Assembly: GCF_012927445.1 (NCBI RefSeq)
Contig: NZ_JABBPD010000007.1
Span: 186,001 to 250,000, forward strand
DNA: 64,000 nucleotides
From: Rhodoferax sp.
GTDB lineage: Bacteria > Pseudomonadota > Gammaproteobacteria > Burkholderiales > Burkholderiaceae_C
Direction of reading: 5' to 3'
Every line of letters begins with the position of its first letter. Position 1 is the first letter of the stretch. The notes beneath the pieces were generated by a model, which was not told the origin of the DNA, made no database searches, and saw only the letters and a list, made by a program, of their open reading frames with translations. The translations under genes were made by a program, and so were the position numbers. Below, piece by piece: positions 1-64,000 of this stretch.

Positions 1-173
1 CACCAGAAGCGGCGCTGAAAGTCGCGCAACTCCGGCTCCAGCGTCATGCCGCACTTGGGGCAGTTACCGGGATGGTCCTGGCGCACCTCCGGGTGCATCG
101 GACAGGTGTAGACCGTGCCAGCCGCAGCGACCGGCGGCGGGGACTCAGCGGGTGGGGCTGGTTCGGCGGGCAT
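1..173 (-). CDS. Copper-type P-type ATPase, N-terminal fragment
   Basis: The first 57 codons of a minus-strand gene run off the left edge, so the ORF track omits it. After a Pro/Ala-rich leader the protein reads [22 protein letters not shown], the heavy-metal-binding domain found at the N-terminus of many copper/silver translocating P1B ATPases. It is followed by [10 protein letters not shown], the usual run-in to the first membrane helix. The ATPase core (CPx, DKTGT) lies outside the window, so metal specificity cannot be read. It starts 27 bp downstream of the DUF302 gene and is probably co-transcribed with the copper-related genes upstream. Confidence 0.8.
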
Positions 174-200
174 GATGCACAGCCGTGGGGCGGCGGCCAG

Positions 201-650
201 TCAGGTCAGCGCGGCGCACACCCGCTGCAGCCGCTCACGCGCTTCCTGAGCCACCTTGGCCACCTCCGGGTTGTCGGTCATTTGCAGCATCGCGATCGGG
301 TCGATGAAGCCGACCGTCACCTGGCCGTCGGCATCCTGGCGCACCGCCACATTGCACGGCAGCAGCAGGCCGATGTCGGGCTCGGCCGTCAGCGCGCGAT
401 GCGCCAGCGGGGGGTTGCAGGCACCCAGGATGCGGTGCGCCGGCACATCGAGGCCCAACTTGTTTTTCATGGTGGCCTGCACGTCGATCTCGGTCAAAAT
501 GCCGAAACCTTCCGTCTTCAGTGCGGCACTCACCCGCTCGACAGACGCGGCGAAGTCGGTCTTGCCGAGCTGGGCGTGAAAGCCATAGGACGGGGTCCCG
601 CGCTTCGCATCGGCCTCGCGTGGGTGGGTCGTTGGGGCGTTAGGGTTCAT
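201..650 (-). CDS. DUF302 domain protein
   Basis: A 149-aa protein with no signal peptide or membrane helix. The central part (about residues 35-105), with 'KTEGFGILTEIDVQATMKNK' and 'LGACNPPLAHRAL', matches the DUF302 pattern. DUF302 proteins are small soluble proteins of unsettled function that often sit next to heavy-metal P-ATPases, as here. The start is supported by GGAAA 5 nt before the ATG. It lies directly upstream of the truncated P-ATPase and probably shares its transcript. Family assignment is confident; role is unknown. Confidence 0.85.
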   Translation of the reverse strand: MNPNAPTTHPREADAKRGTPSYGFHAQLGKTDFAASVERVSAALKTEGFGILTEIDVQATMKNKLGLDVPAHRILGACNPPLAHRALTAEPDIGLLLPCNVAVRQDADGQVTVGFIDPIAMLQMTDNPEVAKVAQEARERLQRVCAALT

Positions 651-751
651 GGGTATTTCCTTTCAGGATGGTTAAGGGAGGGTCTGACGCAGGCACCACG
701 TCATGGAGGAGTTGGCCGTTTTATATTTCACTGAGTCTCGTGAGCCCCGCC

Positions 752-1192
752 TTATTTGGCCGGCTCGGCGGGCATCTGGTCCATCATCATTTTCATCATG
801 GTCTGCATCATCTCCATGCGCTTCTCCATCATCTGCTGACGCGCCCCCATGTCACCGGTCATGCCCGGCATGTCCTTCATTTCTTTCATGTCTTTCATAT
901 CGCCCATGCAAGGCATGGACATGCCCCCCATCATGTCCATGCCGTCCTGCATGGTTTTCTTGCGTTCGGCCATCAGCTTGCTGCGTTCTTGCGGGGTCTT
1001 GGCGTTCATCATTTTTTCGTGCATGTCGCGCATGGTCTTCATCTGCGCATCCATCCTGCCCATGGAGTCGGGTGCGGCCAGGCAACTGGCCGATGCAGCG
1101 CCCATCGGCCTTGGCGGCGCGGTGTTGCAGGCGACCAAGGCGCTGGCGGCGGTGACAGCAAAGGCAAGGGGAATGAATCGAAAATGGGTCAT
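752..1192 (-). CDS. Methionine-rich lipoprotein, probable copper binder
   Basis: A 146-aa protein with a lipoprotein signal ending in the lipobox LVAC (Cys22). The mature part is extremely Met-rich: about 34 of 146 residues are Met, in clusters such as MDMMGGMSMPCMGDM and MMKMMMDQM. Mxx/MxM clusters are typical of periplasmic Cu(I)/Ag(I) binding in CopA/CusB-like proteins and in silver-binding repeats, so a role as an envelope copper buffer is inferred. No enzymatic domain is recognised. It lies in the copper cluster between a P-ATPase/DUF302 pair and two other exported proteins. The strongly skewed composition makes homology searches unreliable. Confidence 0.7.
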   Translation of the reverse strand: MTHFRFIPLAFAVTAASALVACNTAPPRPMGAASASCLAAPDSMGRMDAQMKTMRDMHEKMMNAKTPQERSKLMAERKKTMQDGMDMMGGMSMPCMGDMKDMKEMKDMPGMTGDMGARQQMMEKRMEMMQTMMKMMMDQMPAEPAK

Positions 1193-1272
1193 GACAGTCT
1201 CCTGTGGGGTTAGCTAATGTTGGGCGTCAATTTACGCCTACTTCATGTTGATGTCTATGTCGCAGCAGGCAC

Positions 1273-1899
1273 TTAGCGGCTTGCCTGCGAGACTTCCGTC
1301 AGCTTGCCCTTCACAAGCTTGAAGTGGAACCTGGCGCTTACCGCTTGGGACCACAGGTCTTTGTCTTTCAACTCGCGTTGGAACGTCGGCACCTCCACGG
1401 TCACGGTGGCGGCATAGGTGCCATCACCCAGAAGCGCGCTGTTGGCTGAATAGTGCAGGCCGCTGTTGCCCCACATGGGCGGCAAAGGCAACGCGACAGT
1501 CTTGCCAGTTTCCTGGTGTGTCGCGGCAAAGTGGATGTTGGCGTAGGGAATGCGCGTCTTGGTTTTGGGGTCGGTCAGCTTTAACTCGACGTGGTAGCGC
1601 TCATCGGTATCAGGCACATGGGCGTCCCACAGGGGTGGATTGCCCATCTGCATCCACATCGGTTCGGAACCTTCCAGTTCCAATTGGAAAATCATGTTGC
1701 CGGTCGCAACACGGCCGATTAGAACCGCTTTTTTCAAAGGGTCGGCCGCAGCGGCCAGCCGTTTTATCTTGGGTTCAGCAAGTTGTGCCGCCGCGCTTTG
1801 CTGACTATGTGGTTGGCTTGGCGCAGGGATTTGGGCCCAGGAACCGGCACAGGCGGCCGCCAGAGCGAAGGTCAAGGCGGTGTAACGAAGAGGTGACAT
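1273..1899 (-). CDS. Exported protein resembling the Tpd/P19 periplasmic metal-binding family
   Basis: A 208-aa protein with a clear signal peptide (cleavage near SWAQ). The core reads GRVATGNMIFQLELEG, then an acidic 'VPDTDERYHVELKLTD' strand, then IPYANIHFAAT and 'LPPMWGNSGLHYSANSALLG', ending in a beta-strand segment. The pattern of a Met/Glu-containing strand, an 'iPy..i' strand and an 'HYgaN' loop is reminiscent of the P19/Tp34 iron-copper binding fold. The resemblance is by eye only and the family call is tentative. The copper-cluster setting and Met-rich loop (PMWMQMG) fit metal binding. Confidence 0.5.
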   Translation of the reverse strand: MSPLRYTALTFALAAACAGSWAQIPAPSQPHSQQSAAAQLAEPKIKRLAAAADPLKKAVLIGRVATGNMIFQLELEGSEPMWMQMGNPPLWDAHVPDTDERYHVELKLTDPKTKTRIPYANIHFAATHQETGKTVALPLPPMWGNSGLHYSANSALLGDGTYAATVTVEVPTFQRELKDKDLWSQAVSARFHFKLVKGKLTEVSQASR

Positions 1900-2022
1900 G
1901 GTGAACTCCCAGTATGAAAGTCAGGGTGAAAGAACAAGGATTGGGCAAAAAGGATCGGACGCAAAACGCAGGCCCCCGGCTGCACGGATCAATCCGCGCA
2001 GCAGCACGTCAGTTCGAACGGG

Positions 2023-2454
2023 CTAAAGGGTCAGCCGCAGAAAGCGGATGAAGAGGGGTGGTTGCGACCCATCTGGATCACCGGGATCGGGGCGTTGAGA
2101 TGCGCGATCCGCCAGCAATGGCGCCACCGGCGGAAGCGATACCCGCACAAGGGCGACATCCAGGTGCGCAGGCGCATCCGCGGATGGTTTGACCACGCCC
2201 ATTTGCTCGGCCGCACAGAAATTCTGACAAGCCTTCTTCTCGGGTGATGAATCGTGCTCGTCGTCCATGACGTCCAGCCCAGAGACCGACATGGACGTGA
2301 CGCCGGTATCCTGGTGATTGAGGTGACCATGCCGGGCATGATCTTCTTGCACCAGACAGGCGTTGGCAAAGCCCGTGCCCAAAGCCAGCATCCAGACGAA
2401 CAGCATCACAAGGGCTGTGAATCGTATTCTGCGATGGCTCAAGAAAGGCTTCAT
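2023..2454 (-). CDS. Small His/Cys-containing exported or membrane-anchored protein, unknown
   Basis: A 143-aa protein with an N-terminal hydrophobic helix (about residues 12-32) and a His-rich stretch (EDHARHGHLNHQD), then an acidic segment and two Cys in ACQNFCAAEQ. It ends in the hydrophobic tail PLFIRFLRLTL. Proteins of this layout occur next to copper-resistance genes in Burkholderiales, which suggests a metal-related envelope role, but I do not recognise a named family. It is the first gene of the minus-strand copper cluster and is divergent from the molybdopterin oxidoreductase. Confidence 0.55.
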   Translation of the reverse strand: MKPFLSHRRIRFTALVMLFVWMLALGTGFANACLVQEDHARHGHLNHQDTGVTSMSVSGLDVMDDEHDSSPEKKACQNFCAAEQMGVVKPSADAPAHLDVALVRVSLPPVAPLLADRASQRPDPGDPDGSQPPLFIRFLRLTL

Positions 2455-2610
2455 GATGGGGCGGCAGCCTAAAGCTAGACCGCATCCTTTAAATTAATCC
2501 AAAGGCGAAATTAACTCAGATCAGAATCTTTGGCAACCTTTTCCGTCATGGGTATTCACCTTGCGACGTCCGGGATGCACCAAAATACGGGAACAGCCAC
2601 CCTACTGCCC

Positions 2611-4701
2611 ATGAACAAAACATCTGCCCCACCGTCTGACCCCACGATCACCCAGGTATTGGGCGCCTGCCCGCACGACTGTCCGGACACCTGCTCGATG
2701 CTGACCACGGTGGTGGGCGGCATCGCCATCAAGGTGCAGGGCAACCCGGCCCATCCGCACACCGATGGCGCCTTGTGCACCAAGGTGTCGCGTTATACCG
2801 AGCGCAGCTACCACCCGGAGCGTCTGCTGCATCCGCTCAAACGCGTCGGCCCCAAGGGCGCGGGCCAGTTCGAGCGCGTGAGTTGGGAGGTCGCGCTGCA
2901 CGACATCGCCACCCGTCTGAAAACCATTGCCAGCCGCGGGCCGGACGCGGCGCAAGCCATCCTGCCCTACAGCTACGCCGGCACCATGGGGCTGGTGCAA
3001 GGCGACAGTATGTCGGCCCGCTTCTTCCATTGGTTGGGCGCCTCCTTGCTGGACCGCACCATCTGCTCGACCGCCGGGGGCGAGGGCTTGACCCAGACCC
3101 TGGGCGGCAAGGTCGGCATGCGGGTGGAGTTTTTTGCCGAAGCCAAACTGATCCTGATCTGGGGCAGCAACTCGATTACCAGCAACCTGCACTTCTGGCG
3201 CTATGCCCAGGTGGCCAAGCGCAATGGCGCCAAACTGGTCTGCATCGACCCGCGTTTGAGCGAAACCGCTGACAAATGCCACGAACACCTGGCCTTGCTG
3301 CCCGGCACCGACGGTGCCCTGGCGCTGGCGCTGATGCACGAGCTCATCACCCACGACTGGCTCGACCACGACTACCTGGCGCAGTACACGCTGGGCTGGG
3401 AGGGGCTGCGCAGCAGGGCTCTCCAATGGTCGCCCGAACGCGCCGCCTTGGTGTGCGGCCTGCTGCCGCAACAGATCCGCGCCCTGGCCCAGGACTACGG
3501 CGCCTGTGCGGCCAGCCGCGCGCCGGCGGCGATCCGCATGAACTACGGCTTGCAGCGCGTGCATGGCGGCGGCAACGCGGTGCGCCTGATTGCATCCTTG
3601 CCGGCGCTGATCGGCGCCTGGCGCCAGCGGGCTGGCGGGGTTCTGCTTTCCAGTTCAGGCCAATTTCCGGTAAACAAAGCTGCGCTGCAGCGGCCCGATC
3701 TGCTGGCCGGCCAAACGCCGCGCACGATCAACATGAGCACGATTGGCGACGACCTGCTGCGCCCGGCCAGCGCTGAATTCGGGCCAGCGATCGAGGCGCT
3801 GATCGTCTACAACAGCAACCCGGTGGCGATTGCCCCGGACTCGGCCAAGGTGGTGCAGGGCTTTGCCCGCGAAGACCTCTTCACCGTGGTGCTAGAGCAT
3901 TTTCAGACCGACACCGCCGACTACGCTGACTACCTGCTGCCAGCCACTACGCAGCTGGAGCATTGGGATGTGCATTCGAGTTACGGCCACACCGATGCCT
4001 TGCTGAATCGCCCGGCGATAACGCCGCTGGGTGAGGCCAAACCCAACACGCAAATTTTCCGGGAACTGGCCGCCCACATGGGCTTCACCGATCACTGCTT
4101 TGCCGATGACGACCAGGCGCTGTGCCGCCTGGCCTATGGCGAGGCGGTGGATTTTGACGTGCTGCTGGACAAGGGTTTTGCCACGCTGGATCTGGCACCG
4201 GCGCCGTTTGCCCACGGCAACTTTCCGACGCCCTCCGGCAAATGCGAGTTCTTCAGCGCGCGGCTGGCGGCGCAGGGGCTGGATGGCTTGCCCGACCATG
4301 TGCCGAACCATGAAGCGTTCAATTCATCCCCGCTCTATCCGCTGGCGATGATCTCGCCGCCGGCGCGCAATTTCCTGAATTCCAGTTTCGTCAACGTGAA
4401 GAGTTTGCGCGAGCTCGAAGGCGAGCCGCTGCTGGAAATGCACGCGACGGACGCTGCCGCGCGTGGCCTGCAAAGTGGCGACGGAGTGCGTGTTTTCAAC
4501 CAGCGCGGCGTTTATCGCTGCAAGGTAGCCATTTCCAAACGCGCCCGTCCCGGCGTGGTCAACGGGCTGGGCGTCTGGTGGCGCAAGCTCGGCCTGGATG
4601 GCACCAACGTGAACCAGGTCACCAGCCAAAAGCTGACCGACCTGGGCCGTGGCCCTACGTTTTACGATTGCCTGGTGCAGGTCGAGCAAGACACGCTTTA
4701 A
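2611..4701 (+). CDS. Molybdopterin oxidoreductase (DMSO reductase family)
   Basis: About 696 aa from the ATG at 2611; the ORF track extends 27 codons upstream to a TTG that I consider unlikely. The N-terminus carries CPHDCPDTC followed 27 residues later by another Cys, the 4Fe-4S site of bis-MGD enzymes. It continues through the usual molybdopterin domain (DRTICSTAGGEG, LIWGSNSITSN, CIDPRLSETADKC) and a C-terminal dinucleotide-binding beta-barrel (ARNFLNSSF to the end). No Tat signal is visible, so it is probably cytoplasmic. No electron-transfer subunit is adjacent. Substrate is unknown; this subfamily is usually annotated only as a molybdopterin oxidoreductase. Confidence 0.85.
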   Translation: MNKTSAPPSDPTITQVLGACPHDCPDTCSMLTTVVGGIAIKVQGNPAHPHTDGALCTKVSRYTERSYHPERLLHPLKRVGPKGAGQFERVSWEVALHDIATRLKTIASRGPDAAQAILPYSYAGTMGLVQGDSMSARFFHWLGASLLDRTICSTAGGEGLTQTLGGKVGMRVEFFAEAKLILIWGSNSITSNLHFWRYAQVAKRNGAKLVCIDPRLSETADKCHEHLALLPGTDGALALALMHELITHDWLDHDYLAQYTLGWEGLRSRALQWSPERAALVCGLLPQQIRALAQDYGACAASRAPAAIRMNYGLQRVHGGGNAVRLIASLPALIGAWRQRAGGVLLSSSGQFPVNKAALQRPDLLAGQTPRTINMSTIGDDLLRPASAEFGPAIEALIVYNSNPVAIAPDSAKVVQGFAREDLFTVVLEHFQTDTADYADYLLPATTQLEHWDVHSSYGHTDALLNRPAITPLGEAKPNTQIFRELAAHMGFTDHCFADDDQALCRLAYGEAVDFDVLLDKGFATLDLAPAPFAHGNFPTPSGKCEFFSARLAAQGLDGLPDHVPNHEAFNSSPLYPLAMISPPARNFLNSSFVNVKSLRELEGEPLLEMHATDAAARGLQSGDGVRVFNQRGVYRCKVAISKRARPGVVNGLGVWWRKLGLDGTNVNQVTSQKLTDLGRGPTFYDCLVQVEQDTL

Positions 4702-4706
4702 GCGTC

Positions 4707-5168
4707 TTACGCGCCAAAGCTCTCCGGCATCTGCACCGCCACCACCTCGCCGCGCGCGGTAGCGACACCGTCGACCAGCACCGTGGCTTCCACGATCACC
4801 TTGCGGCCCTTGATCTCCTTCACCCGGCCCCGAATTTCAAGCGTGCTCGCGATGGGGGTCGGTTTCAGGTAGTCGACGTGCAACGAACCGGTGACGAAGC
4901 GAAACGCAGGCAGCGTGTCCATGTCGCGGCCCTCGGCGCGGTACATGGCGGCCGCGGCCGTGCCGGTGCTGTGGCAGTCGATCAAGGAAGCAATCAAACC
5001 ACCGTAGGTAAAGCCGGGCACGGCCGTGTGCTGGGGCAGCGGCGTGAAGCGCGTGACGGTCTCCTCGCCATCCCAAAAAGTCTTGATCTGGTGGCCGTGC
5101 GCGTTCAGCCGGCCGCAGCCGTAACAATGCGCCAGATTTTCCGGGTAGTAGTCTTGAAAAGCTTTCAT
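4707..5168 (-). CDS. PaaI-like hotdog-fold thioesterase
   Basis: A 153-aa hotdog protein. The start at MKAFQDYYPENLAHCYGCG is preferred over the longer 179-aa ORF because GAAAG precedes it and the family starts here. The 'CYGCGRLNAHG' lead-in, the 'GFTYGGLIASLIDCHSTGTA' helix and the 'DYLKPTPIASTLEIRGRV' strand are the PaaI/4HBT pattern of an acyl-CoA thioesterase; the actual acyl substrate is unknown. It ends 5 bp from the converging molybdopterin oxidoreductase and is the last gene of a probable minus-strand operon after the TauE-type permease. Confidence 0.8.
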   Translation of the reverse strand: MKAFQDYYPENLAHCYGCGRLNAHGHQIKTFWDGEETVTRFTPLPQHTAVPGFTYGGLIASLIDCHSTGTAAAAMYRAEGRDMDTLPAFRFVTGSLHVDYLKPTPIASTLEIRGRVKEIKGRKVIVEATVLVDGVATARGEVVAVQMPESFGA

Positions 5169-5235
5169 GGATTCTTTCAGGGTTAAAAATGTGGAGCGCC
5201 TTTGTTGCGCGACCCGGTGGGACGGGCCCAAGCAA

Positions 5236-6042
5236 TCAGGACACAACCCAGCCAGCCGCTCTGGCCAGCATCAATGCCGCCACCCCCAAGCTGAACCAGG
5301 CAAACGCCTGTTGCAGACGGGCGGCGTTGAGCTTGCCGGCCAGCTGGCGTCCCAGCAGCAAGGCCAACACGGCGCCCAAGGCGAACGGCAGCGCCACCGC
5401 CCAGGGCAGCGAGCCGTGCCAGGCCGCGGCGGAAACCCCGCTCAGGGAAACCAGGGCAATCACCGCCAGCGACGTCACCTGAACACTGCGCATGTCCAGA
5501 TCGGTGTACCGCGTCAGCGCCGGGACGATGACAAAACCGCCACCGACGCCGAGCAAGCCGCTGAGCAGTCCCGAGATCAGGCCGGTGCCAGCCAGCGCGC
5601 GGGCGCACGGCAGCGTCCAGGTCAGGCGTTGATCCGCATGGCTCACATGGCAGGGCACGGCCACCGGGCTTTGTCGGCTCGGCGGCGGGCGTTTGAGCAT
5701 GCGCCACGCGGTGTAAATCAGCACCAGGGCGAAGGCGGCCAGCAACGGCCGGTTCGGCAGCCGCTGTGCCATGAAGACGCCCAGCGGCGCCACCAGCATG
5801 CCGGCCACCCCGATCAAGCCGGCGGCGCGGTAGCGCACGATGCGCTGGCGCAGTCCCAGCGTCGCACCTAAAGCGGCGGCCAGGCCGACCGCCACCAAAC
5901 CCACCGGCGCCGCTTGTTGCACCGGCAGGTGCAGGCCAAATACCAGCAGCGGGATCGCCAGTACGCCGCCGCCGGCGCCGGTCAGGGCCAGCATGGCGCC
6001 AATGATGGCACCGAGTGCAATCGCCAGGGTCATGGGTTCCAT
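5236..6042 (-). CDS. TauE/SafE family sulfite/organosulfur permease
   Basis: A 268-aa membrane protein with about eight hydrophobic segments. The start used is MEPMTLAIALGAIIGA (a second in-frame ATG lies at 6033). The repeated glycine-rich motifs GAMLALTGAGGGVLAIPLL and GLLSGLLGVGGGFVIVPAL are the two halves of the TauE/SafE (DUF81) fold. The longer 402-aa ORF in the track begins in an antisense-like frame through the upstream gene and is not real upstream of 6042. It follows the persulfide dioxygenase by 10 bp, suggesting export of sulfite or another product of persulfide oxidation, an inference from context. Confidence 0.85.
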   Translation of the reverse strand: MEPMTLAIALGAIIGAMLALTGAGGGVLAIPLLVFGLHLPVQQAAPVGLVAVGLAAALGATLGLRQRIVRYRAAGLIGVAGMLVAPLGVFMAQRLPNRPLLAAFALVLIYTAWRMLKRPPPSRQSPVAVPCHVSHADQRLTWTLPCARALAGTGLISGLLSGLLGVGGGFVIVPALTRYTDLDMRSVQVTSLAVIALVSLSGVSAAAWHGSLPWAVALPFALGAVLALLLGRQLAGKLNAARLQQAFAWFSLGVAALMLARAAGWVVS

Positions 6043-6052
6043 CGGTGGGCGC

Positions 6053-6913
6053 TCAGAGGACGTTGATTGGAATCTTGAGGTAGCGCACGCCGTTGTCTTC
6101 CGGCGGCGGCAGTTGGCCCGCCCGCACATTGACCTGCACGGAAGGCAACAGCAGCCGCGGCATTGCCAGGATTTTGTCGCGCGCCGTGCGCATGCTGACA
6201 AACTCGGCTTGCGTGATGCCGTCATGCACATGGATGTTTTTTTCGCGCTCCTGCCGCACGGTGGTGACCCATGCCGGTGCGCGTCCCGCCGGGGGATAGT
6301 CGTGGCACAGATGGAGTTGTGTCTCGGGCGCGAGGGCCAGCACCTTGTGGATTGAGCGGTACAGGGTGGCGGCGTCGCCGCCGGGAAAGTCGCAGCGTGC
6401 CGAGCCGTAGTCGGGCATGAACAGCGTGTCGCCGATAAACGCATGCTGGCCCACCACGTAGGTCAGACAGGCCGGGGTGTGGCCCGGCGTGTGCATGACG
6501 CGGACGTCGAGGGCCCCGATTTGGAACAACTCACCGTCCTCAAACAGGTGATCAAACTCAGCGCCTTCGGTGTTCATGTCCGGGGCATTGAAGAGCTTCT
6601 TGAATACCGCCTGGACGTCGCAAATATGGCGCCCGATGCCCATTTTTCCACCCAGTTGCGCCTTGAGATAAGGCGCGGCCGACAAGTGATCGGCGTGGGC
6701 GTGCGTCTCCAGCAGCCATGCCACCGTCAGCCCCGCTTGCCGGACATGCTCGATGACTTTGTCAGCGCTGGCGTGTGAAGTACGACCCGACTTCGGATCG
6801 TAGTCCAGCACACTGTCGATGATGGCCGCACGGCGCGTCACCGGGTCGGACACGATGTGCGTGACAGTGGCCGTGTCGAGATCAAAGAAGGATTGGATGG
6901 TGGGTTCTTGCAT
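6053..6913 (-). CDS. Persulfide dioxygenase-like MBL-fold protein (Blh/ETHE1 type)
   Basis: A 286-aa metallo-beta-lactamase-fold protein with the metal motif HAHADH, then HTPGHTPACL, GDTLFMPDYGSARCDFPGG and HLCHDY. This is the Blh subgroup of ETHE1-like persulfide dioxygenases, mononuclear iron enzymes that oxidise glutathione persulfide to sulfite. All expected ligands are present. Upstream is a single-domain rhodanese and downstream a TauE-type permease, the classic sulfide-detoxification arrangement. The usual BigR repressor gene is not next to it. It is cytoplasmic, with no signal peptide. Confidence 0.88.
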   Translation of the reverse strand: MQEPTIQSFFDLDTATVTHIVSDPVTRRAAIIDSVLDYDPKSGRTSHASADKVIEHVRQAGLTVAWLLETHAHADHLSAAPYLKAQLGGKMGIGRHICDVQAVFKKLFNAPDMNTEGAEFDHLFEDGELFQIGALDVRVMHTPGHTPACLTYVVGQHAFIGDTLFMPDYGSARCDFPGGDAATLYRSIHKVLALAPETQLHLCHDYPPAGRAPAWVTTVRQEREKNIHVHDGITQAEFVSMRTARDKILAMPRLLLPSVQVNVRAGQLPPPEDNGVRYLKIPINVL

Positions 6914-6938
6914 GGGGTGGTTCGGCGGGCGGCTCGTG

Positions 6939-7319
6939 TTAGCCGAAGGTCGGCACGCTGGGTTTCACGACCGGTTTGCCGGCACCCGACCAGGCGTCAA
7001 ACCCGCCGCTGATGGACTGGACCTGCAGATAGCCCATCTCATGCAGCGCGCAGGCCGCCAGTGCGGCGCGGCCGCTGGTCTTGCAGTACAACACGATCTT
7101 GAGGTCGCGCGAGCTGAGTTCCGGGGCGTTGCTGAGCTTGAATTCCAGCATGCCACGCGAGGCATGAATGGCGCCGGGCAGGTGGCCCGCGCCGTACTCG
7201 TCGGCCTCGCGCACGTCGAGCAACACATCGGCCTCACGAATGGCCTGGTCGGCATCCGCAAGAGAGACTTCCTGAATGCGTGACTTGGCAGCGGTAACGA
7301 GGTCGTGAACAGTTTTCAT
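6939..7319 (-). CDS. Single-domain rhodanese (sulfurtransferase)
   Basis: A 126-aa protein with the rhodanese signature: DVREADEYGAGHLPGAIHA and the catalytic loop YCKTSGRAALAA, with the persulfide-forming Cys near residue 83. The final domain reads GFDAWSGAGKPV. Single-domain rhodaneses paired with ETHE1-like dioxygenases move sulfane sulfur between thiosulfate, glutathione and protein acceptors. It is the first gene of the sulfur operon, 25 bp upstream of the dioxygenase. No signal peptide is present. Confidence 0.9.
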   Translation of the reverse strand: MKTVHDLVTAAKSRIQEVSLADADQAIREADVLLDVREADEYGAGHLPGAIHASRGMLEFKLSNAPELSSRDLKIVLYCKTSGRAALAACALHEMGYLQVQSISGGFDAWSGAGKPVVKPSVPTFG

Positions 7320-7441
7320 CGGAGCTTCTTTCTGATTCAGGTTAAAACAATAGCCACCACACGGGTGGTTTGCCGGCTATATTTTCGGTTTTTGGCGCAG
7401 GCACGATCACCACTTGACCCGGGCATTCATGGGGTGGGCGC

Positions 7442-8206
7442 TTAAGCGACCCAACCCCATTTTTTGAAAATCGCTGCACCAGCGGGGGATGCTAAGAAAT
7501 CAACGAATTCCTGGGCTGTGGCTTTCGTCTTGCCCAGCGTCGTCAAGACAACCCCCGTATCACGGAAAACGGCATACTCAGGTTCAATGCGAACAACATC
7601 CGCCAAGCTGGGGTTGGCTACTTGCCAAATATTCCAAATGAGCCACACGTCTATCTCGGGCTTGTCAATCCATTGCTGACGCGCTTCAGCGCTGTTTTTG
7701 GCGTAACCCACAATATTTTTACGCATGTTCTTGACGGTATTGATGTTGCCCTTGCGCCCGGCCATATCTTCCCAAACACCGTTTTGCCCTGCGCCGTTGA
7801 CCACTAAAATTTTCACGCCCGGCTTAAGCAAGCTGTTAACACCGGTGATTTTTTGGGGGTTGCCTGGTCGGACCAGAATGGACAGGGGTCTGAGGTACAA
7901 GGGCTGTACCTCCGTATGTGAGATGCTGCCGCCCAAGGCTTGAACAAAGTCGGTCATCATGGTTTCTGAACCACTGTAGATGATGTCAGCATCATTTTTT
8001 GCCTTGTCCACCCATTGCGGTGTAGGGCCAGCCGTGACTTCAATCTTGACCCCCGTTTTCTTTTCAAACGCAGCGGCAGCCTCTTTCATGGCCGGCGCTG
8101 GACCGCCCGGACCATAGACGCGCAATGCGTCTTGTGCGTGTGCTGTGGTGATGGCGGCAAAAGCGCAGATCAAAACAGGAAAAATAGCTTTCGAAAATAA
8201 TTTCAT
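7442..8206 (-). CDS. Periplasmic substrate-binding protein, molybdate-like, orphan
   Basis: A 254-aa protein with a signal peptide cleaved near AHAQ. The mature sequence LRVYGPGGPAPAMKEAAAAF, 'DIIYSGSETMMTDF' and 'YLRPLSILVRPGNPQ' follows the ModA/SBP_bac_11 type II solute-binding fold. No ABC permease or ATPase genes adjoin it, so the transporter it serves is unknown and the bound ligand may not be molybdate. The molybdopterin enzyme nearby makes an oxyanion link tempting but unproven. Codon use and GC look a little lower than the neighbours. Confidence 0.75.
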   Translation of the reverse strand: MKLFSKAIFPVLICAFAAITTAHAQDALRVYGPGGPAPAMKEAAAAFEKKTGVKIEVTAGPTPQWVDKAKNDADIIYSGSETMMTDFVQALGGSISHTEVQPLYLRPLSILVRPGNPQKITGVNSLLKPGVKILVVNGAGQNGVWEDMAGRKGNINTVKNMRKNIVGYAKNSAEARQQWIDKPEIDVWLIWNIWQVANPSLADVVRIEPEYAVFRDTGVVLTTLGKTKATAQEFVDFLASPAGAAIFKKWGWVA

Positions 8207-8309
8207 GGTTTCACTTTTTCAGTCAATGACTGATGTTTACAAGATGTATACGACCCGTCTTGATGGTCAAAAGAGACCCCCGGCGGAAAGCAAAGGGTCG
8301 ACAAATTAA

Positions 8310-8954
8310 TTACAGCGATTTGGTCGAGTAGTACCAGTCCGTCGTGTCGTAGCCTTCAGTGAGGCGCTTGTCGGCGGCCGCTGCGGTCTTGGGTGGTGGC
8401 ACGATCACGGGGCAGCCTGGCGTCCAGTTTTCAGGTGTGGCTACGCCGTTGGCATCAGACGTCTGCATGGCGGTCAGCAGGCGCACGAACTCGTCAATAC
8501 TGCGGCCATTGCTCATGGGGTAGTACACCATGGCACGCAAAATACCTTTGGGGTCAATGAAGAACGTTGCGCGCACGGCCTGCGTGTCGGCGGCGCCCGG
8601 GTGGATCATGCCGTAGGCGCGGGCCACATCCATCTTGATGTCTTCAATGATCGGGAATGGAATGTCAACGCCAAATTTTTCCTTGATATTGCGCGTCCAT
8701 GCCAAGTGTGAAAACAGGCTGTCAATCGACAGGCCGAGCAACTCGCAACCCATCTCGGTGAACTTGGGTGCGGCCTTGGCAAACCCGATGAACTCCGTGG
8801 TGCAGACGGGTGTGAAATCGGCGGGATGCGAGAAAAGAATCAGCCACTTTCCCTTGTAGTCGGCGAGCGTGCGGTCGCCATGCGTGGTCTTGACATTGAA
8901 GTCAGGCGCCTGCTCGTTGAGATGGGGGAAGCTGACTTGTTGAACATTTTCCAT
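8310..8954 (-). CDS. 1-Cys peroxiredoxin (Prx6 family)
   Basis: A 214-aa thiol peroxidase. The peroxidatic Cys51 lies in PADFTPVCTTEF, and the long C-terminal extension (RSIDEFVRLLTAMQTSD, WTPGCPVIVPPP) marks the Prx6/AhpC-like 1-Cys class, which reduces H2O2 and alkyl hydroperoxides. A second Cys occurs in the GCPVIVP segment, as in many bacterial members. Cytoplasmic. It is monocistronic, with an AT-richer upstream region of about 115 bp. A good GGAGTTA ribosome-binding site precedes the ATG. Confidence 0.92.
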   Translation of the reverse strand: MENVQQVSFPHLNEQAPDFNVKTTHGDRTLADYKGKWLILFSHPADFTPVCTTEFIGFAKAAPKFTEMGCELLGLSIDSLFSHLAWTRNIKEKFGVDIPFPIIEDIKMDVARAYGMIHPGAADTQAVRATFFIDPKGILRAMVYYPMSNGRSIDEFVRLLTAMQTSDANGVATPENWTPGCPVIVPPPKTAAAADKRLTEGYDTTDWYYSTKSL

Positions 8955-9071
8955 AACTAACTCCTTGGGTAAAACTCATTTAACTGAGACTGTCACTTTC
9001 GACACCTGAATATTAAGCGCTTGCTTATATTTAATCCAATGCATTGCGGTAATCCTCACGATAGCTAATGC

Positions 9072-10001
9072 TTATCGACTTTCTAAAATTGATTGCGATG
9101 GATCAACAGCGTGCACAGCGGCGTCCTGTAGCGGGGCTGAAACCGCCTGCTGCAAAAAGCCAATGACCTGCGGCAGATGTTCCTCCATGGCCTGACCGGA
9201 ATCGTGCCCGCCCTTCATTGCAATGCGGCGCACCTGCCCCGGTCGCCCCGCCGCCAGCAGGCGTCGGGCGTCGTCGAAGGGCACGGTCGCATCGTCTGTC
9301 CCGTGCACCAGCAGCACCGGGCAATGCGCCCGTGCCATGCTGTGCAGCGGGGCAATGTCGTCAAAGCGCGCGCCAATGACGCGCTGCACATGGCGCAGCA
9401 CGTACCAGCCCAGCACCGGGTAAGGGATGCGGGCGGCCCCCAGAAAACGACGCATGACCTCACGCGGATGCGCAAAGGCGCTCAGGCTAACCACCGCGCG
9501 CAGGTCGGGGCGCCGTGTCGCGCTGAGCAACGCCGCCCCGGCACCCACGGAGTGGCCGATCACGGCCAGGCGGCGGCCATCCACGCAGGACTGCCGTTGC
9601 AGCCAGTCCATGCCGGCTTCAATGTCTTCGGCAAAGCGGGGCAAGGAGGTGAAGGCTTCGCCATCACTGTCGCCATGGCAACGGGCATCGACCAGCAGCA
9701 CGGCAAAGCCTGCCGCGTGCAGCGGCGCGGCGGCGGGCAACATCAGGCTGGCATTGGCGCCCCACCCGTGCATGACCACCACTGCCGGGGCCGGGGCCCC
9801 ACCGGGCGCAGGGACAAACCAGGCAAACAACGTTTTTCCGCCCGCCGAAGGCAGCCGCACGGACTGCGCCACCAGCCCCCATGCCGCCGGGCTGTCCTGA
9901 TGCGGGAGCCGCGGCGCGCGCAGCCCGCGCAAGATCAGGGCATGCACCCCGGCGCGACCAGCCCATACACCGGCCAAGGCCAGCGCGCCTGCCAGCAGCA
10001 T
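9072..10001 (-). CDS. Alpha/beta hydrolase with N-terminal membrane anchor
   Basis: A 309-aa protein with a hydrophobic N-terminus (MLLAGALALAGVWAG) followed by an alpha/beta-hydrolase core: oxyanion-loop HGWGANAS, nucleophile GHSVG (Ser151), acid VHGTDD (about Asp236) and base GGHDS (His266). It therefore looks catalytically complete; the substrate is unknown. Its ATG overlaps the stop of the preceding thioredoxin-like gene (TGATG), so it is translationally coupled and forms the last gene of the long cyd operon. Confidence 0.8.
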   Translation of the reverse strand: MLLAGALALAGVWAGRAGVHALILRGLRAPRLPHQDSPAAWGLVAQSVRLPSAGGKTLFAWFVPAPGGAPAPAVVVMHGWGANASLMLPAAAPLHAAGFAVLLVDARCHGDSDGEAFTSLPRFAEDIEAGMDWLQRQSCVDGRRLAVIGHSVGAGAALLSATRRPDLRAVVSLSAFAHPREVMRRFLGAARIPYPVLGWYVLRHVQRVIGARFDDIAPLHSMARAHCPVLLVHGTDDATVPFDDARRLLAAGRPGQVRRIAMKGGHDSGQAMEEHLPQVIGFLQQAVSAPLQDAAVHAVDPSQSILESR

Positions 10002-10492
10002 CAGGGCGCCAGTCCCAGCGCCTGGCGCAACTCGGCCTCAGTCTGGGCGTAGCGCACCTGGGTAACCTGGCCGTCTTTGAGCGTCAGCACGGTGGCCGCG
10101 CCAGGACGACGCGGCAGATCAGCCACGGCAGCCGCCTCGCGCGCCAGCCCGATCGGGAACGGCAGCTCGCGCAGTTTTGGCAGCGCAAACATGCGCGTGA
10201 CGATGCTCGGCATGGCGCTGATGTCGGCAATATAAATCGCCTGCAACCGGTCCAGCACCCCGGCGCTTTGTCCCTTGAAAACCTGATTGACAAAATCACT
10301 CGGCGCTTTTTCGGCCGTAAATACCAGCATTTGGGTCGACGCATTGAGTGCAACAGGTTTGCCATGCTGGTCTTCAAGGACCCGCGCTGGCATCGGGTTA
10401 CCAGGGACCAACGGTGCCGCGCCAGCCCACAAGGGGACGCACGCGGCTGCGCACCACAGGGCGCGGCGCAATTGAAAGGCGAATGGTTTCAT
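10001..10492 (-). CDS. Exported protein with thioredoxin-like fold, unknown function
   Basis: A 163-aa protein from the start MKPFAFQLRRALWCAAAC; the track's 192-aa version adds an unlikely leader. A signal peptide (cleavage near WAGAA) is followed by PGNPMPARVLEDQHGKPVAL, a pattern like the beginning of AhpC/TSA-type or YtfJ-type thioredoxin folds. No CxxC is present in the mature part, so it is not a classic disulfide oxidoreductase. It sits between the truncated hemoglobin and a coupled alpha/beta hydrolase in the respiratory operon. Function not assigned. Confidence 0.6.
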   Translation of the reverse strand: MKPFAFQLRRALWCAAACVPLWAGAAPLVPGNPMPARVLEDQHGKPVALNASTQMLVFTAEKAPSDFVNQVFKGQSAGVLDRLQAIYIADISAMPSIVTRMFALPKLRELPFPIGLAREAAAVADLPRRPGAATVLTLKDGQVTQVRYAQTEAELRQALGLAP

Positions 10493-10511
10493 GTGATCTG
10501 ACTTTCGTGAC

Positions 10512-10934
10512 TCAGGCCGTACAACTGTGGCTGCCATCGGTGTTGACCAGATGATTGGCCATCTGGGAAAAAGTTTCAATCAGACGGGCGCGAAACGCGA
10601 CGTCCGCCACCTGCTCGGTCAGCGCCTGCGTCATGCACAGCATCCACTCGTCGCGCACCACCGAACCGACTGCGTAGGGGGCGTGGCGCATGCGCAATCG
10701 CGGATGCCCCTTTTTTTCGATGTAGAGAGACGGCCCGCCAAACCAGCCCGACAGAAATTCGAACAGACTCTGGGCACTGCCGTTGAGGCTTTCCGGGTGC
10801 ATTTGACGCACGGTGTAGGCCTCGGGCAGCTCATCCATCAACGCATAAAAGCGCTGCACCAGGCGCTGCACGCCGGCCTCGCCGCCCAGCGTGTCATAAA
10901 GGGTTGTGGTTGCTTCAGCAGCAGTTTGTGGCAT
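10512..10934 (-). CDS. Group II truncated hemoglobin
   Basis: A 140-aa globin of the 2-on-2 type: TLYDTLGGEAGVQRLVQRFY (B-helix Tyr30), 'FLSGWFGGPSLY' and the proximal histidine in MRHAPYAVG (His84), followed by the G8 Trp in RDEWMLCM. These residues define trHbO-like proteins, which bind O2 and NO and are linked to nitrosative or low-oxygen stress. Its position 9 bp after ccoG inside a cytochrome bd operon supports a role under microaerobic or NO-stress conditions. Cytoplasmic. Confidence 0.9.
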   Translation of the reverse strand: MPQTAAEATTTLYDTLGGEAGVQRLVQRFYALMDELPEAYTVRQMHPESLNGSAQSLFEFLSGWFGGPSLYIEKKGHPRLRMRHAPYAVGSVVRDEWMLCMTQALTEQVADVAFRARLIETFSQMANHLVNTDGSHSCTA

Positions 10935-10943
10935 AGCCCATCC

Positions 10944-12380
10944 TTATCTAGGAACCAAGAAAACCGATTTTTCCGTCAAGTGACCCGCCGAGTCCAGCGC
11001 GTCAATCTGAAACTGCATCGCATGCGAACCCGGAGCCGCCACATCCGCCGGCGCCTGCACCCGCACCGGCACCACCCGCGCCTCGGTCGAGGCCACCATC
11101 ACCACGTCTTCCGACGTCACCACCAGGCCTGGCAGACCAGACACGGTGATTTTGTAGTGTTGCGGCGCCTCGGTGGCGTTCATCACCTGCAGACGGTACA
11201 CGTTCTCGATCTTGCCACCGGCCACTTCGCGCGCCATGACGCCGCGGTCGCGCACCACATTCACCTTGAACGGTGTACGCAGTGCCAGACTAACCAACAT
11301 GGCCATGACGATGGTAGCCAGAATAGCGGTGTAGACCAAGACCCGCGGCCGCAGCACATGGCGCAAGGTCTGCGCCTGGGTCCAGTGCTGCTGCATGGCG
11401 TTCTCTGTCGTGTACTTGATCAGGCCGCGGGCGTAGCCCATTTTGTCCATCACGGTGTCGCACACATCGACGCAGGCGCCGCAGCCAATGCACTCGTACT
11501 GCAGGCCTTTGCGGATGTCAATGCCGGTGGGGCAGACCTGGACGCACAGACTGCAGTCGACGCAGGCGCCCAGATTCAGCGTGGTGATATCGGCCTTGCG
11601 GGAGCGGGCGCCGCGGGGCTCGCCGCGCTCCTCGTCATAGGTGACGATCAAGGTGTCTTTGTCAAACATGGCGCTTTGAAAGCGCGCGTACGGGCACATG
11701 TGTTTGCACACCTGCTCGCGCATGAAACCGGCGTTGCCGTAGGTGGCAAAGCCGTAGAAGAAGGTCCAGAACACTTCCCACGAGCTCATGCTCATCTGCA
11801 GAAACTCCAGGCCCAGGTCTTTGATCGGGGTGAAGTAGCCGACAAAGGTGAAGCCGGTCCACAGCGCCACCGCCAGCCAGACCAGGTGTTTGGCGGTTTT
11901 GCGCCCCACTTTGTCGAGCGACAGCGGCTTGGCGTCGCGGCGCATGCGGGCCGAGCGGTCGCCTTCAAACTTCTTCTCGATCCAGAGGAAGATTTCGGTG
12001 TAGACCGTTTGCGGGCAGGCATAACCGCACCACAGGCGGCCGGCCACGGCGGTGAAGAGAAACAGCGAGAGCGCGGAGATGACCAGAATGCCGGTCAGGT
12101 AGATGAAGTCCTGCGGGTACAGCACCAGGCCAAAGATGTAGAAGCGCCGGCTCCCCAGATCAAACAATATGGCTTGCCGTTGGCCCCATTCGAGCCATGG
12201 CAAGCCATAAAACACGAGCTGGGTCAGGAACACCATGCCCCAGCGCCAACTGGAGAACAGGCCCGAGACGCTGCGGGGGTAAATCTTCTCGTGCGAGGCG
12301 TACAGTGAAATCAACACTTCTTCCGCCTCTTGCGGCACGATGGGGATGACTTTTCTGACCTCGTGGGTTTCGTTATTCAC
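10944..12380 (-). CDS. ccoG: Cytochrome c oxidase accessory protein CcoG (FixG-like), copy 1
   Basis: A 478-aa membrane ferredoxin starting with GTG. Helices near residues 45-60, 90-110 and 160-180 surround the first motif CGYACPQTVYTEIF. Next come CKHMCPYARFQ and a double 4Fe-4S domain CVDCSLCVQVCPTGID / CIGCGACVDVCDTVMDK, then a periplasmic C-terminal beta domain. CcoG participates in Cu(II) reduction during cbb3 oxidase assembly, yet no ccoNOQP genes are in this window; here it sits in a cytochrome bd operon. Its GTG overlaps the stop of the upstream MBL gene (GTGA). A second copy is at 37.3-38.7 kb. Confidence 0.93.
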   Translation of the reverse strand: MNNETHEVRKVIPIVPQEAEEVLISLYASHEKIYPRSVSGLFSSWRWGMVFLTQLVFYGLPWLEWGQRQAILFDLGSRRFYIFGLVLYPQDFIYLTGILVISALSLFLFTAVAGRLWCGYACPQTVYTEIFLWIEKKFEGDRSARMRRDAKPLSLDKVGRKTAKHLVWLAVALWTGFTFVGYFTPIKDLGLEFLQMSMSSWEVFWTFFYGFATYGNAGFMREQVCKHMCPYARFQSAMFDKDTLIVTYDEERGEPRGARSRKADITTLNLGACVDCSLCVQVCPTGIDIRKGLQYECIGCGACVDVCDTVMDKMGYARGLIKYTTENAMQQHWTQAQTLRHVLRPRVLVYTAILATIVMAMLVSLALRTPFKVNVVRDRGVMAREVAGGKIENVYRLQVMNATEAPQHYKITVSGLPGLVVTSEDVVMVASTEARVVPVRVQAPADVAAPGSHAMQFQIDALDSAGHLTEKSVFLVPR

Positions 12381-13076
12381 GTGGTTTCCTTCAATTGATC
12401 GGTTTCACTGGCGTGGGGCTGCTGCAGGTGGCCCAGCACGGGCGGGTCGGGCAGCGCCGCTATTTGCGCTAAAAATTCATCGCGGGTCAGCCCGGCAAAC
12501 AAGGGATGCCAGCGCCGCTGCTCCAGCACCGTGCTGACGGCGCGGGCGCGCTGCTCATGGCCGGCGAACAGCAGAGTCTCGTCGGGCAGGTTGAAGACGC
12601 GTTGCGTCACGCTGTCCCACAAGGCCTCGGGCGCGGCCGGACTGGGCTGGTGCGGCCGGACGGGGCTGGTGCGGGCAGGCCTGCACGGCCAGCAGGCCAC
12701 CGCAAAACAGCCGGTCGCGCCAGGCAAAGCTCAGGCAGGTGGCAGTGTGGCCGGGCGTGGCCAGCACGCGCACCAGCTCATGGCCGAACGGCAGCACGTC
12801 GCCATCGGCGGCGCTGCGTGCCAAGCCTTCGGCATGGCCTTGCAGCAGCGGGGCCTCCAGCCGGGCCAGCAGCGCTTGTTCCTGCGGTTGCAAATGGTCG
12901 TGCTGGTGGGTGCGCAGCACCCAGCGCAAGCGCAACTCGCGTTCGGCCAGCAGCGCTGTCAGGACGAGCAGATCGGCCCCGCGCAGGTCAATCAACACGG
13001 CCTCACGCGTGTCGAGGTCGGCCAGCAAATAGGTGAGCTCACCACTGGCTTCGTCGTGAAGGATGCGGAAATACAT
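12377..13076 (-). pseudogene. ETHE1-like MBL-fold hydrolase, frameshifted by a 19-bp tandem duplication
   Basis: Two overlapping ORFs (12555-13076 and 12377-12727) together make one MBL-fold protein. The first gives MYFRILHDEASGELTYLLAD, the metal motif THQHDH and ATPGHTATCLSF. The second gives the C-terminal part WDSVTQRVFNLPDETLLFAGH and 'STVLEQRRWHPLFAGLTRDE', typical of ETHE1-like proteins. The join coincides with a 19-bp near-perfect tandem duplication (12633-12670). Removing one unit restores a single frame of about 226 codons ending at the ccoG GTGA overlap. The usual Asp of the GDxLL motif is Gly (FCGGLLAV), so even the repaired protein may be altered. Sequencing error cannot be excluded. 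Confidence 0.75.
12633..12670. repeat. 19-bp tandem duplication inside the MBL gene
   Basis: Two adjacent 19-bp units, GCGGCCGGACTGGGCTGGT and GCGGCCGGACGGGGCTGGT, differ at one base. Because 19 is not a multiple of three, the second unit shifts the reading frame of the MBL-fold gene. Frame arithmetic (start frame 13076, end frame 12377) agrees exactly with a net 19-bp insertion. Confidence 0.9.
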
Positions 13077-13077
13077 A

Positions 13078-13395
13078 TCAAACTCCCCAGCGCAGCCAGG
13101 CCGCCACGATCAGCCCCAACGAACAAGACCAGCCCGAGAACAGCCGGCGCCAAAGCCAGTGGCGTGGCACGAAGCCGACCCCGTGCACGAATCCAGCGCT
13201 CATGGCACAGAACAGGGCCATCGCCAAGCCATGGTCGACCGTCCCATTGGCGCGCGCAAATACCAACGGATAAATGCTTCCCCCCAGCATGATGACCAGC
13301 GCCGCGATCAGGCTGGGCAGATGAATGGCCGCCCGGTCTGGCACGGTTGGCGCAACCCCTTCATGCACAGCCGATGACATCACCGGCGTCACCAT
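13078..13395 (-). CDS. ybgE: Cyd operon protein YbgE
   Basis: A 105-aa membrane protein with three hydrophobic stretches (SLIAALVIMLGGSIYPLVFA, GLAMALFCAMSAGFVHGVGF, CSLGLIVAAWL). The GFVHGVGF-P motif in the second helix is characteristic of the YbgE family encoded with cydABX. Function is not established; it is associated with cytochrome bd oxidase. Its ATG overlaps the end of cydX by 7 nt (ATGGTGA), indicating translational coupling. Confidence 0.85.
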   Translation of the reverse strand: MVTPVMSSAVHEGVAPTVPDRAAIHLPSLIAALVIMLGGSIYPLVFARANGTVDHGLAMALFCAMSAGFVHGVGFVPRHWLWRRLFSGWSCSLGLIVAAWLRWGV

Positions 13396-13511
13396 GGATC
13401 GTCCCCTTTACGCGCCTGTGCGCGGGCCGCCTCATTCTCGCCCCACATGGCGTTAAGAATGGCCAGCAAGACGGCAAAGCCGACTCCCAGTATCCAGGCG
13501 AAATACCACAT
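13389..13511 (-). CDS. cydX: Cytochrome bd oxidase small subunit CydX
   Basis: A 40-aa ORF too short for the ORF track. The protein starts MWYFAWILGVGFAVLLAILN, the hallmark CydX sequence (E. coli begins MWYFAWILG), followed by a polar tail with ENEAA. CydX is a single-helix subunit of cytochrome bd that stabilises the haems. A strong ribosome-binding site AAAGGAGAAGAAA immediately precedes the ATG. It lies between the Rieske gene and ybgE and overlaps ybgE by 7 nt. Confidence 0.95.
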   Translation of the reverse strand: MWYFAWILGVGFAVLLAILNAMWGENEAARAQARKGDDPW

Positions 13512-13534
13512 TTTCTTCTCCTTTATGTTAATGT

Positions 13535-14164
13535 TCAGGCGGCGCTTGCGTCGTCTTCACCGATCAGCAGTCGGCTATCAGAGAGGTATTTGTGCGGCGG
13601 CACTTCCAGGTTGCTTGGTGCCGGTTTGTTTTTGAAGACGCGGCCCGCCAGGTCAAACGTGGAGCCGTGGCAGGGGCAGAAGAAGCCGCCCTGCCAGTCG
13701 CCACCCATGCTCGGGTTGCTGGAGCCGGCCGGCACTTTGCTGGGCGAGCAGCCGAGGTGGGTGCAGATGCCCACCGCGACAAATACTTCGGGCTTGATGG
13801 AACGGTGTTCGTTGCGCGCGTAGTCAGGCTGCTGATTGACTTTTGACGCCGGGTCGACCAACTGGCTGTCCAATGCGGACAACGCAGCCAGCATCTCCGG
13901 CGTGCGGCGCATCAGCCACACCGGCTTGCCACGCCATTCCACCATCTTGAGTTCGCCGGGCAGGATGTCTGCAATGTCGGCCTCCACGCTCGCGCCCATG
14001 GCACGGGCGCGTTCGCTGGGCGCAAAGCTGGTAACAAACGGGACCGCTGTCGCTACCGCGGCCACGCCTGCGGTGGCGGCGGTGATCAGGACCCACTTGC
14101 GACGCTCGGCATCGTGTTCATGGGTAGGGTCGGCAAGGGAGGTAAAGGCAGGGCAAGTCGTCAT
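13535..14164 (-). CDS. Rieske iron-sulfur protein (PetA-like) inside the cytochrome bd operon
   Basis: A 209-aa protein closely resembling the Rieske subunit of the cytochrome bc1 complex. It has an N-terminal RRKW twin-arginine-type signal anchor with a hydrophobic helix (about 25-45) and an EWRGKPVWLMRRTPE strand. The 2Fe-2S ligands are all present in CTHLGC (134-139) and CPCHGS (163-168), so the cluster should form. No cytochrome b or c1 gene follows; instead the gene is flanked by cydB (34 bp upstream) and cydX (23 bp downstream), with the same strand and tight spacing. Whether it works with the bd oxidase, the bc1 complex or something else is unknown. Confidence 0.92.
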   Translation of the reverse strand: MTTCPAFTSLADPTHEHDAERRKWVLITAATAGVAAVATAVPFVTSFAPSERARAMGASVEADIADILPGELKMVEWRGKPVWLMRRTPEMLAALSALDSQLVDPASKVNQQPDYARNEHRSIKPEVFVAVGICTHLGCSPSKVPAGSSNPSMGGDWQGGFFCPCHGSTFDLAGRVFKNKPAPSNLEVPPHKYLSDSRLLIGEDDASAA

Positions 14165-14198
14165 GACATTCTCTTGGTTGGCAAGCTAAAAGGGAGGG

Positions 14199-15335
14199 TC
14201 AGTACGCGGCATGCTCGTGTTCCTTGATGAAAGCGGCGGTTACTTTGCCGCGCATGACGCGGTAGGCCCAGGACGTGTAGAGCACGATCAGCGGCATGAA
14301 AATCAGCGTCGCCCAAAACATGATGCCCAGGCTCAGGTGGCTGGAGACACTGTCCCACACCGTCAGGCTGGCGGCCGGCATGGAGCTCGACGGCATGATG
14401 AAGGGGAACATGGAAGCGCCCGCCGTGCCTATCACGCCCACCAGGGCCAGCGACGAAGCCACAAAAGCGCTCAGCGTGTGACGCGCCAGCAGCAAGCCAG
14501 CCGCCAGCAGGGCACCTGCCACACCCAGGGCGGGCAGCAGCCAGATCAAGGGCTGGCGGCCATAGTTGGCCATCCAGGCGCCGGCCTCGCGCACCACCGT
14601 CTTGCTCAGCGGGTCTGGCAGCGCGGCGGGATCGATGACCGAGGAAATGCGGTAGCCGTCAATGCTTTGCAGCCACACGCCCGCCGCCACAAAAGCCAGC
14701 ACCATGATGATCGCCGCCCCGATGGCACCCTTGATCGCCCGCGCCTGAATCACGCCTTCGGTACGGTGCGCCAGATAGGTGCCGCCGTGCATCGTGATCA
14801 TGGCGCTGCTCACCACGCCGGCCAGCAGGGCAAACGGGTTGAGCAACTGCCAGAAACTGCCGGTGTAGGTGGAGACCAGGTAGTTGTCGAACTGAAACGG
14901 CACACCCTGCAGCAGGTTGCCAAAGGCCACGCCAAAGATCAACGGCGGCACCGCGCCGCCGATGAACAGGCCCCAGTCCCAGGTGCTGCGCCAAGTGGCG
15001 TTGTGAATTTTGCTGCGATAGTCAAACCCAACCGGGCGGAAGAACAGCGCCCACAGCACCACCAGCATGGCCCAGTAAAAACCGCTGAACGCCGTGGCAT
15101 AGACGAGCGGCCAGGCCGCAAAGATGGCACCACCACCGGTGATGAACCAGACCTGGTTGCCTTCCCAGTGCGGCCCCACGGTGTTGATCACCACGCGGCG
15201 CTCCAGGTCGCTCTTGCCGACAAAGGGCAGCAGCGTGCCCACGCCCATGTCGTGGCCGTCCATGATGGCAAAGCCCACCAGCAGCACGCCCACCAGCAGC
15301 CACCAGATGATCTTGAGAGTTGAGTAGTCAAGCAT
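14199..15335 (-). CDS. cydB: Cytochrome bd ubiquinol oxidase subunit II
   Basis: A 378-aa membrane protein with eight to nine helices. HWEGNQVWFITGGGAIFAAW and 'YRSKIHNATWRSTWDW' are conserved CydB segments, and the length matches E. coli CydB (379). It forms the pseudo-symmetric partner of CydA in the quinol oxidase. It follows cydA by 22 bp and precedes the Rieske gene by 34 bp. Confidence 0.97.
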   Translation of the reverse strand: MLDYSTLKIIWWLLVGVLLVGFAIMDGHDMGVGTLLPFVGKSDLERRVVINTVGPHWEGNQVWFITGGGAIFAAWPLVYATAFSGFYWAMLVVLWALFFRPVGFDYRSKIHNATWRSTWDWGLFIGGAVPPLIFGVAFGNLLQGVPFQFDNYLVSTYTGSFWQLLNPFALLAGVVSSAMITMHGGTYLAHRTEGVIQARAIKGAIGAAIIMVLAFVAAGVWLQSIDGYRISSVIDPAALPDPLSKTVVREAGAWMANYGRQPLIWLLPALGVAGALLAAGLLLARHTLSAFVASSLALVGVIGTAGASMFPFIMPSSSMPAASLTVWDSVSSHLSLGIMFWATLIFMPLIVLYTSWAYRVMRGKVTAAFIKEHEHAAY

Positions 15336-15357
15336 GTGTTTTTCCTCTTGTGTTCAA

Positions 15358-16914
15358 TCAGGCGTGGGCGGGTTCCAGGTCATAGCGGCCGGTACCCAAA
15401 CTGCCGGGCCCCATGCGCGCAAACTTGACCATCAGAAACATCTCCACCACCAACAGCACGGTGTAGAAACCAATATAGCCGGCAAGCGAGCCATACAGGC
15501 TGTTGACGCTCAGCGTGGACACGCTCATATGGGTCGGCAGCACGCCGTAAATCGTCCAGGGCTGGCGTCCGTACTCGGCCACAAACCAGCCCAGCTCACA
15601 CGCAATCCAGGGCGCGGGCAGCATCCATAACGCCCACTTGAGCAGCCATGATTTTTGCATGTTGACGGATTTGAGCGTGTTCCAGAAGGCCAGCCCAAAC
15701 AGCAGCAGCATCGCAAAACCCAGACCGACCATGATGCGGAAAGCCCAGAACATCGGCGTCACGCGCGGCACGGTGTCGTTCACCGCGCGCTCAATGATCG
15801 CGGGCGTGGCCTGGTTCACATCAGCCACATATTTTTTGAGCAGCAGACCAAAACCAAGGTCGGCCTTGTGACCCTCGAACACCTTTTTCGCCACCGAATC
15901 ATCGCGATGGGCACGCAGGGCTTCGAGTGCGTTCACGGCCACAATACCACGCAGAATACGTTCACGGTTCTTGGTCTTGATCTCGTGGATGCCGGGAATT
16001 TCTTTGCTGATGGAGCGCGTGCCGATCAGGCCCATGAGCCACGGAATCTCGATTTCCCAGTCGTTCTTTTGTTCGGCTTCGTTGATGTCGGCCACCAGCG
16101 TCAGGCCAGCCGGTGCCGGTTTGGTCTCCCACATGGCTTCCATGGCCGCCAGCTTGGTCTGCTGGGCCTCGCCCACGGTGTAGCCAGATTCGTCCCCCAG
16201 CACAATCACGCTCAGCACCGACGCCAGGCCAAAGGCGGCGGCGACGCGAAAGCTGCGTTTTGCAAATTCAACATCGCGCCTTTTGAGCAAATACCAGCTG
16301 GAGATGGATAGCACAAACATGGCGCCCGTCACGTAGCCGGCCGACACCGTGTGCACGAACTTGGCCTGTGCGTCGGGGTTGAACACCACAGCCCAGAAGT
16401 CGACCATTTCCATGCGCATGGTCAGGTAACTGAACTCGGAGCCCACGGGGTTTTGCATCCAGCCATTGGCAATCAAGATCCACAGTGCGCTGAGGTTGGT
16501 GCCGATCGACATGAGGACCGTTACCATCAAGTGCTGCGTTCGGCTCAAGCGATCCCAGCCGAAGAAAAACAGCCCGATCATGGTCGATTCGAGAAAGAAG
16601 GCCATCAGCCCTTCAATCGCCAACGGCGCGCCAAAAATGTCGCCTACATAGTGCGAGTAATAGGCCCAGTTGGTACCAAACTGGAACTCCAGCGTGATGC
16701 CGGTGGTCACGCCCAAGGCAAAGTTAATGCCGAACAGCTTGCCCCAGAAGCGCGTCATGTCCTTCCAGACCACGTTGCCCGTCATGACATAAACGCTCTC
16801 CATGATGACCAGCAGCCACACCATGCCAATGGTCAGTGGCACAAACAGAAAGTGGTACAGGGCCGTGGCGGCAAACTGCAGCCGTGACAGGTTGACCAGT
16901 TCTTCAGAAATCAT
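15358..16914 (-). CDS. cydA: Cytochrome bd ubiquinol oxidase subunit I
   Basis: A 518-aa protein from [20 protein letters not shown]; the track's 552-aa form has a spurious leader. Key segments are visible: the haem-ligand His in the first helices, the quinol-binding Q-loop with [12 protein letters not shown], and the signature [12 protein letters not shown]. The long region between helices 6 and 7 and the total length place it in the long-Q-loop (E. coli-like) class. It oxidises ubiquinol and reduces O2 with high affinity in the inner membrane. Its ATG overlaps the stop of cydP (ATGA). Confidence 0.97.
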
Positions 16915-17093
16915 TGCGGTAGTCCTTTGGCCGGGATGGGGGCGCTCTGCAAAAACTGCGCGGCCACGCTGTTTGTGTCCACCGTCACACGTTGTTCCCG
17001 CACAAAACCCCACCACAGCGCCACCAGCACGGCGAGCTTGATCACCAGCACCACAGCCAGTTTTCTAACGAGGGTTTTGTCCAGAGGTTTCAT
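16911..17093 (-). CDS. cydP: Cytochrome oxidase putative small subunit CydP
   Basis: A single-helix protein of about 60 aa ([28 protein letters not shown]), the first gene of the cyd operon. The pattern of a short basic N-terminus, one membrane helix, [13 protein letters not shown] and a short periplasmic tail is that of CydP, found before cydA in beta- and gammaproteobacteria. An alternative ATG lies 9 bp upstream (17102). It overlaps cydA by 4 nt (ATGA). A candidate sigma-54 promoter lies about 30 bp upstream. Confidence 0.85.
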
Positions 17094-17122
17094 GACAGTC
17101 ATTACGCTTATCCCTACTGTAT

Positions 17123-17138
17123 ATCAAGAACCGCGCCA
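17123..17138 (-). promoter_or_regulatory. Candidate sigma-54 (-24/-12) promoter for the cyd operon
   Basis: On the minus strand TGGCGCGGTTCTTGAT matches the sigma-54 consensus TGGCACG-N4-TTGCW in spacing and in the invariant -24 GG. It departs at the -12 position (GA instead of GC). Predicted transcription would start about 10-20 nt before the cydP ATG. The adjacent divergent gene encodes a GAFTGA-containing sigma-54 activator, which makes the assignment more credible. Confidence 0.5.
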
Positions 17139-17222
17139 CAACGGCGCCCGTTTGAATCCCGTTTTAATTCAAGGACTTACGTTTTCAAGCGGCCTCTGTC
17201 GCCTGTTTTTCAGGGGAATTAC

Positions 17223-17274
17223 TGCCACAATTGGCAAAAGCTGCCATTTTTGGCATAAGCTGACATTCCTCACA
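17223..17274. promoter_or_regulatory. Phased palindromes, putative activator (UAS) sites
   Basis: Two 14-bp palindromes TGCCA-N4-TGGCA occur in tandem: TGCCACAATTGGCA (17223-17236) and TGCCATTTTTGGCA (17242-17255). They are separated by AAAGC. A TAAGC spacer is followed by a degenerate third copy TGACATTCCTCACA (17261-17274). The period is exactly 19 bp. The array is about 85-150 bp upstream of the candidate sigma-54 promoter and just before the activator's own GTG, a layout typical of enhancer-binding protein sites. Confidence 0.65.
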
Positions 17275-17286
17275 CAAGGAGCCCCT

Positions 17287-18636
17287 GTGAAGCCATTGCC
17301 CGAACTCATGTCGTATTTGGAAGGATTGAGCGAGCCGCACATCCTGTTTGACACGCAGTACCGCATCCTGGCCGCCAACGCCGCTTACCGGCGTCAGTTC
17401 AGCCCCGAGCGCAGCGTGGTCGGGCGCACCTGCTACGAGGTCTCGCATCGTTTTAACGTGCCGTGCGACCAGGCGGGCGAATCGTGCCCCTTGCTCAAGG
17501 CGCGCGAATCCGGCCAGCGCGAGCGGGTGCTGCATCTGCACCACACGCCCAAGGGCGAGGCCTACGTCAATATTGAACTGGCGCCGCTGCTGGATGCGAC
17601 TGGCCAGCAGGCCTTCTACATTGAAAAAATGGAGGCGCTGCGTGTGGCGCAGGGCCAGTCGGCCGCACAAGGCCTGATTGGCCGGGCGCCCGCCTTCCAG
17701 CACATGCTGGCGCTGGTGGCCCGTGTCGCGCCGTCGCAGGCGACGGTCTTGTTGCTGGGGGAATCGGGCACCGGCAAAGAGTTGGTGGCCCGTGCCGTGC
17801 ACGAGACCAGTCCACGCGCCCACCGCGCCCTGGTGGCGGTGGACTGCGCCAGTCTGCCGGAAAACCTGTTTGAGTCCGAGCTGTTTGGCCACGAACGCGG
17901 CGCCTTCACCGGCGCCAACACCGCCCGCGGTGGGCTGGTGGAGGCGGCCAGCGGCGGCACGCTGTTTCTGGACGAAGTGGGCGATATTCCGCTGGTGATG
18001 CAGGTGAAGCTGCTGCGCCTGCTGGAGACCGGCACCTACCGCCGCGTCGGCAGCACCGAGCAGCGCCATGCCGATATTCGCGTGGTGTCAGCGACCCACC
18101 GCGACCTCGACCGGATGGTGGCGGCGGGAACCTTTCGGGAAGACTTGTACTACCGGCTGAGCACCTTTCCGATCCACCTGCCGTCCTTGCGCGAGCGCCG
18201 TGACGATATTGGGCTGCTGGCGGCGGCCCTGCTGGAGCGGGTGGCGCCGCAACGCAAGCTGCAGATCAGCGAACCGGCGCTGCGCCTGCTGCAAGAGCAG
18301 GACTACCCCGGCAATGTGCGTGAACTGCGCAACCTGCTGGAACGCACGGCGCTGCTGTGTGACGGCGACACGCTGGAAGCCGGCCATGTGCAGCAGGCGC
18401 TGCGGTCCGGCCGGCGCCCGGCCGCTGCGCCGCCACGCAATCTGCCAGCGCCCGATCGCGCCACCGCCGCCAGCGATACCGCGGACATCCCTCCGGTGCC
18501 CGGCGCCCTCAAGACGCTGGAGCGCGCAGCGCTGCAGCAATTGGTCAGCGGCCACCAGGGCAGCCGGGCCGCGCTGGCCGCCCAACTGGGCATCAGCGAG
18601 CGCTCGCTGTACCGCAAGCTGAAGGCACTGCAATGA
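17287..18636 (+). CDS. Sigma-54-dependent activator with Cys-containing PAS domain
   Basis: A 449-aa protein from the GTG at 17287, which has AAGGAG 7 nt upstream; the track's longer 569-aa start is unlikely. Residues about 5-115 form a PAS domain carrying C49-x4-H54-x5-C60-x6-C67 ([17 protein letters not shown]). The AAA+ domain has Walker A GESGTGKE (158-165), GAFTGA (205-210) for sigma-54 contact and LFLDEVGD for Walker B. The C-terminus is a Fis-type HTH ([20 protein letters not shown]). It is divergent from the cyd operon, so that operon is its likely target. The signal is unknown; the Cys/His set suggests redox, metal or sulfur sensing. Confidence 0.9.
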
Positions 18637-18722
18637 GTGCAATTCACTATAAATTTTATAGCTGCTTACGCAATAAAGATAAGGGATAGCGCCCTATTTC
18701 TTATAAAAACAGCCAAGCCAGC
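18637..18722. repeat. AT-rich repeat/hairpin between activator and mipA remnant
   Basis: The 86 bp hold 'ATAGCTGCTTACGCAATAAAG' followed by an imperfect inverted repeat (AAGATAAGGG ... CCCTATTTCTT). This resembles short intergenic repeats common in Comamonadaceae. It may serve as a bidirectional terminator for the two converging genes, although the stem is imperfect. Confidence 0.4.
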
Positions 18723-19544
18723 CTAGTCCACCGCGCGCCGCTCGGAGCGGCTCAGCGTCCACGTCAATCCGATGCCGGCGCTGGTGCCCTGCGATTGCAG
18801 GAAGAGCGGACTGGCGCGGTTGGCGCCACCGTCATAACGCTCGTAGCGGACAAACGCAAACACGCGCACATCCGGCGTCAGGTCTTAGGAGGTGGCCAAG
18901 CCCAAGCGGGTCGCAATCAGGCCGGCCTGCGCCTCGTAAGCCGGGCGGGTGGTGTTGGCAAATTCCGGCGCCACGCCGTAAAAATAGCTGTTCAGCCGGC
19001 GGTCACCAAAGACCAGGCTGCCACTGGCAGAACCGCGCCAGCCGGCGTGGACATCACGGCTTTCATAGACCAGCTCAGGCTCGAACGACGCGCCTTGGGG
19101 ATGCACGCCACGCTTGAGTTCCAGCACGGCGCGCACCGGCAACTCCAGCCGCAGCTGGCTGCCAGGGGTTGGCCGGGCCAGGATCAGCTTCAGGCGCGGA
19201 CCAAATTCGACCAGGGTGCCCAGGTCCGGCATGCCGCGGCGCGCGGCAATGTCTTCGGAGTTGGCCGGCAAGGAGGCGGCAAACCCGATATCGAACTCAT
19301 AGTCATCCGACCGCAATACGCGGGCGCTGATGCTGCTGCGGTCAATGCGCAGCACCTCGCCGCGGTACATGGCATAGGGCAGGATCAGGGCGCGGGACGA
19401 ACGCTCGGTTGACGCCGGGTAAGCGGGCATGGACACGACACCGCCGGCCACGCCGACCTCCCACAACGGCAGGCCGCCGTCCTGCGCCTGGGCGCTCAGT
19501 GCGGCGGCCCAAAAAACAGCACCAATCAGGGCAGACAATTTCAT
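18723..19544 (-). pseudogene. MipA/OmpV family outer-membrane protein interrupted by an in-frame stop
   Basis: The frame begins with a signal peptide (MKLSALIGAVFWAAALSAQA) and continues as an outer-membrane beta-barrel of the MipA/OmpV type (LPLWEVGVAGGVVSMPAYPAS, SDDYEFDIGFAASLPANSED). A TAA at 18885-18887 stops it after 219 aa. The same frame then reads on for 53 codons as DLTPDVRVFAFVRYERYDGG... to GLTWTLSRSERR, exactly the C-terminal strands expected of MipA. One substitution (probably TAC/TAT to TAA) therefore removed the last barrel strands. Without the C-terminal strand, outer-membrane insertion is unlikely. Confidence 0.8.
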
Positions 19545-19588
19545 GGCGATTCCTGATCCGCCCCTTGGCAGCGTGCGGACTTCACTGC

Positions 19589-20929
19589 TCAGGTGGGCAA
19601 TTGCCGCGCCACCATCTCCACCACGCTGTCGATCTTGGTGTTCCACTGGTCCGCTTCGGCGCCAGCCATGAAGTTCAGGCGGCAACTGGCGCAAGAAACG
19701 ACGACGGTGTCGGCCCCGGTGGCCTCGATCTGTTCGCGCTTGATGGCCCAGGCCTTGTGGCGCAGGCCTTCGGCGCGGTTCAGCAGGAAGACGCCGGCGC
19801 CACCGCCGCAGCACCAGTTCTTCTCGGCCGTGGGCGTGGTCTCAATCAGGTTCATGCCCAGCGCCTGGAGCGCGGCGCGCGGCTCGTCCATCACCCCGCC
19901 ATGGCGGGCGAGCTTGCAGGCGTCGTGGTAGGTGATCTTGCGGTTGGCTTCTTCCCCCTTTGCCGGCAACAGCTGCAGGCGCCCGCTGCTGATTTCGCGG
20001 CCGATGTATTCAGAGACCGCCAGCACCTCAAACGGCAGCGGCTGCCCGTCAGCCAGTCGGCCCTCCCAGCGCAGCGCCGGGTAGGCGTGGCCGCACTCGG
20101 GCAGGATGACCGTTTTGGCGCCAATGACGAGCGCCTCGTCAATCAGGCGTTGCGTGGCGGCATGCTGCAGCGCCTCGCTGCCCGAAAGCAGGCCGAAATT
20201 GGCCGCCTCGAAACCGGCGCTGCGCAGCGTCCAGCGCACGCCCAGATGGTTGAGGATGCGCGCCGTGGCGGCGAGCGCGTCCTGGTACAGCAGCACGTCG
20301 ATCACGGTGCTCACCAGCATCACGTCGGCCTTCGGTTCGTCCAGCGGCAGCGCAATGCCCTGGCCGCGCAGCACGTCCAGCGTCTGCTTGAGTTCCGTCG
20401 GGCCGACGCCGAACACCGTGCCGCGGCCGGCTTGCTCCTGCGCCACTGCCTGCAATTCGAGCGGCGCCAAGCCGGCCTCAAACAACGCTTCCCGCATGAC
20501 ATTGACGCCGCGTGCCGTGTTGACGCCCATCGGGCAGATCATGCTGCAGCGGCCGCATTCGGTGCAGGAGTCGTAGACCAGTTCCTGCCATTCCTTCAGG
20601 TCGTCCACCGTGATGTCGGGCGTGAACAAACGCTTCAAAGGCGCGAAGGCCGAGGTCTCGCGCGCATGCACCCGGCGCAGCAGATCGAGCTTGCGGCTCG
20701 GGCTGTACTTGGGGTCCTGCGTGCTCTGGTAAAAATGGCAGGCTTCCGAGCAGTAGCCGCAGTTGACGCAGGCTTCAAGGTCGAGCGCCAAGCCGCGGTC
20801 GGTCTTGGCGCGCATGACGGCTTTGGCCTTCGTCACCCGCTCAGCATCGGTCAGCGCCGTGGGCTGCGCCATCTCGGGCAGGTGGTGAATGGCGTCCAGA
20901 AAGCCGTGAAAAATGTCCATGTTAATCAT
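19589..20929 (-). CDS. HdrD/GlpC-like iron-sulfur oxidoreductase
   Basis: A 446-aa protein starting MINMDIFHGFLDA. Two 4Fe-4S motifs are present: CVNCGYCSEACHFY and CTECGRCSMICPMG. Two CCG-type domains follow, with 'YHDACKLARHGG', NWCCGGGAG and CASCRLNF. This is the HdrD/DsrK/GlpC architecture, a membrane-associated subunit that passes electrons between a quinone-linked cytochrome b and a soluble partner. It overlaps by 4 nt (ATGA) the upstream gene for a NarI-like cytochrome b, so the two form one complex. Its partner and substrate are unknown. Confidence 0.8.
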   Translation of the reverse strand: MINMDIFHGFLDAIHHLPEMAQPTALTDAERVTKAKAVMRAKTDRGLALDLEACVNCGYCSEACHFYQSTQDPKYSPSRKLDLLRRVHARETSAFAPLKRLFTPDITVDDLKEWQELVYDSCTECGRCSMICPMGVNTARGVNVMREALFEAGLAPLELQAVAQEQAGRGTVFGVGPTELKQTLDVLRGQGIALPLDEPKADVMLVSTVIDVLLYQDALAATARILNHLGVRWTLRSAGFEAANFGLLSGSEALQHAATQRLIDEALVIGAKTVILPECGHAYPALRWEGRLADGQPLPFEVLAVSEYIGREISSGRLQLLPAKGEEANRKITYHDACKLARHGGVMDEPRAALQALGMNLIETTPTAEKNWCCGGGAGVFLLNRAEGLRHKAWAIKREQIEATGADTVVVSCASCRLNFMAGAEADQWNTKIDSVVEMVARQLPT

Positions 20930-21606
20930 GAGCGCACCCCGCGACGACCGAAGAAAGTGGCCAGTTGCATGCGCGCCGGCAGCACCCAAAAGGCATGCAT
21001 CAGCTTGCCAAACGGAAACCACACCAGCAGCAGTTCCAGCGTCAGCAAGTGCACCGCCAGCGGACCGCGATAAATCGCATGGTCACGCGCCAGGATGGTG
21101 GCGGACGGGTCGCCAATCACCGCCATGCCGGTGATGAAGGGCAGAAAGGTGACGGTCCAGGTGATCCAGTCGTCGGCGTTCGAGATTTTCTTCAGCACCG
21201 GGTCGGTCAGGCGAAACATCATGGCCAGCAGCAGCGAGACGATGGTGGCACCGGCGGCCAGGTACATCACCAGGTCCGGCAACGCCGGCCACGACAGGCC
21301 GACCAGACGATGGACAAAGGCAATGTGCGGCGCGTAGCCCAGCAGCACGAGTGCCAGCCCGATGTGAAACACATAGGGATTGAAGGTGACCAGCGTGGCG
21401 CTGGGGTGAAAGCCGCCGCTTGGCACCATGCGGGTGAAGGCCGCGCTGAGGGCGGCCCCGGTGCCGAAGGCCTGGCGCGCCGGCGCACCGGGCGCGGGCA
21501 AGACCGGCAGGCGCCACAGGGCAAAGAGGCGCCAGCAAACGCCTACGACGAAGATCACAAGCGACACGATCAGCAAGGGACCGCGTACCCAGTCAAGGAA
21601 ATCCAT
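20926..21606 (-). CDS. NarI/DsrM-like membrane cytochrome b subunit
   Basis: A 226-aa membrane protein with about five or six helices. His-containing helices such as FNPYVFHIGLALVLLGYAPH and 'AIYRGPLAVHLLTLELLLVW' resemble the haem-b ligating helices of NarI/DsrM/HmeC. It likely exchanges electrons with the quinone pool and anchors the HdrD-like protein encoded immediately downstream. It is commonly labelled a nitrate-reductase gamma subunit, but no NarG/H is present. Confidence 0.75.
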   Translation of the reverse strand: MDFLDWVRGPLLIVSLVIFVVGVCWRLFALWRLPVLPAPGAPARQAFGTGAALSAAFTRMVPSGGFHPSATLVTFNPYVFHIGLALVLLGYAPHIAFVHRLVGLSWPALPDLVMYLAAGATIVSLLLAMMFRLTDPVLKKISNADDWITWTVTFLPFITGMAVIGDPSATILARDHAIYRGPLAVHLLTLELLLVWFPFGKLMHAFWVLPARMQLATFFGRRGVRS

Positions 21607-21771
21607 GAGACACCTTTTTCAAAATTCAACGTTGAACACTACGGCGCATCTTGCGGCCGTCCATTGCTGTTCGTCAAGCCGGGGCCACGCGACGGGCGGT
21701 GCGGAGGCGGTACGGCAGGCAGCCCCGGCCGCATTCGACCTGATGGCAAAAGTGGCCGCACATTTGGGATA

Positions 21772-23196
21772 TCAGTGCTCGGCGTGCAGCTTGGCGTGAA
21801 TGCGCCGCGTCGTGTACCAGACCGCCCACAGCACCAGCGGCACCAGCGCGCCGGCCGCCATTTCCGGGTTCAGCGGCACGCCCGCCGCCTTGAGCGCCTT
21901 GCCGCCATAGAGCAGCAGGCTGATGACGTAATACGAGATGGCGGCGATCGACAGCCCTTCCACCGTGCTTTGCAGACGCAGCTGCAGCTCCTGCCCGCGT
22001 GTCAGCTTTTCCAGCAGTTGCTGGTTTTGCACTTCGGTGGCAATGTCGACCCGTGTGCGCAGCAGCGCGCTGGTGCGCGACACCCGTTCCGACAGCGAGG
22101 CCAGCCGCTGCGCCGTCGCCGCCACCGTGGCCATGGCCGGCGACAGGCGCCGCTGCATGAACTCGCCAATGGTCTGGGTGCCGGAGATCGCTTTCTCGCG
22201 CAGCTCGGTGATGCGCTGGCCGACCAGCGTGTCGTAGGCCCGCGTCGCCGAGAAGCGGTAGATGTGCTCGGCCGTGGCGCGCTCGACCCGGGCCGCCAGC
22301 GAGACCAGCGTGTCGAGCAAGTCCTGATCGGAGGCAGTCTTGTGTTCCAGCCGCGCCGTGATGCCGGCCAGCGCGTCTTCGGCCTCGGCCAGCATCGGCC
22401 CGAGTTGCTTGGCCACCGGCAGGCCACGCAGCGCCATCAAACGGTAGGTTTCCAGCTCCAGCAGGCGCTGCGAGATGCGCCCGGTGCGGGTCTCGCTGGT
22501 GCCGGGCGGCGCCACCACCAGCATGCGCTCAAAACCGTCGGCGCCGATGCGGAACTCGGTTAGCGCCCACGAGTGGCCCTGGGCCTGCCCTGGCGTCAGC
22601 AGCGGGTTCGGCACATGGCCCAGCTGCGAAGCCACCACGGTGCGGCCGCCAAACCAGGCTTGCGCCTGCGCCATCAGGGCCCGCTGGTCGGTCAAATCGC
22701 CGTGCAGCATGGCCATCTGGATGGCGGCCACGGTACGTCCGGGAATGCTGCGCAGCCAGTCCGGCGCCACCACCAGGGCCGACAACAAATCCGGCTCTTC
22801 GGCCCCGAGCAGCGCCCCGGCGGGCAGCGCCTGCACGATGGAGTAACGCGTGAACTCGGTGTGCCGCTCCCACTTGACGGTGTAACCCTCAAAACGCAGC
22901 CGCAAAAAATTGCCGTGTAAACGGTCCAGCGGCAGCTCCTGCTGGCCGGGCAGGCGGCGCAGATGGGCGCATTCCTGCTCGCGCGTGACGCCCGCATTCA
23001 GCACCGCCACGTAGATGATGAGCGCCGGCAGGCGCACCCGCGCCGACGGCCGCGCATGCACCTCGTTGTGCAGCGTGACCCGCAGCGGATCATCCGGCGG
23101 CAGCAGGGAGGTCAGGGGCGCAAGAGCGGTTGGAGCGGACCGGGGGTCCAGTGGGGCGGTAGGTTGCATGCGGGCTATTTTGCCGTCAATCAGCAC
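21772..23196 (-). CDS. DUF3422 family protein
   Basis: A 474-aa protein. 'PPDDPLRVTLHNEVHARP' near the N-terminus is the DUF3422 hallmark, and VKWERHTEFTRYS and two C-terminal hydrophobic segments (IAAISYYVISLLLYGGKAL, ALVPLVLWAVWYTTRR) complete the family pattern. A helical region between residues 260 and 400 may form a coiled coil. It is probably an inner-membrane protein of unknown function, common in Burkholderiales and Rhizobiales. Monocistronic. Confidence 0.88.
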   Translation of the reverse strand: MLIDGKIARMQPTAPLDPRSAPTALAPLTSLLPPDDPLRVTLHNEVHARPSARVRLPALIIYVAVLNAGVTREQECAHLRRLPGQQELPLDRLHGNFLRLRFEGYTVKWERHTEFTRYSIVQALPAGALLGAEEPDLLSALVVAPDWLRSIPGRTVAAIQMAMLHGDLTDQRALMAQAQAWFGGRTVVASQLGHVPNPLLTPGQAQGHSWALTEFRIGADGFERMLVVAPPGTSETRTGRISQRLLELETYRLMALRGLPVAKQLGPMLAEAEDALAGITARLEHKTASDQDLLDTLVSLAARVERATAEHIYRFSATRAYDTLVGQRITELREKAISGTQTIGEFMQRRLSPAMATVAATAQRLASLSERVSRTSALLRTRVDIATEVQNQQLLEKLTRGQELQLRLQSTVEGLSIAAISYYVISLLLYGGKALKAAGVPLNPEMAAGALVPLVLWAVWYTTRRIHAKLHAEH

Positions 23197-23206
23197 GGGG
23201 GCAGGT

Positions 23207-23857
23207 TCAGGCCAGTTCCGACACGTAGTCCGCCACCATCGGCCGCAGCCGTGGCGGTTTGTGTTTGCTCACTGTCCCGATGTTGATGCAGCACACCGCC
23301 TGTTCGTACTCGTGCAGGCCGAACAGGGTGCGCAGAGGCGGCGAGGCCAGCGCCTGGCCGCTGGTCAGGCCGGTGCCGAAACCGGCGGCATGGGCCGACA
23401 GCACGATGTTCTGAATCGCGCAGCCAAAGGACACCAGCCGCTCGGCATCGCTCACCTCCGCTTCACCCGCCTCGGGGTGTTGGGCACCCTGCGCCGGTGC
23501 ACTGTCTTTCGGCGCGTTCGGGTCGGTCAGTCGCGCAATAGCCAGCATCAGAAACGGGGCGCGGTGCGCCTTCTCGCGCGCGCTGTCGATTTGTGCCGGG
23601 GTGGCGTTCGGGTCGCGCGCCAGCAGCGCCAGCCCAAACACCTCGGCCAGCTGCTCACGCCGGGCGGCCGGCACGATGACGAAGCGCCAGGGCAGCAACT
23701 GGCCGTGGTCCGGCGCGGCGGCCGCGGTGCCCAGAATGTCCTGCAGTTGTTGTGGCGAGGGGCCGGGCGCCAGCAGCCGCCGGGGCGAGACGTTTTGGCG
23801 CGAGTGGATCAGCGCGTTGGCAAATTCCGATAACTCTTTGCCAGTCGGGATGTCCAT
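23207..23857 (-). CDS. Nitroreductase family flavoprotein
   Basis: A 216-aa protein from MDIPTGKELSEFANALIHSR. RQNVSPRRL provides the FMN phosphate-binding Arg cluster, followed by AAAAPDHGQLLPWRFVIV and the glycine-rich GFGTGLTSGQAL. This matches NAD(P)H-dependent nitroreductases of the YdjA/RutE-like class. The substrate is unknown. The start at 23857 is chosen because family alignments begin there, rather than the track start 23917. Confidence 0.82.
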   Translation of the reverse strand: MDIPTGKELSEFANALIHSRQNVSPRRLLAPGPSPQQLQDILGTAAAAPDHGQLLPWRFVIVPAARREQLAEVFGLALLARDPNATPAQIDSAREKAHRAPFLMLAIARLTDPNAPKDSAPAQGAQHPEAGEAEVSDAERLVSFGCAIQNIVLSAHAAGFGTGLTSGQALASPPLRTLFGLHEYEQAVCCINIGTVSKHKPPRLRPMVADYVSELA

Positions 23858-24021
23858 CAGGCGTTCCTTGGTTGAGTGCAGCAAGCGCGCGGTTTTGACA
23901 GCCGCGCAGTACGGCAAGTTTGCCCTACTGCGCCAGGTCGTGCCAGCAAGACCGTCGAACTGGCGGGAATCTCCCGCCAGACGCTGCGGGAGAAAATTTC
24001 GATCCGTTGAACAACGAACGT

Positions 24022-24558
24022 TTAACGAATCTTGTCGATGGAAAACCTTTTTTCATTCACCTGCGGCGTGATCAGGGCGTAGCCGCGGTTTTGCCAGTGC
24101 ATCAGCTCGGTGATGGCCGAGGGTGTTACCTCTACAAAATCATGCAGGTCATTGGCGGTGTATTGGTAGTCCTGCATCGCCAGACCGCACACCTTGAACT
24201 TCACGCCCATGCCCGCGTAGTAGCGCATGCGTTGCACCACCTCGGTGTACTGCGCTTCGTTCTTGCGTGCCAGCGTCACAATCTCGGTGCCGTGCAGCAG
24301 CACGATGACGCTCATGTCTTCCGGAAACATGCTGTAGGGGGCCTCGGTCAGCGGGTTGACCAGGCTGCGCAACCAGTAGAGCGCAGACCCCAGTTTGGCC
24401 GGATCGTCCAGGTAGATATCCACCAGCGCTTTGGGATTCTGGTAAGGCGTCTGGATGAATTTCGCCTGCGCCATGGCGGGCGGGCTGGCCAGGCCACACA
24501 GCAGCGCGGCCGTTGTGCACAGGCGACCAAGAAACCAACGGGGGGTGAGGCGTCGCAC
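24022..24558 (-). CDS. Exported DsrE-family protein
   Basis: A 178-aa protein with a signal peptide (cleavage near AMAQ). The mature part KFIQTPYQNPKALVDIYLDD, 'DMSVIVLLHGTEIVTLARKN', 'MGVKFKVCGLAMQDY' and the C-terminal 'FVEVTPSAITELMHWQNRG' follow the DsrE/DsrF-like fold, with one conserved Cys in KVCG. Periplasmic members are of unknown role; DsrE proteins in general handle sulfane sulfur. It lies between a nitroreductase and a divergent sigma factor. Confidence 0.75.
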   Translation of the reverse strand: MRRLTPRWFLGRLCTTAALLCGLASPPAMAQAKFIQTPYQNPKALVDIYLDDPAKLGSALYWLRSLVNPLTEAPYSMFPEDMSVIVLLHGTEIVTLARKNEAQYTEVVQRMRYYAGMGVKFKVCGLAMQDYQYTANDLHDFVEVTPSAITELMHWQNRGYALITPQVNEKRFSIDKIR

Positions 24559-24729
24559 GGCATTCTCCTTCGGAATAAAACTTGGCTGCTGGTGTCGGCC
24601 TTTCAGCCCGGCTTTTTCAGGTTATTGTTAGCTGGCAAGGCAATTTCTGCAAGGCCGGGGATTCCCGGGTTGTGAGCGAAAATAGTGCGACTTGCCGTCC
24701 GTGCCTGACAACTGTTGACTGGAGCCACG

Positions 24730-25260
24730 ATGAATTGCCTGACCACTGCCTGGAGCGCCCACGAGCCCGAGTTACGCGGCTGGCTGCGGCGTCGGCTGGA
24801 CAATCCGGCGGAGGCCGATGACCTGCTGCAGGACTTGTTTCTCAAAGCCCTGAGCCAGGGCGAGCAGTTTTGTTCCGTGCAAAACGCGCGCGCCTGGCTG
24901 TTCGAGGTGGCCCGCAACACGCTGGCCGATCGCCTGCGGGTGACGCGCGACACCCTGGCCTTGCCCGAGGACTTGCCGGCACCGGCGGACGAGCTCGATA
25001 CGGTGGACACCCTGACCGCCTGCCTGACGCGCGTGCTCAGCGAGTTGAGTGCCGAAGACCGCGAGGCCATCACGCTGTGCGATCTGCAGGGCCTGTCGCA
25101 AGCCGAGTTTGCCCAGCGCCGCGGCCTGAGCCTGAGCGGCGCCAAGTCCCGCGTGCAGCGGGCGCGGCAACGCCTGCGCGAGCGCATGACGCAGGGCTGC
25201 CAGGTGCAGCTGAGCGAGTCCGGCCAGGTGAGCGACTTCGTGCCGCGCCCGTCCACCTGA
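24730..25260 (+). CDS. ECF-type RNA polymerase sigma factor (SigZ-like)
   Basis: A 176-aa sigma factor from ATG 24730, with GGAG 6 nt upstream. Region 2 is WLRRRLDNPAEADDLLQDLF and 'NARAWLFEVARNTLADRLR'; region 4 is LSAEDREAITLCDLQGLSQA followed by GLSLSGAKSRVQRARQRLR. No anti-sigma gene is adjacent, and the short C-terminal extension (QGCQVQLSESGQVSD) carries one Cys. The regulon is unknown; the downstream permease starts 115 bp further on after a dispersed repeat. Confidence 0.88.
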   Translation: MNCLTTAWSAHEPELRGWLRRRLDNPAEADDLLQDLFLKALSQGEQFCSVQNARAWLFEVARNTLADRLRVTRDTLALPEDLPAPADELDTVDTLTACLTRVLSELSAEDREAITLCDLQGLSQAEFAQRRGLSLSGAKSRVQRARQRLRERMTQGCQVQLSESGQVSDFVPRPST

Positions 25261-25263
25261 AGA

Positions 25264-25316
25264 TGCTATGTTTTTAATAGCTATCTGCGTAGGATCGACG
25301 GGGGCTTGCGGTCGAT
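25264..25316 (-). repeat. Dispersed Comamonadaceae-type repeat, copy 1 (reverse)
   Basis: The reverse complement of the family GGCCGCTAGCCCCCGT-n-TGCGCAAGTAGCTATTAAT...TAGCA is recognisable here as TGCTATG...TTAATAGCTATCTGCG...CGACGGGGGCTTGCGG. It lies between the sigma factor and the permease. Confidence 0.65.
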
Positions 25317-25374
25317 TTGATATATATTTCTATAAAAACTGCGTCTTTCGGCGTGCTGGTTCGTCTTCTTGGGT

Positions 25375-26421
25375 ATGAATTCCAAAACTCTTACGCTGAA
25401 AAACTGGCCGGCGCGCCAGCCCCTGGCCTTCCTGCTGCTGGCGCTCGTGGCCTGGCTGGCGCTGTACCAAACGCTGATGCCGGCCTCGGAGGCGCTGGTG
25501 GCGGCTTTGCCGGTGGACCGCAGCAGCCACTTGGGCGGGGCCTTGCAGTTTTTCTTGTACGACACGCCCAAGGTGCTGTTGCTGCTGACCGGCGTGGTGT
25601 TCGTCATGGGCATGATCAACAGCTACTTCACGCCGGAGCGCACCCGCGCCTTGCTGGCCGGTCGCAGCGAGGGCGTGGCCAATGTGATGGCGGCGTCCTT
25701 GGGCATCGTGACCCCGTTTTGCTCGTGCTCGGCGGTGCCGCTGTTCATCGGTTTTGTGCAGGCCGGCGTGCCGCTGGGGGTGACGTTTTCGTTCCTGATC
25801 TCGGCGCCGATGGTCAACGAGGTGGCGCTCACCTTGCTGTTCGGCCTGTTTGGCTGGAAAGTGGCGCTGCTGTACCTCGGCCTGGGCCTGTCGGTGGCGA
25901 TCGTGGCCGGCTGGATCATTGGCCGCCTGAAGATGGAAGCCTACCTGGAAGACTGGGTGCGCGACATGCCCCGGACCTCGGCCGCGTTTGAAGCGACCGG
26001 CCTGACGCTGGCGGACCGGCTGCAAGGCGGCTTCAATGCCGTGCGCGAGATTGTGGGCAAGGTCTGGCCCTACATCCTGGGCGGGATTGCCTTGGGCGCC
26101 TTGATCCACGGCTATGTGCCGGAAGATTTCATGGCCAGCTTCATGGGCCGCGACGCCTGGTGGTCGGTGCCGCTGGCCGTCATCATTGGCGTGCCGATGT
26201 ACACCAACGCCGCCGGCATCATTCCGATCGTGCAGGCGCTGCTGGCCAAGGGCGCGGCCCTGGGCACGGTGCTGGCGTTCATGATGAGCGTGATTGCCTT
26301 GTCGCTGCCCGAGATGATCATCTTGCGCAAGGTGTTAAAAATCAGGCTGATTGCCACGTTTGTCGGCGTCGTGGCGAGCGGCATTTTGCTGGTCGGCTAT
26401 GTCTTCAACGCCGTGCTGTAA
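25375..26421 (+). CDS. Permease of the PF03773 (ArsP-like) family, module A
   Basis: A 348-aa membrane protein with about eight helices. The diagnostic TPFCSCSAVPLFIGFVQAGVP and the second-half motif 'GVPMYTNAAGIIPIVQALLA' mark the permease family that includes ArsP (organoarsenical exporter) and Cu/Zn-linked exporters. Its substrate cannot be read from sequence. It is followed 43 bp later by a CxxC thioredoxin-like gene and then a CDF exporter, so a metal or metalloid export operon is likely. The start at 25375 (MNSKTL) is preferred to the track start two codons upstream. Confidence 0.85.
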   Translation: MNSKTLTLKNWPARQPLAFLLLALVAWLALYQTLMPASEALVAALPVDRSSHLGGALQFFLYDTPKVLLLLTGVVFVMGMINSYFTPERTRALLAGRSEGVANVMAASLGIVTPFCSCSAVPLFIGFVQAGVPLGVTFSFLISAPMVNEVALTLLFGLFGWKVALLYLGLGLSVAIVAGWIIGRLKMEAYLEDWVRDMPRTSAAFEATGLTLADRLQGGFNAVREIVGKVWPYILGGIALGALIHGYVPEDFMASFMGRDAWWSVPLAVIIGVPMYTNAAGIIPIVQALLAKGAALGTVLAFMMSVIALSLPEMIILRKVLKIRLIATFVGVVASGILLVGYVFNAVL

Positions 26422-26464
26422 CGCGGCGCCCCTTTCATTTTTTACTTTCTCAGCAGGAACCCTC

Positions 26465-26701
26465 ATGGACATCAAAGTACTCGGCACCGGTTGCACCAAC
26501 TGCAAAAACACCGTTGCCCTCATCGAGCAGGTGGCCCAGGCCAAAGGCGTCACCATTCAGCTGCAAAAGGTGGAAGAGCTGCGCGACATCATGGGCTATG
26601 GCGTCATGAGCACGCCCGGCGTCGTCATCAACGGCAAAGTGGTGCACGCCGGCGGTGTGCCCAGCCGCGACAAGATTGAACAGTGGTTCACCGCGCAATG
26701 A
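26465..26701 (+). CDS. Small thioredoxin-fold protein with CTNC motif, module A
   Basis: A 78-aa protein (MDIKVLGTGCTNCKNTVALI) with the CxxC active site at residues 10-13 and the cis-Pro motif STPGVVINGKVVHAGGVPS. This is the minimal Thioredoxin_3 / 'redox-active disulfide protein 2' family often found beside PF03773 permeases. It may reduce or deliver a substrate to the permease. AGGAA precedes the ATG. It is a clear paralogue of the protein at 29382-29618. Confidence 0.88.
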   Translation: MDIKVLGTGCTNCKNTVALIEQVAQAKGVTIQLQKVEELRDIMGYGVMSTPGVVINGKVVHAGGVPSRDKIEQWFTAQ

Positions 26702-27702
26702 GTGACGACCACGACCACGACCACGACCACGATCACGGCCATGCGCATGCGCACAGCCACGCCCCGGCCAACTTCAACCGCGCTTTTGCCATCGGCATTG
26801 TGCTCAACATCGTCTTTGTGGCGATTGAGGCGTTTTACGGCTGGCGCATCAACTCGCTCGCTTTGCTGGCCGATGCCGGTCACAACCTGAGTGACGTGGC
26901 CGGCCTGGTGCTGGCGTGGGGCGGCGCACTGGCCGGTCGCTTGCGACCGGATGCGCGGCACACCTACGGCTGGCAGCGGGCCTCGATCCTGGCGGCGTTC
27001 CTCAATGCGCTGCTGCTGTTGGTGGCGATGGGGTCGCTGGTGTGGGAAGCGGTGCATCGGCTGGCTTCGCCGCAGCCCATGGAGGGGCTGACCATCATGG
27101 CCGTGGCGGCGGTCGGCATCGTGGTCAACACCGCCACCGCGCTGCTCTTCATGCGCGGGCGGGAACAGGACTTGAACATCCGTGGCGCCTTCCTGCACAT
27201 GGCGGCTGACGCCCTGGTGTCGGCCGGTGTCATGGTGGCGGGTGGTCTGGCCTTGTGGCTGGGCTGGAACTGGCTGGACCCGGTGATGAGCCTGTTGATT
27301 GCCGTTGTCATCGTGATCGGCACTTGGGATCTGTTCCGGCAGTCGCTGCACCTGCTGTTCGACGGAGTGCCCGACAGCGTGAATCCGCAAGCGGTGTACG
27401 ACTTTCTGGCGGCACTGCCCGGCGTGGCGCGCGTGCATGATCTGCACATCTGGGCGACGGGCACGTCGCAAGTGGCCCTGACTGCGCATCTGGTGATGCC
27501 GCACGGGCATGCCGACGATGTTTTTCTGAAGCACGCGACCGATCAGTTGCACGCCCGCTTCGAGATCACGCATGTGACGTTGCAGGTGATGCAGGAGGCC
27601 TTCACCACGCCGTGTGCCGCACCACCGGACCTTGACGCCAGCGCCCGGCTGGCGGTTGAAATAACCGATGCGCACCCGGCGCACCATGGCCATGCCCACT
27701 GA
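26698..27702 (+). CDS. Cation diffusion facilitator metal exporter (CzcD/ZitB-like)
   Basis: A 334-aa protein whose ATG overlaps the previous stop (ATGA). The N-terminus is a His-Asp repeat (HDHDHDHDHGHAHAHSH), and six helices follow with the metal-site motifs LLADAGHNLSD and HMAADALVSAG. The cytoplasmic C-terminal domain has VHDLHIWATGTSQVALTAH and a final His-rich tail. It probably exports Zn, Co or Cd by proton antiport. The His-Asp run comes from a GACCAC trinucleotide-pair repeat. It is coupled to the permease-thioredoxin genes. Confidence 0.93.
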   Translation: MSDDHDHDHDHDHGHAHAHSHAPANFNRAFAIGIVLNIVFVAIEAFYGWRINSLALLADAGHNLSDVAGLVLAWGGALAGRLRPDARHTYGWQRASILAAFLNALLLLVAMGSLVWEAVHRLASPQPMEGLTIMAVAAVGIVVNTATALLFMRGREQDLNIRGAFLHMAADALVSAGVMVAGGLALWLGWNWLDPVMSLLIAVVIVIGTWDLFRQSLHLLFDGVPDSVNPQAVYDFLAALPGVARVHDLHIWATGTSQVALTAHLVMPHGHADDVFLKHATDQLHARFEITHVTLQVMQEAFTTPCAAPPDLDASARLAVEITDAHPAHHGHAH

Positions 27703-29008
27703 GGCATCCCCCGTCACCTTGCCGCTCAACAGTTCGGCGGAAGCCCTGAACCGGGGCTGTTTTTGTCGCACCCTGAACCAGACCCGTTTGCAGGCGCACA
27801 TTGAGGGCGATCCGAGCCTTCACGGGCTACTGCACAACATCGCGCAGACGCGGCCGCACCTGTTCTCGTCCACGGTGGTGTTTCTCTCCAGCGCGATGGA
27901 ACAACAGATCACGGCCACCGTGGCGGCGATCGAGCGCGTCGCTGCGCTGCCGGCCTATCGGGCCCAGGCCTTGGCGCGCGCGCCGGCCATCGCGCAGCAG
28001 GCATTGGGTCCGCTCGGTGCCTGCATGGGTTATGACTTTCATCTGGAAGCCGGCGGCCCCAAGCTGATCGAGATCAACACCAACGCCGGCGGTGCCTTGC
28101 TCAATGCCGCGCTGGCACGCGCGCAACAGACCTGTTGCGCGGCGATGGACTGGGCCTTCACGCCCAATGCCCGCCTTGACTCGTTGGAGCAGACGTTTTT
28201 TGACATGTTCCTGGCCGAATGGCGCCGCCAGCGCGGCAACCCGCCGCTGGGCTCGGTCGTCATCGTGGACGACGATCCGGCTGCGCAATACCTGGCGCCG
28301 GAGTTTGAGATGTTCCGGCAACTGTTTCAGCGCCAGGGCGTGGCCGCCAGCATTGCCGACCCGAGCGAACTGGTGTGGCGAGACGGCCGGCTGTGGCACC
28401 GGGACGCGCCGGTGGACTTGGTCTACAACCGCCTGACCGATTTTTATCTGGCGGAACCGGCGCACCAGGCTTTGCAAAGCGCCTATGCGGCCGGTGCCGT
28501 GGTCCTGACACCCGACCCGCACGCCCATGCCATGTACGCCGACAAACGCAACCTCATCGCCCTCAGCGAGGACGAGTTGCTGGCCGCCTGGGGCGTTTCA
28601 GCCGCCGACCGCTGCCTGCTCGCGGCGGGCGTGCCGCAGACCCGGCTGGTGACGCCGGAGCGTGCCGATGCGTTGTGGGCGCAGCGCCGCCAGCTCTTTT
28701 TCAAGCCGGTGGCCGGCTTTGGCGCCAAGGCCGCTTACCGCGGCGACAAGCTGACGCGCCGGGTCTGGGGCGAGATTCTGGCCGGCGACTTTGTGGCGCA
28801 GGCGCTGGTGCCGCCGAGCGAACGCCTGATTGAAGTCGACGGTGTCCAGGCCGATCTCAAGTTCGATATTCGCGCCTACACCTACGCCGGCCAGGTGCAA
28901 CTGCTGGCGGCCCGCATGTACACGGGGCAGACGACCAACTTCCGCACGCAAGGCGGCGGCTTTGCCCCGGTGATCGTGGTGCCGCCCGACCGAGTGGCTC
29001 ATGTGTGA
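27668..29008 (+). CDS. ATP-grasp-like protein, possibly circularly permuted, function unknown
   Basis: A 446-aa protein overlapping the end of the CDF gene by 35 nt (alternative ATGs at 27686 and 27692 reduce the overlap). The order of ATP-grasp-like motifs is unusual: the metal-binding type segment KLIEINTNAGG is at residues 132-142. The lysine/glycine-rich nucleotide segment FFKPVAGFGAKAAYRG comes later, at about 343. FDIRAYTYAGQVQLLAARMY and TNFRTQGGGFAPV then close the fold. A CFC motif lies near residue 31. This suggests a peptide-ligase-type enzyme, but I do not recognise the family. Cytoplasmic. Confidence 0.55.
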   Translation: MRTRRTMAMPTEASPVTLPLNSSAEALNRGCFCRTLNQTRLQAHIEGDPSLHGLLHNIAQTRPHLFSSTVVFLSSAMEQQITATVAAIERVAALPAYRAQALARAPAIAQQALGPLGACMGYDFHLEAGGPKLIEINTNAGGALLNAALARAQQTCCAAMDWAFTPNARLDSLEQTFFDMFLAEWRRQRGNPPLGSVVIVDDDPAAQYLAPEFEMFRQLFQRQGVAASIADPSELVWRDGRLWHRDAPVDLVYNRLTDFYLAEPAHQALQSAYAAGAVVLTPDPHAHAMYADKRNLIALSEDELLAAWGVSAADRCLLAAGVPQTRLVTPERADALWAQRRQLFFKPVAGFGAKAAYRGDKLTRRVWGEILAGDFVAQALVPPSERLIEVDGVQADLKFDIRAYTYAGQVQLLAARMYTGQTTNFRTQGGGFAPVIVVPPDRVAHV

Positions 29009-29113
29009 AGTGTTCGACGGCAGGGCCCCGAATTTTGACAACCATCAACAAGACCGAAAGCTCAGCCGCGTTCTCCAGTCCAAAAAATCACTGGAAATGC
29101 TGTAATAGTCACC

Positions 29114-29365
29114 ATGAATACGCCACTACACCATTTCTCAGAGCTTTTTGCCCAATTGGGCCTGCCAGCCGATGAGCAGGAAATTCGGCAATTTATTGCG
29201 ACGCACACGCCGCTGGCCGAAAACATCGCGCTCGCGGATGCGCCCTTCTGGACCAAGCCCCAGGCCGCCTTCCTGCGCGAAGAAATTCTCAAGGATGCCG
29301 ACTGGGCGGAGCTGGTTGACCAGCTGAATGTGGCGCTTCGAGCGGCACCCTCCAAAGGCCTCTGA
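29114..29365 (+). CDS. DUF2789 family protein
   Basis: An 83-aa all-helical small protein starting MNTPLHHFSELFAQLGLPAD. 'FIATHTPLAENIALADAPFW' and 'QAAFLREEILKDADWAELVD' are the DUF2789 pattern. Function unknown. It is monocistronic and converges with the thioredoxin-like gene of module B. Confidence 0.85.
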   Translation: MNTPLHHFSELFAQLGLPADEQEIRQFIATHTPLAENIALADAPFWTKPQAAFLREEILKDADWAELVDQLNVALRAAPSKGL

Positions 29366-29381
29366 GCGGACGCGCCGGCGG

Positions 29382-29618
29382 TCAGGCGGTCAGCCACTGC
29401 CGGACTTCGGCCTGGGTCGGAATGCGGCCGCTGCTGACCAGCTTGTCGTTGATCACCAACCCGGGCGTGGACAACAGGTCATAGGTCATGATGGTTTTCA
29501 TGTCGGTGACTTTGATGAACTCGGCCTCCAGGCCGGCGCTGGCGGCGGCCTCGCGCGCCACGGCTTCCAGCTTTTTGCAATTGGCGCAGCCGGAACCCAG
29601 AATCTTGACGGTCAACAT
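29382..29618 (-). CDS. Small thioredoxin-fold protein with CANC motif, module B
   Basis: A 78-aa protein (MLTVKILGSGCANCKKLEAV) with the CxxC and the cis-Pro segment LSTPGLVINDKLVSSGRIPT. It is a paralogue of the protein at 26465-26701: same length, same active-site position, many identical residues. It follows the second permease by 29 bp in the same operon. A probable redox or metalloid-handling partner of that permease. Confidence 0.88.
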   Translation of the reverse strand: MLTVKILGSGCANCKKLEAVAREAAASAGLEAEFIKVTDMKTIMTYDLLSTPGLVINDKLVSSGRIPTQAEVRQWLTA

Positions 29619-29647
29619 ACTGTTTCTCCTTAGGAATCACCAGGGTT

Positions 29648-31096
29648 TCACGTCGCCTGCGTGGCGCGCTGTTGCCGACGCTGCAACCAGGCGAGGGCGA
29701 CGGTGAGCGTCGCGGCAAAGGCGGCCAGGCCCAACATCAGCCAGAGCAGGCTGACCCCATCCACCCACATGCCGTACAGCAGTCCGGCGCTGATGCTGAA
29801 CATCGCCACCCCGCCAACATAAGTCAGGGTTTTGCGGCGGCCAATGACGGCGGCCACCATCAGGATGCTTTGCAGGCTCAACTCCGGGTCGGCCATCAGG
29901 TAGGCCAGCAGCGGGCCGCGGTGCATGCCGAGGTCCAGAAACATGCGTGCCACCGGCACTTCCACCAGCGTGGGAAAGTACATGAACACACCAAAGACGA
30001 CGGCCACCGCATTGGCCAGCAGGTTGTTCTTGCCGGCCAGCGCCTGAATCCATTCCGGCTGGATCAGCTGCCGGATAACACCGACCACAAACACCCCCAC
30101 CACCAGCAACAAAAAGATCTGTTTCACAAAGCGCCAGGATTCCCACAACCAGGCCTGCCAGTCATTGGCGTTCAGACGCCGGGCATAGTGCAGCACCGCC
30201 CACAGGGCCAGCGCGACGGCAAACAGGCGGCCGGTCAGGGCCAATTCCAGCCCGTCGGCACGCGGGGTGAAACGCAACGCCGCCACGGCCAGGGTGGCGG
30301 CGGCCAGCCCCAGGGTGGTCCAGGTCCAGCGGTTCGCGCCTTCGACGATGTTCTCCAGGCCCTTGTAGGCGGTCGCACCCATCAGCAACAACAGCACGAT
30401 CAGCAACGAGCCCTGCACGCTCACGCCCTCCTCCCCCTTGGCCGCATCGAATGGCACCCAGTGGAGCAGCGTGGCTTGCCAGGCCTCCATCCAGGGCAAT
30501 GGCAGGTGCACGGTGGCCAGCGTGGCAGTCAGCGGCCACAGCTTTAGCGTGCCGGCGATCAGCAAGGCCACCAGCGCCAGCAGCACGCCGGTGGCGGCGG
30601 GGCCGACGCTGGCCTGATTGGCAAACAAGGCATCGGTTTGCGCGTCGTGGCGGGCGTCATCGCGCCAAAACAGCAGCGCCATCAACAAGCCAATGCCGAT
30701 GCCAAAAAACAGGCTCAGTACAAACCGCGCAAAGGCGAACTCGACCCCCAGGATGCTGCCGGTGTAGGCCAGCGCCAGGATGTTGCCCGCAGGCGCAAAG
30801 AACAAAAAAGTGATGGCCGGACCGAGGCCCGCGCCCTTGCGGTAAATGCCCGCGAACAGCGGCACGATGGTGCAGGAGCAGACCGCCAGCAGCGAGCCTG
30901 CGGCGGCGGCGGCCGGATACGACACCTGGCGCGGCGTGCTGCGCCCCAGCCAACGGGTGATGCTGGCCTTGGGGATCAGCGCCGCCATGGCGCCGGCGAT
31001 GAAAAACGCCGGCAGCAGGCACAACAGCACATGGGCCGCCAGGTAGGCGGCCAGGTTGCCCAAGCCACCGTTCAACAACTGCAAGACCAAACTCAT
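29648..31096 (-). CDS. Permease of the PF03773 (ArsP-like) family, module B
   Basis: A 482-aa membrane protein, longer than module A because of an extra membrane region between residues 155 and 320. The family signature appears as AVCSCTIVPLFAGIYRKGAG, and the second half contains VFGVFMYFPTLVEVPVARMF. The pattern of CSC in a helix break is shared with module A, but overall identity is low, so substrates may differ. It pairs with the CANC thioredoxin gene downstream and is divergent from the GGDEF/EAL gene. Confidence 0.85.
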   Translation of the reverse strand: MSLVLQLLNGGLGNLAAYLAAHVLLCLLPAFFIAGAMAALIPKASITRWLGRSTPRQVSYPAAAAAGSLLAVCSCTIVPLFAGIYRKGAGLGPAITFLFFAPAGNILALAYTGSILGVEFAFARFVLSLFFGIGIGLLMALLFWRDDARHDAQTDALFANQASVGPAATGVLLALVALLIAGTLKLWPLTATLATVHLPLPWMEAWQATLLHWVPFDAAKGEEGVSVQGSLLIVLLLLMGATAYKGLENIVEGANRWTWTTLGLAAATLAVAALRFTPRADGLELALTGRLFAVALALWAVLHYARRLNANDWQAWLWESWRFVKQIFLLLVVGVFVVGVIRQLIQPEWIQALAGKNNLLANAVAVVFGVFMYFPTLVEVPVARMFLDLGMHRGPLLAYLMADPELSLQSILMVAAVIGRRKTLTYVGGVAMFSISAGLLYGMWVDGVSLLWLMLGLAAFAATLTVALAWLQRRQQRATQAT

Positions 31097-31248
31097 GGGC
31101 CAATCGCTCCGGGAGACGTTGGCCGCATCATCTTCTCGCCCAAGGGTTCATGTCTTGAGTAGTATCAAGTCATGCTGATTGAAGATAATCGCCTTCAACG
31201 CATTGGCCAATCCGCTATCTTTACCTGGCAACTGATTAATCAAGCCCC

Positions 31249-34200
31249 ATGAACTTTCGTATCCTTCAGTTGCAGTCACTCAAGACCAGAGTGACCTTTT
31301 TCACGCTGGCCATTTTTCTGATCGGCCTCTGGTCGCTGGCGTTCTATGCCAGCCGGATGCTGCGGGAAGATATGCAGCGCCTGTTGGGCGAACAGCAATT
31401 CTCGGCGGTTTCTATTTTGGCCGCCGAGGTCAATCAAGAGCTGGAAGACCGGTTGAAAGCGCTGGAAACCGTCGCCGGCAGCATGACCCCGGCCATGCTG
31501 GGCCATGCACCTGCCATGCAGGCGCTATTGACACAAAACGCCGTTTTTCAGGCGTTCTTCAGCGGCGGCATTTTCGTCGTCCAACGGGATGGCACGGCGA
31601 TGGCCTCGCTGCCGCTTTCAACCGAACGGGTCGGTGTCAATTTCATGGACCGCGATTACATCGCCACCGCACTCCAGGATGGGAAATCGACGCTGAGCAA
31701 ACCGGCCCTCGGCAAAGTGCTTCAGACGCCGGTTTTCGCCATGGCGACCCCCATTCGCGATCCTCAGGGCAAGGTCATTGGCGCCTTGGCGGGTGTGGTT
31801 GACCTGAGCAAACCCAATTTTCTGGACCGGATTACCAACAGCAACTACGGGAAGTCGGGCGTCTACCTGATTGCGGCGCCTCAGCACAATCTGTTTGTCA
31901 CCGCCTCTGACAAAAGCCGCATCATGCGGGCGCTGCCTGCGCCTGGCCTTAACCCGATGCACGACAAATACGCCAAGGGTTACGAGGGTTACGGCACGCT
32001 GGTCAATTTCCGTGGCGAGGAGGAGTTAACGGCGGCCAAAGGCATTCCGGTGGCCGGCTGGTTCATGGGTATAGCGCTACCGGCCGCCGAAGCCTTTGCC
32101 CCGATTCGGGCCATGCAGCAGCGCATGCTGTGGGCTACGTTTCTCCTGTCGCTGCTGGCGGGGGGGCTGACCTGGTGGCTGTTACGGCGCCAGCTCTCAC
32201 CGATGCTGGCGGCCGTCAAAACGCTGGCCACGCTGTCGAATTCAAAGCAGCCCCCGTCACCCTTGCCCATCGCCACGCAAGACGAAATCGGCGAACTGAT
32301 TGGGGGCTTTAATCGTCTGCTGGAAACCCTGGGGCAACGGGAGGCCGTACTGAGACAAATCCTTGATACCTCCAGCGTGGCAATTTTTCTGGTCGATAAA
32401 ACAGGGCGCATCGTGCAAGCCAACCAGTGCATGGCCGAGATGTTTGGATGGTCGCTGGATGCACTGGAAGGGCGTGAGTACGTCGCCCTGGTCCACCCCG
32501 CGGAACGCGAGCTAGGTCGGCAGAAGATGCTGGCATTGCTGGCCAGCGCCGTCACCTCGGTGGATTTGGAGCGACTTTATTGGCGGGCTGACCAATCTGA
32601 ATTCTGCGGCCACCTGACGGGCCGGCGTTTCTACGACGCCAACGGTGAGGCGCAGGGTTTGGTGGGCGTCATTGCGGATATCACACAGCGCAAACAGGCC
32701 GAAGAAAAACTGCACCTCGCCGCCAGCGTCTTCACCCATGCCCGTGAGGGCATCATGATTACCACCGCGGACGGCACGATCATCGACGTCAACGACGCCT
32801 TCAGCCGCATCACCGGCTACAGCCGTGATGAAGTCCAGGGCAATAATCCGCGCATCTTGAGCTCCGGTCGTCATTTGACAGAGTTTTATGCCGCCATGTG
32901 GGGCGCTCTGATAGAGAAAGGCCACTGGTATGGCGAAATCTGGAACCGGCGCAAAAACGGCGAGGTCTACGTCGAGATGCAAACCATCAGCGCCGTGCGC
33001 GATGCCCAGGATAACGCTCTGCAGTATGTGGCGCTGTCCACCGACATCACCGCGCTCAAGGCGTACCAAAGTCAGCTGGAGCATATTGCGCACTATGACG
33101 CGCTAACCAGCCTGCCCAACCGCGTGTTGCTGGGGGATCGCTTGCACCAGGCCATCGCGCAGACCCAGCGCCGTGGGCAGCGGCTGGCGGTCGCCTATCT
33201 TGACCTGGATGGTTTCAAGGCCATCAATGACCGCCATGGCCATGAGGCCGGTGACCAGTTGCTGATCGCCTTGGCCGCCCGCATGAAGGAGTCGCTGCGC
33301 GAAGGCGACACGCTGGCCCGAATGGGCGGCGACGAGTTTGTCGCGGTGCTGCTCGACTTGTCGGAGGTGGCCGACAGTGTGCCGATGCTGAACCGCTTGT
33401 TGGCCGCGGCGGCGCAACCGGTGCATTTTGGCGAGGCCGTGCTGCAGGTTTCGGCCAGTCTGGGGGTCACTTTCTTCCCGCAGGCAGAAGACGCCGATGC
33501 GGATCAATTGTTGCGCCAGGCCGACCAGGCCATGTACCAGGCCAAACAGGCGGGCAGGAACCGTTACCACGTCTTTGATGCTGAGCAGGACCGCAGCGTG
33601 CGCGGTCATCACGAAAGCGTGGAGCGTATTCGCAAGGGGCTCACCGAGCATGAATTCGTGCTGTATTACCAGCCCAAGGTGAACATGCGCAAAGGCACCG
33701 TCATTGGTGTCGAGGCCCTGATTCGCTGGCAACATCCGGACAAAGGCCTGCTGGCCCCGGCGATGTTCCTGCCGGTCATTGAGACTCATCCGCTGGCGAT
33801 TGAACTGGGCGAGTGGGTGATCGACACCGCCCTGCGCCAGATGACGCAATGGCAGGCGGACGGACTGGCTATTCCGGTCAGCGTCAATATCGGCGCCCGT
33901 CAGTTGCAGCAGACCGACTTCGTCGAACGTCTGCGCCAGATTCTGGTGGCGCACCCCAAGGTCAGACCGGGTGACCTTGAACTGGAGGTGCTGGAAACGA
34001 GCGCACTGGAAGATCTGGTGCACGTCTCCCAAGTTATTCAGGCCTGCCGGGAAATCGGGGTCACATTTGCATTGGACGACTTTGGCACGGGCTATTCTTC
34101 ACTGACCTATCTGAAGCGTCTGCCGGTGACCCAGCTCAAGATCGATCAGAGTTTTGTGCGCGACATGCTGGACGATCCGGATGATCTGGCTATTCTGGAG

Positions 34201-34755
34201 GGGGTGATTGGCCTGGCCAGCGCTTTTCGCCGTCAGGTCATTGCCGAAGGGGTAGAGACCGTGGAACACGGAACGATGCTGCTGCAACTGGGCTGCGATT
34301 TCGCCCAGGGTTATGGTATTGCCCGCCCCATGCCGGTCAGTGAGTTGCCCGGTTGGACCCAGGCCTGGCGCACCGATCCGGCCTGGGTCAACCAGCCTTG
34401 CGTCAGCCGCGACGATTTACCCCTGTTGTTTGCCAGCGCTGAACACCGCGCCTGGATTTTGGCCATCGACGCGTGCCTCAAAGGGACGTGTGAAACACGG
34501 CCGCCACTGGATATCCATCAGTGCCGTTTCGGCGCATGGATGGCAAACGAGGGGCTGGCCCGCCATGCTGCCCAGCCGACCTTTACCGCCATCGATTCGC
34601 TGCACCGGCAGGCGCATACGCTGGCGGCCGAATTACTGGAACTGCAAGCTCAAGGCAAGAATCTGGAGGCGCTGCAGAGATTGGGTGAGCTCCATGGTCT
34701 GCGAGACGCTTTGCTTGCGCAACTCCAGGCGCTGGTTCAGCTGGGCCGACGGTAG
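31249..34755 (+). CDS. dCache-HAMP-PAS-PAS-GGDEF-EAL-CZB cyclic-di-GMP protein
   Basis: A 1168-aa membrane protein. Order: helix 1 (about 13-33), a periplasmic dCache sensor (to about 285), helix 2 (292-310), HAMP, two PAS domains (about 360-480 and 485-605), then GGDEF with intact GGDEF near 692 and an I-site RxxD (REGD) five residues before it. EAL follows, with VEALIRW near 820 and DDFGTGYSSL. The C-terminus carries a CZB zinc-binding domain (HRAWILAI, QCRFGAWM, LHRQAH). Both catalytic motifs are intact, so it may make or degrade c-di-GMP. A CZB after EAL is uncommon. Confidence 0.9.
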   Translation: MNFRILQLQSLKTRVTFFTLAIFLIGLWSLAFYASRMLREDMQRLLGEQQFSAVSILAAEVNQELEDRLKALETVAGSMTPAMLGHAPAMQALLTQNAVFQAFFSGGIFVVQRDGTAMASLPLSTERVGVNFMDRDYIATALQDGKSTLSKPALGKVLQTPVFAMATPIRDPQGKVIGALAGVVDLSKPNFLDRITNSNYGKSGVYLIAAPQHNLFVTASDKSRIMRALPAPGLNPMHDKYAKGYEGYGTLVNFRGEEELTAAKGIPVAGWFMGIALPAAEAFAPIRAMQQRMLWATFLLSLLAGGLTWWLLRRQLSPMLAAVKTLATLSNSKQPPSPLPIATQDEIGELIGGFNRLLETLGQREAVLRQILDTSSVAIFLVDKTGRIVQANQCMAEMFGWSLDALEGREYVALVHPAERELGRQKMLALLASAVTSVDLERLYWRADQSEFCGHLTGRRFYDANGEAQGLVGVIADITQRKQAEEKLHLAASVFTHAREGIMITTADGTIIDVNDAFSRITGYSRDEVQGNNPRILSSGRHLTEFYAAMWGALIEKGHWYGEIWNRRKNGEVYVEMQTISAVRDAQDNALQYVALSTDITALKAYQSQLEHIAHYDALTSLPNRVLLGDRLHQAIAQTQRRGQRLAVAYLDLDGFKAINDRHGHEAGDQLLIALAARMKESLREGDTLARMGGDEFVAVLLDLSEVADSVPMLNRLLAAAAQPVHFGEAVLQVSASLGVTFFPQAEDADADQLLRQADQAMYQAKQAGRNRYHVFDAEQDRSVRGHHESVERIRKGLTEHEFVLYYQPKVNMRKGTVIGVEALIRWQHPDKGLLAPAMFLPVIETHPLAIELGEWVIDTALRQMTQWQADGLAIPVSVNIGARQLQQTDFVERLRQILVAHPKVRPGDLELEVLETSALEDLVHVSQVIQACREIGVTFALDDFGTGYSSLTYLKRLPVTQLKIDQSFVRDMLDDPDDLAILEGVIGLASAFRRQVIAEGVETVEHGTMLLQLGCDFAQGYGIARPMPVSELPGWTQAWRTDPAWVNQPCVSRDDLPLLFASAEHRAWILAIDACLKGTCETRPPLDIHQCRFGAWMANEGLARHAAQPTFTAIDSLHRQAHTLAAELLELQAQGKNLEALQRLGELHGLRDALLAQLQALVQLGRR

Positions 34756-34798
34756 GCGTAGACTGAGCTGATAACCCTTTAGTTGCCCAGGAAACCTC

Positions 34799-36052
34799 AT
34801 GGAAGATCCTCATTTAGCGCTTCGTTTTGCCGTGGCCATTGGACTCGGTGTGCTGCTGGGGCTTGAACGTGAGCGCACCAAAAGCGAGGACGGCGGCGCC
34901 GGCGTGCGCACCTTTGCACTCATCTCGCTCAGCGGCGCCATCGCGGGCTATCTGGGCGAGAACCTGGGGCTGGATTGGCTGGCGGTGGCGATGTTCTTCG
35001 CCATCACCGTACTCATCGTCGGGATGTATGTGGTGACGGCGCAGCGCGGTGATACCGGCATTACCACCGAGGTGTCGGCGTTGCTGGCTTTTCTGCTGGG
35101 CCTGCTTTGTGCCCACGGCCAACTGCAGCTGGCGAGCTGGGTGGCGGTGGCGATGGCCTTGCTGCTAGCACTGAAAGACTGGCTGCATCAGCTCGCCAGC
35201 CGCATCAACGCCACGGACGTTGAGGCCACCCTCAAGTTCAGCATTGTCACGCTCATCATCTTGCCGCTGGTGCCAGATATCAACTACGGGCCGCCGCCGC
35301 TGGACGTGATCAACCCCTACAAGATCTGGCTGATGGTGGTGTTGATCTCGGCCCTTAACTTCAGCAGTTACCTGCTGATCAAGATCGTTGGCGTCGAGCA
35401 TGGCGTCGGCCTGACAGGGCTGCTGGGCGGGTTGGCCTCCAGCACGGCGGTCACCCTCGGGTTTTCACAACGCAGCCGACAAGCGGGCGAGGATGCCTCG
35501 TCGCTGGCGCTAGGCATCGTGCTCGCCTGGACGGTGATGTTTTTCCGCGTCGCCATCATGACGGCGCTGATCAGCTGGGAACTTGGTCGCCAGATCGCCT
35601 TCCCGATTGGGCTTTTGTGCGTGGCGAGCTTGGGCGCATGTTATTGGTTGTGGCAGCGCAATAAACGCCGCGAGCGCGGTGAGGTGAAGCCCGGCAGCAA
35701 TCCTTTTGCGCTGGATGAGGCCATCAAGTTTGGCTTGTTGTTTGGCGTGGTGTTGCTGGTCTCCAGGGCGGCGCAAGTCTATCTCGGAGAAGCGGGCTTG
35801 TACCTTGCCGCTGCCGTCGCAGGCTTGACCGACGTTGATGCCATCACGCTCGCCATGGTCAACCTGGCCCAGAGCGATGCCCGAAATTTGCAGGTCGCAG
35901 CGCGCGCCATTGTCATTGCCGTCATGGCCAACACCTTGACCAAGAGCGTCATGGCGGTTGGCCTGGGCTCACCCGAACTGCGTCGTATCACGCTGCCGAT
36001 TGCGGTGCTGCTGATGATCACGGGCACCGCGGGCGTGTTGCTGCTGGTATGA
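34799..36052 (+). CDS. MgtC/SapB family membrane protein with DUF4010
   Basis: A 417-aa protein with about 11-12 hydrophobic segments. The N-terminal MgtC/SapB part contains GLGVLLGLERERTKSEDGG and GVRTFALISLSGAIAGYLG. The C-terminal DUF4010 part contains 'GLTGLLGGLASSTAVTLGFS' and 'LYLAAAVAGLTDVDAITLAM'. Function is not established; related proteins affect magnesium or membrane stress. AGGAAA precedes the ATG. The next gene overlaps its stop by 4 nt. Confidence 0.88.
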   Translation: MEDPHLALRFAVAIGLGVLLGLERERTKSEDGGAGVRTFALISLSGAIAGYLGENLGLDWLAVAMFFAITVLIVGMYVVTAQRGDTGITTEVSALLAFLLGLLCAHGQLQLASWVAVAMALLLALKDWLHQLASRINATDVEATLKFSIVTLIILPLVPDINYGPPPLDVINPYKIWLMVVLISALNFSSYLLIKIVGVEHGVGLTGLLGGLASSTAVTLGFSQRSRQAGEDASSLALGIVLAWTVMFFRVAIMTALISWELGRQIAFPIGLLCVASLGACYWLWQRNKRRERGEVKPGSNPFALDEAIKFGLLFGVVLLVSRAAQVYLGEAGLYLAAAVAGLTDVDAITLAMVNLAQSDARNLQVAARAIVIAVMANTLTKSVMAVGLGSPELRRITLPIAVLLMITGTAGVLLLV

Positions 36053-36594
36053 AAAAAAGCACGCCTCCCGTCCACCAGATCGAGTTGCGCATCGTCGAGC
36101 TCTCGGAGTTGTTCAATTCGATGGACCCGACGCCGTTTCATCACCGCGACCTTGATATTGATGCGCAAGAGTTCCTGGAAAGTTGGGCGCTGGAGTTTCC
36201 GCAGGGCAGTCACTTTCGGATCATTGTCCACATCGAAAAGATGCCGAAGGAAGACCCGGCACCGCTGGTCGCCGAGGCGATTCACAACTATTTTCAATAC
36301 AAAGTCGTGCTGCTGAAACGCAATCTGCGCGTGCTGCTGCAGGAGGGACGCACCAGCCTGTTGATCGGGCTGTGCTTTCTGGCGCTGTGTCTGTTGGGCG
36401 CTGATGCGCTGGCCGGTTTTTCGAACAACACTTTTCTCCGGGTCTTGAAGGAAAGCCTGCTCATTGGGGGCTGGGTCGCCATGTGGCGGCCGATGCAGAT
36501 TTTTCTGTACGACTGGTGGCCGATGGTGCGGCGCGGCCGGATCTACAGCAACCTGGGACGCGCCAGCGTGCATGTGGCACCGTGGAAAGACTAG
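36049..36594 (+). CDS. Two-helix membrane protein, unknown
   Basis: A 181-aa protein with a soluble N-terminal region (IDAQEFLESWALEFPQGSHF) and two helices (LIGLCFLALCLLGADALAG, VLKESLLIGGWVAMWRPMQI). No family is recognised beyond a conserved hypothetical pattern of Proteobacteria. It overlaps the MgtC/DUF4010 gene by 4 nt (ATGA), so the two are coupled and probably work in the same membrane. Confidence 0.65.
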   Translation: MKKSTPPVHQIELRIVELSELFNSMDPTPFHHRDLDIDAQEFLESWALEFPQGSHFRIIVHIEKMPKEDPAPLVAEAIHNYFQYKVVLLKRNLRVLLQEGRTSLLIGLCFLALCLLGADALAGFSNNTFLRVLKESLLIGGWVAMWRPMQIFLYDWWPMVRRGRIYSNLGRASVHVAPWKD

Positions 36595-36596
36595 GG

Positions 36597-37259
36597 GTGC
36601 AGCCCTCCGGAACCGCCGCATCCCGCAGCAAACGCTGCATCTGCGCGATCTGCCTGCGACCGCAAAGCACCTGCATTTGCCATTGGATTACACCAACGGA
36701 ACATGCGGTTGAGGTGGTGGTTTTGCAGCATCCGCTGGAGGTGGCAAATGCCAAAGGCAGCGCGCGGTTGTTGCATCTGAGTCTGCCGCACAGCCGGCTG
36801 GTGACAGGCGAAGTGTTTGTCGAGCAGGCGCTGCAAGCCCTGTTGACGGCCCCACTGCAACCGCAGGCCGCAACGCACAACCCGAAGCAGGCGATTCTGC
36901 TGTATCCGGAGACACCGGAAGATCCGGCGCGAGGCCTGTCGGCGTCGCCTGTTTTAGCGCCGGCCTTGTTGCGCGATCCCTCGCAATTGCGCCTGATCGT
37001 GCTGGATGGCACCTGGCGCAAAAGCCGCAAGATGCTTTACCTCAACCCGCTGCTGCAACACCTCCCGCGTCTGCCGCTGCGCGACATGCCCGCTTCGCAC
37101 TACCTGATCCGCAAAGCGCATCGCCCCGATCAACTGTCCACGCTGGAGGCGACCTGCGCGGCGTTGATGCAGCTGGAGGGACGCGCCGCACCGTTTCAGC
37201 CCTTGCTGACGGCGTTTGATGGCTTTGTGGCGCAGCAGTTGGGCTATCGGGACCAATAG
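36597..37259 (+). CDS. DTW-domain tRNA-uridine aminocarboxypropyltransferase
   Basis: About 220 aa from the GTG at 36597; the track start at 36483 overlaps the previous gene too far. CICAICLRPQSTCIC is the N-terminal zinc-binding cluster, VLQHPLEVANAKGSARLLHL follows, and the catalytic DTW motif appears as VLDGTWRKSRKM. The family (TapT/YfiP) adds acp groups to tRNA uridine 47 using S-adenosylmethionine. The start is uncertain; another GTG lies at 36582. Confidence 0.85.
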   Translation: MQPSGTAASRSKRCICAICLRPQSTCICHWITPTEHAVEVVVLQHPLEVANAKGSARLLHLSLPHSRLVTGEVFVEQALQALLTAPLQPQAATHNPKQAILLYPETPEDPARGLSASPVLAPALLRDPSQLRLIVLDGTWRKSRKMLYLNPLLQHLPRLPLRDMPASHYLIRKAHRPDQLSTLEATCAALMQLEGRAAPFQPLLTAFDGFVAQQLGYRDQ

Positions 37260-37283
37260 TCTGGCGGATGCTTGCGAAAAGCT

Positions 37284-38732
37284 TTAGCGCGGTACTAAAA
37301 ACACCGATTTTTCAATGAGGTGTCCGGGCGAGTCCAGCGCGTCAATTTCGAACTGCATGACGTGTGAGCCTGGGGTGGCGGCATCAAACGGCAGTTGCAC
37401 CCGCACCGGCAACCAGCGCGCCTCGGTGGCTTCCACGGTGACGACATTTTCGGAACTCAGCACCAGACCGGGCAGACCCGTCGCGGTGATTTTGTACCGG
37501 TGGGTCGATTCGGTCGCGTTCATCACCTGGAGTCGATACACATTTTCGATCGTGCCGCCCGCCACAATGCGCGTCATGACGCCCCGATCGCGCACCACAT
37601 CGACCTTGAACGGCGTGCGCAACGACAGACTGACCACCATGGCCAGCACCATGGTGCCCAGCACGGCGGCATAAATCAGCACGCGCGGCCTGAGCACATG
37701 ACGCAGGGTTTTGGCTTGGCTCCAGTGCTGGCTCATGGCGTTTTCAGTGGTGTACCGGATCAGCCCGCGTTCGTAGCCCATTTTGTCCATGACCGTGTCG
37801 CAGACATCGACGCAGGCACCGCAGCCAATGCAATCGTGCTGCAGACCGTTGCGAATATCGATACCGGTCGGACAGACTTGAACACACAGGGTGCAGTCCA
37901 CACAGGCGCCCAGGCTTAACGTGGAGAGTTCATCCTTGCGTGACCGGTTACCCCGTGGTTCACCGCGTTCCTTGTCGTAGGTGACGATCAGGGTGTCGTT
38001 GTCAAACATGACGCTTTGAAATTGCGCATACGGGCACATGTGTTTGCAAATCTGTTCACGCATGAACCCCGCATTGCCGTAGGTGGCAAAGCCGTAGAAA
38101 AAAGTCCAGAAGACTTCCCATGAATTCACGCTCATCTGCAAAAACTCGCCACCCAGTTCCTGGATCGGCGTGAAATAGCCGACAAAGGTAAAACCAGTCC
38201 ACAGCGCCACGGCCAGCCACAGCAAATGTTTGGTACTTTTGCGCAGCACCTTGTTCGCGGACATCGGCTGCGCATCACGGCGCATGCGGGCCGAGCGCTC
38301 CCCTTCGACCTTCTTTTCGATCCAGAGAAAAATCTCGGTGTAGACCGTTTGCGGACAGGCATAACCGCACCACAAACGGCCGGCCACCGCGGTGAACAGA
38401 AACAGCGACAGGGCGGAGATCACCAGAATACCGGCGAGATAAATAAAATCTTGCGGGTACAGCACCAAGCCAAAGATGTAGAAACGCCGGGTGCCGAGAT
38501 CGAACAGCACCGCTTGGCGCTGCCCCCACTCGAGCCACGGCATGCCATAAAACACCAGCTGGGTCAGGAACACCATGCCCCAGCGCCAGCGCGCGAACAG
38601 ACCGGAGACACTGCGCGGATAGATCTTCTTGTCGCTCGCATAAAGAGAGAGCAAAGCCTCGTCGCCTTCAAATGCCTGGCCAATGGGTATGTACCCCTCT
38701 TGCGGGAGGATGGGGATGACTTTGCGGGTCAT
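37284..38732 (-). CDS. ccoG: Cytochrome c oxidase accessory protein CcoG (FixG-like), copy 2
   Basis: A 482-aa protein from MTRKVIPILPQEGYIPIGQA; the track's 511-aa start is unlikely. All motifs of copy 1 are kept: CGYACPQTVYTEIF, CKHMCPYAQFQ, CVDCTLCVQVCPTGID and CIGCGACVDVCDTVMDK. The two copies are nearly identical through the membrane and ferredoxin parts and differ at the N-terminus and in loops. This one is monocistronic, with its own promoter region. It is a paralogue that could act under different conditions or be a relic of duplication. Confidence 0.93.
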   Translation of the reverse strand: MTRKVIPILPQEGYIPIGQAFEGDEALLSLYASDKKIYPRSVSGLFARWRWGMVFLTQLVFYGMPWLEWGQRQAVLFDLGTRRFYIFGLVLYPQDFIYLAGILVISALSLFLFTAVAGRLWCGYACPQTVYTEIFLWIEKKVEGERSARMRRDAQPMSANKVLRKSTKHLLWLAVALWTGFTFVGYFTPIQELGGEFLQMSVNSWEVFWTFFYGFATYGNAGFMREQICKHMCPYAQFQSVMFDNDTLIVTYDKERGEPRGNRSRKDELSTLSLGACVDCTLCVQVCPTGIDIRNGLQHDCIGCGACVDVCDTVMDKMGYERGLIRYTTENAMSQHWSQAKTLRHVLRPRVLIYAAVLGTMVLAMVVSLSLRTPFKVDVVRDRGVMTRIVAGGTIENVYRLQVMNATESTHRYKITATGLPGLVLSSENVVTVEATEARWLPVRVQLPFDAATPGSHVMQFEIDALDSPGHLIEKSVFLVPR

Positions 38733-38828
38733 CGTTTCATTCTTGTTCAAAGGCGATCTTTCTGAGAGTCGGTTTTTGAAATGCATACGAAATAGCACCG
38801 CGATAAGGTGGGCTTTCAATCAGATAGT

Positions 38829-38840
38829 CCGACCGGTCGG
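38829..38840. promoter_or_regulatory. 12-bp perfect palindrome upstream of ccoG copy 2
   Basis: CCGACCGGTCGG is a perfect palindrome located about 97 bp before the ccoG ATG. Its form (GACCGGTC core) resembles TetR-family operators. No binding regulator can be assigned from this window. Confidence 0.3.
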
Positions 38841-38945
38841 TGATGACATTCGTCGCCATCACTTGTTGCGCCTTGGCAGATCTGTCTGCTCGTGGTGTGA
38901 GAGCCTATTTGCGCCCGGGTGGGGCGATTGAGCGGGCTCCGAATG

Positions 38946-38960
38946 TATCACAATATGATA
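38946..38960. promoter_or_regulatory. Palindrome in the marR promoter
   Basis: TATCA-CAATA-TGATA is an inverted repeat 10 bp before the MarR ATG, in an AT-rich stretch that could be the -10 region. MarR proteins usually repress their own promoters through such sites, so this is a candidate autoregulatory operator. Confidence 0.45.
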
Positions 38961-38970
38961 TATATTTATA

Positions 38971-39462
38971 ATGGAACCTCTCAATAACCCTTTGCCCATG
39001 ATCCCATTGCCTACCGCCCCTTTAAAGAAATCGCAATACGAAGCGCTCTCGGAGTTTCGTTATCAATTGCGACGCTTTCTCCATTTCAGTGAGACGGCGG
39101 CCAAGGAGGCCGGACTGACGCCTTTGCAATATCTCTTGATGTTGCACGTGCGCGGTTTCCCCGGCCGTGATTGGGCCACGGTGAATGAGCTGTCCGATCG
39201 TCTGCAAATGCAGCACCATGGCGTGGTCGCGCTGCTGACGCGCTGTGAAGAGGCCGGCTTGGTGCTGCGCCAGAAAAGCAAGACCGATCGGCGCATGGTC
39301 GAGGTCCATCTGCAGGCCAAAGGCGCGGCGCAACTGGAACGTCTGGCCGCGCTGCACGATGCGGAGTTGCGCTCGTTGGGCGATACGTTTCAGGTGGCGC
39401 GCATCACCGCGTTCAATGATGCGGATGCGGATGCGCAGTGCAAGCCCGGGCGAGACGCATGA
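38971..39462 (+). CDS. MarR family transcriptional regulator
   Basis: A 163-aa winged-helix protein. 'AGLTPLQYLLMLHVRGFPG', 'TVNELSDRLQMQHHGVVALL' (recognition helix) and the wing RQKSKTDRRMVEVHLQAKG are typical. An alternative ATG lies at 39001. The ligand is unknown. It is followed 10 bp later by the LRR-kinase gene, so both probably share one transcript. Confidence 0.88.
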   Translation: MEPLNNPLPMIPLPTAPLKKSQYEALSEFRYQLRRFLHFSETAAKEAGLTPLQYLLMLHVRGFPGRDWATVNELSDRLQMQHHGVVALLTRCEEAGLVLRQKSKTDRRMVEVHLQAKGAAQLERLAALHDAELRSLGDTFQVARITAFNDADADAQCKPGRDA

Positions 39463-39472
39463 GGCGTTTTCC

Positions 39473-40837
39473 ATGAACACCCTTGAGCTACTTTGCGCCG
39501 GAAAACTGGCCGGAACCCAGCGCCTGAAATTAGCGTGTGGACTGGCAGAATTTCCGCGTGAGATTTTTGATCTCGCCGATACCCTGGAAATCCTCGACCT
39601 GTCCGGCAATGCGCTGTCCACATTACCGGATGACCTGCCCAGGTTGCACCGGTTACGCATCCTGTTTTGTTCCGACAATCAATTCACCGCATTGCCGGCC
39701 GTGCTCGGGCAATGTGCGCAACTCGCCATGGTGGGCTTCAAGGCCAACCAGATCCGGACCGTCTCCGGCGCAGCACTGCCCCTCGCGTTGCGCTGGCTGA
39801 TCCTTACCGACAACCAGATCGAAGAACTGCCGGCCGACATCGGGCGTTGCGCCCAGTTGCAAAAACTCATGCTGGCCGGTAACCGCTTGCCGGCCTTGCC
39901 GCCCGCGATGGCGGCCTGCACCCAACTGGAGTTATTGCGCATTTCGGCCAACCAGCTGACCGAACTCCCTGCTTGGCTGCTCACGCTGCCCAAACTGTCC
40001 TGGCTGGCCTATGCGGGGAATCCGTTTTGCGAGAACAGGGAGGTGACGGCTTTCAGCGCGCCGCCCCTGACCAGCATCCATTGGGACCAGTTAACGCTGC
40101 AGCATCAACTGGGTGAAGGCGCATCCGGCGTGATCCACCAGGCGCAGTGGCGGCGCCGCGCGGGTGCGCAACAAGTGGCGGTCAAGCTTTTCAAGGGTGA
40201 GGTCACCAGCGATGGTTTGCCGCAAAGCGAAATGAGGGCCTGCATCAGCGCTGGCACACACGCGCACCTGATCCCGATCCTCGGCCAAGTGCATGATCAC
40301 CCGGCCGGTGTGAGTGGCATGGTCATGTCTTTGATTGACCCGGCCTTTCGCAATTTGGCCGGACCGCCCAGCCTGGATTCCTGTACCCGCGATATCTACG
40401 CCGCGGACACCACGTTTGAGTTAACGACGGTGATGCGCATGGCGCTCGGCATCGCGTCGGCGGCGCGGCATCTGCACGCACAAGGCCTGATGCATGGCGA
40501 TTTGTACGCTCACAATATCTTGCACGCGGGTCAAGGCCGGGCTTTGCTGGGTGATTTTGGCGCCGCTTCTTTTCTGGCACCGCAGGACCGGCAACAGGCC
40601 ATTGCGCTTCAACGTCTTGAAGTGCGTGCCTTTGCCTGTCTGCTGGAAGAGTTGCTGGAGCGCTGTAGCGCCGTGGCTGACGCACGCCTCACGATGGAGG
40701 CGCTGGTCAAATTGAAAACAGCTTGTATGCAAGAACTAACGAGCGAACGCCCATTATTTGACGCGGTCGAACAGGTTCTGATGAAGCTGGCGCGATCTCA
40801 TCAAGAACGGCAATCTGAATCAGCGACCGCTTCGTAA
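39473..40837 (+). CDS. Leucine-rich repeat protein kinase
   Basis: A 454-aa protein from ATG 39473; the track's longer start reads through marR in another frame. Residues about 30-190 contain six to seven leucine-rich repeats (LEILDLSGNALSTLPDDL, LRWLILTDNQIEELPADI). A Ser/Thr kinase-like domain follows: G-loop LGEGASGVIHQA, catalytic Lys in QVAVKLFKGE, catalytic loop HGDLYAHNIL and DFG in GDFGAAS. The HRD Arg is replaced by Gly, as in other bacterial LRR kinases, but the key catalytic residues are present. No membrane helix; cytosolic. The target is unknown. Confidence 0.88.
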   Translation: MNTLELLCAGKLAGTQRLKLACGLAEFPREIFDLADTLEILDLSGNALSTLPDDLPRLHRLRILFCSDNQFTALPAVLGQCAQLAMVGFKANQIRTVSGAALPLALRWLILTDNQIEELPADIGRCAQLQKLMLAGNRLPALPPAMAACTQLELLRISANQLTELPAWLLTLPKLSWLAYAGNPFCENREVTAFSAPPLTSIHWDQLTLQHQLGEGASGVIHQAQWRRRAGAQQVAVKLFKGEVTSDGLPQSEMRACISAGTHAHLIPILGQVHDHPAGVSGMVMSLIDPAFRNLAGPPSLDSCTRDIYAADTTFELTTVMRMALGIASAARHLHAQGLMHGDLYAHNILHAGQGRALLGDFGAASFLAPQDRQQAIALQRLEVRAFACLLEELLERCSAVADARLTMEALVKLKTACMQELTSERPLFDAVEQVLMKLARSHQERQSESATAS

Positions 40838-40867
40838 AGCGGCGCTTTTCAGGTGCGACAGAACTGA

Positions 40868-41215
40868 TTATTCGACGTCGTTGGGCAGTGGCGCACTGCG
40901 GCGGGGATCGTGTTTGGACAAGGCCGTGTCGACCGCACGTTTCAACTTGCTGACGGCGCCCTGGATCGCCTGATGGGCCGTGCCGGACTGGTCTTTCACG
41001 ATGACCGGTTCGCGTCCTACCAGTCTGGCTTCCAGCGTGCAATGAATCTCGTTCGGACTGGTCTTGACATGGCTGTTGACATCGGAGAGATGTGCCTCTA
41101 CCCGCGTGATTTGGTCGCGAAAACGGCCGAGTGCATCCGTCACCACTGTCTTCAAGTGGTCGGCCATCAGGTGGTCTCCGTCGATGTTCGGGTCGGTGTT
41201 CAACAAAATTTGCAT
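40868..41215 (-). CDS. HPF/RaiA family ribosome-associated protein
   Basis: A 115-aa protein from MQILLNTDPNIDGDHLMADH, with GGAGAAATCTT before the ATG. The alternating strand-helix pattern 'LGRFRDQITRVEAHLSDVNS' / CTLEARLVGREPVIVKD / 'AIQGAVSKLKRAVDTALSKH' is the sigma-54 modulation/HPF fold. These proteins bind the 30S subunit and stabilise inactive ribosomes. Short (single-domain) form. Confidence 0.8.
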   Translation of the reverse strand: MQILLNTDPNIDGDHLMADHLKTVVTDALGRFRDQITRVEAHLSDVNSHVKTSPNEIHCTLEARLVGREPVIVKDQSGTAHQAIQGAVSKLKRAVDTALSKHDPRRSAPLPNDVE

Positions 41216-41359
41216 AAGATTTCTCCGGGATAGTCTGAGCGCGCTATACAAGCGCGTACGGGCGGCAGTGATGACTGGCAATTTGCGTCAGTCACCGTTG
41301 AACAATTATGCGCCGATGTGCGCCGTCCCTGGCAAGACCTTGTCGTCCATAAGGAGCCG

Positions 41360-42109
41360 TCAGAGGGCGGGCTGGTTCACCCGTTTGGACAGTTCCTCGG
41401 CGCTCTCTTTGCGCTCGCTGTAACGGTCGACCAGGTAGGGTGCCAGGTCCCGCGTCAGCAGGGTGAACTTGACCAGTTCCTCCATCACGTCCACCACCCG
41501 GTCAAAGTAGGCGGACGGTTTCATGCGCCCGGCCTCATCAAACTCCAGGAAGGCCTTGGCGACCGAGGACTGATTCGGGATGGTCAGCATGCGCATCCAG
41601 CGACCCAGCACGCGCAACTGGTTGACGGCATTGAAAGATTGCGAACCACCACAGACCTGCATCACGGCCAGCGTCTTGCCCTGGGTGGGTCGCACGGCGC
41701 CCACGGACAGGGGAATCCAGTCGATCTGGCTTTTCATGATGCCGGTCATGGCACCATGCCGCTCAGGGGAGCACCACACCATGCCTTCCGCCCATTGGGC
41801 CAGCGCCCGTAACTCCGCCACTTTAGGGTGATTCTCCGGCGCGTCGTCGGGCAGCGGCAGGCCACTGGGGTTGAAGATTTTGACCTCACCGCCCATGGCT
41901 GTCAGCAAGCGAGCGGCCTCCTCGGTCAGCAAGCGGCTGAACGAGCGCTCGCGCAGTGAGCCATACAGCAGCAGGAAGCGGGGCGCATGAGCAGCAGTTT
42001 CTGCCGGGCGCAGCCGATTGAGATCAGGGACGTTAAATAACGCGGCGTTGAGTTGCGGCAAGTCAGACAACAGGGTGGACAGGGCGTCAGACACGTTGGC
42101 CCTTCTCAT
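41360..42109 (-). CDS. arsH: ArsH, NADPH-dependent FMN reductase of arsenic resistance
   Basis: About 249 aa from the ATG at 42109, with an alternative GTG at 42094. '[20 protein letters not shown]' is the FMN phosphate-binding loop and [20 protein letters not shown] the ArsH signature. ArsH oxidises trivalent organoarsenicals. It overlaps the arsC gene and is the last gene of the ars operon. The track's 287-aa version extends antisense-like into arsC. Confidence 0.9.
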
Positions 42110-42509
42110 TGATAACCGCTTCGCCGTCTTCCTTGGTGAAAGCGCCCAATTGCGGCTGCGGCAAGAGGTCCAGCACCGCCTCAGACGGGCGACACAGACG
42201 CGTGCCCAGCAGGGTAACCACAATCGGGCGATTGATCAGAATCGGGTGCGCCAGCATGGCGTCGATCAGGGCGTCATCGCTCCATGTCGGATTGCCCAAA
42301 TCCAGTTCCTGGTAGATCGTTTCCTTGGCACGCATCACCTCGCGCACCGGCATCCCCATGGATGCAATCAGCGCCACCAACTCGGTGCGGCTGGGCGGTG
42401 TTTCCAGGTAAGGAATGACGTGGGGCTCGGCGCCCGTGTTGCGAATCAGCGCCAGTGTGTTGCGCGAGGTGCCGCATTGGGGGTTGTGATAAATCGTGAT
42501 GGGGTTCAT
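42087..42509 (-). CDS. arsC: Glutaredoxin-dependent arsenate reductase ArsC
   Basis: A 140-aa protein with the catalytic Cys12 in [16 protein letters not shown] and a C-terminal helix [17 protein letters not shown] with an Arg triad typical of the E. coli R773 class. It reduces arsenate with glutathione/glutaredoxin. Encoded between acr3 and arsH; a second, unrelated arsenate reductase is in the same operon. Confidence 0.92.
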
Positions 42510-42538
42510 GGTGTTTTTTCTTTCAAAGGCGCCGCCGT

Positions 42539-43606
42539 TCAGCCGCGCTCGTACCAGCCCTTGGAGTTGTTGACGATATAAACCACCAGCAGCATCACCG
42601 GCACTTCAATCAACACGCCCACCACCGTCGCCAATGCGGCACCGGAGTTGAAGCCAAACAGGCTGATGGCGGCGGCGACCGCCAGCTCGAAGAAGTTGGA
42701 GGCGCCAATCAGCGCCGACGGGCAGGCAATGTTGTGCTTTTCACCCACGGCGCGGTTGAGCCAGTAGGCCAGGGCCGAGTTGAAAAACACCTGGATCAAA
42801 ATCGGCACCGCCAGCAAGGCAATCACCAGCGGCTGCTTCAAAATCGCTTCACCCTGAAAGGCGAACAACAACACCAGCGTGGCCAGCAAGGCCGCGATCG
42901 ACCAGGGGCCGATCTTGTGCATGGCGGCGTCAAAGGCGGCGTGTCCCTTGGCCATCAAGGCCTTGCGCCACACTTGCGCCAGCAGCACCGGAATCACGAT
43001 GTACAAGCCCACTGAGATCAGCAGCGTGGCCCACGGCACGGTGATGGCCGAGATGCCGAGCAAAAAGGCCACCAGCGGCGCGAAGGCGATCACCATGATG
43101 CTGTCGTTCAGCGCCACTTGCGACAGCGTGAACAAGGGGTCGCCGCCGGTCAGCCGGCTCCAGACAAACACCATGGCGGTGCAGGGTGCGGCGGCCAGCA
43201 GGATCAGGCCGGCGATATAGCTATCCAACTGGTCGGCCGGCAGCAGCGGTGCAAACAAATGGCGGATGAACAGCCAGCCGAGAAACGCCATGGTGAACGG
43301 CTTGACCAACCAGTTGACGAACAGCGTGACGCCAATGCCCTTCACATGCTGGCGCACCTCGTGCAGCGCGCCAAAATCGACCTTGACCAGCATCGGAATG
43401 ATCATGACCCAGATCAGCACGCCGACCGGCAGGTTGACGTTGGCCACTTCCATGCGGCCAATGGCCTGGAACAGGTCGGGCAGCAGTTGGCCGAGCCCGA
43501 TGCCGACTACGATGCACAGAAACACCCACACCGTCAGGTAGCGCTCGAACACGCTCATCGGCGCGCCTGCTGCCTGCTTGGCAGTCATTTCACATTGAAC
43601 ACTCAT
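42539..43606 (-). CDS. acr3: Arsenite efflux transporter of the Acr3 family
   Basis: A 355-aa membrane protein with ten helices. VGIGLGQLLPDL, 'LLAAAPCTAMVFVWSRLTGG' (conserved Cys) and GVLIEVPVMLLVVYIVN are Acr3 features; the SxxER-type region VFERYLTVWVFLC begins it. It exports arsenite, presumably energised by the ArsA ATPase encoded upstream in the operon. Lies 4 bp after arsC2. Confidence 0.95.
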   Translation of the reverse strand: MSVQCEMTAKQAAGAPMSVFERYLTVWVFLCIVVGIGLGQLLPDLFQAIGRMEVANVNLPVGVLIWVMIIPMLVKVDFGALHEVRQHVKGIGVTLFVNWLVKPFTMAFLGWLFIRHLFAPLLPADQLDSYIAGLILLAAAPCTAMVFVWSRLTGGDPLFTLSQVALNDSIMVIAFAPLVAFLLGISAITVPWATLLISVGLYIVIPVLLAQVWRKALMAKGHAAFDAAMHKIGPWSIAALLATLVLLFAFQGEAILKQPLVIALLAVPILIQVFFNSALAYWLNRAVGEKHNIACPSALIGASNFFELAVAAAISLFGFNSGAALATVVGVLIEVPVMLLVVYIVNNSKGWYERG

Positions 43607-43610
43607 GGCG

Positions 43611-44111
43611 TTATGCCTGGTCCAAGTCGCGGGCCGAGCTTTGCAGCAAGGTCTTTTCCAGCTTCGCGGCGGGCAGGCTGGTCAGCAATTCCAGCCGTCG
43701 CTTGAGCGCGTGCAGCGTCAAGCGAAAGGCTTCCAGCTTCTGCGCCTCTGTGCCATGGCCGGCCGAGGGGTCGGGGTAGCCCCAGTGCGCGGTGGCCGGC
43801 TGGCCGGGCCAGTAGGGGCAGACCTCGCCGGCCGCGTTGTCGCAGACGGTGATCACCAGGTCCATGTGCGGCGCTTGCGGAGTGGCAAATTCATCCCAGG
43901 TCTTGCTGCGCAGACCGGCCGTGGCCATGCCGGCGTTTTGCAGTACCTGCAAACCCAGCGGGTTGGGCTGCTGGTTGTCGCGCGGGTGGCTGCCGGCTGA
44001 ATAGGCCTTGAAACGCCCGTGGCCGATGTGGTTGAGGATGGCTTCGGCCAGGATGCTGCGCGCTGAGTTGTGGGTACACAAGAACAGGACGTTGAGAACT
44101 TTGTCTGTCAT
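43611..44111 (-). CDS. arsC: Thioredoxin-type (LMW-PTP-like) arsenate reductase
   Basis: A 166-aa protein from MTDKVLNVLFLCTHNSARSI. The phosphatase-like P-loop LCTHNSARS has Cys12, and the second pair lies in VITVCDNAAGEVC (Cys90, Cys98), matching the three-Cys mechanism of Staphylococcus-type ArsC. It starts 1 bp after the arsA stop. It complements the glutaredoxin-type enzyme in the same operon. Confidence 0.92.
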   Translation of the reverse strand: MTDKVLNVLFLCTHNSARSILAEAILNHIGHGRFKAYSAGSHPRDNQQPNPLGLQVLQNAGMATAGLRSKTWDEFATPQAPHMDLVITVCDNAAGEVCPYWPGQPATAHWGYPDPSAGHGTEAQKLEAFRLTLHALKRRLELLTSLPAAKLEKTLLQSSARDLDQA

Positions 44112-44112
44112 G

Positions 44113-45912
44113 TCAGATTTCCTTGGAGGTGAAGGTGGTTGCAGTCGAATGACCAGCCAGCTGCATGAGGCGGTCCACGCCAATCGGCTCCTCTTTCAGG
44201 AGTGGAACCAAGGCGTAGCGGCGGGCGTGCCGGGTGGCCACCGACGCGATCTCCACCCGTTCGTTGTGGGCGCGCTGGCGCAATAACGGGGCAGTAATCG
44301 GTGCGCTGAGCGAGGCCGCTGCCACGCTGTTGTTGATGATCCAGGCCCAGGGTGCAATGCCGGCGCGCTGCAGGTCGGCCTGCAGGTTGGCGGCTTCCAG
44401 CACCGGCGTGGTTTCCGCCAGCGTCACCAGCAGCACCTTGGTTTGTTTCGGGTCTTGCAGTTGCATCATCGGCGTGGTGAAGTGCAGGCCGGTGCCTTTC
44501 ATCTGGCGTGCGATGTCGCGGTGGTAGGCGCCGGTGGCGTCCAGCAGCAACAGGGTGTGGCCGGTGGGCGCGGTGTCCATCACGACAAACTTTTTACCGG
44601 CCTCGCGAATCACGCGCGCGAAGGCCTGGAACACGGCAATCTCTTCGGTGCAGGGTGAGCGCAGGTCTTCTTCCAGCAAGGCGCGGCCGGCCGCGTCCAG
44701 CTTGGCGCCTTTGCTGACCAGCACCTGCTCGCGGTAGCGCTCAGTCACTTCATGCGGATCGATGCGGCTCACCGTCAGGTGTTCCAGCGTGCCGTGCAGG
44801 GTGTCGACTAGGTGCGCAGCCGGGTCCGAGGTGGTCAGGTGAACCGGCCATCCACGATGCGCCAGCTGCACCGCCACTGCCGCCGCCAGCGTGGTTTTGC
44901 CGACGCCGCCCTTGCCCATCAGCATGACCAGACCGTGGCCGTCGGCAGCTATCTCATCGACCAGTTGCGACAGGCTGGGCGCGTCGAGCGGGGTCGGCTC
45001 CGGCGTGACGGCGGCTTGGAGCGGTGCATTGCTGGTCAGCAATTGGCGCAGGGCGTCCAGCCCCACCAAGTCGAACGCTTTGAGCGCGATCTGGTCCGTC
45101 GGCAGGGTTTGCAGCAGGACCGGCATGCCGGCCAGCGCGGCCAGTTCTCGCTGGCAGATGGCGGCCGCCAACGGATCTTGATCGACCTCGGTCGGCGGAA
45201 ACACGCCGTTGATCACCAGAAACTGTTTGGACAGGCCAATCGCGGCGAGTTCGACATGGGTGCGCGCCGCCTCGCGCAAGGTGGCTTGCTGGGCACGCGC
45301 CACCAGCACCAGGCGGGTTCGCTCGGGGTCGGCCAGCGCATCCACCGCCGCCTTGTACTGGGCGCGCTGCTTCTCCAGCCCGGCCAGCGGACCGAGACAC
45401 GAAGCATCGCCCTTGCCCTCGTCCAGAAATCCGCTCCAGGCGCCCGGCAGTTGCAACAGCCGGATCGTGTGGCCGGTGGGCGCGGTGTCGAAAATGATGT
45501 GCTCAAAATCGTGCGTCAACGCGGCGTCGGTCAGCAGGGCGGTGAACTCGTCAAAGGCGGCGATCTCGGTGGTGCAGGCGCCGGACAGTTGCTCCTCGAT
45601 GCCTTTCACCACCGCCTCCGGCAGCACCCCGCGCACCGGCCCGACGATGCGGTCGCGGTAGGCTTGCGCCGCGGCTTGGGGATCAATCTCCAGCGCCGAC
45701 AGGTTGGCGACGGCCGGGATGGCGGTGATCTGGTTGCCGATCGTGATGCCAAAGACCTGCCCGACGTTGGAGGCCGGATCGGTGCTGACCAGCAGCACGC
45801 GCTTGTTGGCCGCCGCCAGCTGGACCGCGGTGGCGCAGGCGATCGAGGTCTTGCCGACGCCGCCCTTGCCGGTGAAGAACAGAAAACGGGGCGGTTGTTC
45901 GAGAAACTGCAT
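44113..45912 (-). CDS. arsA: ArsA arsenical pump-driving ATPase
   Basis: A 599-aa duplicated ATPase. Each half has a deviant Walker A GKGGVGKT (FTGKGGVGKTSIAC, 'LMGKGGVGKTTLAA') and the signature DTAPTGHT. The start at 45912 is supported by AGGAG 9 nt upstream. It energises arsenite efflux, here with an Acr3 rather than ArsB. The arsenite chaperone ArsD, which usually loads ArsA, is absent. Confidence 0.95.
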   Translation of the reverse strand: MQFLEQPPRFLFFTGKGGVGKTSIACATAVQLAAANKRVLLVSTDPASNVGQVFGITIGNQITAIPAVANLSALEIDPQAAAQAYRDRIVGPVRGVLPEAVVKGIEEQLSGACTTEIAAFDEFTALLTDAALTHDFEHIIFDTAPTGHTIRLLQLPGAWSGFLDEGKGDASCLGPLAGLEKQRAQYKAAVDALADPERTRLVLVARAQQATLREAARTHVELAAIGLSKQFLVINGVFPPTEVDQDPLAAAICQRELAALAGMPVLLQTLPTDQIALKAFDLVGLDALRQLLTSNAPLQAAVTPEPTPLDAPSLSQLVDEIAADGHGLVMLMGKGGVGKTTLAAAVAVQLAHRGWPVHLTTSDPAAHLVDTLHGTLEHLTVSRIDPHEVTERYREQVLVSKGAKLDAAGRALLEEDLRSPCTEEIAVFQAFARVIREAGKKFVVMDTAPTGHTLLLLDATGAYHRDIARQMKGTGLHFTTPMMQLQDPKQTKVLLVTLAETTPVLEAANLQADLQRAGIAPWAWIINNSVAAASLSAPITAPLLRQRAHNERVEIASVATRHARRYALVPLLKEEPIGVDRLMQLAGHSTATTFTSKEI

Positions 45913-45981
45913 GGGGTGATCTCCTGGGGCAAACATCGACAGGTGGGGTTTAACCGCAACGTCCGCTGAGGCGCTGGCGCT

Positions 45982-46338
45982 TCAGGCTGGCGTCGGAATG
46001 GCGGACGCGGTCTGGCAGCTGAGCGGCGGACAAAGTTCGGCGCATTGCTCCGGATGGCCGGCGCAACATTCTTCGGTCAAATAAGCGATCAAGTCGTGCA
46101 TCAGCGCCAGGTTGGCGCGGTAGCGCTGAAAGCGCCCTTCTTGCACCACGGCGACCAGTTGCGCATGGGTCAGCGCCTTCAGGTGAAACGACAGATTGGT
46201 CGGCGGCACTGCCAGCGTGCTGGAAATTTCACCGGCGACCAGACCCTCCGGCCCGACTTTGACCAGCAGCCGGTAGATGTCCAAACGCACGCCGGAGGAG
46301 AGCGATTCAAAAACGGCAAGGGCTGACAATTTATCCAT
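45982..46338 (-). CDS. arsR: ArsR family metalloregulator
   Basis: A 118-aa winged-helix repressor from ATG 46338 (MDKLSALAVFESLSSGVRLD). The recognition region is 'VPPTNLSFHLKALTHAQLVA'. The ELCVCDL arsenic site of E. coli ArsR is absent; instead the C-terminus has EECCAGHPEQCAELC. This Cys pattern resembles the C-terminal three-Cys As(III) site of Acidithiobacillus ArsR. It is the first gene of the ars operon and probably represses it. Confidence 0.9.
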   Translation of the reverse strand: MDKLSALAVFESLSSGVRLDIYRLLVKVGPEGLVAGEISSTLAVPPTNLSFHLKALTHAQLVAVVQEGRFQRYRANLALMHDLIAYLTEECCAGHPEQCAELCPPLSCQTASAIPTPA

Positions 46339-46406
46339 GTTTTGATTATACAACTTCTATTGAAATGTCATGGAAATAACGGGTTCTGACTAATGTTTAT
46401 ACAAAA

Positions 46407-46459
46407 TTGGCCGCTAGCCCCCGTCCACTATGCGCAAGTAGCTATTAATTAAATAGCAA
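46407..46459 (+). repeat. Dispersed Comamonadaceae-type repeat, copy 2
   Basis: TTGGCCGCTAGCCCCCGT-CCACTA-TGCGCAAGTAGCTATTAATTAAATAGCAA. This copy defines the consensus used here and lies between arsR and the CWC gene. Confidence 0.75.
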
Positions 46460-46468
46460 TACAGAAAC

Positions 46469-46696
46469 TCAAACGGCAGCGGCTTGGACACAAGCGGGGC
46501 AAATGCAGGCCTTGCGGCGCAACTGCTCCGGGACGCGCGCCAGCAAATCGGCGCCGAAGCTGGCCTCGTTGCACCAGCACGGCGGCTGTTTGATGCCGGT
46601 GGCGCGTTCGACTTGTCCGGCGCACTGGTTGGATTGGCCGCACAGTGGGCAGCAGGTGGGATCGATCGGGGAGGTAACTGGCATGGCGGGCTCCAT
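46469..46696 (-). CDS. Cysteine-rich CWC family protein
   Basis: A 75-aa protein with nine Cys arranged as CCPLCGQSNQC, PPCWCNEASF and CICPAC, the CWC family pattern (PF14375). It presumably binds zinc or another metal. An alternative ATG lies 12 bp downstream (46684). Short, cytosolic, function unknown. It is divergent from the 245-aa hypothetical gene. Confidence 0.8.
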   Translation of the reverse strand: MEPAMPVTSPIDPTCCPLCGQSNQCAGQVERATGIKQPPCWCNEASFGADLLARVPEQLRRKACICPACVQAAAV

Positions 46697-46761
46697 CGCC
46701 GGAAATTTCGGCAGGGCTGCAGTGTAGGCCGGTGCGGCGCTGCCGATAAACTCGCGCTCAT

Positions 46762-47499
46762 ATGGATGCGACCCACACTATTCGTGACGCCGTGCTGCAC
46801 GTCGGCCAGCTGCGCCAAATCGCCGCCGCGACGCCCGGGCTGGCGCGCGCCGTGAGCGACATCAAGCAGTTGCAGGCGCGCCGCTTTGCCGGCACTTACG
46901 CCGATCTGCTGGACACGGACCGCTACCGCGCCGCCGCCCGCTTTTTTCTGGAGGAGTTGTACAGCGCCAAAGACTACTCCGGGCGCGATGCCCAATTTGC
47001 CCGCATTGCCGGCACGCTGGAGCGCCTCTTTCCGCAGCAGGTAGTGCAGACCGCCGTCGCGCTGGCACAGGTGCATCGGCTGTCCGAAGAGCTGGATCTG
47101 GCGATGGCGCAACAGGTCACCCAACATCCCGACACGAACGAGGTGACGCGCTACCTCGCCGCCTGGCGGGTGGTTGACCGGCGCGCCGACCGCTACGCCC
47201 AGTTGACCACCGTCCTTCGCATCGGCCAAGAACTGGACCGTCTGACACGCACCCCCGGCCTGCGCCTGATGCTCAAGATGATGCGCCGACCGGCCAACCT
47301 GGCGGGACTGGGCGCGTTGCAGCAATTTCTGGAAGCAGGCTTTGACACCTTTGCCGCCATGGGCCGCCAGGGCGAGGGCGCCCAGCATTTTCTGGAGATC
47401 GTGCAGGCCCGTGAAACCCGGCTGATTGACCTGCTGTTTGATGGCAGCGCTGTCGCCTGTGAGACCGAACTGACCCAGCTATTGGGACAAGCCCGCTAA
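46762..47499 (+). CDS. Conserved hypothetical protein
   Basis: A 245-aa all-helical protein without signal peptide. The most conserved-looking stretch is RFAGTYADLLDTDRYRAAAR followed by FFLEELYSAKDYSGRDAQFA. Homologues are known to me only as hypothetical proteins of Beta/Gammaproteobacteria. No function proposed. The next gene begins 90 bp downstream on the same strand. Confidence 0.65.
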   Translation: MDATHTIRDAVLHVGQLRQIAAATPGLARAVSDIKQLQARRFAGTYADLLDTDRYRAAARFFLEELYSAKDYSGRDAQFARIAGTLERLFPQQVVQTAVALAQVHRLSEELDLAMAQQVTQHPDTNEVTRYLAAWRVVDRRADRYAQLTTVLRIGQELDRLTRTPGLRLMLKMMRRPANLAGLGALQQFLEAGFDTFAAMGRQGEGAQHFLEIVQARETRLIDLLFDGSAVACETELTQLLGQAR

Positions 47500-47588
47500 C
47501 GGCAGCCGGTCATCCTGCTTCAAAATGAGGTCAACGGAGACCCGCATGAAAAAATCAGCTTTGAAATACCACCGCCAGGACCGCGCGC

Positions 47589-48524
47589 ATGTCTGAGCAA
47601 GCCCTGCCGCGCCCCCTGCTGCCCGCCGACATCAGCGTGTTCGAGCGCGGCTGGCTGTCGTCCAACAACATCCTGATCAGCGGCCGCGCGGGCACCGCCC
47701 TCATTGACAGCGGCTACGGCGACCATGCCGGGCAAACGCTGGCCCTGGTCGAGGCAGCGCTTCAGGGCCGCCCGCTCGATCTGCTGCTCAACACCCACTT
47801 GCACAGCGACCACTGCGGCGGCAACGCGGCGCTGCAGCACGCCTACCCGGCGCTCCAGACCCACATTCCGCCCGGCCTGGCGCCGCACGTCCGTCACTGG
47901 GACCCGCACGCGCTGACCTATACGCCGACCGGGCAGACTTGCCCGCCGTTTGGCTTCGATGCCGTGCTGCTGCCGGGGACGGACATCCAGCTCGGCGACA
48001 GGCCGTGGCAGGTGCACGCAGCACCCGGGCACGACCCGCACTCGGTGATCTTGTTTGAGCCGGCCTCCCGTGTGTTGGTCTCGGCCGATGCCTTGTGGGA
48101 GCGCGGTTTCGGGGTGGTGTTCCCCGAACTGGAAGGCGTGGCGGCGTTTGACGAGGTTGGCCAAACCATCGACCTGATTGAGTCGCTGGCGCCCGCGATC
48201 GTGATTCCAGGGCACGGCCCTGCTTTCACGGGCGTGGCGGCCGCCATTGGCCGCGCCCGTGACCGGCTGGACAGCTTTGTGCAGCATCCGGAAAAGCACA
48301 TCCAGTACGGCGCCAAAGTCCTGCTCAAGTTCAAGCTGCTCGAAGTCCAGAACATTGAGCTGGCCGCCTTGCTGGCCTGGGCGCAGGCCACCCCGTACTT
48401 CGCGTTGATTTACAACACGCATTTTTCAGCACAGGAATTTGCGCCGTGGGTCGAGCAGTTGATTGGCGATCTGGTGCGCTCCGGCGCGGCGACGCGCGAT
48501 GGGGTGATGGTTCGAAATGCCTGA
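47589..48524 (+). CDS. MBL-fold metal-dependent hydrolase
   Basis: A 311-aa metallo-beta-lactamase-fold protein. Motifs: LLNTHLHSDHCGGNAAL, APGHDPHSVILFEP, SADALWERGFGVV and IPGHGPAFTG. Both metal sites look complete. The C-terminal region contains an extra helical domain (about 225-311). The substrate is unknown; many such proteins are lactonases or glyoxalase II-like. It converges with the dihydrolipoamide dehydrogenase-like gene. Confidence 0.85.
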   Translation: MSEQALPRPLLPADISVFERGWLSSNNILISGRAGTALIDSGYGDHAGQTLALVEAALQGRPLDLLLNTHLHSDHCGGNAALQHAYPALQTHIPPGLAPHVRHWDPHALTYTPTGQTCPPFGFDAVLLPGTDIQLGDRPWQVHAAPGHDPHSVILFEPASRVLVSADALWERGFGVVFPELEGVAAFDEVGQTIDLIESLAPAIVIPGHGPAFTGVAAAIGRARDRLDSFVQHPEKHIQYGAKVLLKFKLLEVQNIELAALLAWAQATPYFALIYNTHFSAQEFAPWVEQLIGDLVRSGAATRDGVMVRNA

Positions 48525-48538
48525 CGGCAAGCACCACC

Positions 48539-49981
48539 CTAAGCGCCAGGCCCGCAATCCATACAACGATTGATCACGTCCGGACCGATGTGCAGCTTGT
48601 GGTTGAGATCCCGCAGGGCCGTGCGCAAGCCTTCTTCAATGACCGGATGGTAGAACGGCATGTCCAGCATGGCGGAGACGGTCATGCGCTGTTGCGCCGC
48701 CCAGGCCAGCAGATGGCCGATATGCTCGGCGGCGGGGCCGAACATTTCTGCCCCCAGGAACAAGCCGCTGCCGTGCTCGGCATAGACCTTCAAAATCCCT
48801 TGGTTGCGCAGCATGACCCGACTGCGTCCCTGGTCCTCGAACGACACCAGTCCCACCGCGAACCGACCCTTGAAGTGCTCGTTGAGCTGTTCCAGGTTGA
48901 GCCCCACCGACGCCACTTGCGGATCGGTGAAGACGACCGCCAGCTGGGTGCGGCGCAAGCCGGATCGGATGTCGGGATACCGTCCGGCATTCTCGCCGGC
49001 GATGCGCCCCTGATCGGCCGCTTCGTGCAGCAGGGGCACGTCGTTGCTGGCGTCGCCGGCCATAAAGATCGCGCTGTTGCCGCACTGCAGCGTGAAGCGG
49101 TCAAACAGGGGAACGCCGCGCTTATTTAACTGCAGTCCGGTGTTTTTCAACGCCAGTCCGGCAAGATCAGGCGCTCGTCCGGTCGCCGCCAAGACATAGT
49201 CGAACGGCTCGGTTTGCCAGGCGCCCGCGCGATCCAGGTAATGGACTTCGACCCCGGTGGCGGTTTCTTTCACTGACTTCACCTGCGCCGACGCCGCCAG
49301 ATAAAACTCTTCATTGAAGGCCTGGTTGGCGTAGTCGCGAATTTCCGGGTCGCGAATGCCGGCAATACCACCGCCGACGCCGAACATCTTGACCTTGACG
49401 CCCAGGCGGCTCATGGCCTGGCCCAGTTCCATCCCCAGCGGCCCCGGCCCGAACACCGCCAGACTGGTCGGCAACGTGGGCAATTCGAAGACGTTTTCAT
49501 TGGTCAGCAAATGGGTGCGCAATCCTTGCAACACTGGCGGCAGAACGGGAATGCTGCCGGTGGCAAGCACGATGCGCTGGGCATGAATCAGCTGGCCCTG
49601 CGCCGTCACCAAGGTATGGGCATCCTGAAATTTCACCTTGGCCGTCAAACGATCGCCCGGCGCAATGGATTCAATCGTCTCCAGCACGAATCCGACAAAA
49701 CGGGTGCGTTCGCGCTGCACGCGCGCCATCACCGCCGCGCCGTCGATCGTGACCTCTTTCACCTGCACCCCGAACGGCGCGACATGGCGCGCTTGGTGCG
49801 CTGCTTCCGCTGCGGCAATCAGCAATTTGCTCGGCATGCAACCCACGCGGGCGCAAGTCGTGCCGTAGCTTCCACCTTCGATCAGCAAGACGGAATCAGT
49901 GAGGGCGCGGGCCGCCCGGTAGGCCCCCATGCCGGCGGTACCGGCACCCACAATGGCGACATTGACTTGAATCGGTGTCAT
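48539..49981 (-). CDS. Dihydrolipoamide dehydrogenase-like flavoprotein disulfide reductase
   Basis: A 480-aa protein with FAD motif IVGAGTAGMGAYRAA, redox-active disulfide CARVGC, NAD-binding GPGPLGMELGQAM and the C-terminal HPVIEEGLRTALRD. The active-site spacing CxxxxC and the HPxxxE pair agree with a pyridine nucleotide-disulfide reductase. It is not in a pyruvate or 2-oxoglutarate dehydrogenase operon, and an extra C-terminal 'NRCMDCGPG' may extend the electron path, so the physiological partner is open. Often annotated dihydrolipoyl dehydrogenase. Confidence 0.82.
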   Translation of the reverse strand: MTPIQVNVAIVGAGTAGMGAYRAARALTDSVLLIEGGSYGTTCARVGCMPSKLLIAAAEAAHQARHVAPFGVQVKEVTIDGAAVMARVQRERTRFVGFVLETIESIAPGDRLTAKVKFQDAHTLVTAQGQLIHAQRIVLATGSIPVLPPVLQGLRTHLLTNENVFELPTLPTSLAVFGPGPLGMELGQAMSRLGVKVKMFGVGGGIAGIRDPEIRDYANQAFNEEFYLAASAQVKSVKETATGVEVHYLDRAGAWQTEPFDYVLAATGRAPDLAGLALKNTGLQLNKRGVPLFDRFTLQCGNSAIFMAGDASNDVPLLHEAADQGRIAGENAGRYPDIRSGLRRTQLAVVFTDPQVASVGLNLEQLNEHFKGRFAVGLVSFEDQGRSRVMLRNQGILKVYAEHGSGLFLGAEMFGPAAEHIGHLLAWAAQQRMTVSAMLDMPFYHPVIEEGLRTALRDLNHKLHIGPDVINRCMDCGPGA

Positions 49982-50072
49982 GGCAACTTGCTCCCCTTGT
50001 AATGCTGGCAGTTTTCAATGCCAGCGTTGCTTAGGCCTGCCGCAGGGCAGGCTTGAGGCCGTTTTTGAAACC

Positions 50073-50807
50073 TTACTTGGCCAACCAGAGGGCCAGCTCG
50101 TCGGCACCACCGACGTGTTCGCCATCGATATACACCTGGGGTGTGGTGCCGCGTCCGGTCACCGCTTGCAGCGAGCTGTAGCTGATGCCGTGGCGGCCCA
50201 GTTCGATCTCTTCAAAACGATAGCCCTTGTCGTTGAGCATCTTGCGGGCACGGGCGCAGTGGGGGCAGCCGGGTTTGCCAAAGAATGTGACGCGTGGCGG
50301 GGGACTGGCCTTGGGGCTGATGTAGTTCAACATGGTGTCGGCGTCCGAGACCTTGAAAGGATCGCCCGGTTCTTCCGGTTCGATGAACATTTTTTCAATC
50401 AAGCCATCCTTCACCAGCATGGAATAGCGCCAGCTGCGTTTGCCCAGGCCAATCTCCGATTTGTCCACCAGCAGGCCCATGCCTGCGCTGAATTCACCGT
50501 TGCCATCGGGCAGGAAATCGATGCTGTCGGCGTTCTGCTCGGCCTTCCAGGTTGCCATCACGAAGGGGTCATTGACGGCCAGGCAAACCACGCTGTCCAC
50601 CCCATTGGCTTTGAGTACGCCCGCCAGTTCGTTGTACCGCGGCAAATGCCTGCTGGAGCAGGTCGGCGTGAAGGCCCCTGGTAGCGCGAACAGCACCACC
50701 GTTTTACCGTTGAAAACGGCGTCGCTGTTGACTTTCTGCCACTCGCCATTGACCCGAATCGGGAACGTGACGTTGGGAACTTTTTGACCTTCTCGTGATT
50801 GCAGCAT
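50073..50807 (-). CDS. Peroxiredoxin-glutaredoxin hybrid (Prx5-Grx)
   Basis: A 244-aa protein from MLQSREGQKVPNVTFPIRVN. The Prx5 domain (1-160) has the peroxidatic Cys in PGAFTPTCSSRHLPRY, and the Grx domain (about 170-244) has KPGCPHCARA. Hybrids of this kind use glutathione directly to reduce peroxides. It is monocistronic, next to the flavoprotein reductase gene. The track's 271-aa start is not supported by the family. Confidence 0.92.
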   Translation of the reverse strand: MLQSREGQKVPNVTFPIRVNGEWQKVNSDAVFNGKTVVLFALPGAFTPTCSSRHLPRYNELAGVLKANGVDSVVCLAVNDPFVMATWKAEQNADSIDFLPDGNGEFSAGMGLLVDKSEIGLGKRSWRYSMLVKDGLIEKMFIEPEEPGDPFKVSDADTMLNYISPKASPPPRVTFFGKPGCPHCARARKMLNDKGYRFEEIELGRHGISYSSLQAVTGRGTTPQVYIDGEHVGGADELALWLAK

Positions 50808-51146
50808 GGTGGTTTCTCTGGTTCGTGATGTGGCTTTTGAAGGTTCAATATACGCCTCGCAGGCGTGAGTGTTCTGATCGAAAAACATTGGCCTTGCAGA
50901 ACGTGAGAGCTAATTGCCTGGAAAATTATTGCTGGTTTCTGCGTGCTGCGAAGGTTCGATGTGGGCAGCGAAGCCGCCATTTATTAATCCGTAAATGTCA
51001 CAGCAGGATTGGGTTTTTAGGGTCAACAGCTTGATTACGTAGAGAACCCAATAAGTGTCAAGCGCATTGGCAACACGCGGTTTAGACTGATTGCAGTCTT
51101 TCTACTTTTCAAACTGAGGCAACCCCATCCGCCCAGTACGTTCAGA
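50808..51146. other. Intergenic region without recognisable gene
   Basis: About 340 bp upstream of the Prx-Grx gene and downstream of the GGDEF gene, AT-richer than its surroundings. It should contain the Prx-Grx promoter (minus strand). The ORFs in the track here are short, overlap in several frames and lack any family pattern. No convincing hairpin terminator was found. Confidence 0.5.
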
Positions 51147-51995
51147 CTACGGCGTAGGATTGTCACTCGCAAAGGCATAGCCGGACTTGCTTTGCTTGGC
51201 CCGGTACATTGCCGCGTCGGCACTCATGATCAAGGCCTCTACAGTGGTGCCATCTCTCGGATAGATCGAGATGCCAATACTGGTGTCGACCTTCAGTTCA
51301 CCGACGCTGACATCACACGGCATTTGAACTGCCTGGATGATTTTTTTCGCAATGATGGCTGCATCTTGATCTTCGTTTATTTCCATGAGCAGATACAAAA
51401 ATTCGTCGCCGCCATGGCGGCAGATCGTATCGTCGTTGCGTGTAGTTTCACTTAGTCGCTTGGCAATCGTCAGCAGAACAGCATCGCCCGCGGCGTGGCC
51501 ATAGGAATCATTGATCGTTTTGAATTTATCAAGGTCCAAGAACATCACGGCCAAAGTCCAGCCGTGCCGTTTGGCTTGTTCTATTCCATGTTCCAGTCGA
51601 TCATTAAATAGTACGCGATTTGGTAAACCGGTTAAAGCATCATGGAGAGATGCATGAAGGGTTTCCTTTTGCTGGTCCATGACCTTGGCCAGCTCCTGTT
51701 CCATGAGGTGGCGTTCCTTTACCTCTTTTTCCAAAGCTCGATTCACCTGCGACAGTTTTTCCGACGCGTCTTGCACTTTGATTTCAACGGCTTCGCTTCT
51801 TTCAAGGGCCGTCTCCACTTCAGGCAGGCGGTTCCGATTCAAAAACTCTTCATTAAGGACCAAGTTGACCGACGCCAGTTCATCTGCAGACTCTTTGACC
51901 ATGCCTTTGACAAGCTCGCTGTCTTTGAGCACTTGAGTCAAAGACTTGGCTGCTTGGGTGCCGTCAGACAATCTGGAAGTAGGTTTCTTTTTCAT
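51147..51995 (-). CDS. Diguanylate cyclase with N-terminal coiled coil
   Basis: A 282-aa protein from MKKKPTSRLSDGTQAAKSLT; the track's 343-aa start is unlikely. The N-terminal half (about 30-110) is heptad-rich (SEKLSQVNRALEKEVKERHL) and should form a coiled coil that dimerises. The C-terminal GGDEF domain has DLDKFKTINDSYGH and HGGDEFLYLL, with an I-site RNDD five residues upstream. It should be an active, product-inhibited diguanylate cyclase. No sensor domain or membrane helix. Confidence 0.88.
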   Translation of the reverse strand: MKKKPTSRLSDGTQAAKSLTQVLKDSELVKGMVKESADELASVNLVLNEEFLNRNRLPEVETALERSEAVEIKVQDASEKLSQVNRALEKEVKERHLMEQELAKVMDQQKETLHASLHDALTGLPNRVLFNDRLEHGIEQAKRHGWTLAVMFLDLDKFKTINDSYGHAAGDAVLLTIAKRLSETTRNDDTICRHGGDEFLYLLMEINEDQDAAIIAKKIIQAVQMPCDVSVGELKVDTSIGISIYPRDGTTVEALIMSADAAMYRAKQSKSGYAFASDNPTP

Positions 51996-52369
51996 GGTGA
52001 GGTGCTTTTTAGCAGTGCAATACGTCGTGTTTCGCGTCCATTTATCTAATTCTGGCCTAAACAGAAGAAATGGTCTGTGTGGCAGCGTCCATTTAGCCGT
52101 CCAAAGCAGTCGATTGCACTCCACTTTGACCGCTGCATGCTGCATAACACTCGCATGTCCGCTCTTCAAGTTTGGCACGATCTATCACCGTGATGGTGCC
52201 ACGGCCTTGGTTATACGTCCAATATCCCAAGTCGCGCAAATGGACTTCCAGCAAGCAGCCATTGGTGAACACCCGAAAACGCTGCCAAGTCGACTTTCAG
52301 GACAAGTTGGACTTTGTTGGTTTCTCTAAGTAATTCCGCCCAACAGCTTAGTTAAACCCCTGGCCCATG
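51996..52369. other. Intergenic region next to the defence island
   Basis: About 370 bp between the GGDEF gene and the left direct repeat. It holds the GGDEF promoter region; no ORF with a protein-family pattern and no RNA gene were recognised. The GC content is lower than in the flanking genes. Confidence 0.5.
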
Positions 52370-52397
52370 AAAAACGGCACCCGAAGGTGCCGTTTTT
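52370..52397. terminator. Rho-independent terminator downstream of res
   Basis: A perfect 12-bp stem with CGAA tetraloop, flanked by A5 and T5 on opposite sides, so it can work in both directions. It lies 76 bp beyond the res stop codon (minus strand). Confidence 0.88.
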
Positions 52398-52469
52398 ACT
52401 GTGGGTTAGTGCCAAATCGGCCGCTAGCCCTCGTAAACGCTGCGCAAGAAGCTATTAATTAAATAGCAA
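52370..52469 (+). repeat. 100-bp direct repeat, left copy (with terminator hairpin)
   Basis: Begins with a 12-bp stem AAAAACGGCACC-CGAA-GGTGCCGTTTTT and continues through ACTGTGGGTTAGTGCCAAATC into a copy of the dispersed GCCGCTAGCC...TAGCAA repeat. It matches the right copy at 59269-59368 at 92 of 100 positions, with the first 49 bases identical, in the same orientation. The two copies are 6899 bp apart and bracket the restriction-modification and HTH/ImmA/PIN genes. Confidence 0.9.
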
Positions 52470-52473
52470 AAAA

Positions 52474-55182
52474 TTAAACCAGCAAGGGGTCAATTGCATC
52501 CCACTGTTTGTCTTTGACCATAACGAATTTACAGGTTCCGCCAGACAACTGCTGCCACAGCCCGCCAATCAGTCGATCGTCTGCCGCGTCGGTCCAGCGG
52601 TCGGCGCCCTTGTATTCCACGATCAGGAATGTGTTGTCATTGAGCTTGCAGACAAAGTCCGGGTAGAAGCGCCCGGTGGCTTTTTGCAGAAAGAACGACG
52701 CACCTTCACGGCGTGCCAAATTGCGCACCCAGTATTGCAACCGCCCCTTCTGTGCCTGAATGTCCAGCCACACCGCGCATTCGAATTCTTCCTTGCTGTC
52801 GAAGTCACCCATGCGGCTGTAGAAGTGCTCGCGAAACGGGTGCAGTCCAAAACGGTTGTCATAGTCGCGGCCGGGCGCGTAGGCTTCGGGCCGGAAGTCG
52901 TAGGGAAACTCATCTGTCACCGTTACTCGCTCCTTATTCCCATCGCCAAACAAGGTTTTCTGGTAAGCGCGATTCACTGCGTCGCGGCGCAGTTCGCGAA
53001 TGCGTGCTTCCAGCAGGTTGCGCATCAAAAACTTCTGCAGATTCGCGCGGCCCAAGTCAAAGTGCGGCTGCGCCAGCAAGTCAGACAACCAACCCGCCAC
53101 AAACGCCAGTTTGCTCGCATGGGTCAGCGTCGGCTCGGGCACATTGCTGCACAGCCAGCTGGCCAGCTTGACCGTGTCCCAATGCTCGGGCGTATAGGCC
53201 AGCCCCAAATCGCGCTGCAGATTGGGCATAAAGAGGGGCATCATTCGACCGCTGGCCTCATCCACGTCAATTACACCACCCTCGGCCACTTTGAGCGCTG
53301 CACCCAATGTCACCAGGTTGTCAGGCGTCGGTTTTGCATCCAGCGTGGACAGCTCCCACGGGTAGTCCAGCACCTCCGGGTCGTCAAACAGTTGCAACTC
53401 ACCCTGCAGCCGCAAAGCCAGTTGCGGCACCAGCAACGTTTTGCCCTCTTCCGCAGGCGTACGGAAAAACGCAATGGCGGTGGTGCGACTTTCCTCGGCG
53501 GCGGCTTCAATCGCCGCCTTGGCCAGCGGCGTGCTCACCGTCTGAATCAAAGCCGCAGTTTCATCCAAAGTCAGCGGCGCGCGAATCGTCAGCGTGCTGG
53601 TCTTCTTGTCGAAGTCCACCTTGTCGTCCAGCGTGTTGCGCATCTCTTTGGGGACAACCTTCAGATCTGGCTTTTCGTGCAGCACGATCACCACCGGCTG
53701 CACCACCACGCGGCCGCCCAGGCCTTCCAGATCAAACATCTGCTGTTCTTGCCGGGCAGCCGTCACGAACTCGGCCACGTCCTTGCGGTCAAATCCCGCG
53801 CCCTGCACCAGCCGGTCGCGCAGGGCGCTGGCTGTGTCGGCAAAACTGCGCGACACCACCAGTGCGTAAGACTGGTTCAACTCTTTGGTAGCCCGGTGTT
53901 GCGCGCCTGGTTGCCTCAGCACGCGCCCCAGCAACTGCTCCACGGCCGTGGCCGAATGCAGCGACGCCATGCTCACCAGAATGTAGGCAAACGGGCAGTC
54001 CCAGCCCTCGGCCAGCGCTTTTTGCGTGATGACGAACTTCACCGGGCATAGCGGGTCGCTGATGCCCAGCTTGTACGCCGCATCAATCGCCTCCAGCCCC
54101 TTTTCCTCACTGGTCGCCACCACGATTTCATTCAAAGGAATGCCGTGGTTGGTTAATAGCTCCTGGCGCACCCGTTCAAAGTCAAGCGTGTCCAGGCCCG
54201 TGCGGCGCGGCTCGGATTGAATCAGCACAATGGGTCGCAAATACGGCGCGCCCCCGCGTTGCTCGTCGTCAGCCAGTTTTTGCAAGGCATTGCGCCGGGC
54301 GATGCCATCGCTCAGGCATTGCTGCCAGTTGGGCTCGGTCTCCAGCACCACGGGCAGTTTGATCATTTGCTCGGCCTTGAGCTGGGAGGCGCTTACGCTG
54401 TGCAGCACATTGCTGGGCGTGTGCACCATGTCGGGCGTAGCGGTTAGCTCCATGATGCCGCTGGGCGAGAAGCGCGCCAGCGTGTCAAACGCCAACTCAG
54501 TGCGGCTGTTGTGCGCCTCGTCCACCACCACAAACGGCCGACGCAGGCGCAGCACATTGGCCAGCGAATACGCAATCGTGTCGCCGTCCTTCAACAATCT
54601 ATCGCGCTGAGCGAGGGAAAGATTTTCAAAGTGATGCATCAGCGCACCGCTCGATTCATACACCTTGCGGCTTTCCTCGTCCTCCACCTGAAAAGCCTGC
54701 CGCGTGGCCACGATGACCACCGTGGATGTGTCCAGCGTGGCACGCGTCAACGCCTTGGCCTCCGCCAAGTCCAGCACCGTCACCGGCCCGGCTTCTCGCA
54801 GCGCCGCATGCAGCGGGTGCTTGAGGTCTTTCAAGCCGCGTACTGTCTGGTCGCGGATTGTTTTGCTGGGCACCAGCCACAACACTACGCTGTGCGGCAC
54901 CCGCAGCAAATGGGTGTTGACCAGCGCCACGCTTTTGGCCGCCAGCCAGGTCTTGCCGCCGCCGGTGGGCACGCGCAGGCAGAAGTAGGGCATGTCGGGC
55001 GCAAAGTCCTTCAAGGGGTGATAGGGCAGACCTTGCCCCCACAGCTCGTCGGTAACGGCGGTGAACGCCAGCGAGGCACGGCCGTGCTGGTGGCAGGCCT
55101 TGAAGTAGGCCTCGACGCTGTCGAGCACACCGCCGCCGCTGGCCGGGTCTTGCTGGTATTTTTTGGGGGTGAAATGGGTCAT
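52474..55182 (-). CDS. Type III restriction enzyme, Res subunit
   Basis: A 902-aa DNA-dependent ATPase/endonuclease. Helicase motifs: Walker A RVPTGGGKTWLAA, DEAH box VVVDEAHN, motif III ELTATPD and motif VI LLGRVLRQPG. The C-terminal nuclease domain reads FYPDFVCKL followed by LIVEYKG, a PD-(D/E)XK site. It forms the Res subunit and cuts DNA with the Mod protein encoded 3 bp upstream. All motifs look intact. It ends just inside the left direct repeat. Confidence 0.9.
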   Translation of the reverse strand: MTHFTPKKYQQDPASGGGVLDSVEAYFKACHQHGRASLAFTAVTDELWGQGLPYHPLKDFAPDMPYFCLRVPTGGGKTWLAAKSVALVNTHLLRVPHSVVLWLVPSKTIRDQTVRGLKDLKHPLHAALREAGPVTVLDLAEAKALTRATLDTSTVVIVATRQAFQVEDEESRKVYESSGALMHHFENLSLAQRDRLLKDGDTIAYSLANVLRLRRPFVVVDEAHNSRTELAFDTLARFSPSGIMELTATPDMVHTPSNVLHSVSASQLKAEQMIKLPVVLETEPNWQQCLSDGIARRNALQKLADDEQRGGAPYLRPIVLIQSEPRRTGLDTLDFERVRQELLTNHGIPLNEIVVATSEEKGLEAIDAAYKLGISDPLCPVKFVITQKALAEGWDCPFAYILVSMASLHSATAVEQLLGRVLRQPGAQHRATKELNQSYALVVSRSFADTASALRDRLVQGAGFDRKDVAEFVTAARQEQQMFDLEGLGGRVVVQPVVIVLHEKPDLKVVPKEMRNTLDDKVDFDKKTSTLTIRAPLTLDETAALIQTVSTPLAKAAIEAAAEESRTTAIAFFRTPAEEGKTLLVPQLALRLQGELQLFDDPEVLDYPWELSTLDAKPTPDNLVTLGAALKVAEGGVIDVDEASGRMMPLFMPNLQRDLGLAYTPEHWDTVKLASWLCSNVPEPTLTHASKLAFVAGWLSDLLAQPHFDLGRANLQKFLMRNLLEARIRELRRDAVNRAYQKTLFGDGNKERVTVTDEFPYDFRPEAYAPGRDYDNRFGLHPFREHFYSRMGDFDSKEEFECAVWLDIQAQKGRLQYWVRNLARREGASFFLQKATGRFYPDFVCKLNDNTFLIVEYKGADRWTDAADDRLIGGLWQQLSGGTCKFVMVKDKQWDAIDPLLV

Positions 55183-55185
55183 GGC

Positions 55186-56793
55186 TTACACCTCCAGCGC
55201 ATAAGGCGTCTGCTTGAACACAATTTGCTCGCGTTGCAGGCGCGGCGCGCCCAGGCGGCAGGCAGCCGCGTAGATGGTCTTGGGGCCGTCGAACGGCGGC
55301 AGGATGCCGAACACCGGCCCGGTCAACACGTTGCCACCGCCCACCGACTTGTCCTTCAGGATGCCGTTGTAGAGCAGATAAATGCCCCGGCCCTCATGCA
55401 CGCCCAGCAGCGGCGAATCGGCGTTGCCGGTGTAGCCGCTGCCGGTCTCGGCAAACCAGACGAACTCGGCCAGTTGCGCATAACGCACGTCCTCGCGGAT
55501 CTGGCCTTGTGGGGTAAACAGGGGCTCTGCAGAAAGCGTACAGAACTGGAAGCCGTCGCCGTCTGGAGACAGGCCCGCCACGGCCTCATTTTTGGCGTTG
55601 GTGTAGCCCTGGCTCACGCGCTTCACGCGCTCGGCGGTGACGTTGGTGGCGATGTTTTCGTCCATTTCCACCAGAATGAAACGGCGTGTGCCGCCGTCGA
55701 CGGCGTTTTGTTTGAGCACCGCATGGGCTGTTGTTCCGGAACCGGCAAAGCTGTCGAGGATCAGGCTGTCTGGCTCGGTGGAGAGTTCAATAATGCGTTG
55801 GAGAAAACGAACAGGTTTTGGCGTGCTGAACAAATCGCTCACAGCAGTTTCATGAAATATTGCTTTCAGTTCACTTTTTGCTTGGCGGTTATGTCCTGTC
55901 TCTTCTAAATCGGTCCACAGACTTGATGGGGGTAACGCCTCCATATCCACAAGGTAGGTTCTTCTGCGGATACTTTTTCCATTTTCGGTAAAACGGATTT
56001 CAGTAGTCGCCAATTTGGACTCAATGGTTTCTTTCGACCAGCGCCAACCGTTTGCTGGTGGATGGATCACATTCCCGTTTGGGGCCACCAAGTCAAAGGT
56101 CAGATTTGGACGTGGCTTCGGGGAGTTGAGCGGATTTCCATCAAACCATGGGCCTCGTGGATCGTTATCGGGATTCTTAAAGTGAGAGCGTTTGTTCGTG
56201 TGATCCCCGGCCTTATTTGGCCGCCAGTCTGAGGATCGGGAGTAAATGACAAGGGGATTGTGGTCTGTAGAAAACTGCTTTGCATCGTTGTTGCTGTTGT
56301 CTGATGAACGCCAGATAACAGAGGCGACAAAATTCCCCGCCCCAAAAATCTCGTCCAGCAGTAGGCGTAGGTTTGCCACCTCGTTGTCGTCAATCGACAC
56401 AAAAATCGCCCCGTCCTCGCGTAGAAACTGGCGAAGCAGCACCAGACGCGGGTACATCATGCACAGCCAGCGGTCGTGCCGGTCCAGCGTTTCGCCTTCC
56501 TTGCCGACCAGCGCGCCCAGCCATTTACGAATCTCGGGGCTGTTGACGTTGTCGTTGTAGGCCCAGCCTTCGTTGCCGGTGTTGTACGGCGGGTCGATGT
56601 AAATGCATTTCACCTTTCCGCCGTAGCGTGGCAACAGAGCCTTCAAGGCATGTAGGTTGTCGCCCTGGACGATCAAATTGCCGCTGGCGGGATCGCCGCA
56701 TGACAACTCGGGCACGGGCTCCAGCAGGCGAAAAGGCACGTCCTTGTGGTGTTTAACAACGGCGTCTTTGCCGATCCAGTTGAGCGTAGGCAT
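55186..56793 (-). CDS. Type III DNA methyltransferase, Mod subunit
   Basis: A 535-aa N6-adenine methyltransferase. Catalytic motif DPPYNTGNEG lies near residue 75 and the SAM-binding motif LDSFAGSGTTAHAVL near 355, the beta-class order. The middle region (180-320), which has lower GC, is the likely target-recognition domain and probably exchanged by recombination. It pairs with res 3 bp downstream. The ATG (MPTLNWIGKDAVV) fits the family start. No simple-sequence repeat for phase variation was seen. Confidence 0.9.
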   Translation of the reverse strand: MPTLNWIGKDAVVKHHKDVPFRLLEPVPELSCGDPASGNLIVQGDNLHALKALLPRYGGKVKCIYIDPPYNTGNEGWAYNDNVNSPEIRKWLGALVGKEGETLDRHDRWLCMMYPRLVLLRQFLREDGAIFVSIDDNEVANLRLLLDEIFGAGNFVASVIWRSSDNSNNDAKQFSTDHNPLVIYSRSSDWRPNKAGDHTNKRSHFKNPDNDPRGPWFDGNPLNSPKPRPNLTFDLVAPNGNVIHPPANGWRWSKETIESKLATTEIRFTENGKSIRRRTYLVDMEALPPSSLWTDLEETGHNRQAKSELKAIFHETAVSDLFSTPKPVRFLQRIIELSTEPDSLILDSFAGSGTTAHAVLKQNAVDGGTRRFILVEMDENIATNVTAERVKRVSQGYTNAKNEAVAGLSPDGDGFQFCTLSAEPLFTPQGQIREDVRYAQLAEFVWFAETGSGYTGNADSPLLGVHEGRGIYLLYNGILKDKSVGGGNVLTGPVFGILPPFDGPKTIYAAACRLGAPRLQREQIVFKQTPYALEV

Positions 56794-56927
56794 GTGTGAA
56801 TTCGTGAGCGGCGAGCGATTGCCAAAGTGGCAAGCGATGCGTTACTTGTGACAAATAGGCGAATCATATAGATCGATTCACCAAATGGGCTTTGCCAAGG
56901 AGTCACATTTGAAAGAAAAATTCGCCC

Positions 56928-57290
56928 ATGCACATTGGCCAAGTCATTCGTTCGCTTAGAGAAGAAAAAGGGTGGTCCCAGGAAAAACTGGCACTGGATG
57001 CGGGCATGGGGACGAGTCATGTATCTCGTATCGAGCGTGGTGAGCGCCGATTGTCGACAAGTCGCCTGGATGCGTTGGCCGCCGCACTGGGTACGTCACC
57101 TGCTGCTATGTTTGCCATGTTGGAAGGTTTGCAGCTTCCGCTGGCCGCACCCGACAAAGACGGCGACTTGACGCTGGATTACTCGCCTGAGGCTGTGGAG
57201 TTGCGCAAGACTTTTCGAAAACTAACGTTGCCAAGTCGTCGCTTGGTCGTGGACTTCGCACAGATGCTGGCTAAACAAACGTCTGCCTGA
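56928..57290 (+). CDS. XRE-family HTH regulator, putative controller protein
   Basis: A 120-aa protein with an N-terminal HTH (IGQVIRSLREEKGWSQEKLA ... GTSHVSRIERGERRLS) and a C-terminal helical extension of about 50 aa. It is divergent from mod, 134 bp away, a position typical of restriction-modification controllers, so it may set the timing of res/mod expression. An AT-rich region separates the two starts. Confidence 0.85.
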   Translation: MHIGQVIRSLREEKGWSQEKLALDAGMGTSHVSRIERGERRLSTSRLDALAAALGTSPAAMFAMLEGLQLPLAAPDKDGDLTLDYSPEAVELRKTFRKLTLPSRRLVVDFAQMLAKQTSA

Positions 57291-57380
57291 TGCGTACTGA
57301 GCGCCCGGTAACGCTATGACTGCACTTGCATGTCGTCATATAGCACTATACGGCTCGTGGCGATTTTTGGAACTAAATAG

Positions 57381-57430
57381 GTCCCTTGCCCCCGTAGAAT
57401 ATGCGTAAGTAGCTATTAATTAAATAGCAA
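57381..57430 (+). repeat. Dispersed Comamonadaceae-type repeat, copy 3
   Basis: GTCCCTTGCCCCCGTAGAATATGCGTAAGTAGCTATTAATTAAATAGCAA, a further copy of the distal half of the flanking direct repeats, lies inside the island between the HTH and ImmA genes. It shares the last 19 bases exactly with the left repeat. Confidence 0.75.
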
Positions 57431-57527
57431 CTTTGTGAGTGCCAAATTCCTGGCTGGTAGCAAGAAGCGGACATAAAACTTGATAAAACTTGATTTTTAA
57501 GTTATTTCCACAGAAAATACACCGGCT

Positions 57528-58661
57528 ATGCACAAAGTTATCCACAGCGAATCCATCAAAGCAGCTCTGGCCTCACGGGGGTGGAGCCAGGAGCAGCTGG
57601 CAACGGCCATTGGCGAGTCGCCCCAAGTGGTGTCCCACTGGCTGCAGGGCAAGCACTTTCCTCGCCCTGAAAAGTTGCTGAAACTGGCCACCACCCTCAT
57701 GTTGGGCTTTGACCAGTTGGTGATGCCTGACGCCAACCGACCCATCATTGCCTTTCGTAAAAAGGCCGGTTCAAAGACCACGGACGAACATATCGTCAAG
57801 GCGCAGGCGATGGCCGCGTTGCTCAAGCCCTTGGTGGACTATTTGCCAGAGAGGCGGGCGTTGCACATGTCGTTGCCCTCGCCGTCGACCGATTACGTTC
57901 CGCTGCAAAACGCGGTGGCAGAAGTTAGGGCCAAGCTGGGCATTGGCGCCCAGGCGGTGCTGGGCTATGAGCACCTGATCAAGGAGTTCAAGGACAACGA
58001 CGCATTGCTGGTGCCCACACTCTGGGGTGAAAAGAAGAACCACAAGAATGCGTTGCATATCTTTTTGCCAGACAAGAAAGTCACGTTCGTGTATCTGAAC
58101 CTGGACACGCATCTGGAAGATTTCAAGTTCTGGATGGCGCACGAGTTGGCGCATGTTTACACCCCCGAGCTGGCCGGAACGAACGAGGGCGAGGATTTTG
58201 CCGATGCCTTTGCTGGCGCGCTGTTGTTTCCACAAGCTTGCGCGGAGGCGGCTTATGCGCAGGCGACTCGGGTAAACGGGGTGCAAGCGGTGTTAAAGAC
58301 TTTGCTTGAACATGCCCACACGCATTCCATCTCGCTTTTCACGGTATTCCGTCAGGTGCAGAACTTCGCTCAGGCGAAGGGATTGCAGCTCTTGCAATTG
58401 TCAGATGTTCAAGTTCACGCTGTCCGCAGCAACCAGCACAATGGCTTGGTGAGCGAAGCGCTTTTTAAACCTTTGCCGCCGAGTGCGGAAGCGTTGATTG
58501 CGGTCACAGCGAATTTGTTTTGTTCAGGTTTTTTTGTGGCACTGAAGACGATGCTGGTTGAGCGGGAAACAGGCCCTGGCTACCTACAGCAGGTCATGGA
58601 TATCGGACTGCAGGATGCCACGGCGCTGCACCTGGCACTTGTCGGCGAGATATCCCATTGA
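57528..58661 (+). CDS. XRE-ImmA/IrrE protein (HTH plus metallopeptidase)
   Basis: A 377-aa protein. Residues about 8-65 are an HTH (SRGWSQEQLATAIGESPQVV). The metallopeptidase motif HELAH is near residue 208, in FWMAHELAHVYTPELAG, with the downstream acidic ligand in EDFADAFAGALLFP. This is the Xre-COG2856 architecture found as antitoxin or regulator in toxin-antitoxin and phage-defence modules. The next gene starts with TTG overlapping its stop by 4 nt, so the two are coupled. Confidence 0.88.
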   Translation: MHKVIHSESIKAALASRGWSQEQLATAIGESPQVVSHWLQGKHFPRPEKLLKLATTLMLGFDQLVMPDANRPIIAFRKKAGSKTTDEHIVKAQAMAALLKPLVDYLPERRALHMSLPSPSTDYVPLQNAVAEVRAKLGIGAQAVLGYEHLIKEFKDNDALLVPTLWGEKKNHKNALHIFLPDKKVTFVYLNLDTHLEDFKFWMAHELAHVYTPELAGTNEGEDFADAFAGALLFPQACAEAAYAQATRVNGVQAVLKTLLEHAHTHSISLFTVFRQVQNFAQAKGLQLLQLSDVQVHAVRSNQHNGLVSEALFKPLPPSAEALIAVTANLFCSGFFVALKTMLVERETGPGYLQQVMDIGLQDATALHLALVGEISH

Positions 58662-59254
58662 CGCTGGTTCTGCTCGATACCAACGCCTATCTGAGGCTGG
58701 CCAAGCGCGTGCGGCCACTGTTGGGCAAGAAGTTTGGGCAAAAGGACTACGTATTGACCATTCTGCGAGACGTAGAAGACGAGGTGCAGCGCAGCCCACG
58801 GCTGCGACACGACTATCCCTGGTTTGATGCGGCCACCTTGGCGACCGAACGTCTCGCTCATACCCCACGCCTGAACGCCCAAGAAAAGGCCACACTGGCG
58901 GCGGCTGCGAGTGTGCTGCATGGGCTGGTCCAGATGGACCCGGCCCGATTCATGACACAGCGACGTTCTCCGCCGTCTTATACCGATTGCCGTGTGCTGG
59001 CGTTCGGACAGATTCGCCCGGCCATCGTTGTGACCGATGACCTCGGTATGCACGAATTGGCCAGCATGGTCGGCATTGATGACATCTGGCATGGACCTGA
59101 GCTGTTGAAGAAGATGCTGAGTGCCAAGCTCATTGAAAACGAACTGGTTCGTGAAATTTATGCCGCTTTGGAAGTTAACAATGATCTGACCGGGACATGG
59201 GTGCAAGCTAAACACAGCACCTTTGTCAAAATTTTCGGCAAAGTCATGGATTGA
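58658..59254 (+). CDS. PIN-domain-like protein, putative toxin
   Basis: A 198-aa protein starting with TTG within the overlap TTGA. The N-terminal strand TLVLLDTNAYLRLA supplies the first acidic residue, a central DVEDEV the second, and 'AIVVTDDLGMHELASMVG' the last acidic cluster, as in PIN ribonucleases. Proteins of this type accompany Xre-COG2856 genes (compare the DUF4411 family). It is probably the toxin or effector of the pair; activity is inferred. It ends 15 bp before the right direct repeat. Confidence 0.7.
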   Translation: MTLVLLDTNAYLRLAKRVRPLLGKKFGQKDYVLTILRDVEDEVQRSPRLRHDYPWFDAATLATERLAHTPRLNAQEKATLAAAASVLHGLVQMDPARFMTQRRSPPSYTDCRVLAFGQIRPAIVVTDDLGMHELASMVGIDDIWHGPELLKKMLSAKLIENELVREIYAALEVNNDLTGTWVQAKHSTFVKIFGKVMD

Positions 59255-59268
59255 TTGCTATGTTACAA

Positions 59269-59296
59269 AAAAACGGCACCCGAAGGTGCCGTTTTT
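59269..59296. terminator. Bidirectional terminator between the PIN gene and glcB
   Basis: The same 12-bp stem and CGAA loop as at 52370. The two genes converge here, so the hairpin with A and T runs on both sides can end both transcripts. Confidence 0.9.
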
Positions 59297-59368
59297 ACTG
59301 TGGGTTAGTGCCAAATCAGCCGCTAACCCCCGTCAAAGCTGCGCAAGCAGCTATTGATTAAGTAGCAA
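59269..59368 (+). repeat. 100-bp direct repeat, right copy (with terminator hairpin)
   Basis: Same orientation and length as 52370-52469; eight substitutions, all in the second half. It ends 3 bp before the glcB stop codon, so the defence island is joined precisely to the end of a housekeeping gene. Confidence 0.9.
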
Positions 59369-59371
59369 GCC

Positions 59372-61606
59372 TCAGAGGGCCGCCACCGCTGCTGCCACTG
59401 CCGCCGCCTTCACCTTCAAGCGCCAGGCGTGCAACAAAGGCTCGGTGTAACCGCTCGGTTGTGCCAGGCCCTTGAACACCAGATCACAAGCCGCCTTGTA
59501 CGCCATCGAGGTCTCAAAGTTGCCGGCCATATTTTGGTACAGCGGGTCGCCCGCGTTCTGCTTGTCCACCACGGCGGCCATGCGCTCAAAGGTTTCCTTC
59601 ACTTGCGCTTCGGTCACCACGCCGTGGTGCAACCAGTTCGCCATGTGCTGGCTGCTGATGCGCAGGGTGGCGCGGTCTTCCATCAGGCCGATGTTGTGGA
59701 TGTCAGGCACCTTGGAGCAGCCGACGCCCTGGTCGATCCAGCGCACCACGTAGCCGAGGATGCCTTGTGCGTTGTTGTCGAGTTCCTGCTGTTTCTCCAC
59801 GTCCGACCAGTTGGGGGTGGCGGTCACGGGAATGGTCAACAGACCGGTCAGCAGGGTATCGCGTTGCTTGTTGTAGTCGATTTTTTCCAGTTCTTTCTGG
59901 ATGTCGCTCACCAGCACCTGGTGGTAGTGCAGCGCGTGCAGCGTGGCACCGGTCGGGCTGGGCACCCAGGCGGTGTTGGCACCGGCCAGCGGGTGTGCAA
60001 TTTTCTGCTTCAGCATGTCTTTCATCAGGTCAGGCATGGCCCACATGCCCTTGCCGATTTGTGCCTTGCCGCGCAGGCCGCAGCTCAGGCCAACCAGCAC
60101 GTTGTTGCGCTCGTAGGCCGCAATCCAGGCGCTGCTTTTCATGTCGCCCTTGCGGATCATGGGGCCGGCTTGCATGGCGCTGTGCATCTCGTCGCCAGTG
60201 CGGTCGAGGAAGCCGGTGTTGATGAAGGCGACGCGGCTGCTGGCAGCGGCAATACAGGCCTTCAGATTGACGCTGGTGCGGCGCTCTTCGTCCATGATGC
60301 CGAGCTTGACGGTGCTGTCTTCCAGGCCGAGCATTTTTTCCACGCGGGTGAACAGTTCCGCCGCAAACGCGACTTCGACCGGGCCGTGCATCTTGGGTTT
60401 GACGATGTAAACCGAGCCCTTGCGCGAGTTGCGGATGGCGTCCTTGGCGGTGCGCTGCAGGTCGTGCATGGCAATGGTGGTGGTGACCACCGCGTCCAGA
60501 ATACCTTCCGGGATTTCGCGCGTGACGCCGGCTTTGTCGGTGTACAGGATGGCCGGATTGGTCATCAGGTGGCCGACGTTGCGCACGAACATGAGCGAGC
60601 GGCCATGCAGCGTGACGGGCTTGCCCTTGCCGGCGGCGGGGGTGTAGACGCGGTCGGCGTTCAGGCCGCGGGTGAACACTTTGTCGCCCTTGCTGACTTC
60701 TTCGGTCAGCGTGCCTTGCAGGATGCCGAGCCAGTTGCTATAGGCCAGCACTTTGTCGTCGGCGTCGACCACGGCGACCGAGTCTTCCAGATCGAGAATG
60801 GTGGAGAGGGCGGCTTCCAGCACCAGATCGCTAACGCCGGCCGGGTCGCTGGCGCCGATGGCGGTGGCGCGGTTAATTTGCAGGTCCAGATGCAGGCCGT
60901 TGTGCAGGAACAGCACGCTGCTCGGCGCCTTTTCGTCGCCCTGAAAACCGATCAGCTGGGCCGGGTTGGCCAGGCTGGTGTTAGAGCCGTCAGCCAGTTT
61001 GACGGCCAGCTTGCCGTCCTTGATGCGGTAGCTGACGGAGTCGACGTGCGAACCCTTGCGCAGCGGCGCGGTGCGGTCCAGCACATGGCGGGCGTATTCG
61101 ATGACTTTGGCGCCGCGCTTCGGGTTGTAGCTCTTGTTTTTGCCGCAGCCTTTGGCTTCGGAAATGACGTCAGTGCCATAGAGCGCGTCATACAACGAAC
61201 CCCAGCGCGAATTGGCGGCGTTCAGCGCGTAGCGGGCGTTCAGCACCGGCACCACCAACTGCGGACCGGCCTGAAGGGCGAGCTCGGCGTCGACCTTGGC
61301 GGTGGTGATGCGCACCTTCTTGGGGCTCGGTACCAAGTAGCCAATTTGCTCCAGAAAAGCGCGGTAAGCGGCCATGTCCTGCACCGGGCCGGGGTGGGCG
61401 CTGTGCCAGGCGTCGAGTTCGGTTTGCAGGCGGTCACGCTCGGCCAGCAGGGCAATGTTTTTTGGCGCCAGATCGGCCACCAAGGCGTCGAAGCCCTTCC
61501 AGAACTTGGCCGGGGTCACGCCGGTGCCGGGCAGCACTTTTTTGTCGATGAATTGCAGCAGCGTGGTGGCAACTTGCAGGCGGTGCTTGGGGGTGCGTTC
61601 GGTCAT
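59372..61606 (-). CDS. glcB: Malate synthase G
   Basis: A 744-aa enzyme condensing glyoxylate and acetyl-CoA to malate (glyoxylate and glycolate use). '[20 protein letters not shown]', [17 protein letters not shown] and [14 protein letters not shown] are the isoform G active-site segments, and the CoA/lid region has [20 protein letters not shown]. It is slightly longer than E. coli GlcB (723) because of an Ala/Val-rich C-terminal tail. Monocistronic. Confidence 0.97.
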
Positions 61607-61748
61607 GGTGGGTGGTTTCAGTAAGTGAGGAGGTGGATAAAAAAGAGGGCGACAACCGGCTAAAACAGGGGGGATGATACAAAGCTCACCGGATAAGTCC
61701 AGCCATCAGCCGCGTGAGAGAGGTTGCAACGAATCGGCTTTGGAGCGC

Positions 61749-62504
61749 TCAGACGGGGAAAAAGTCCAGCACTTCGCGCAGGCTGCTGCCGGTGCGGGTG
61801 GGCTGTGTGCCCAGTTCTTCAAACGGCAACTGGTAGCGGTTCACCCACAGGGTTTGGTAGCCGTACCAGGTGGCGCCGAGTGCGTCCCAGGCGTTGCAAC
61901 TGACAAACACAATCTGGCTGGCCGGCAGTCCGGTGGCCTGCTCGCCCAGCGCGTAGGCCTCGGGATGGGTTTTGTATTTGCGCACGGCATCGACGCTGAT
62001 GACATGGTCCAGCAGACCTTCCAGCCCGGCGGAACTGACCGCCATATTGATCATGCCGGGTTCGCCATTGCTCAAGACCCCGGTGACGATGCCACGGGCT
62101 TTGAGCTCGCTCAACACCTGCCGGTTTTCCGGGAAGGCGCTCAAGTGGCGGTATTGGTTGAGCAAACGGTCAATTTCAGTATCAAACAGGCCGCTAGCCC
62201 CCGTCGGCTGTGCGGGGACCACTATTCTATTGATAGCATAAACGAGGGCCGAGCGGGTCAGCGCCCAAAATGGCTGGTAGTGGGCGCCGTCGTTGCAGAT
62301 GGTCACCAGCCGGGTGTATTCAATCTGCTTGTCGCGCCACAACAGGCTCAAGGCCTGACCGTGGCCGGGAAACAATTGCTCGGCCAGCAGGCTCACGCTG
62401 TAGACGTCAAACAAGGTGCCGTAGGCGTCGAACAACACGGCGCGCGGCGCTGGCGGGGTCGATGCCATGGGGGTTTCGGGAACAGTCGCCCGGGATTTTT
62501 TCAT
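61749..62504 (-). CDS. Haloacid dehalogenase, type II (with repeat-derived insert)
   Basis: A 251-aa HAD-superfamily protein. Nucleophile Asp in AVLFDAYGTLFDVYSV, motif II in GVLSNGEPGM, Lys in VRKYKTHPEAYAL and the acidic pair region SCNAWDALGATWYGYQTLWV (which also carries the conserved Asn and Trp of 2-haloacid dehalogenases) are all present. Between residues about 90 and 110 the peptide YAINRIVVPAQPTGASGL is encoded by a copy of the dispersed genomic repeat. The catalytic core is intact. It hydrolyses L-2-haloacids or a related substrate. Confidence 0.85.
   Translation of the reverse strand: MKKSRATVPETPMASTPPAPRAVLFDAYGTLFDVYSVSLLAEQLFPGHGQALSLLWRDKQIEYTRLVTICNDGAHYQPFWALTRSALVYAINRIVVPAQPTGASGLFDTEIDRLLNQYRHLSAFPENRQVLSELKARGIVTGVLSNGEPGMINMAVSSAGLEGLLDHVISVDAVRKYKTHPEAYALGEQATGLPASQIVFVSCNAWDALGATWYGYQTLWVNRYQLPFEELGTQPTRTGSSLREVLDFFPV
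62187..62240 (+). repeat. Dispersed Comamonadaceae-type repeat inside the HAD gene
   Basis: CAGGCCGCTAGCCCCCGT...TGCGGGG...CTATTCTATTGATAGCA matches the family at its GGCCGCTAGCCCCCGT core and the CTATT...ATAGCA arm. Its length (about 54 bp) is a multiple of three and it leaves the reading frame open. Confidence 0.7.
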
Positions 62505-62542
62505 ACGGGTACTTTATTCGATACCGGGGCCCGGATTAACGT

Positions 62543-64000
62543 TCAATCAATCGCTTGATCCCTGACCGAAAGGTCGGTAATTAAAAACAGCGTGTAGTCA
62601 CCATGCTGGCCTTGCCATTGCAGATGGGCGCGGACCGCCGCTGGCAGGGTGGCCACGGCTGTCGTTTCGACGGCCAGAAAGGCCGGTTGGCCGGCCAGGC
62701 GGGTGAGCAGCGCCGACGGTTGGGCGATTTGCTCGGCCCGGCCCCGGCTGTAAAAAGCTGCCGAGTAAGGCCGCTCGGGGTAGAAAATCAGGGCGCGCTG
62801 CTGGGTGTTGAGCGTGTCGTAGTGGGCCACCAGCCGCTGGGTCGTGTGCCAGTCTTCGGTCTGCTTCAGGTTCAGGCTGGCGACAAAGCCGGCAAACAGC
62901 ACCGCACTCAGGATCAAGCCCAGGGTCAGCAGGCGGTTGACGCGCCGCGGGTCGGCGTGCCGGCTCAGCCATCCCGCGCCCAACAAGGCCAGTGGCGGCA
63001 GCGCCGGCAGCGCATAGGTCCAGAGGATATTGCCGGCGAAGGTAAAGAACAAGGCGGGTGCCAGGCTCCACAAGATCAGATAGTGCTGCAAGGGTTTGTC
63101 AGAGGCGGCAACCGACTGGGCGACAACACCCGCCGTGCGCCAGCGCCACCACGCCAGCGGGACCAGCAGCGACCAGGGCAGCATCGCGACCCCAGCATAG
63201 ACCCAGATGCTGCCCCAGGGCGCCGAGTGGGCGACGCCATAGCGGTCGCCGGTCCAGCCCGGCGTGACAAAGCGGTGCCAGTGTTCGCCGAGCAAAAAAT
63301 AATCCAGAAAACCGGGGGTGCGCAGTTCCGCCACCGCATACCAGGGGCCAACCAGCAACAGGACGGCCAGGCTGCCGCGCAGCCAGGGCAAGTGGCGCCA
63401 GACGCGCGCCCATTGCCAATTAAAGATTGTCCACAGACCGAGTGGCAAGCCGGCCAGCACCAGCACCAGCGGTCCCTTGGCCAGCAGCCCCACAGTCAGG
63501 CCGAGAAAAAACAGCCAGCCTTCGCGCCGCCGCTGGGTCGCATCGCCGTGCAGGCCGAGCCAGAAGCCGCGCATGGCCAGCGTGATGCCGACCAGCAGCG
63601 TCATGTCGGTCATCACCGCCCCGGCCGAAATCAGCATCAGACTGCTGCCGGCCAGCAAGGCAATGGCCGTCAACGCCTCCTGTTGCGAGCGTTGCCGTGC
63701 CCAGCCCCACACCAGCCAACCCACCCCCAGTGCGGCCAGAAAGTGCGGCAGGCGTGCGGCAAACTCGTTGACGCCCAACAGGCCAAAACTCAGCGCCGTG
63801 GTCCAGAACGACAGGGGCGGTTTGCCCCAGAAGGGCACGCCGGTGTCATACCAGGGGGTGACCCAGTCGCCCAGCACCCCCATCACGCGCGAGATTTCGG
63901 CATAACGGGCTTCGGTGTTGTCCATCAGCGGGTACAGCCCCAAGCTGATCAAGCGCAGGCTAAGCAAAATGGCCAAGGCCCACCAGACGGGCGCTTGAGT
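62543..64000 (-). CDS. ArnT-like glycosyltransferase (GT39/GT83), N-terminus outside window
   Basis: At least 485 codons of a membrane glycosyltransferase that continues past position 64000; the track start at 63976 is only an internal TTG. The first visible loop YPLMDNTEARYAEISRVMG holds the acidic catalytic residues, followed by WVTPWYDTGVPFWGKPPLSF. About eleven helices follow, then a periplasmic C-terminal domain. It probably transfers a lipid-linked sugar to a lipid or protein acceptor on the outer face of the membrane; the acceptor is unknown. Confidence 0.88.
   Translation of the reverse strand, partial: TQAPVWWALAILLSLRLISLGLYPLMDNTEARYAEISRVMGVLGDWVTPWYDTGVPFWGKPPLSFWTTALSFGLLGVNEFAARLPHFLAALGVGWLVWGWARQRSQQEALTAIALLAGSSLMLISAGAVMTDMTLLVGITLAMRGFWLGLHGDATQRRREGWLFFLGLTVGLLAKGPLVLVLAGLPLGLWTIFNWQWARVWRHLPWLRGSLAVLLLVGPWYAVAELRTPGFLDYFLLGEHWHRFVTPGWTGDRYGVAHSAPWGSIWVYAGVAMLPWSLLVPLAWWRWRTAGVVAQSVAASDKPLQHYLILWSLAPALFFTFAGNILWTYALPALPPLALLGAGWLSRHADPRRVNRLLTLGLILSAVLFAGFVASLNLKQTEDWHTTQRLVAHYDTLNTQQRALIFYPERPYSAAFYSRGRAEQIAQPSALLTRLAGQPAFLAVETTAVATLPAAVRAHLQWQGQHGDYTLFLITDLSVRDQAID

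Follow-up and report, generated by a model that had tools for sequence, protein, structure and literature searches.

The cydB–cydX gap of this Rhodoferax bd-I oxidase operon holds a second gene for a standard component of the respiratory chain, the Rieske [2Fe-2S] protein of the bc1 complex (hereafter PetA2, with PetA1 for the copy within petABC). Judged by the company it keeps in related genomes, PetA2 is tied to a FisR-like regulator and not to bd oxidase, and we consider it probable that it is a bc1 Rieske isoform co-induced with a sulfide-resistant bd oxidase in reactive-sulfur stress, the regulatory part of this reading being predicted from sequence. On the minus strand of the window (the whole stretch of 64,000 nucleotides that was analysed), open reading frames give the order cydP, cydA, cydB, Rieske, cydX and ybgE, with each gene backed by profile searches. 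The features of the locus and its surroundings are:

5236–6042, minus strand: TauE/SafE sulfite exporter (PF01925, 150.8 bits)
6053–6913, minus strand: persulfide dioxygenase (PDO), HxHxDH intact, sharing 62% identity with the C. metallidurans PDO that is linked to FisR
6939–7319, minus strand: rhodanese (PF00581)
8310–8954, minus strand: peroxiredoxin (NF009668, 289 bits, over the cut-off)
10512–10934, minus strand: truncated globin (PF01152)
10944–12380, minus strand: accessory ccoG copy (TIGR02745, 519.8 bits)
12381–13076, minus strand: MBL-fold protein with distant likeness to persulfide dioxygenase (profile search) and a degenerate metal motif; the gene is broken
13078–13395, minus strand: ybgE (PF09600)
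13389–13511, minus strand: cydX (TIGR02106, PF08173)
13535–14164, minus strand: petA2, second bc1-type Rieske [2Fe-2S] protein, 209 aa, with an N-terminal Tat-type anchor (ORF, motifs, TIGR01416, PF00355, PF10399, Foldseek)
14199–15335, minus strand: cydB, bd-I oxidase subunit II (TIGR00203, 509.6 bits)
15358–16911, minus strand: cydA, bd-I oxidase subunit I (PF01654, NF011677), with its start at the conserved MISEEL in preference to the GTG farther upstream that the ORF list gives
16914–17102, minus strand: cydP, small subunit and first gene of the operon (NF045611, 52.9 bits, cut-off 29.6)
17124–17138, minus strand: sigma-54-like promoter TGGCGCGGTTCTTGA, 22 bp ahead of cydP
17223–17255, strandless: palindromes TGCCACAATTGGCA and TGCCATTTTTGGCA, candidate FisR sites
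17287–18636, plus strand: fisR-like sigma-54 activator with a PAS domain carrying C-x10-C-x6-C, an AAA+ domain and a Fis HTH; proposed GTG start
21772–23196: DUF3422 gene

The preliminary description of a complete Rieske gene between cydB and cydX holds, with gaps of 34 bp (14165–14198) and 23 bp (13512–13534), respectively. Its product scores 210 bits against TIGR01416 (curated cut-off 97.4) and keeps both cluster-binding loops, CTHLGC and CPCHGS, as well as the proline loop PAPxNL, while its Tat/anchor domain lies exactly at the Pfam cut-off for PF10399 (24.0/24). The top Foldseek match of its AlphaFold model, itself of modest confidence (mean pLDDT 75.6), is the Rieske protein of P. aeruginosa bc1-cbb3 (8smr_C), and the fold fits bc1 Rieskes. 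Neither petB nor petC adjoins the gene, and the PetB profile found zero matches across the first 45 kb of the window, in line with the earlier remark that no cytochrome b gene is nearby. Besides PetA2, TIGR01416 matches a single protein of the genome (3.94 Mb in 10 contigs, completeness 100%), namely PetA1, whose gene is followed by petB on a separate contig. Comparison of the two proteins, suggested in the same description as a check, gave 65% identity. PetA2 is therefore encoded by a second petA outside petABC, as a paralogue of PetA1, which is the pattern of an exchangeable second Rieske; linkage to petB and petC is usual for a bc1 Rieske and not required, as known solo isoforms do without it. 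A displaced sole bc1 Rieske was ruled out, since a second petA exists within petABC. A plasmid tblastn search with this Rieske as query returned matches that were all below 60%.

In phylogenetic trees, PetA2 is a clade apart from petB-linked Rieskes. A single branch with 100/100 support split a family tree of 34 Rieskes into 22 non-petB and 12 petB-linked rows, and in a 142-row tree 27 non-petB rows formed one clade (100/98 support), to which we apply the name PetA2; the L087 row carries the label solo but is probably a PetA1 from the end of a contig. Four Rhodocyclaceae non-petB Rieskes were placed outside the clade in the tree. Convergence, in the form of independent Rieske recruitment in Rhodocyclaceae (L097, L106, L118), was dropped as a claim, as a single clade of PetA2 with these three was not rejected (p-AU 0.39). 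Scores of an order-wide search do not separate PetA2 from PetA1, and the spread past the family is sketched only. The clade is marked by consistent changes close to the cluster: a charged pair, K/R144 and D184, occurs in 103 of 111 PetA1 proteins, and neutral residues occupy these positions in 27 of 27 PetA2. One PetA1 (L134) has the charges at 144 and 184 swapped (E, K), suggesting that the two residues touch. Loss of the pair may alter the cluster surroundings, and because it is lost in every PetA2, the isoform is perhaps not fully equivalent to PetA1.

Chance does not explain the arrangement cydB–Rieske–cydX, since Aquabacterium olei, a Dechloromonas MAG and, within the family sample, at least four further genomes (G037, G049, G054, G196) have it too. 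Conservation in relatives, on which the preliminary description had made the arrangement's significance depend, is thus confined to a minority for the exact slot, and it is the link to FisR that is conserved. In Rhodoferax ferrireducens OTU1, whose Rieske (87% identical to PetA2) is the nearest named one among the matches listed, FisR faces the Rieske gene, followed by the MBL-fold protein and CcoG, and there is no cydAB at the locus; this order is repeated in genome G051 (93% complete), where cydB gave no match. FisR likewise faces the Rieske gene directly without cydAB in Acidovorax delafieldii, G092, G011, G137 and others. The Rieske gene may also lie ahead of cydP (L041), past ybgE (L053) or past a CIO-type cydB (L049), and FisR may face cydPABX with no Rieske (L055, L058, L059, L184, L192), PDO with or without SQR (L188, L189 with pdo only, L191) or a lone ccoG (L182, L185, L186, L187, L190), the last of which suggests that CcoG is a frequent FisR target. 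In genome G026 (L055:3894-7461), an octaheme tetrathionate-reductase-family cytochrome and a cytochrome b561 fill the cydB–cydX gap, in the Rieske's place. Because its contents vary, the cydB–cydX slot looks like a landing place for accessory redox genes, not the position of a bd subunit. More generally, position inside an operon is by itself no reason to take an embedded gene for part of the oxidase. On a Pseudoalteromonas xiamenensis plasmid (L142), a related sigma-54 regulator faces cydP-cydAB-cydX-ybgE, with cydA and cydB annotated as one 2.7-kb cydB CDS.

Counts across 201 family genomes, drawn evenly over genera, bear out the link to FisR: 21 have PetA2 (assigned by tree and context, some genomes whose second Rieske match was weak being omitted), while bd-I cydB is present in 46 and a FisR-like regulator in 37. 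PetA2 and FisR occur together in 15 of the 21 PetA2 genomes against 22 of the 180 others (odds ratio 18, p = 1.6e-8 by a Fisher test, which, like those below, takes no account of shared ancestry), and lie <8 kb apart in 13 of these 15 genomes, being on different contigs in the other two. PetA2 and bd-I coincide in nine genomes, a weak association (odds ratio 2.9, p = 0.03), with bd-I cydB missing in 12 of 21 PetA2 genomes and PetA2 missing in 37 of 46 bd-I genomes, so that PetA2 lacks the constant co-occurrence with cydAB by which a bd oxidase subunit would be recognised. FisR and bd-I are found together in 20 genomes (p = 3.7e-6). No FisR was found in 6 of the 21 PetA2 genomes, and some other control must therefore exist there. 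PetA1 is present in every PetA2 genome; because it is likewise present in nearly all family genomes, this is no test of whether PetA2 depends on bc1.

The regulator has the domains of a FisR protein, with a PAS sensor (PF08448), a sigma-54 AAA+ domain (PF00158) and a Fis HTH (PF02954). Its cysteine triad, C-x10-C-x6-C, is invariant over the loci examined, at what we take to be the spacing of C53, C64 and C71 in Cupriavidus pinatubonensis FisR. FisR is reported to sense sulfane sulfur via three conserved cysteines (PMC9774590) and to switch on sulfide-oxidation genes in response. A C. metallidurans relative of the window protein (52% identity) is flanked by PDO, SQR and TauE genes, which is the known FisR setting. 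Genetic linkage to pdo or sqr comes from this relative and from the three loci noted above where FisR faces PDO; in the window, PDO lies ~10 kb off.

Control DNA of a common design accompanies these regulators. A palindrome of the form TGCCA-N3/4-TGGCA with a sigma-54-like site was present in 17 of 22 FisR upstream regions, scored as a palindrome with at most one mismatch followed 50–200 bp on by the sigma-54-like site, with cydPAB or the Rieske gene as the target; mononucleotide shuffles gave 0, and the 17 are not 17 independent events, related sequences sharing part by descent. Upstream of the R. ferrireducens Rieske gene lie GTGGCACGGTTCTTGAA and a near-palindrome. The window site has TTGA, not TTGC, as its −12 element, and many of these sigma-54-like sites carry A or T at the −12 base, where C is usual. 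We regard the palindromes as candidate FisR binding sites.

Sulfur and redox genes surround the locus, the same-strand cluster of the window continuing to peroxiredoxin, rhodanese, PDO and TauE. Elsewhere in the genome is a gene for an SQR-like flavoprotein 76% identical to that of L048, and an SQR of the C. metallidurans type is absent from the genome (best E 1.7e-6). There are three ccoG copies, one of them ~2 kb past ccoN, which makes the operon copy an extra one; the third (37284–38819 of the window) is 80% identical to the operon copy and lies away from ccoN and FisR. Compared with R. ferrireducens, the MBL-fold gene past ybgE is interrupted by an inserted 19 bp, and its relatives are intact, but without the HxHxDH and GD metal ligand of persulfide dioxygenases.

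Taken together, the cited work on FisR, on cydAB and on second Rieskes and the sequence evidence make it most likely that the FisR-controlled operon combines a sulfide-proof quinol oxidase with a spare bc1 Rieske. In Acinetobacter baumannii, sulfide raises cydAB transcription and bd resists sulfide (PMC7315123). We propose that rising sulfide or polysulfide would trigger the FisR-type activator through sulfane sulfur; that FisR would bind the TGCCA-N3/4-TGGCA palindromes and fire the sigma-54 promoter ahead of cydP; and that presumed co-transcription would yield the sulfide-resistant CydPABX quinol oxidase together with PetA2, and probably also the downstream extra CcoG. PetA2 would then enter bc1, whose PetB and PetC are encoded elsewhere, replacing PetA1 or beside it, and would keep the branch from quinol through cytochrome c to cbb3 running under sulfide, with bd as a parallel route for quinol from sulfide oxidation. 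On a wider and more tentative view, to which we give somewhat less than even credence, the whole set would form a sulfide-stress respiratory kit in which FisR drives a sulfide-proof quinol oxidase along with spare parts for the cytochrome c branch, namely the altered-cluster Rieske isoform and the extra cbb3 assembly factor CcoG.

The alternative that survives best is that PetA2 is a bc1 isoform for low oxygen, its link to sulfur secondary and the cysteines of the FisR-like protein sensing oxygen or redox state. Microaerobic regulons typically include bd oxidase, CcoG and truncated globin, and the second Rieske of Mesorhizobium loti is expressed only under low oxygen, though in its own bc1 cluster (PMC6256036). 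FisR relatives, however, face PDO–SQR, and genes for PDO, TauE, FCSD and SQR-like proteins are clustered at PetA2 loci, which leaves this reading unlikely. Of the preliminary suggestion that the gene encodes a bc1 isoform switched on in low oxygen, the isoform has held up, with a separate petABC, intact motifs and a paralogue clade, whereas the low-oxygen signal has not, FisR and sigma-54 pointing to sulfane sulfur.

Action outside bc1, for instance with octaheme tetrathionate-reductase-family cytochromes or sulfide-oxidising flavoproteins, seems less probable again. Octaheme cytochromes lie near solo Rieskes at five loci (L035, L043, L097, L106, L138; TIGR04315 in the four tested), a proximity that could point to a partner other than bc1, FCSD or SQR-like genes are close to the Rieske at L038, L043, L048 and L063, and PetA2 has lost the charged pair near its cluster; yet there is no constant partner over the PetA2 loci, and all bc1 Rieske motifs are retained. 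At L106 and L138, the Rhodocyclaceae solo Rieske adjoins octaheme cytochrome genes and no FisR gene was found nearby.

We judge it very improbable that PetA2 serves bd oxidase as a further subunit or as a periplasmic electron port, as its position had first suggested: cydB–Rieske–cydX does recur, and elsewhere the gene keeps close to cydP, ybgE or a CIO-type cydB, but most bd-I operons are without PetA2, the association is weak, some genomes carry PetA2 without any bd-I, the R. ferrireducens locus is free of cydAB, and G026 fills the same gap with other genes. The third role offered in the preliminary description, a redox sensor, found no support. Variable gene order and the 22 of 37 FisR genomes with no PetA2 could make it a passenger, a petA duplicate that FisR controls and that serves no particular purpose, which is hardly credible for a long-lived clade with consistent residue changes that is kept by FisR in many genera.

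Second Rieske genes were already known, and their purpose is the question addressed here. With one second-Rieske clade now tied to a sulfane-sulfur activator, there is a specific condition under which to test it, namely sulfide or polysulfide, and the possibility arises that bacteria exchange a bc1 subunit under sulfide besides moving to bd oxidase. If the respiratory kit is real, it would let bc1 and cbb3 stay working while sulfide damages iron–sulfur clusters or ties up copper.

Several known systems share parts of this design. The gene order CydA, CydB, CydX, YbgE is common to E. coli cydABX-ybgE and the window, whereas the window operon has an inserted Rieske, a leading cydP and apparently sigma-54-dependent control. 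The FisR regulon of C. pinatubonensis and A. baumannii likewise has a three-cysteine sigma-54 activator by PDO, SQR and TauE genes, while the window FisR-like gene directly faces cydPAB and the Rieske gene; within a partial literature search, abstracts of papers naming both FisR and Rieske do not draw a link between them. M. loti Mlr0970 is also a conditionally expressed second Rieske; unlike PetA2, it belongs to a bc1 cluster of its own, and low oxygen is its signal (PMC6256036). Closest in description, as distinct from sequence or gene context, is PetA2 of Rubrivivax gelatinosus (Ouchane et al. 2005), likewise a second Rieske outside petABC in the Burkholderiales, which is reported to be interchangeable in bc1 there and functionally redundant (PMC6256036, PMC4013037). 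By this analogy, the PetA2 described here would belong among the exchangeable Rieske isoforms of the R. gelatinosus kind, with putative exchange in bc1.
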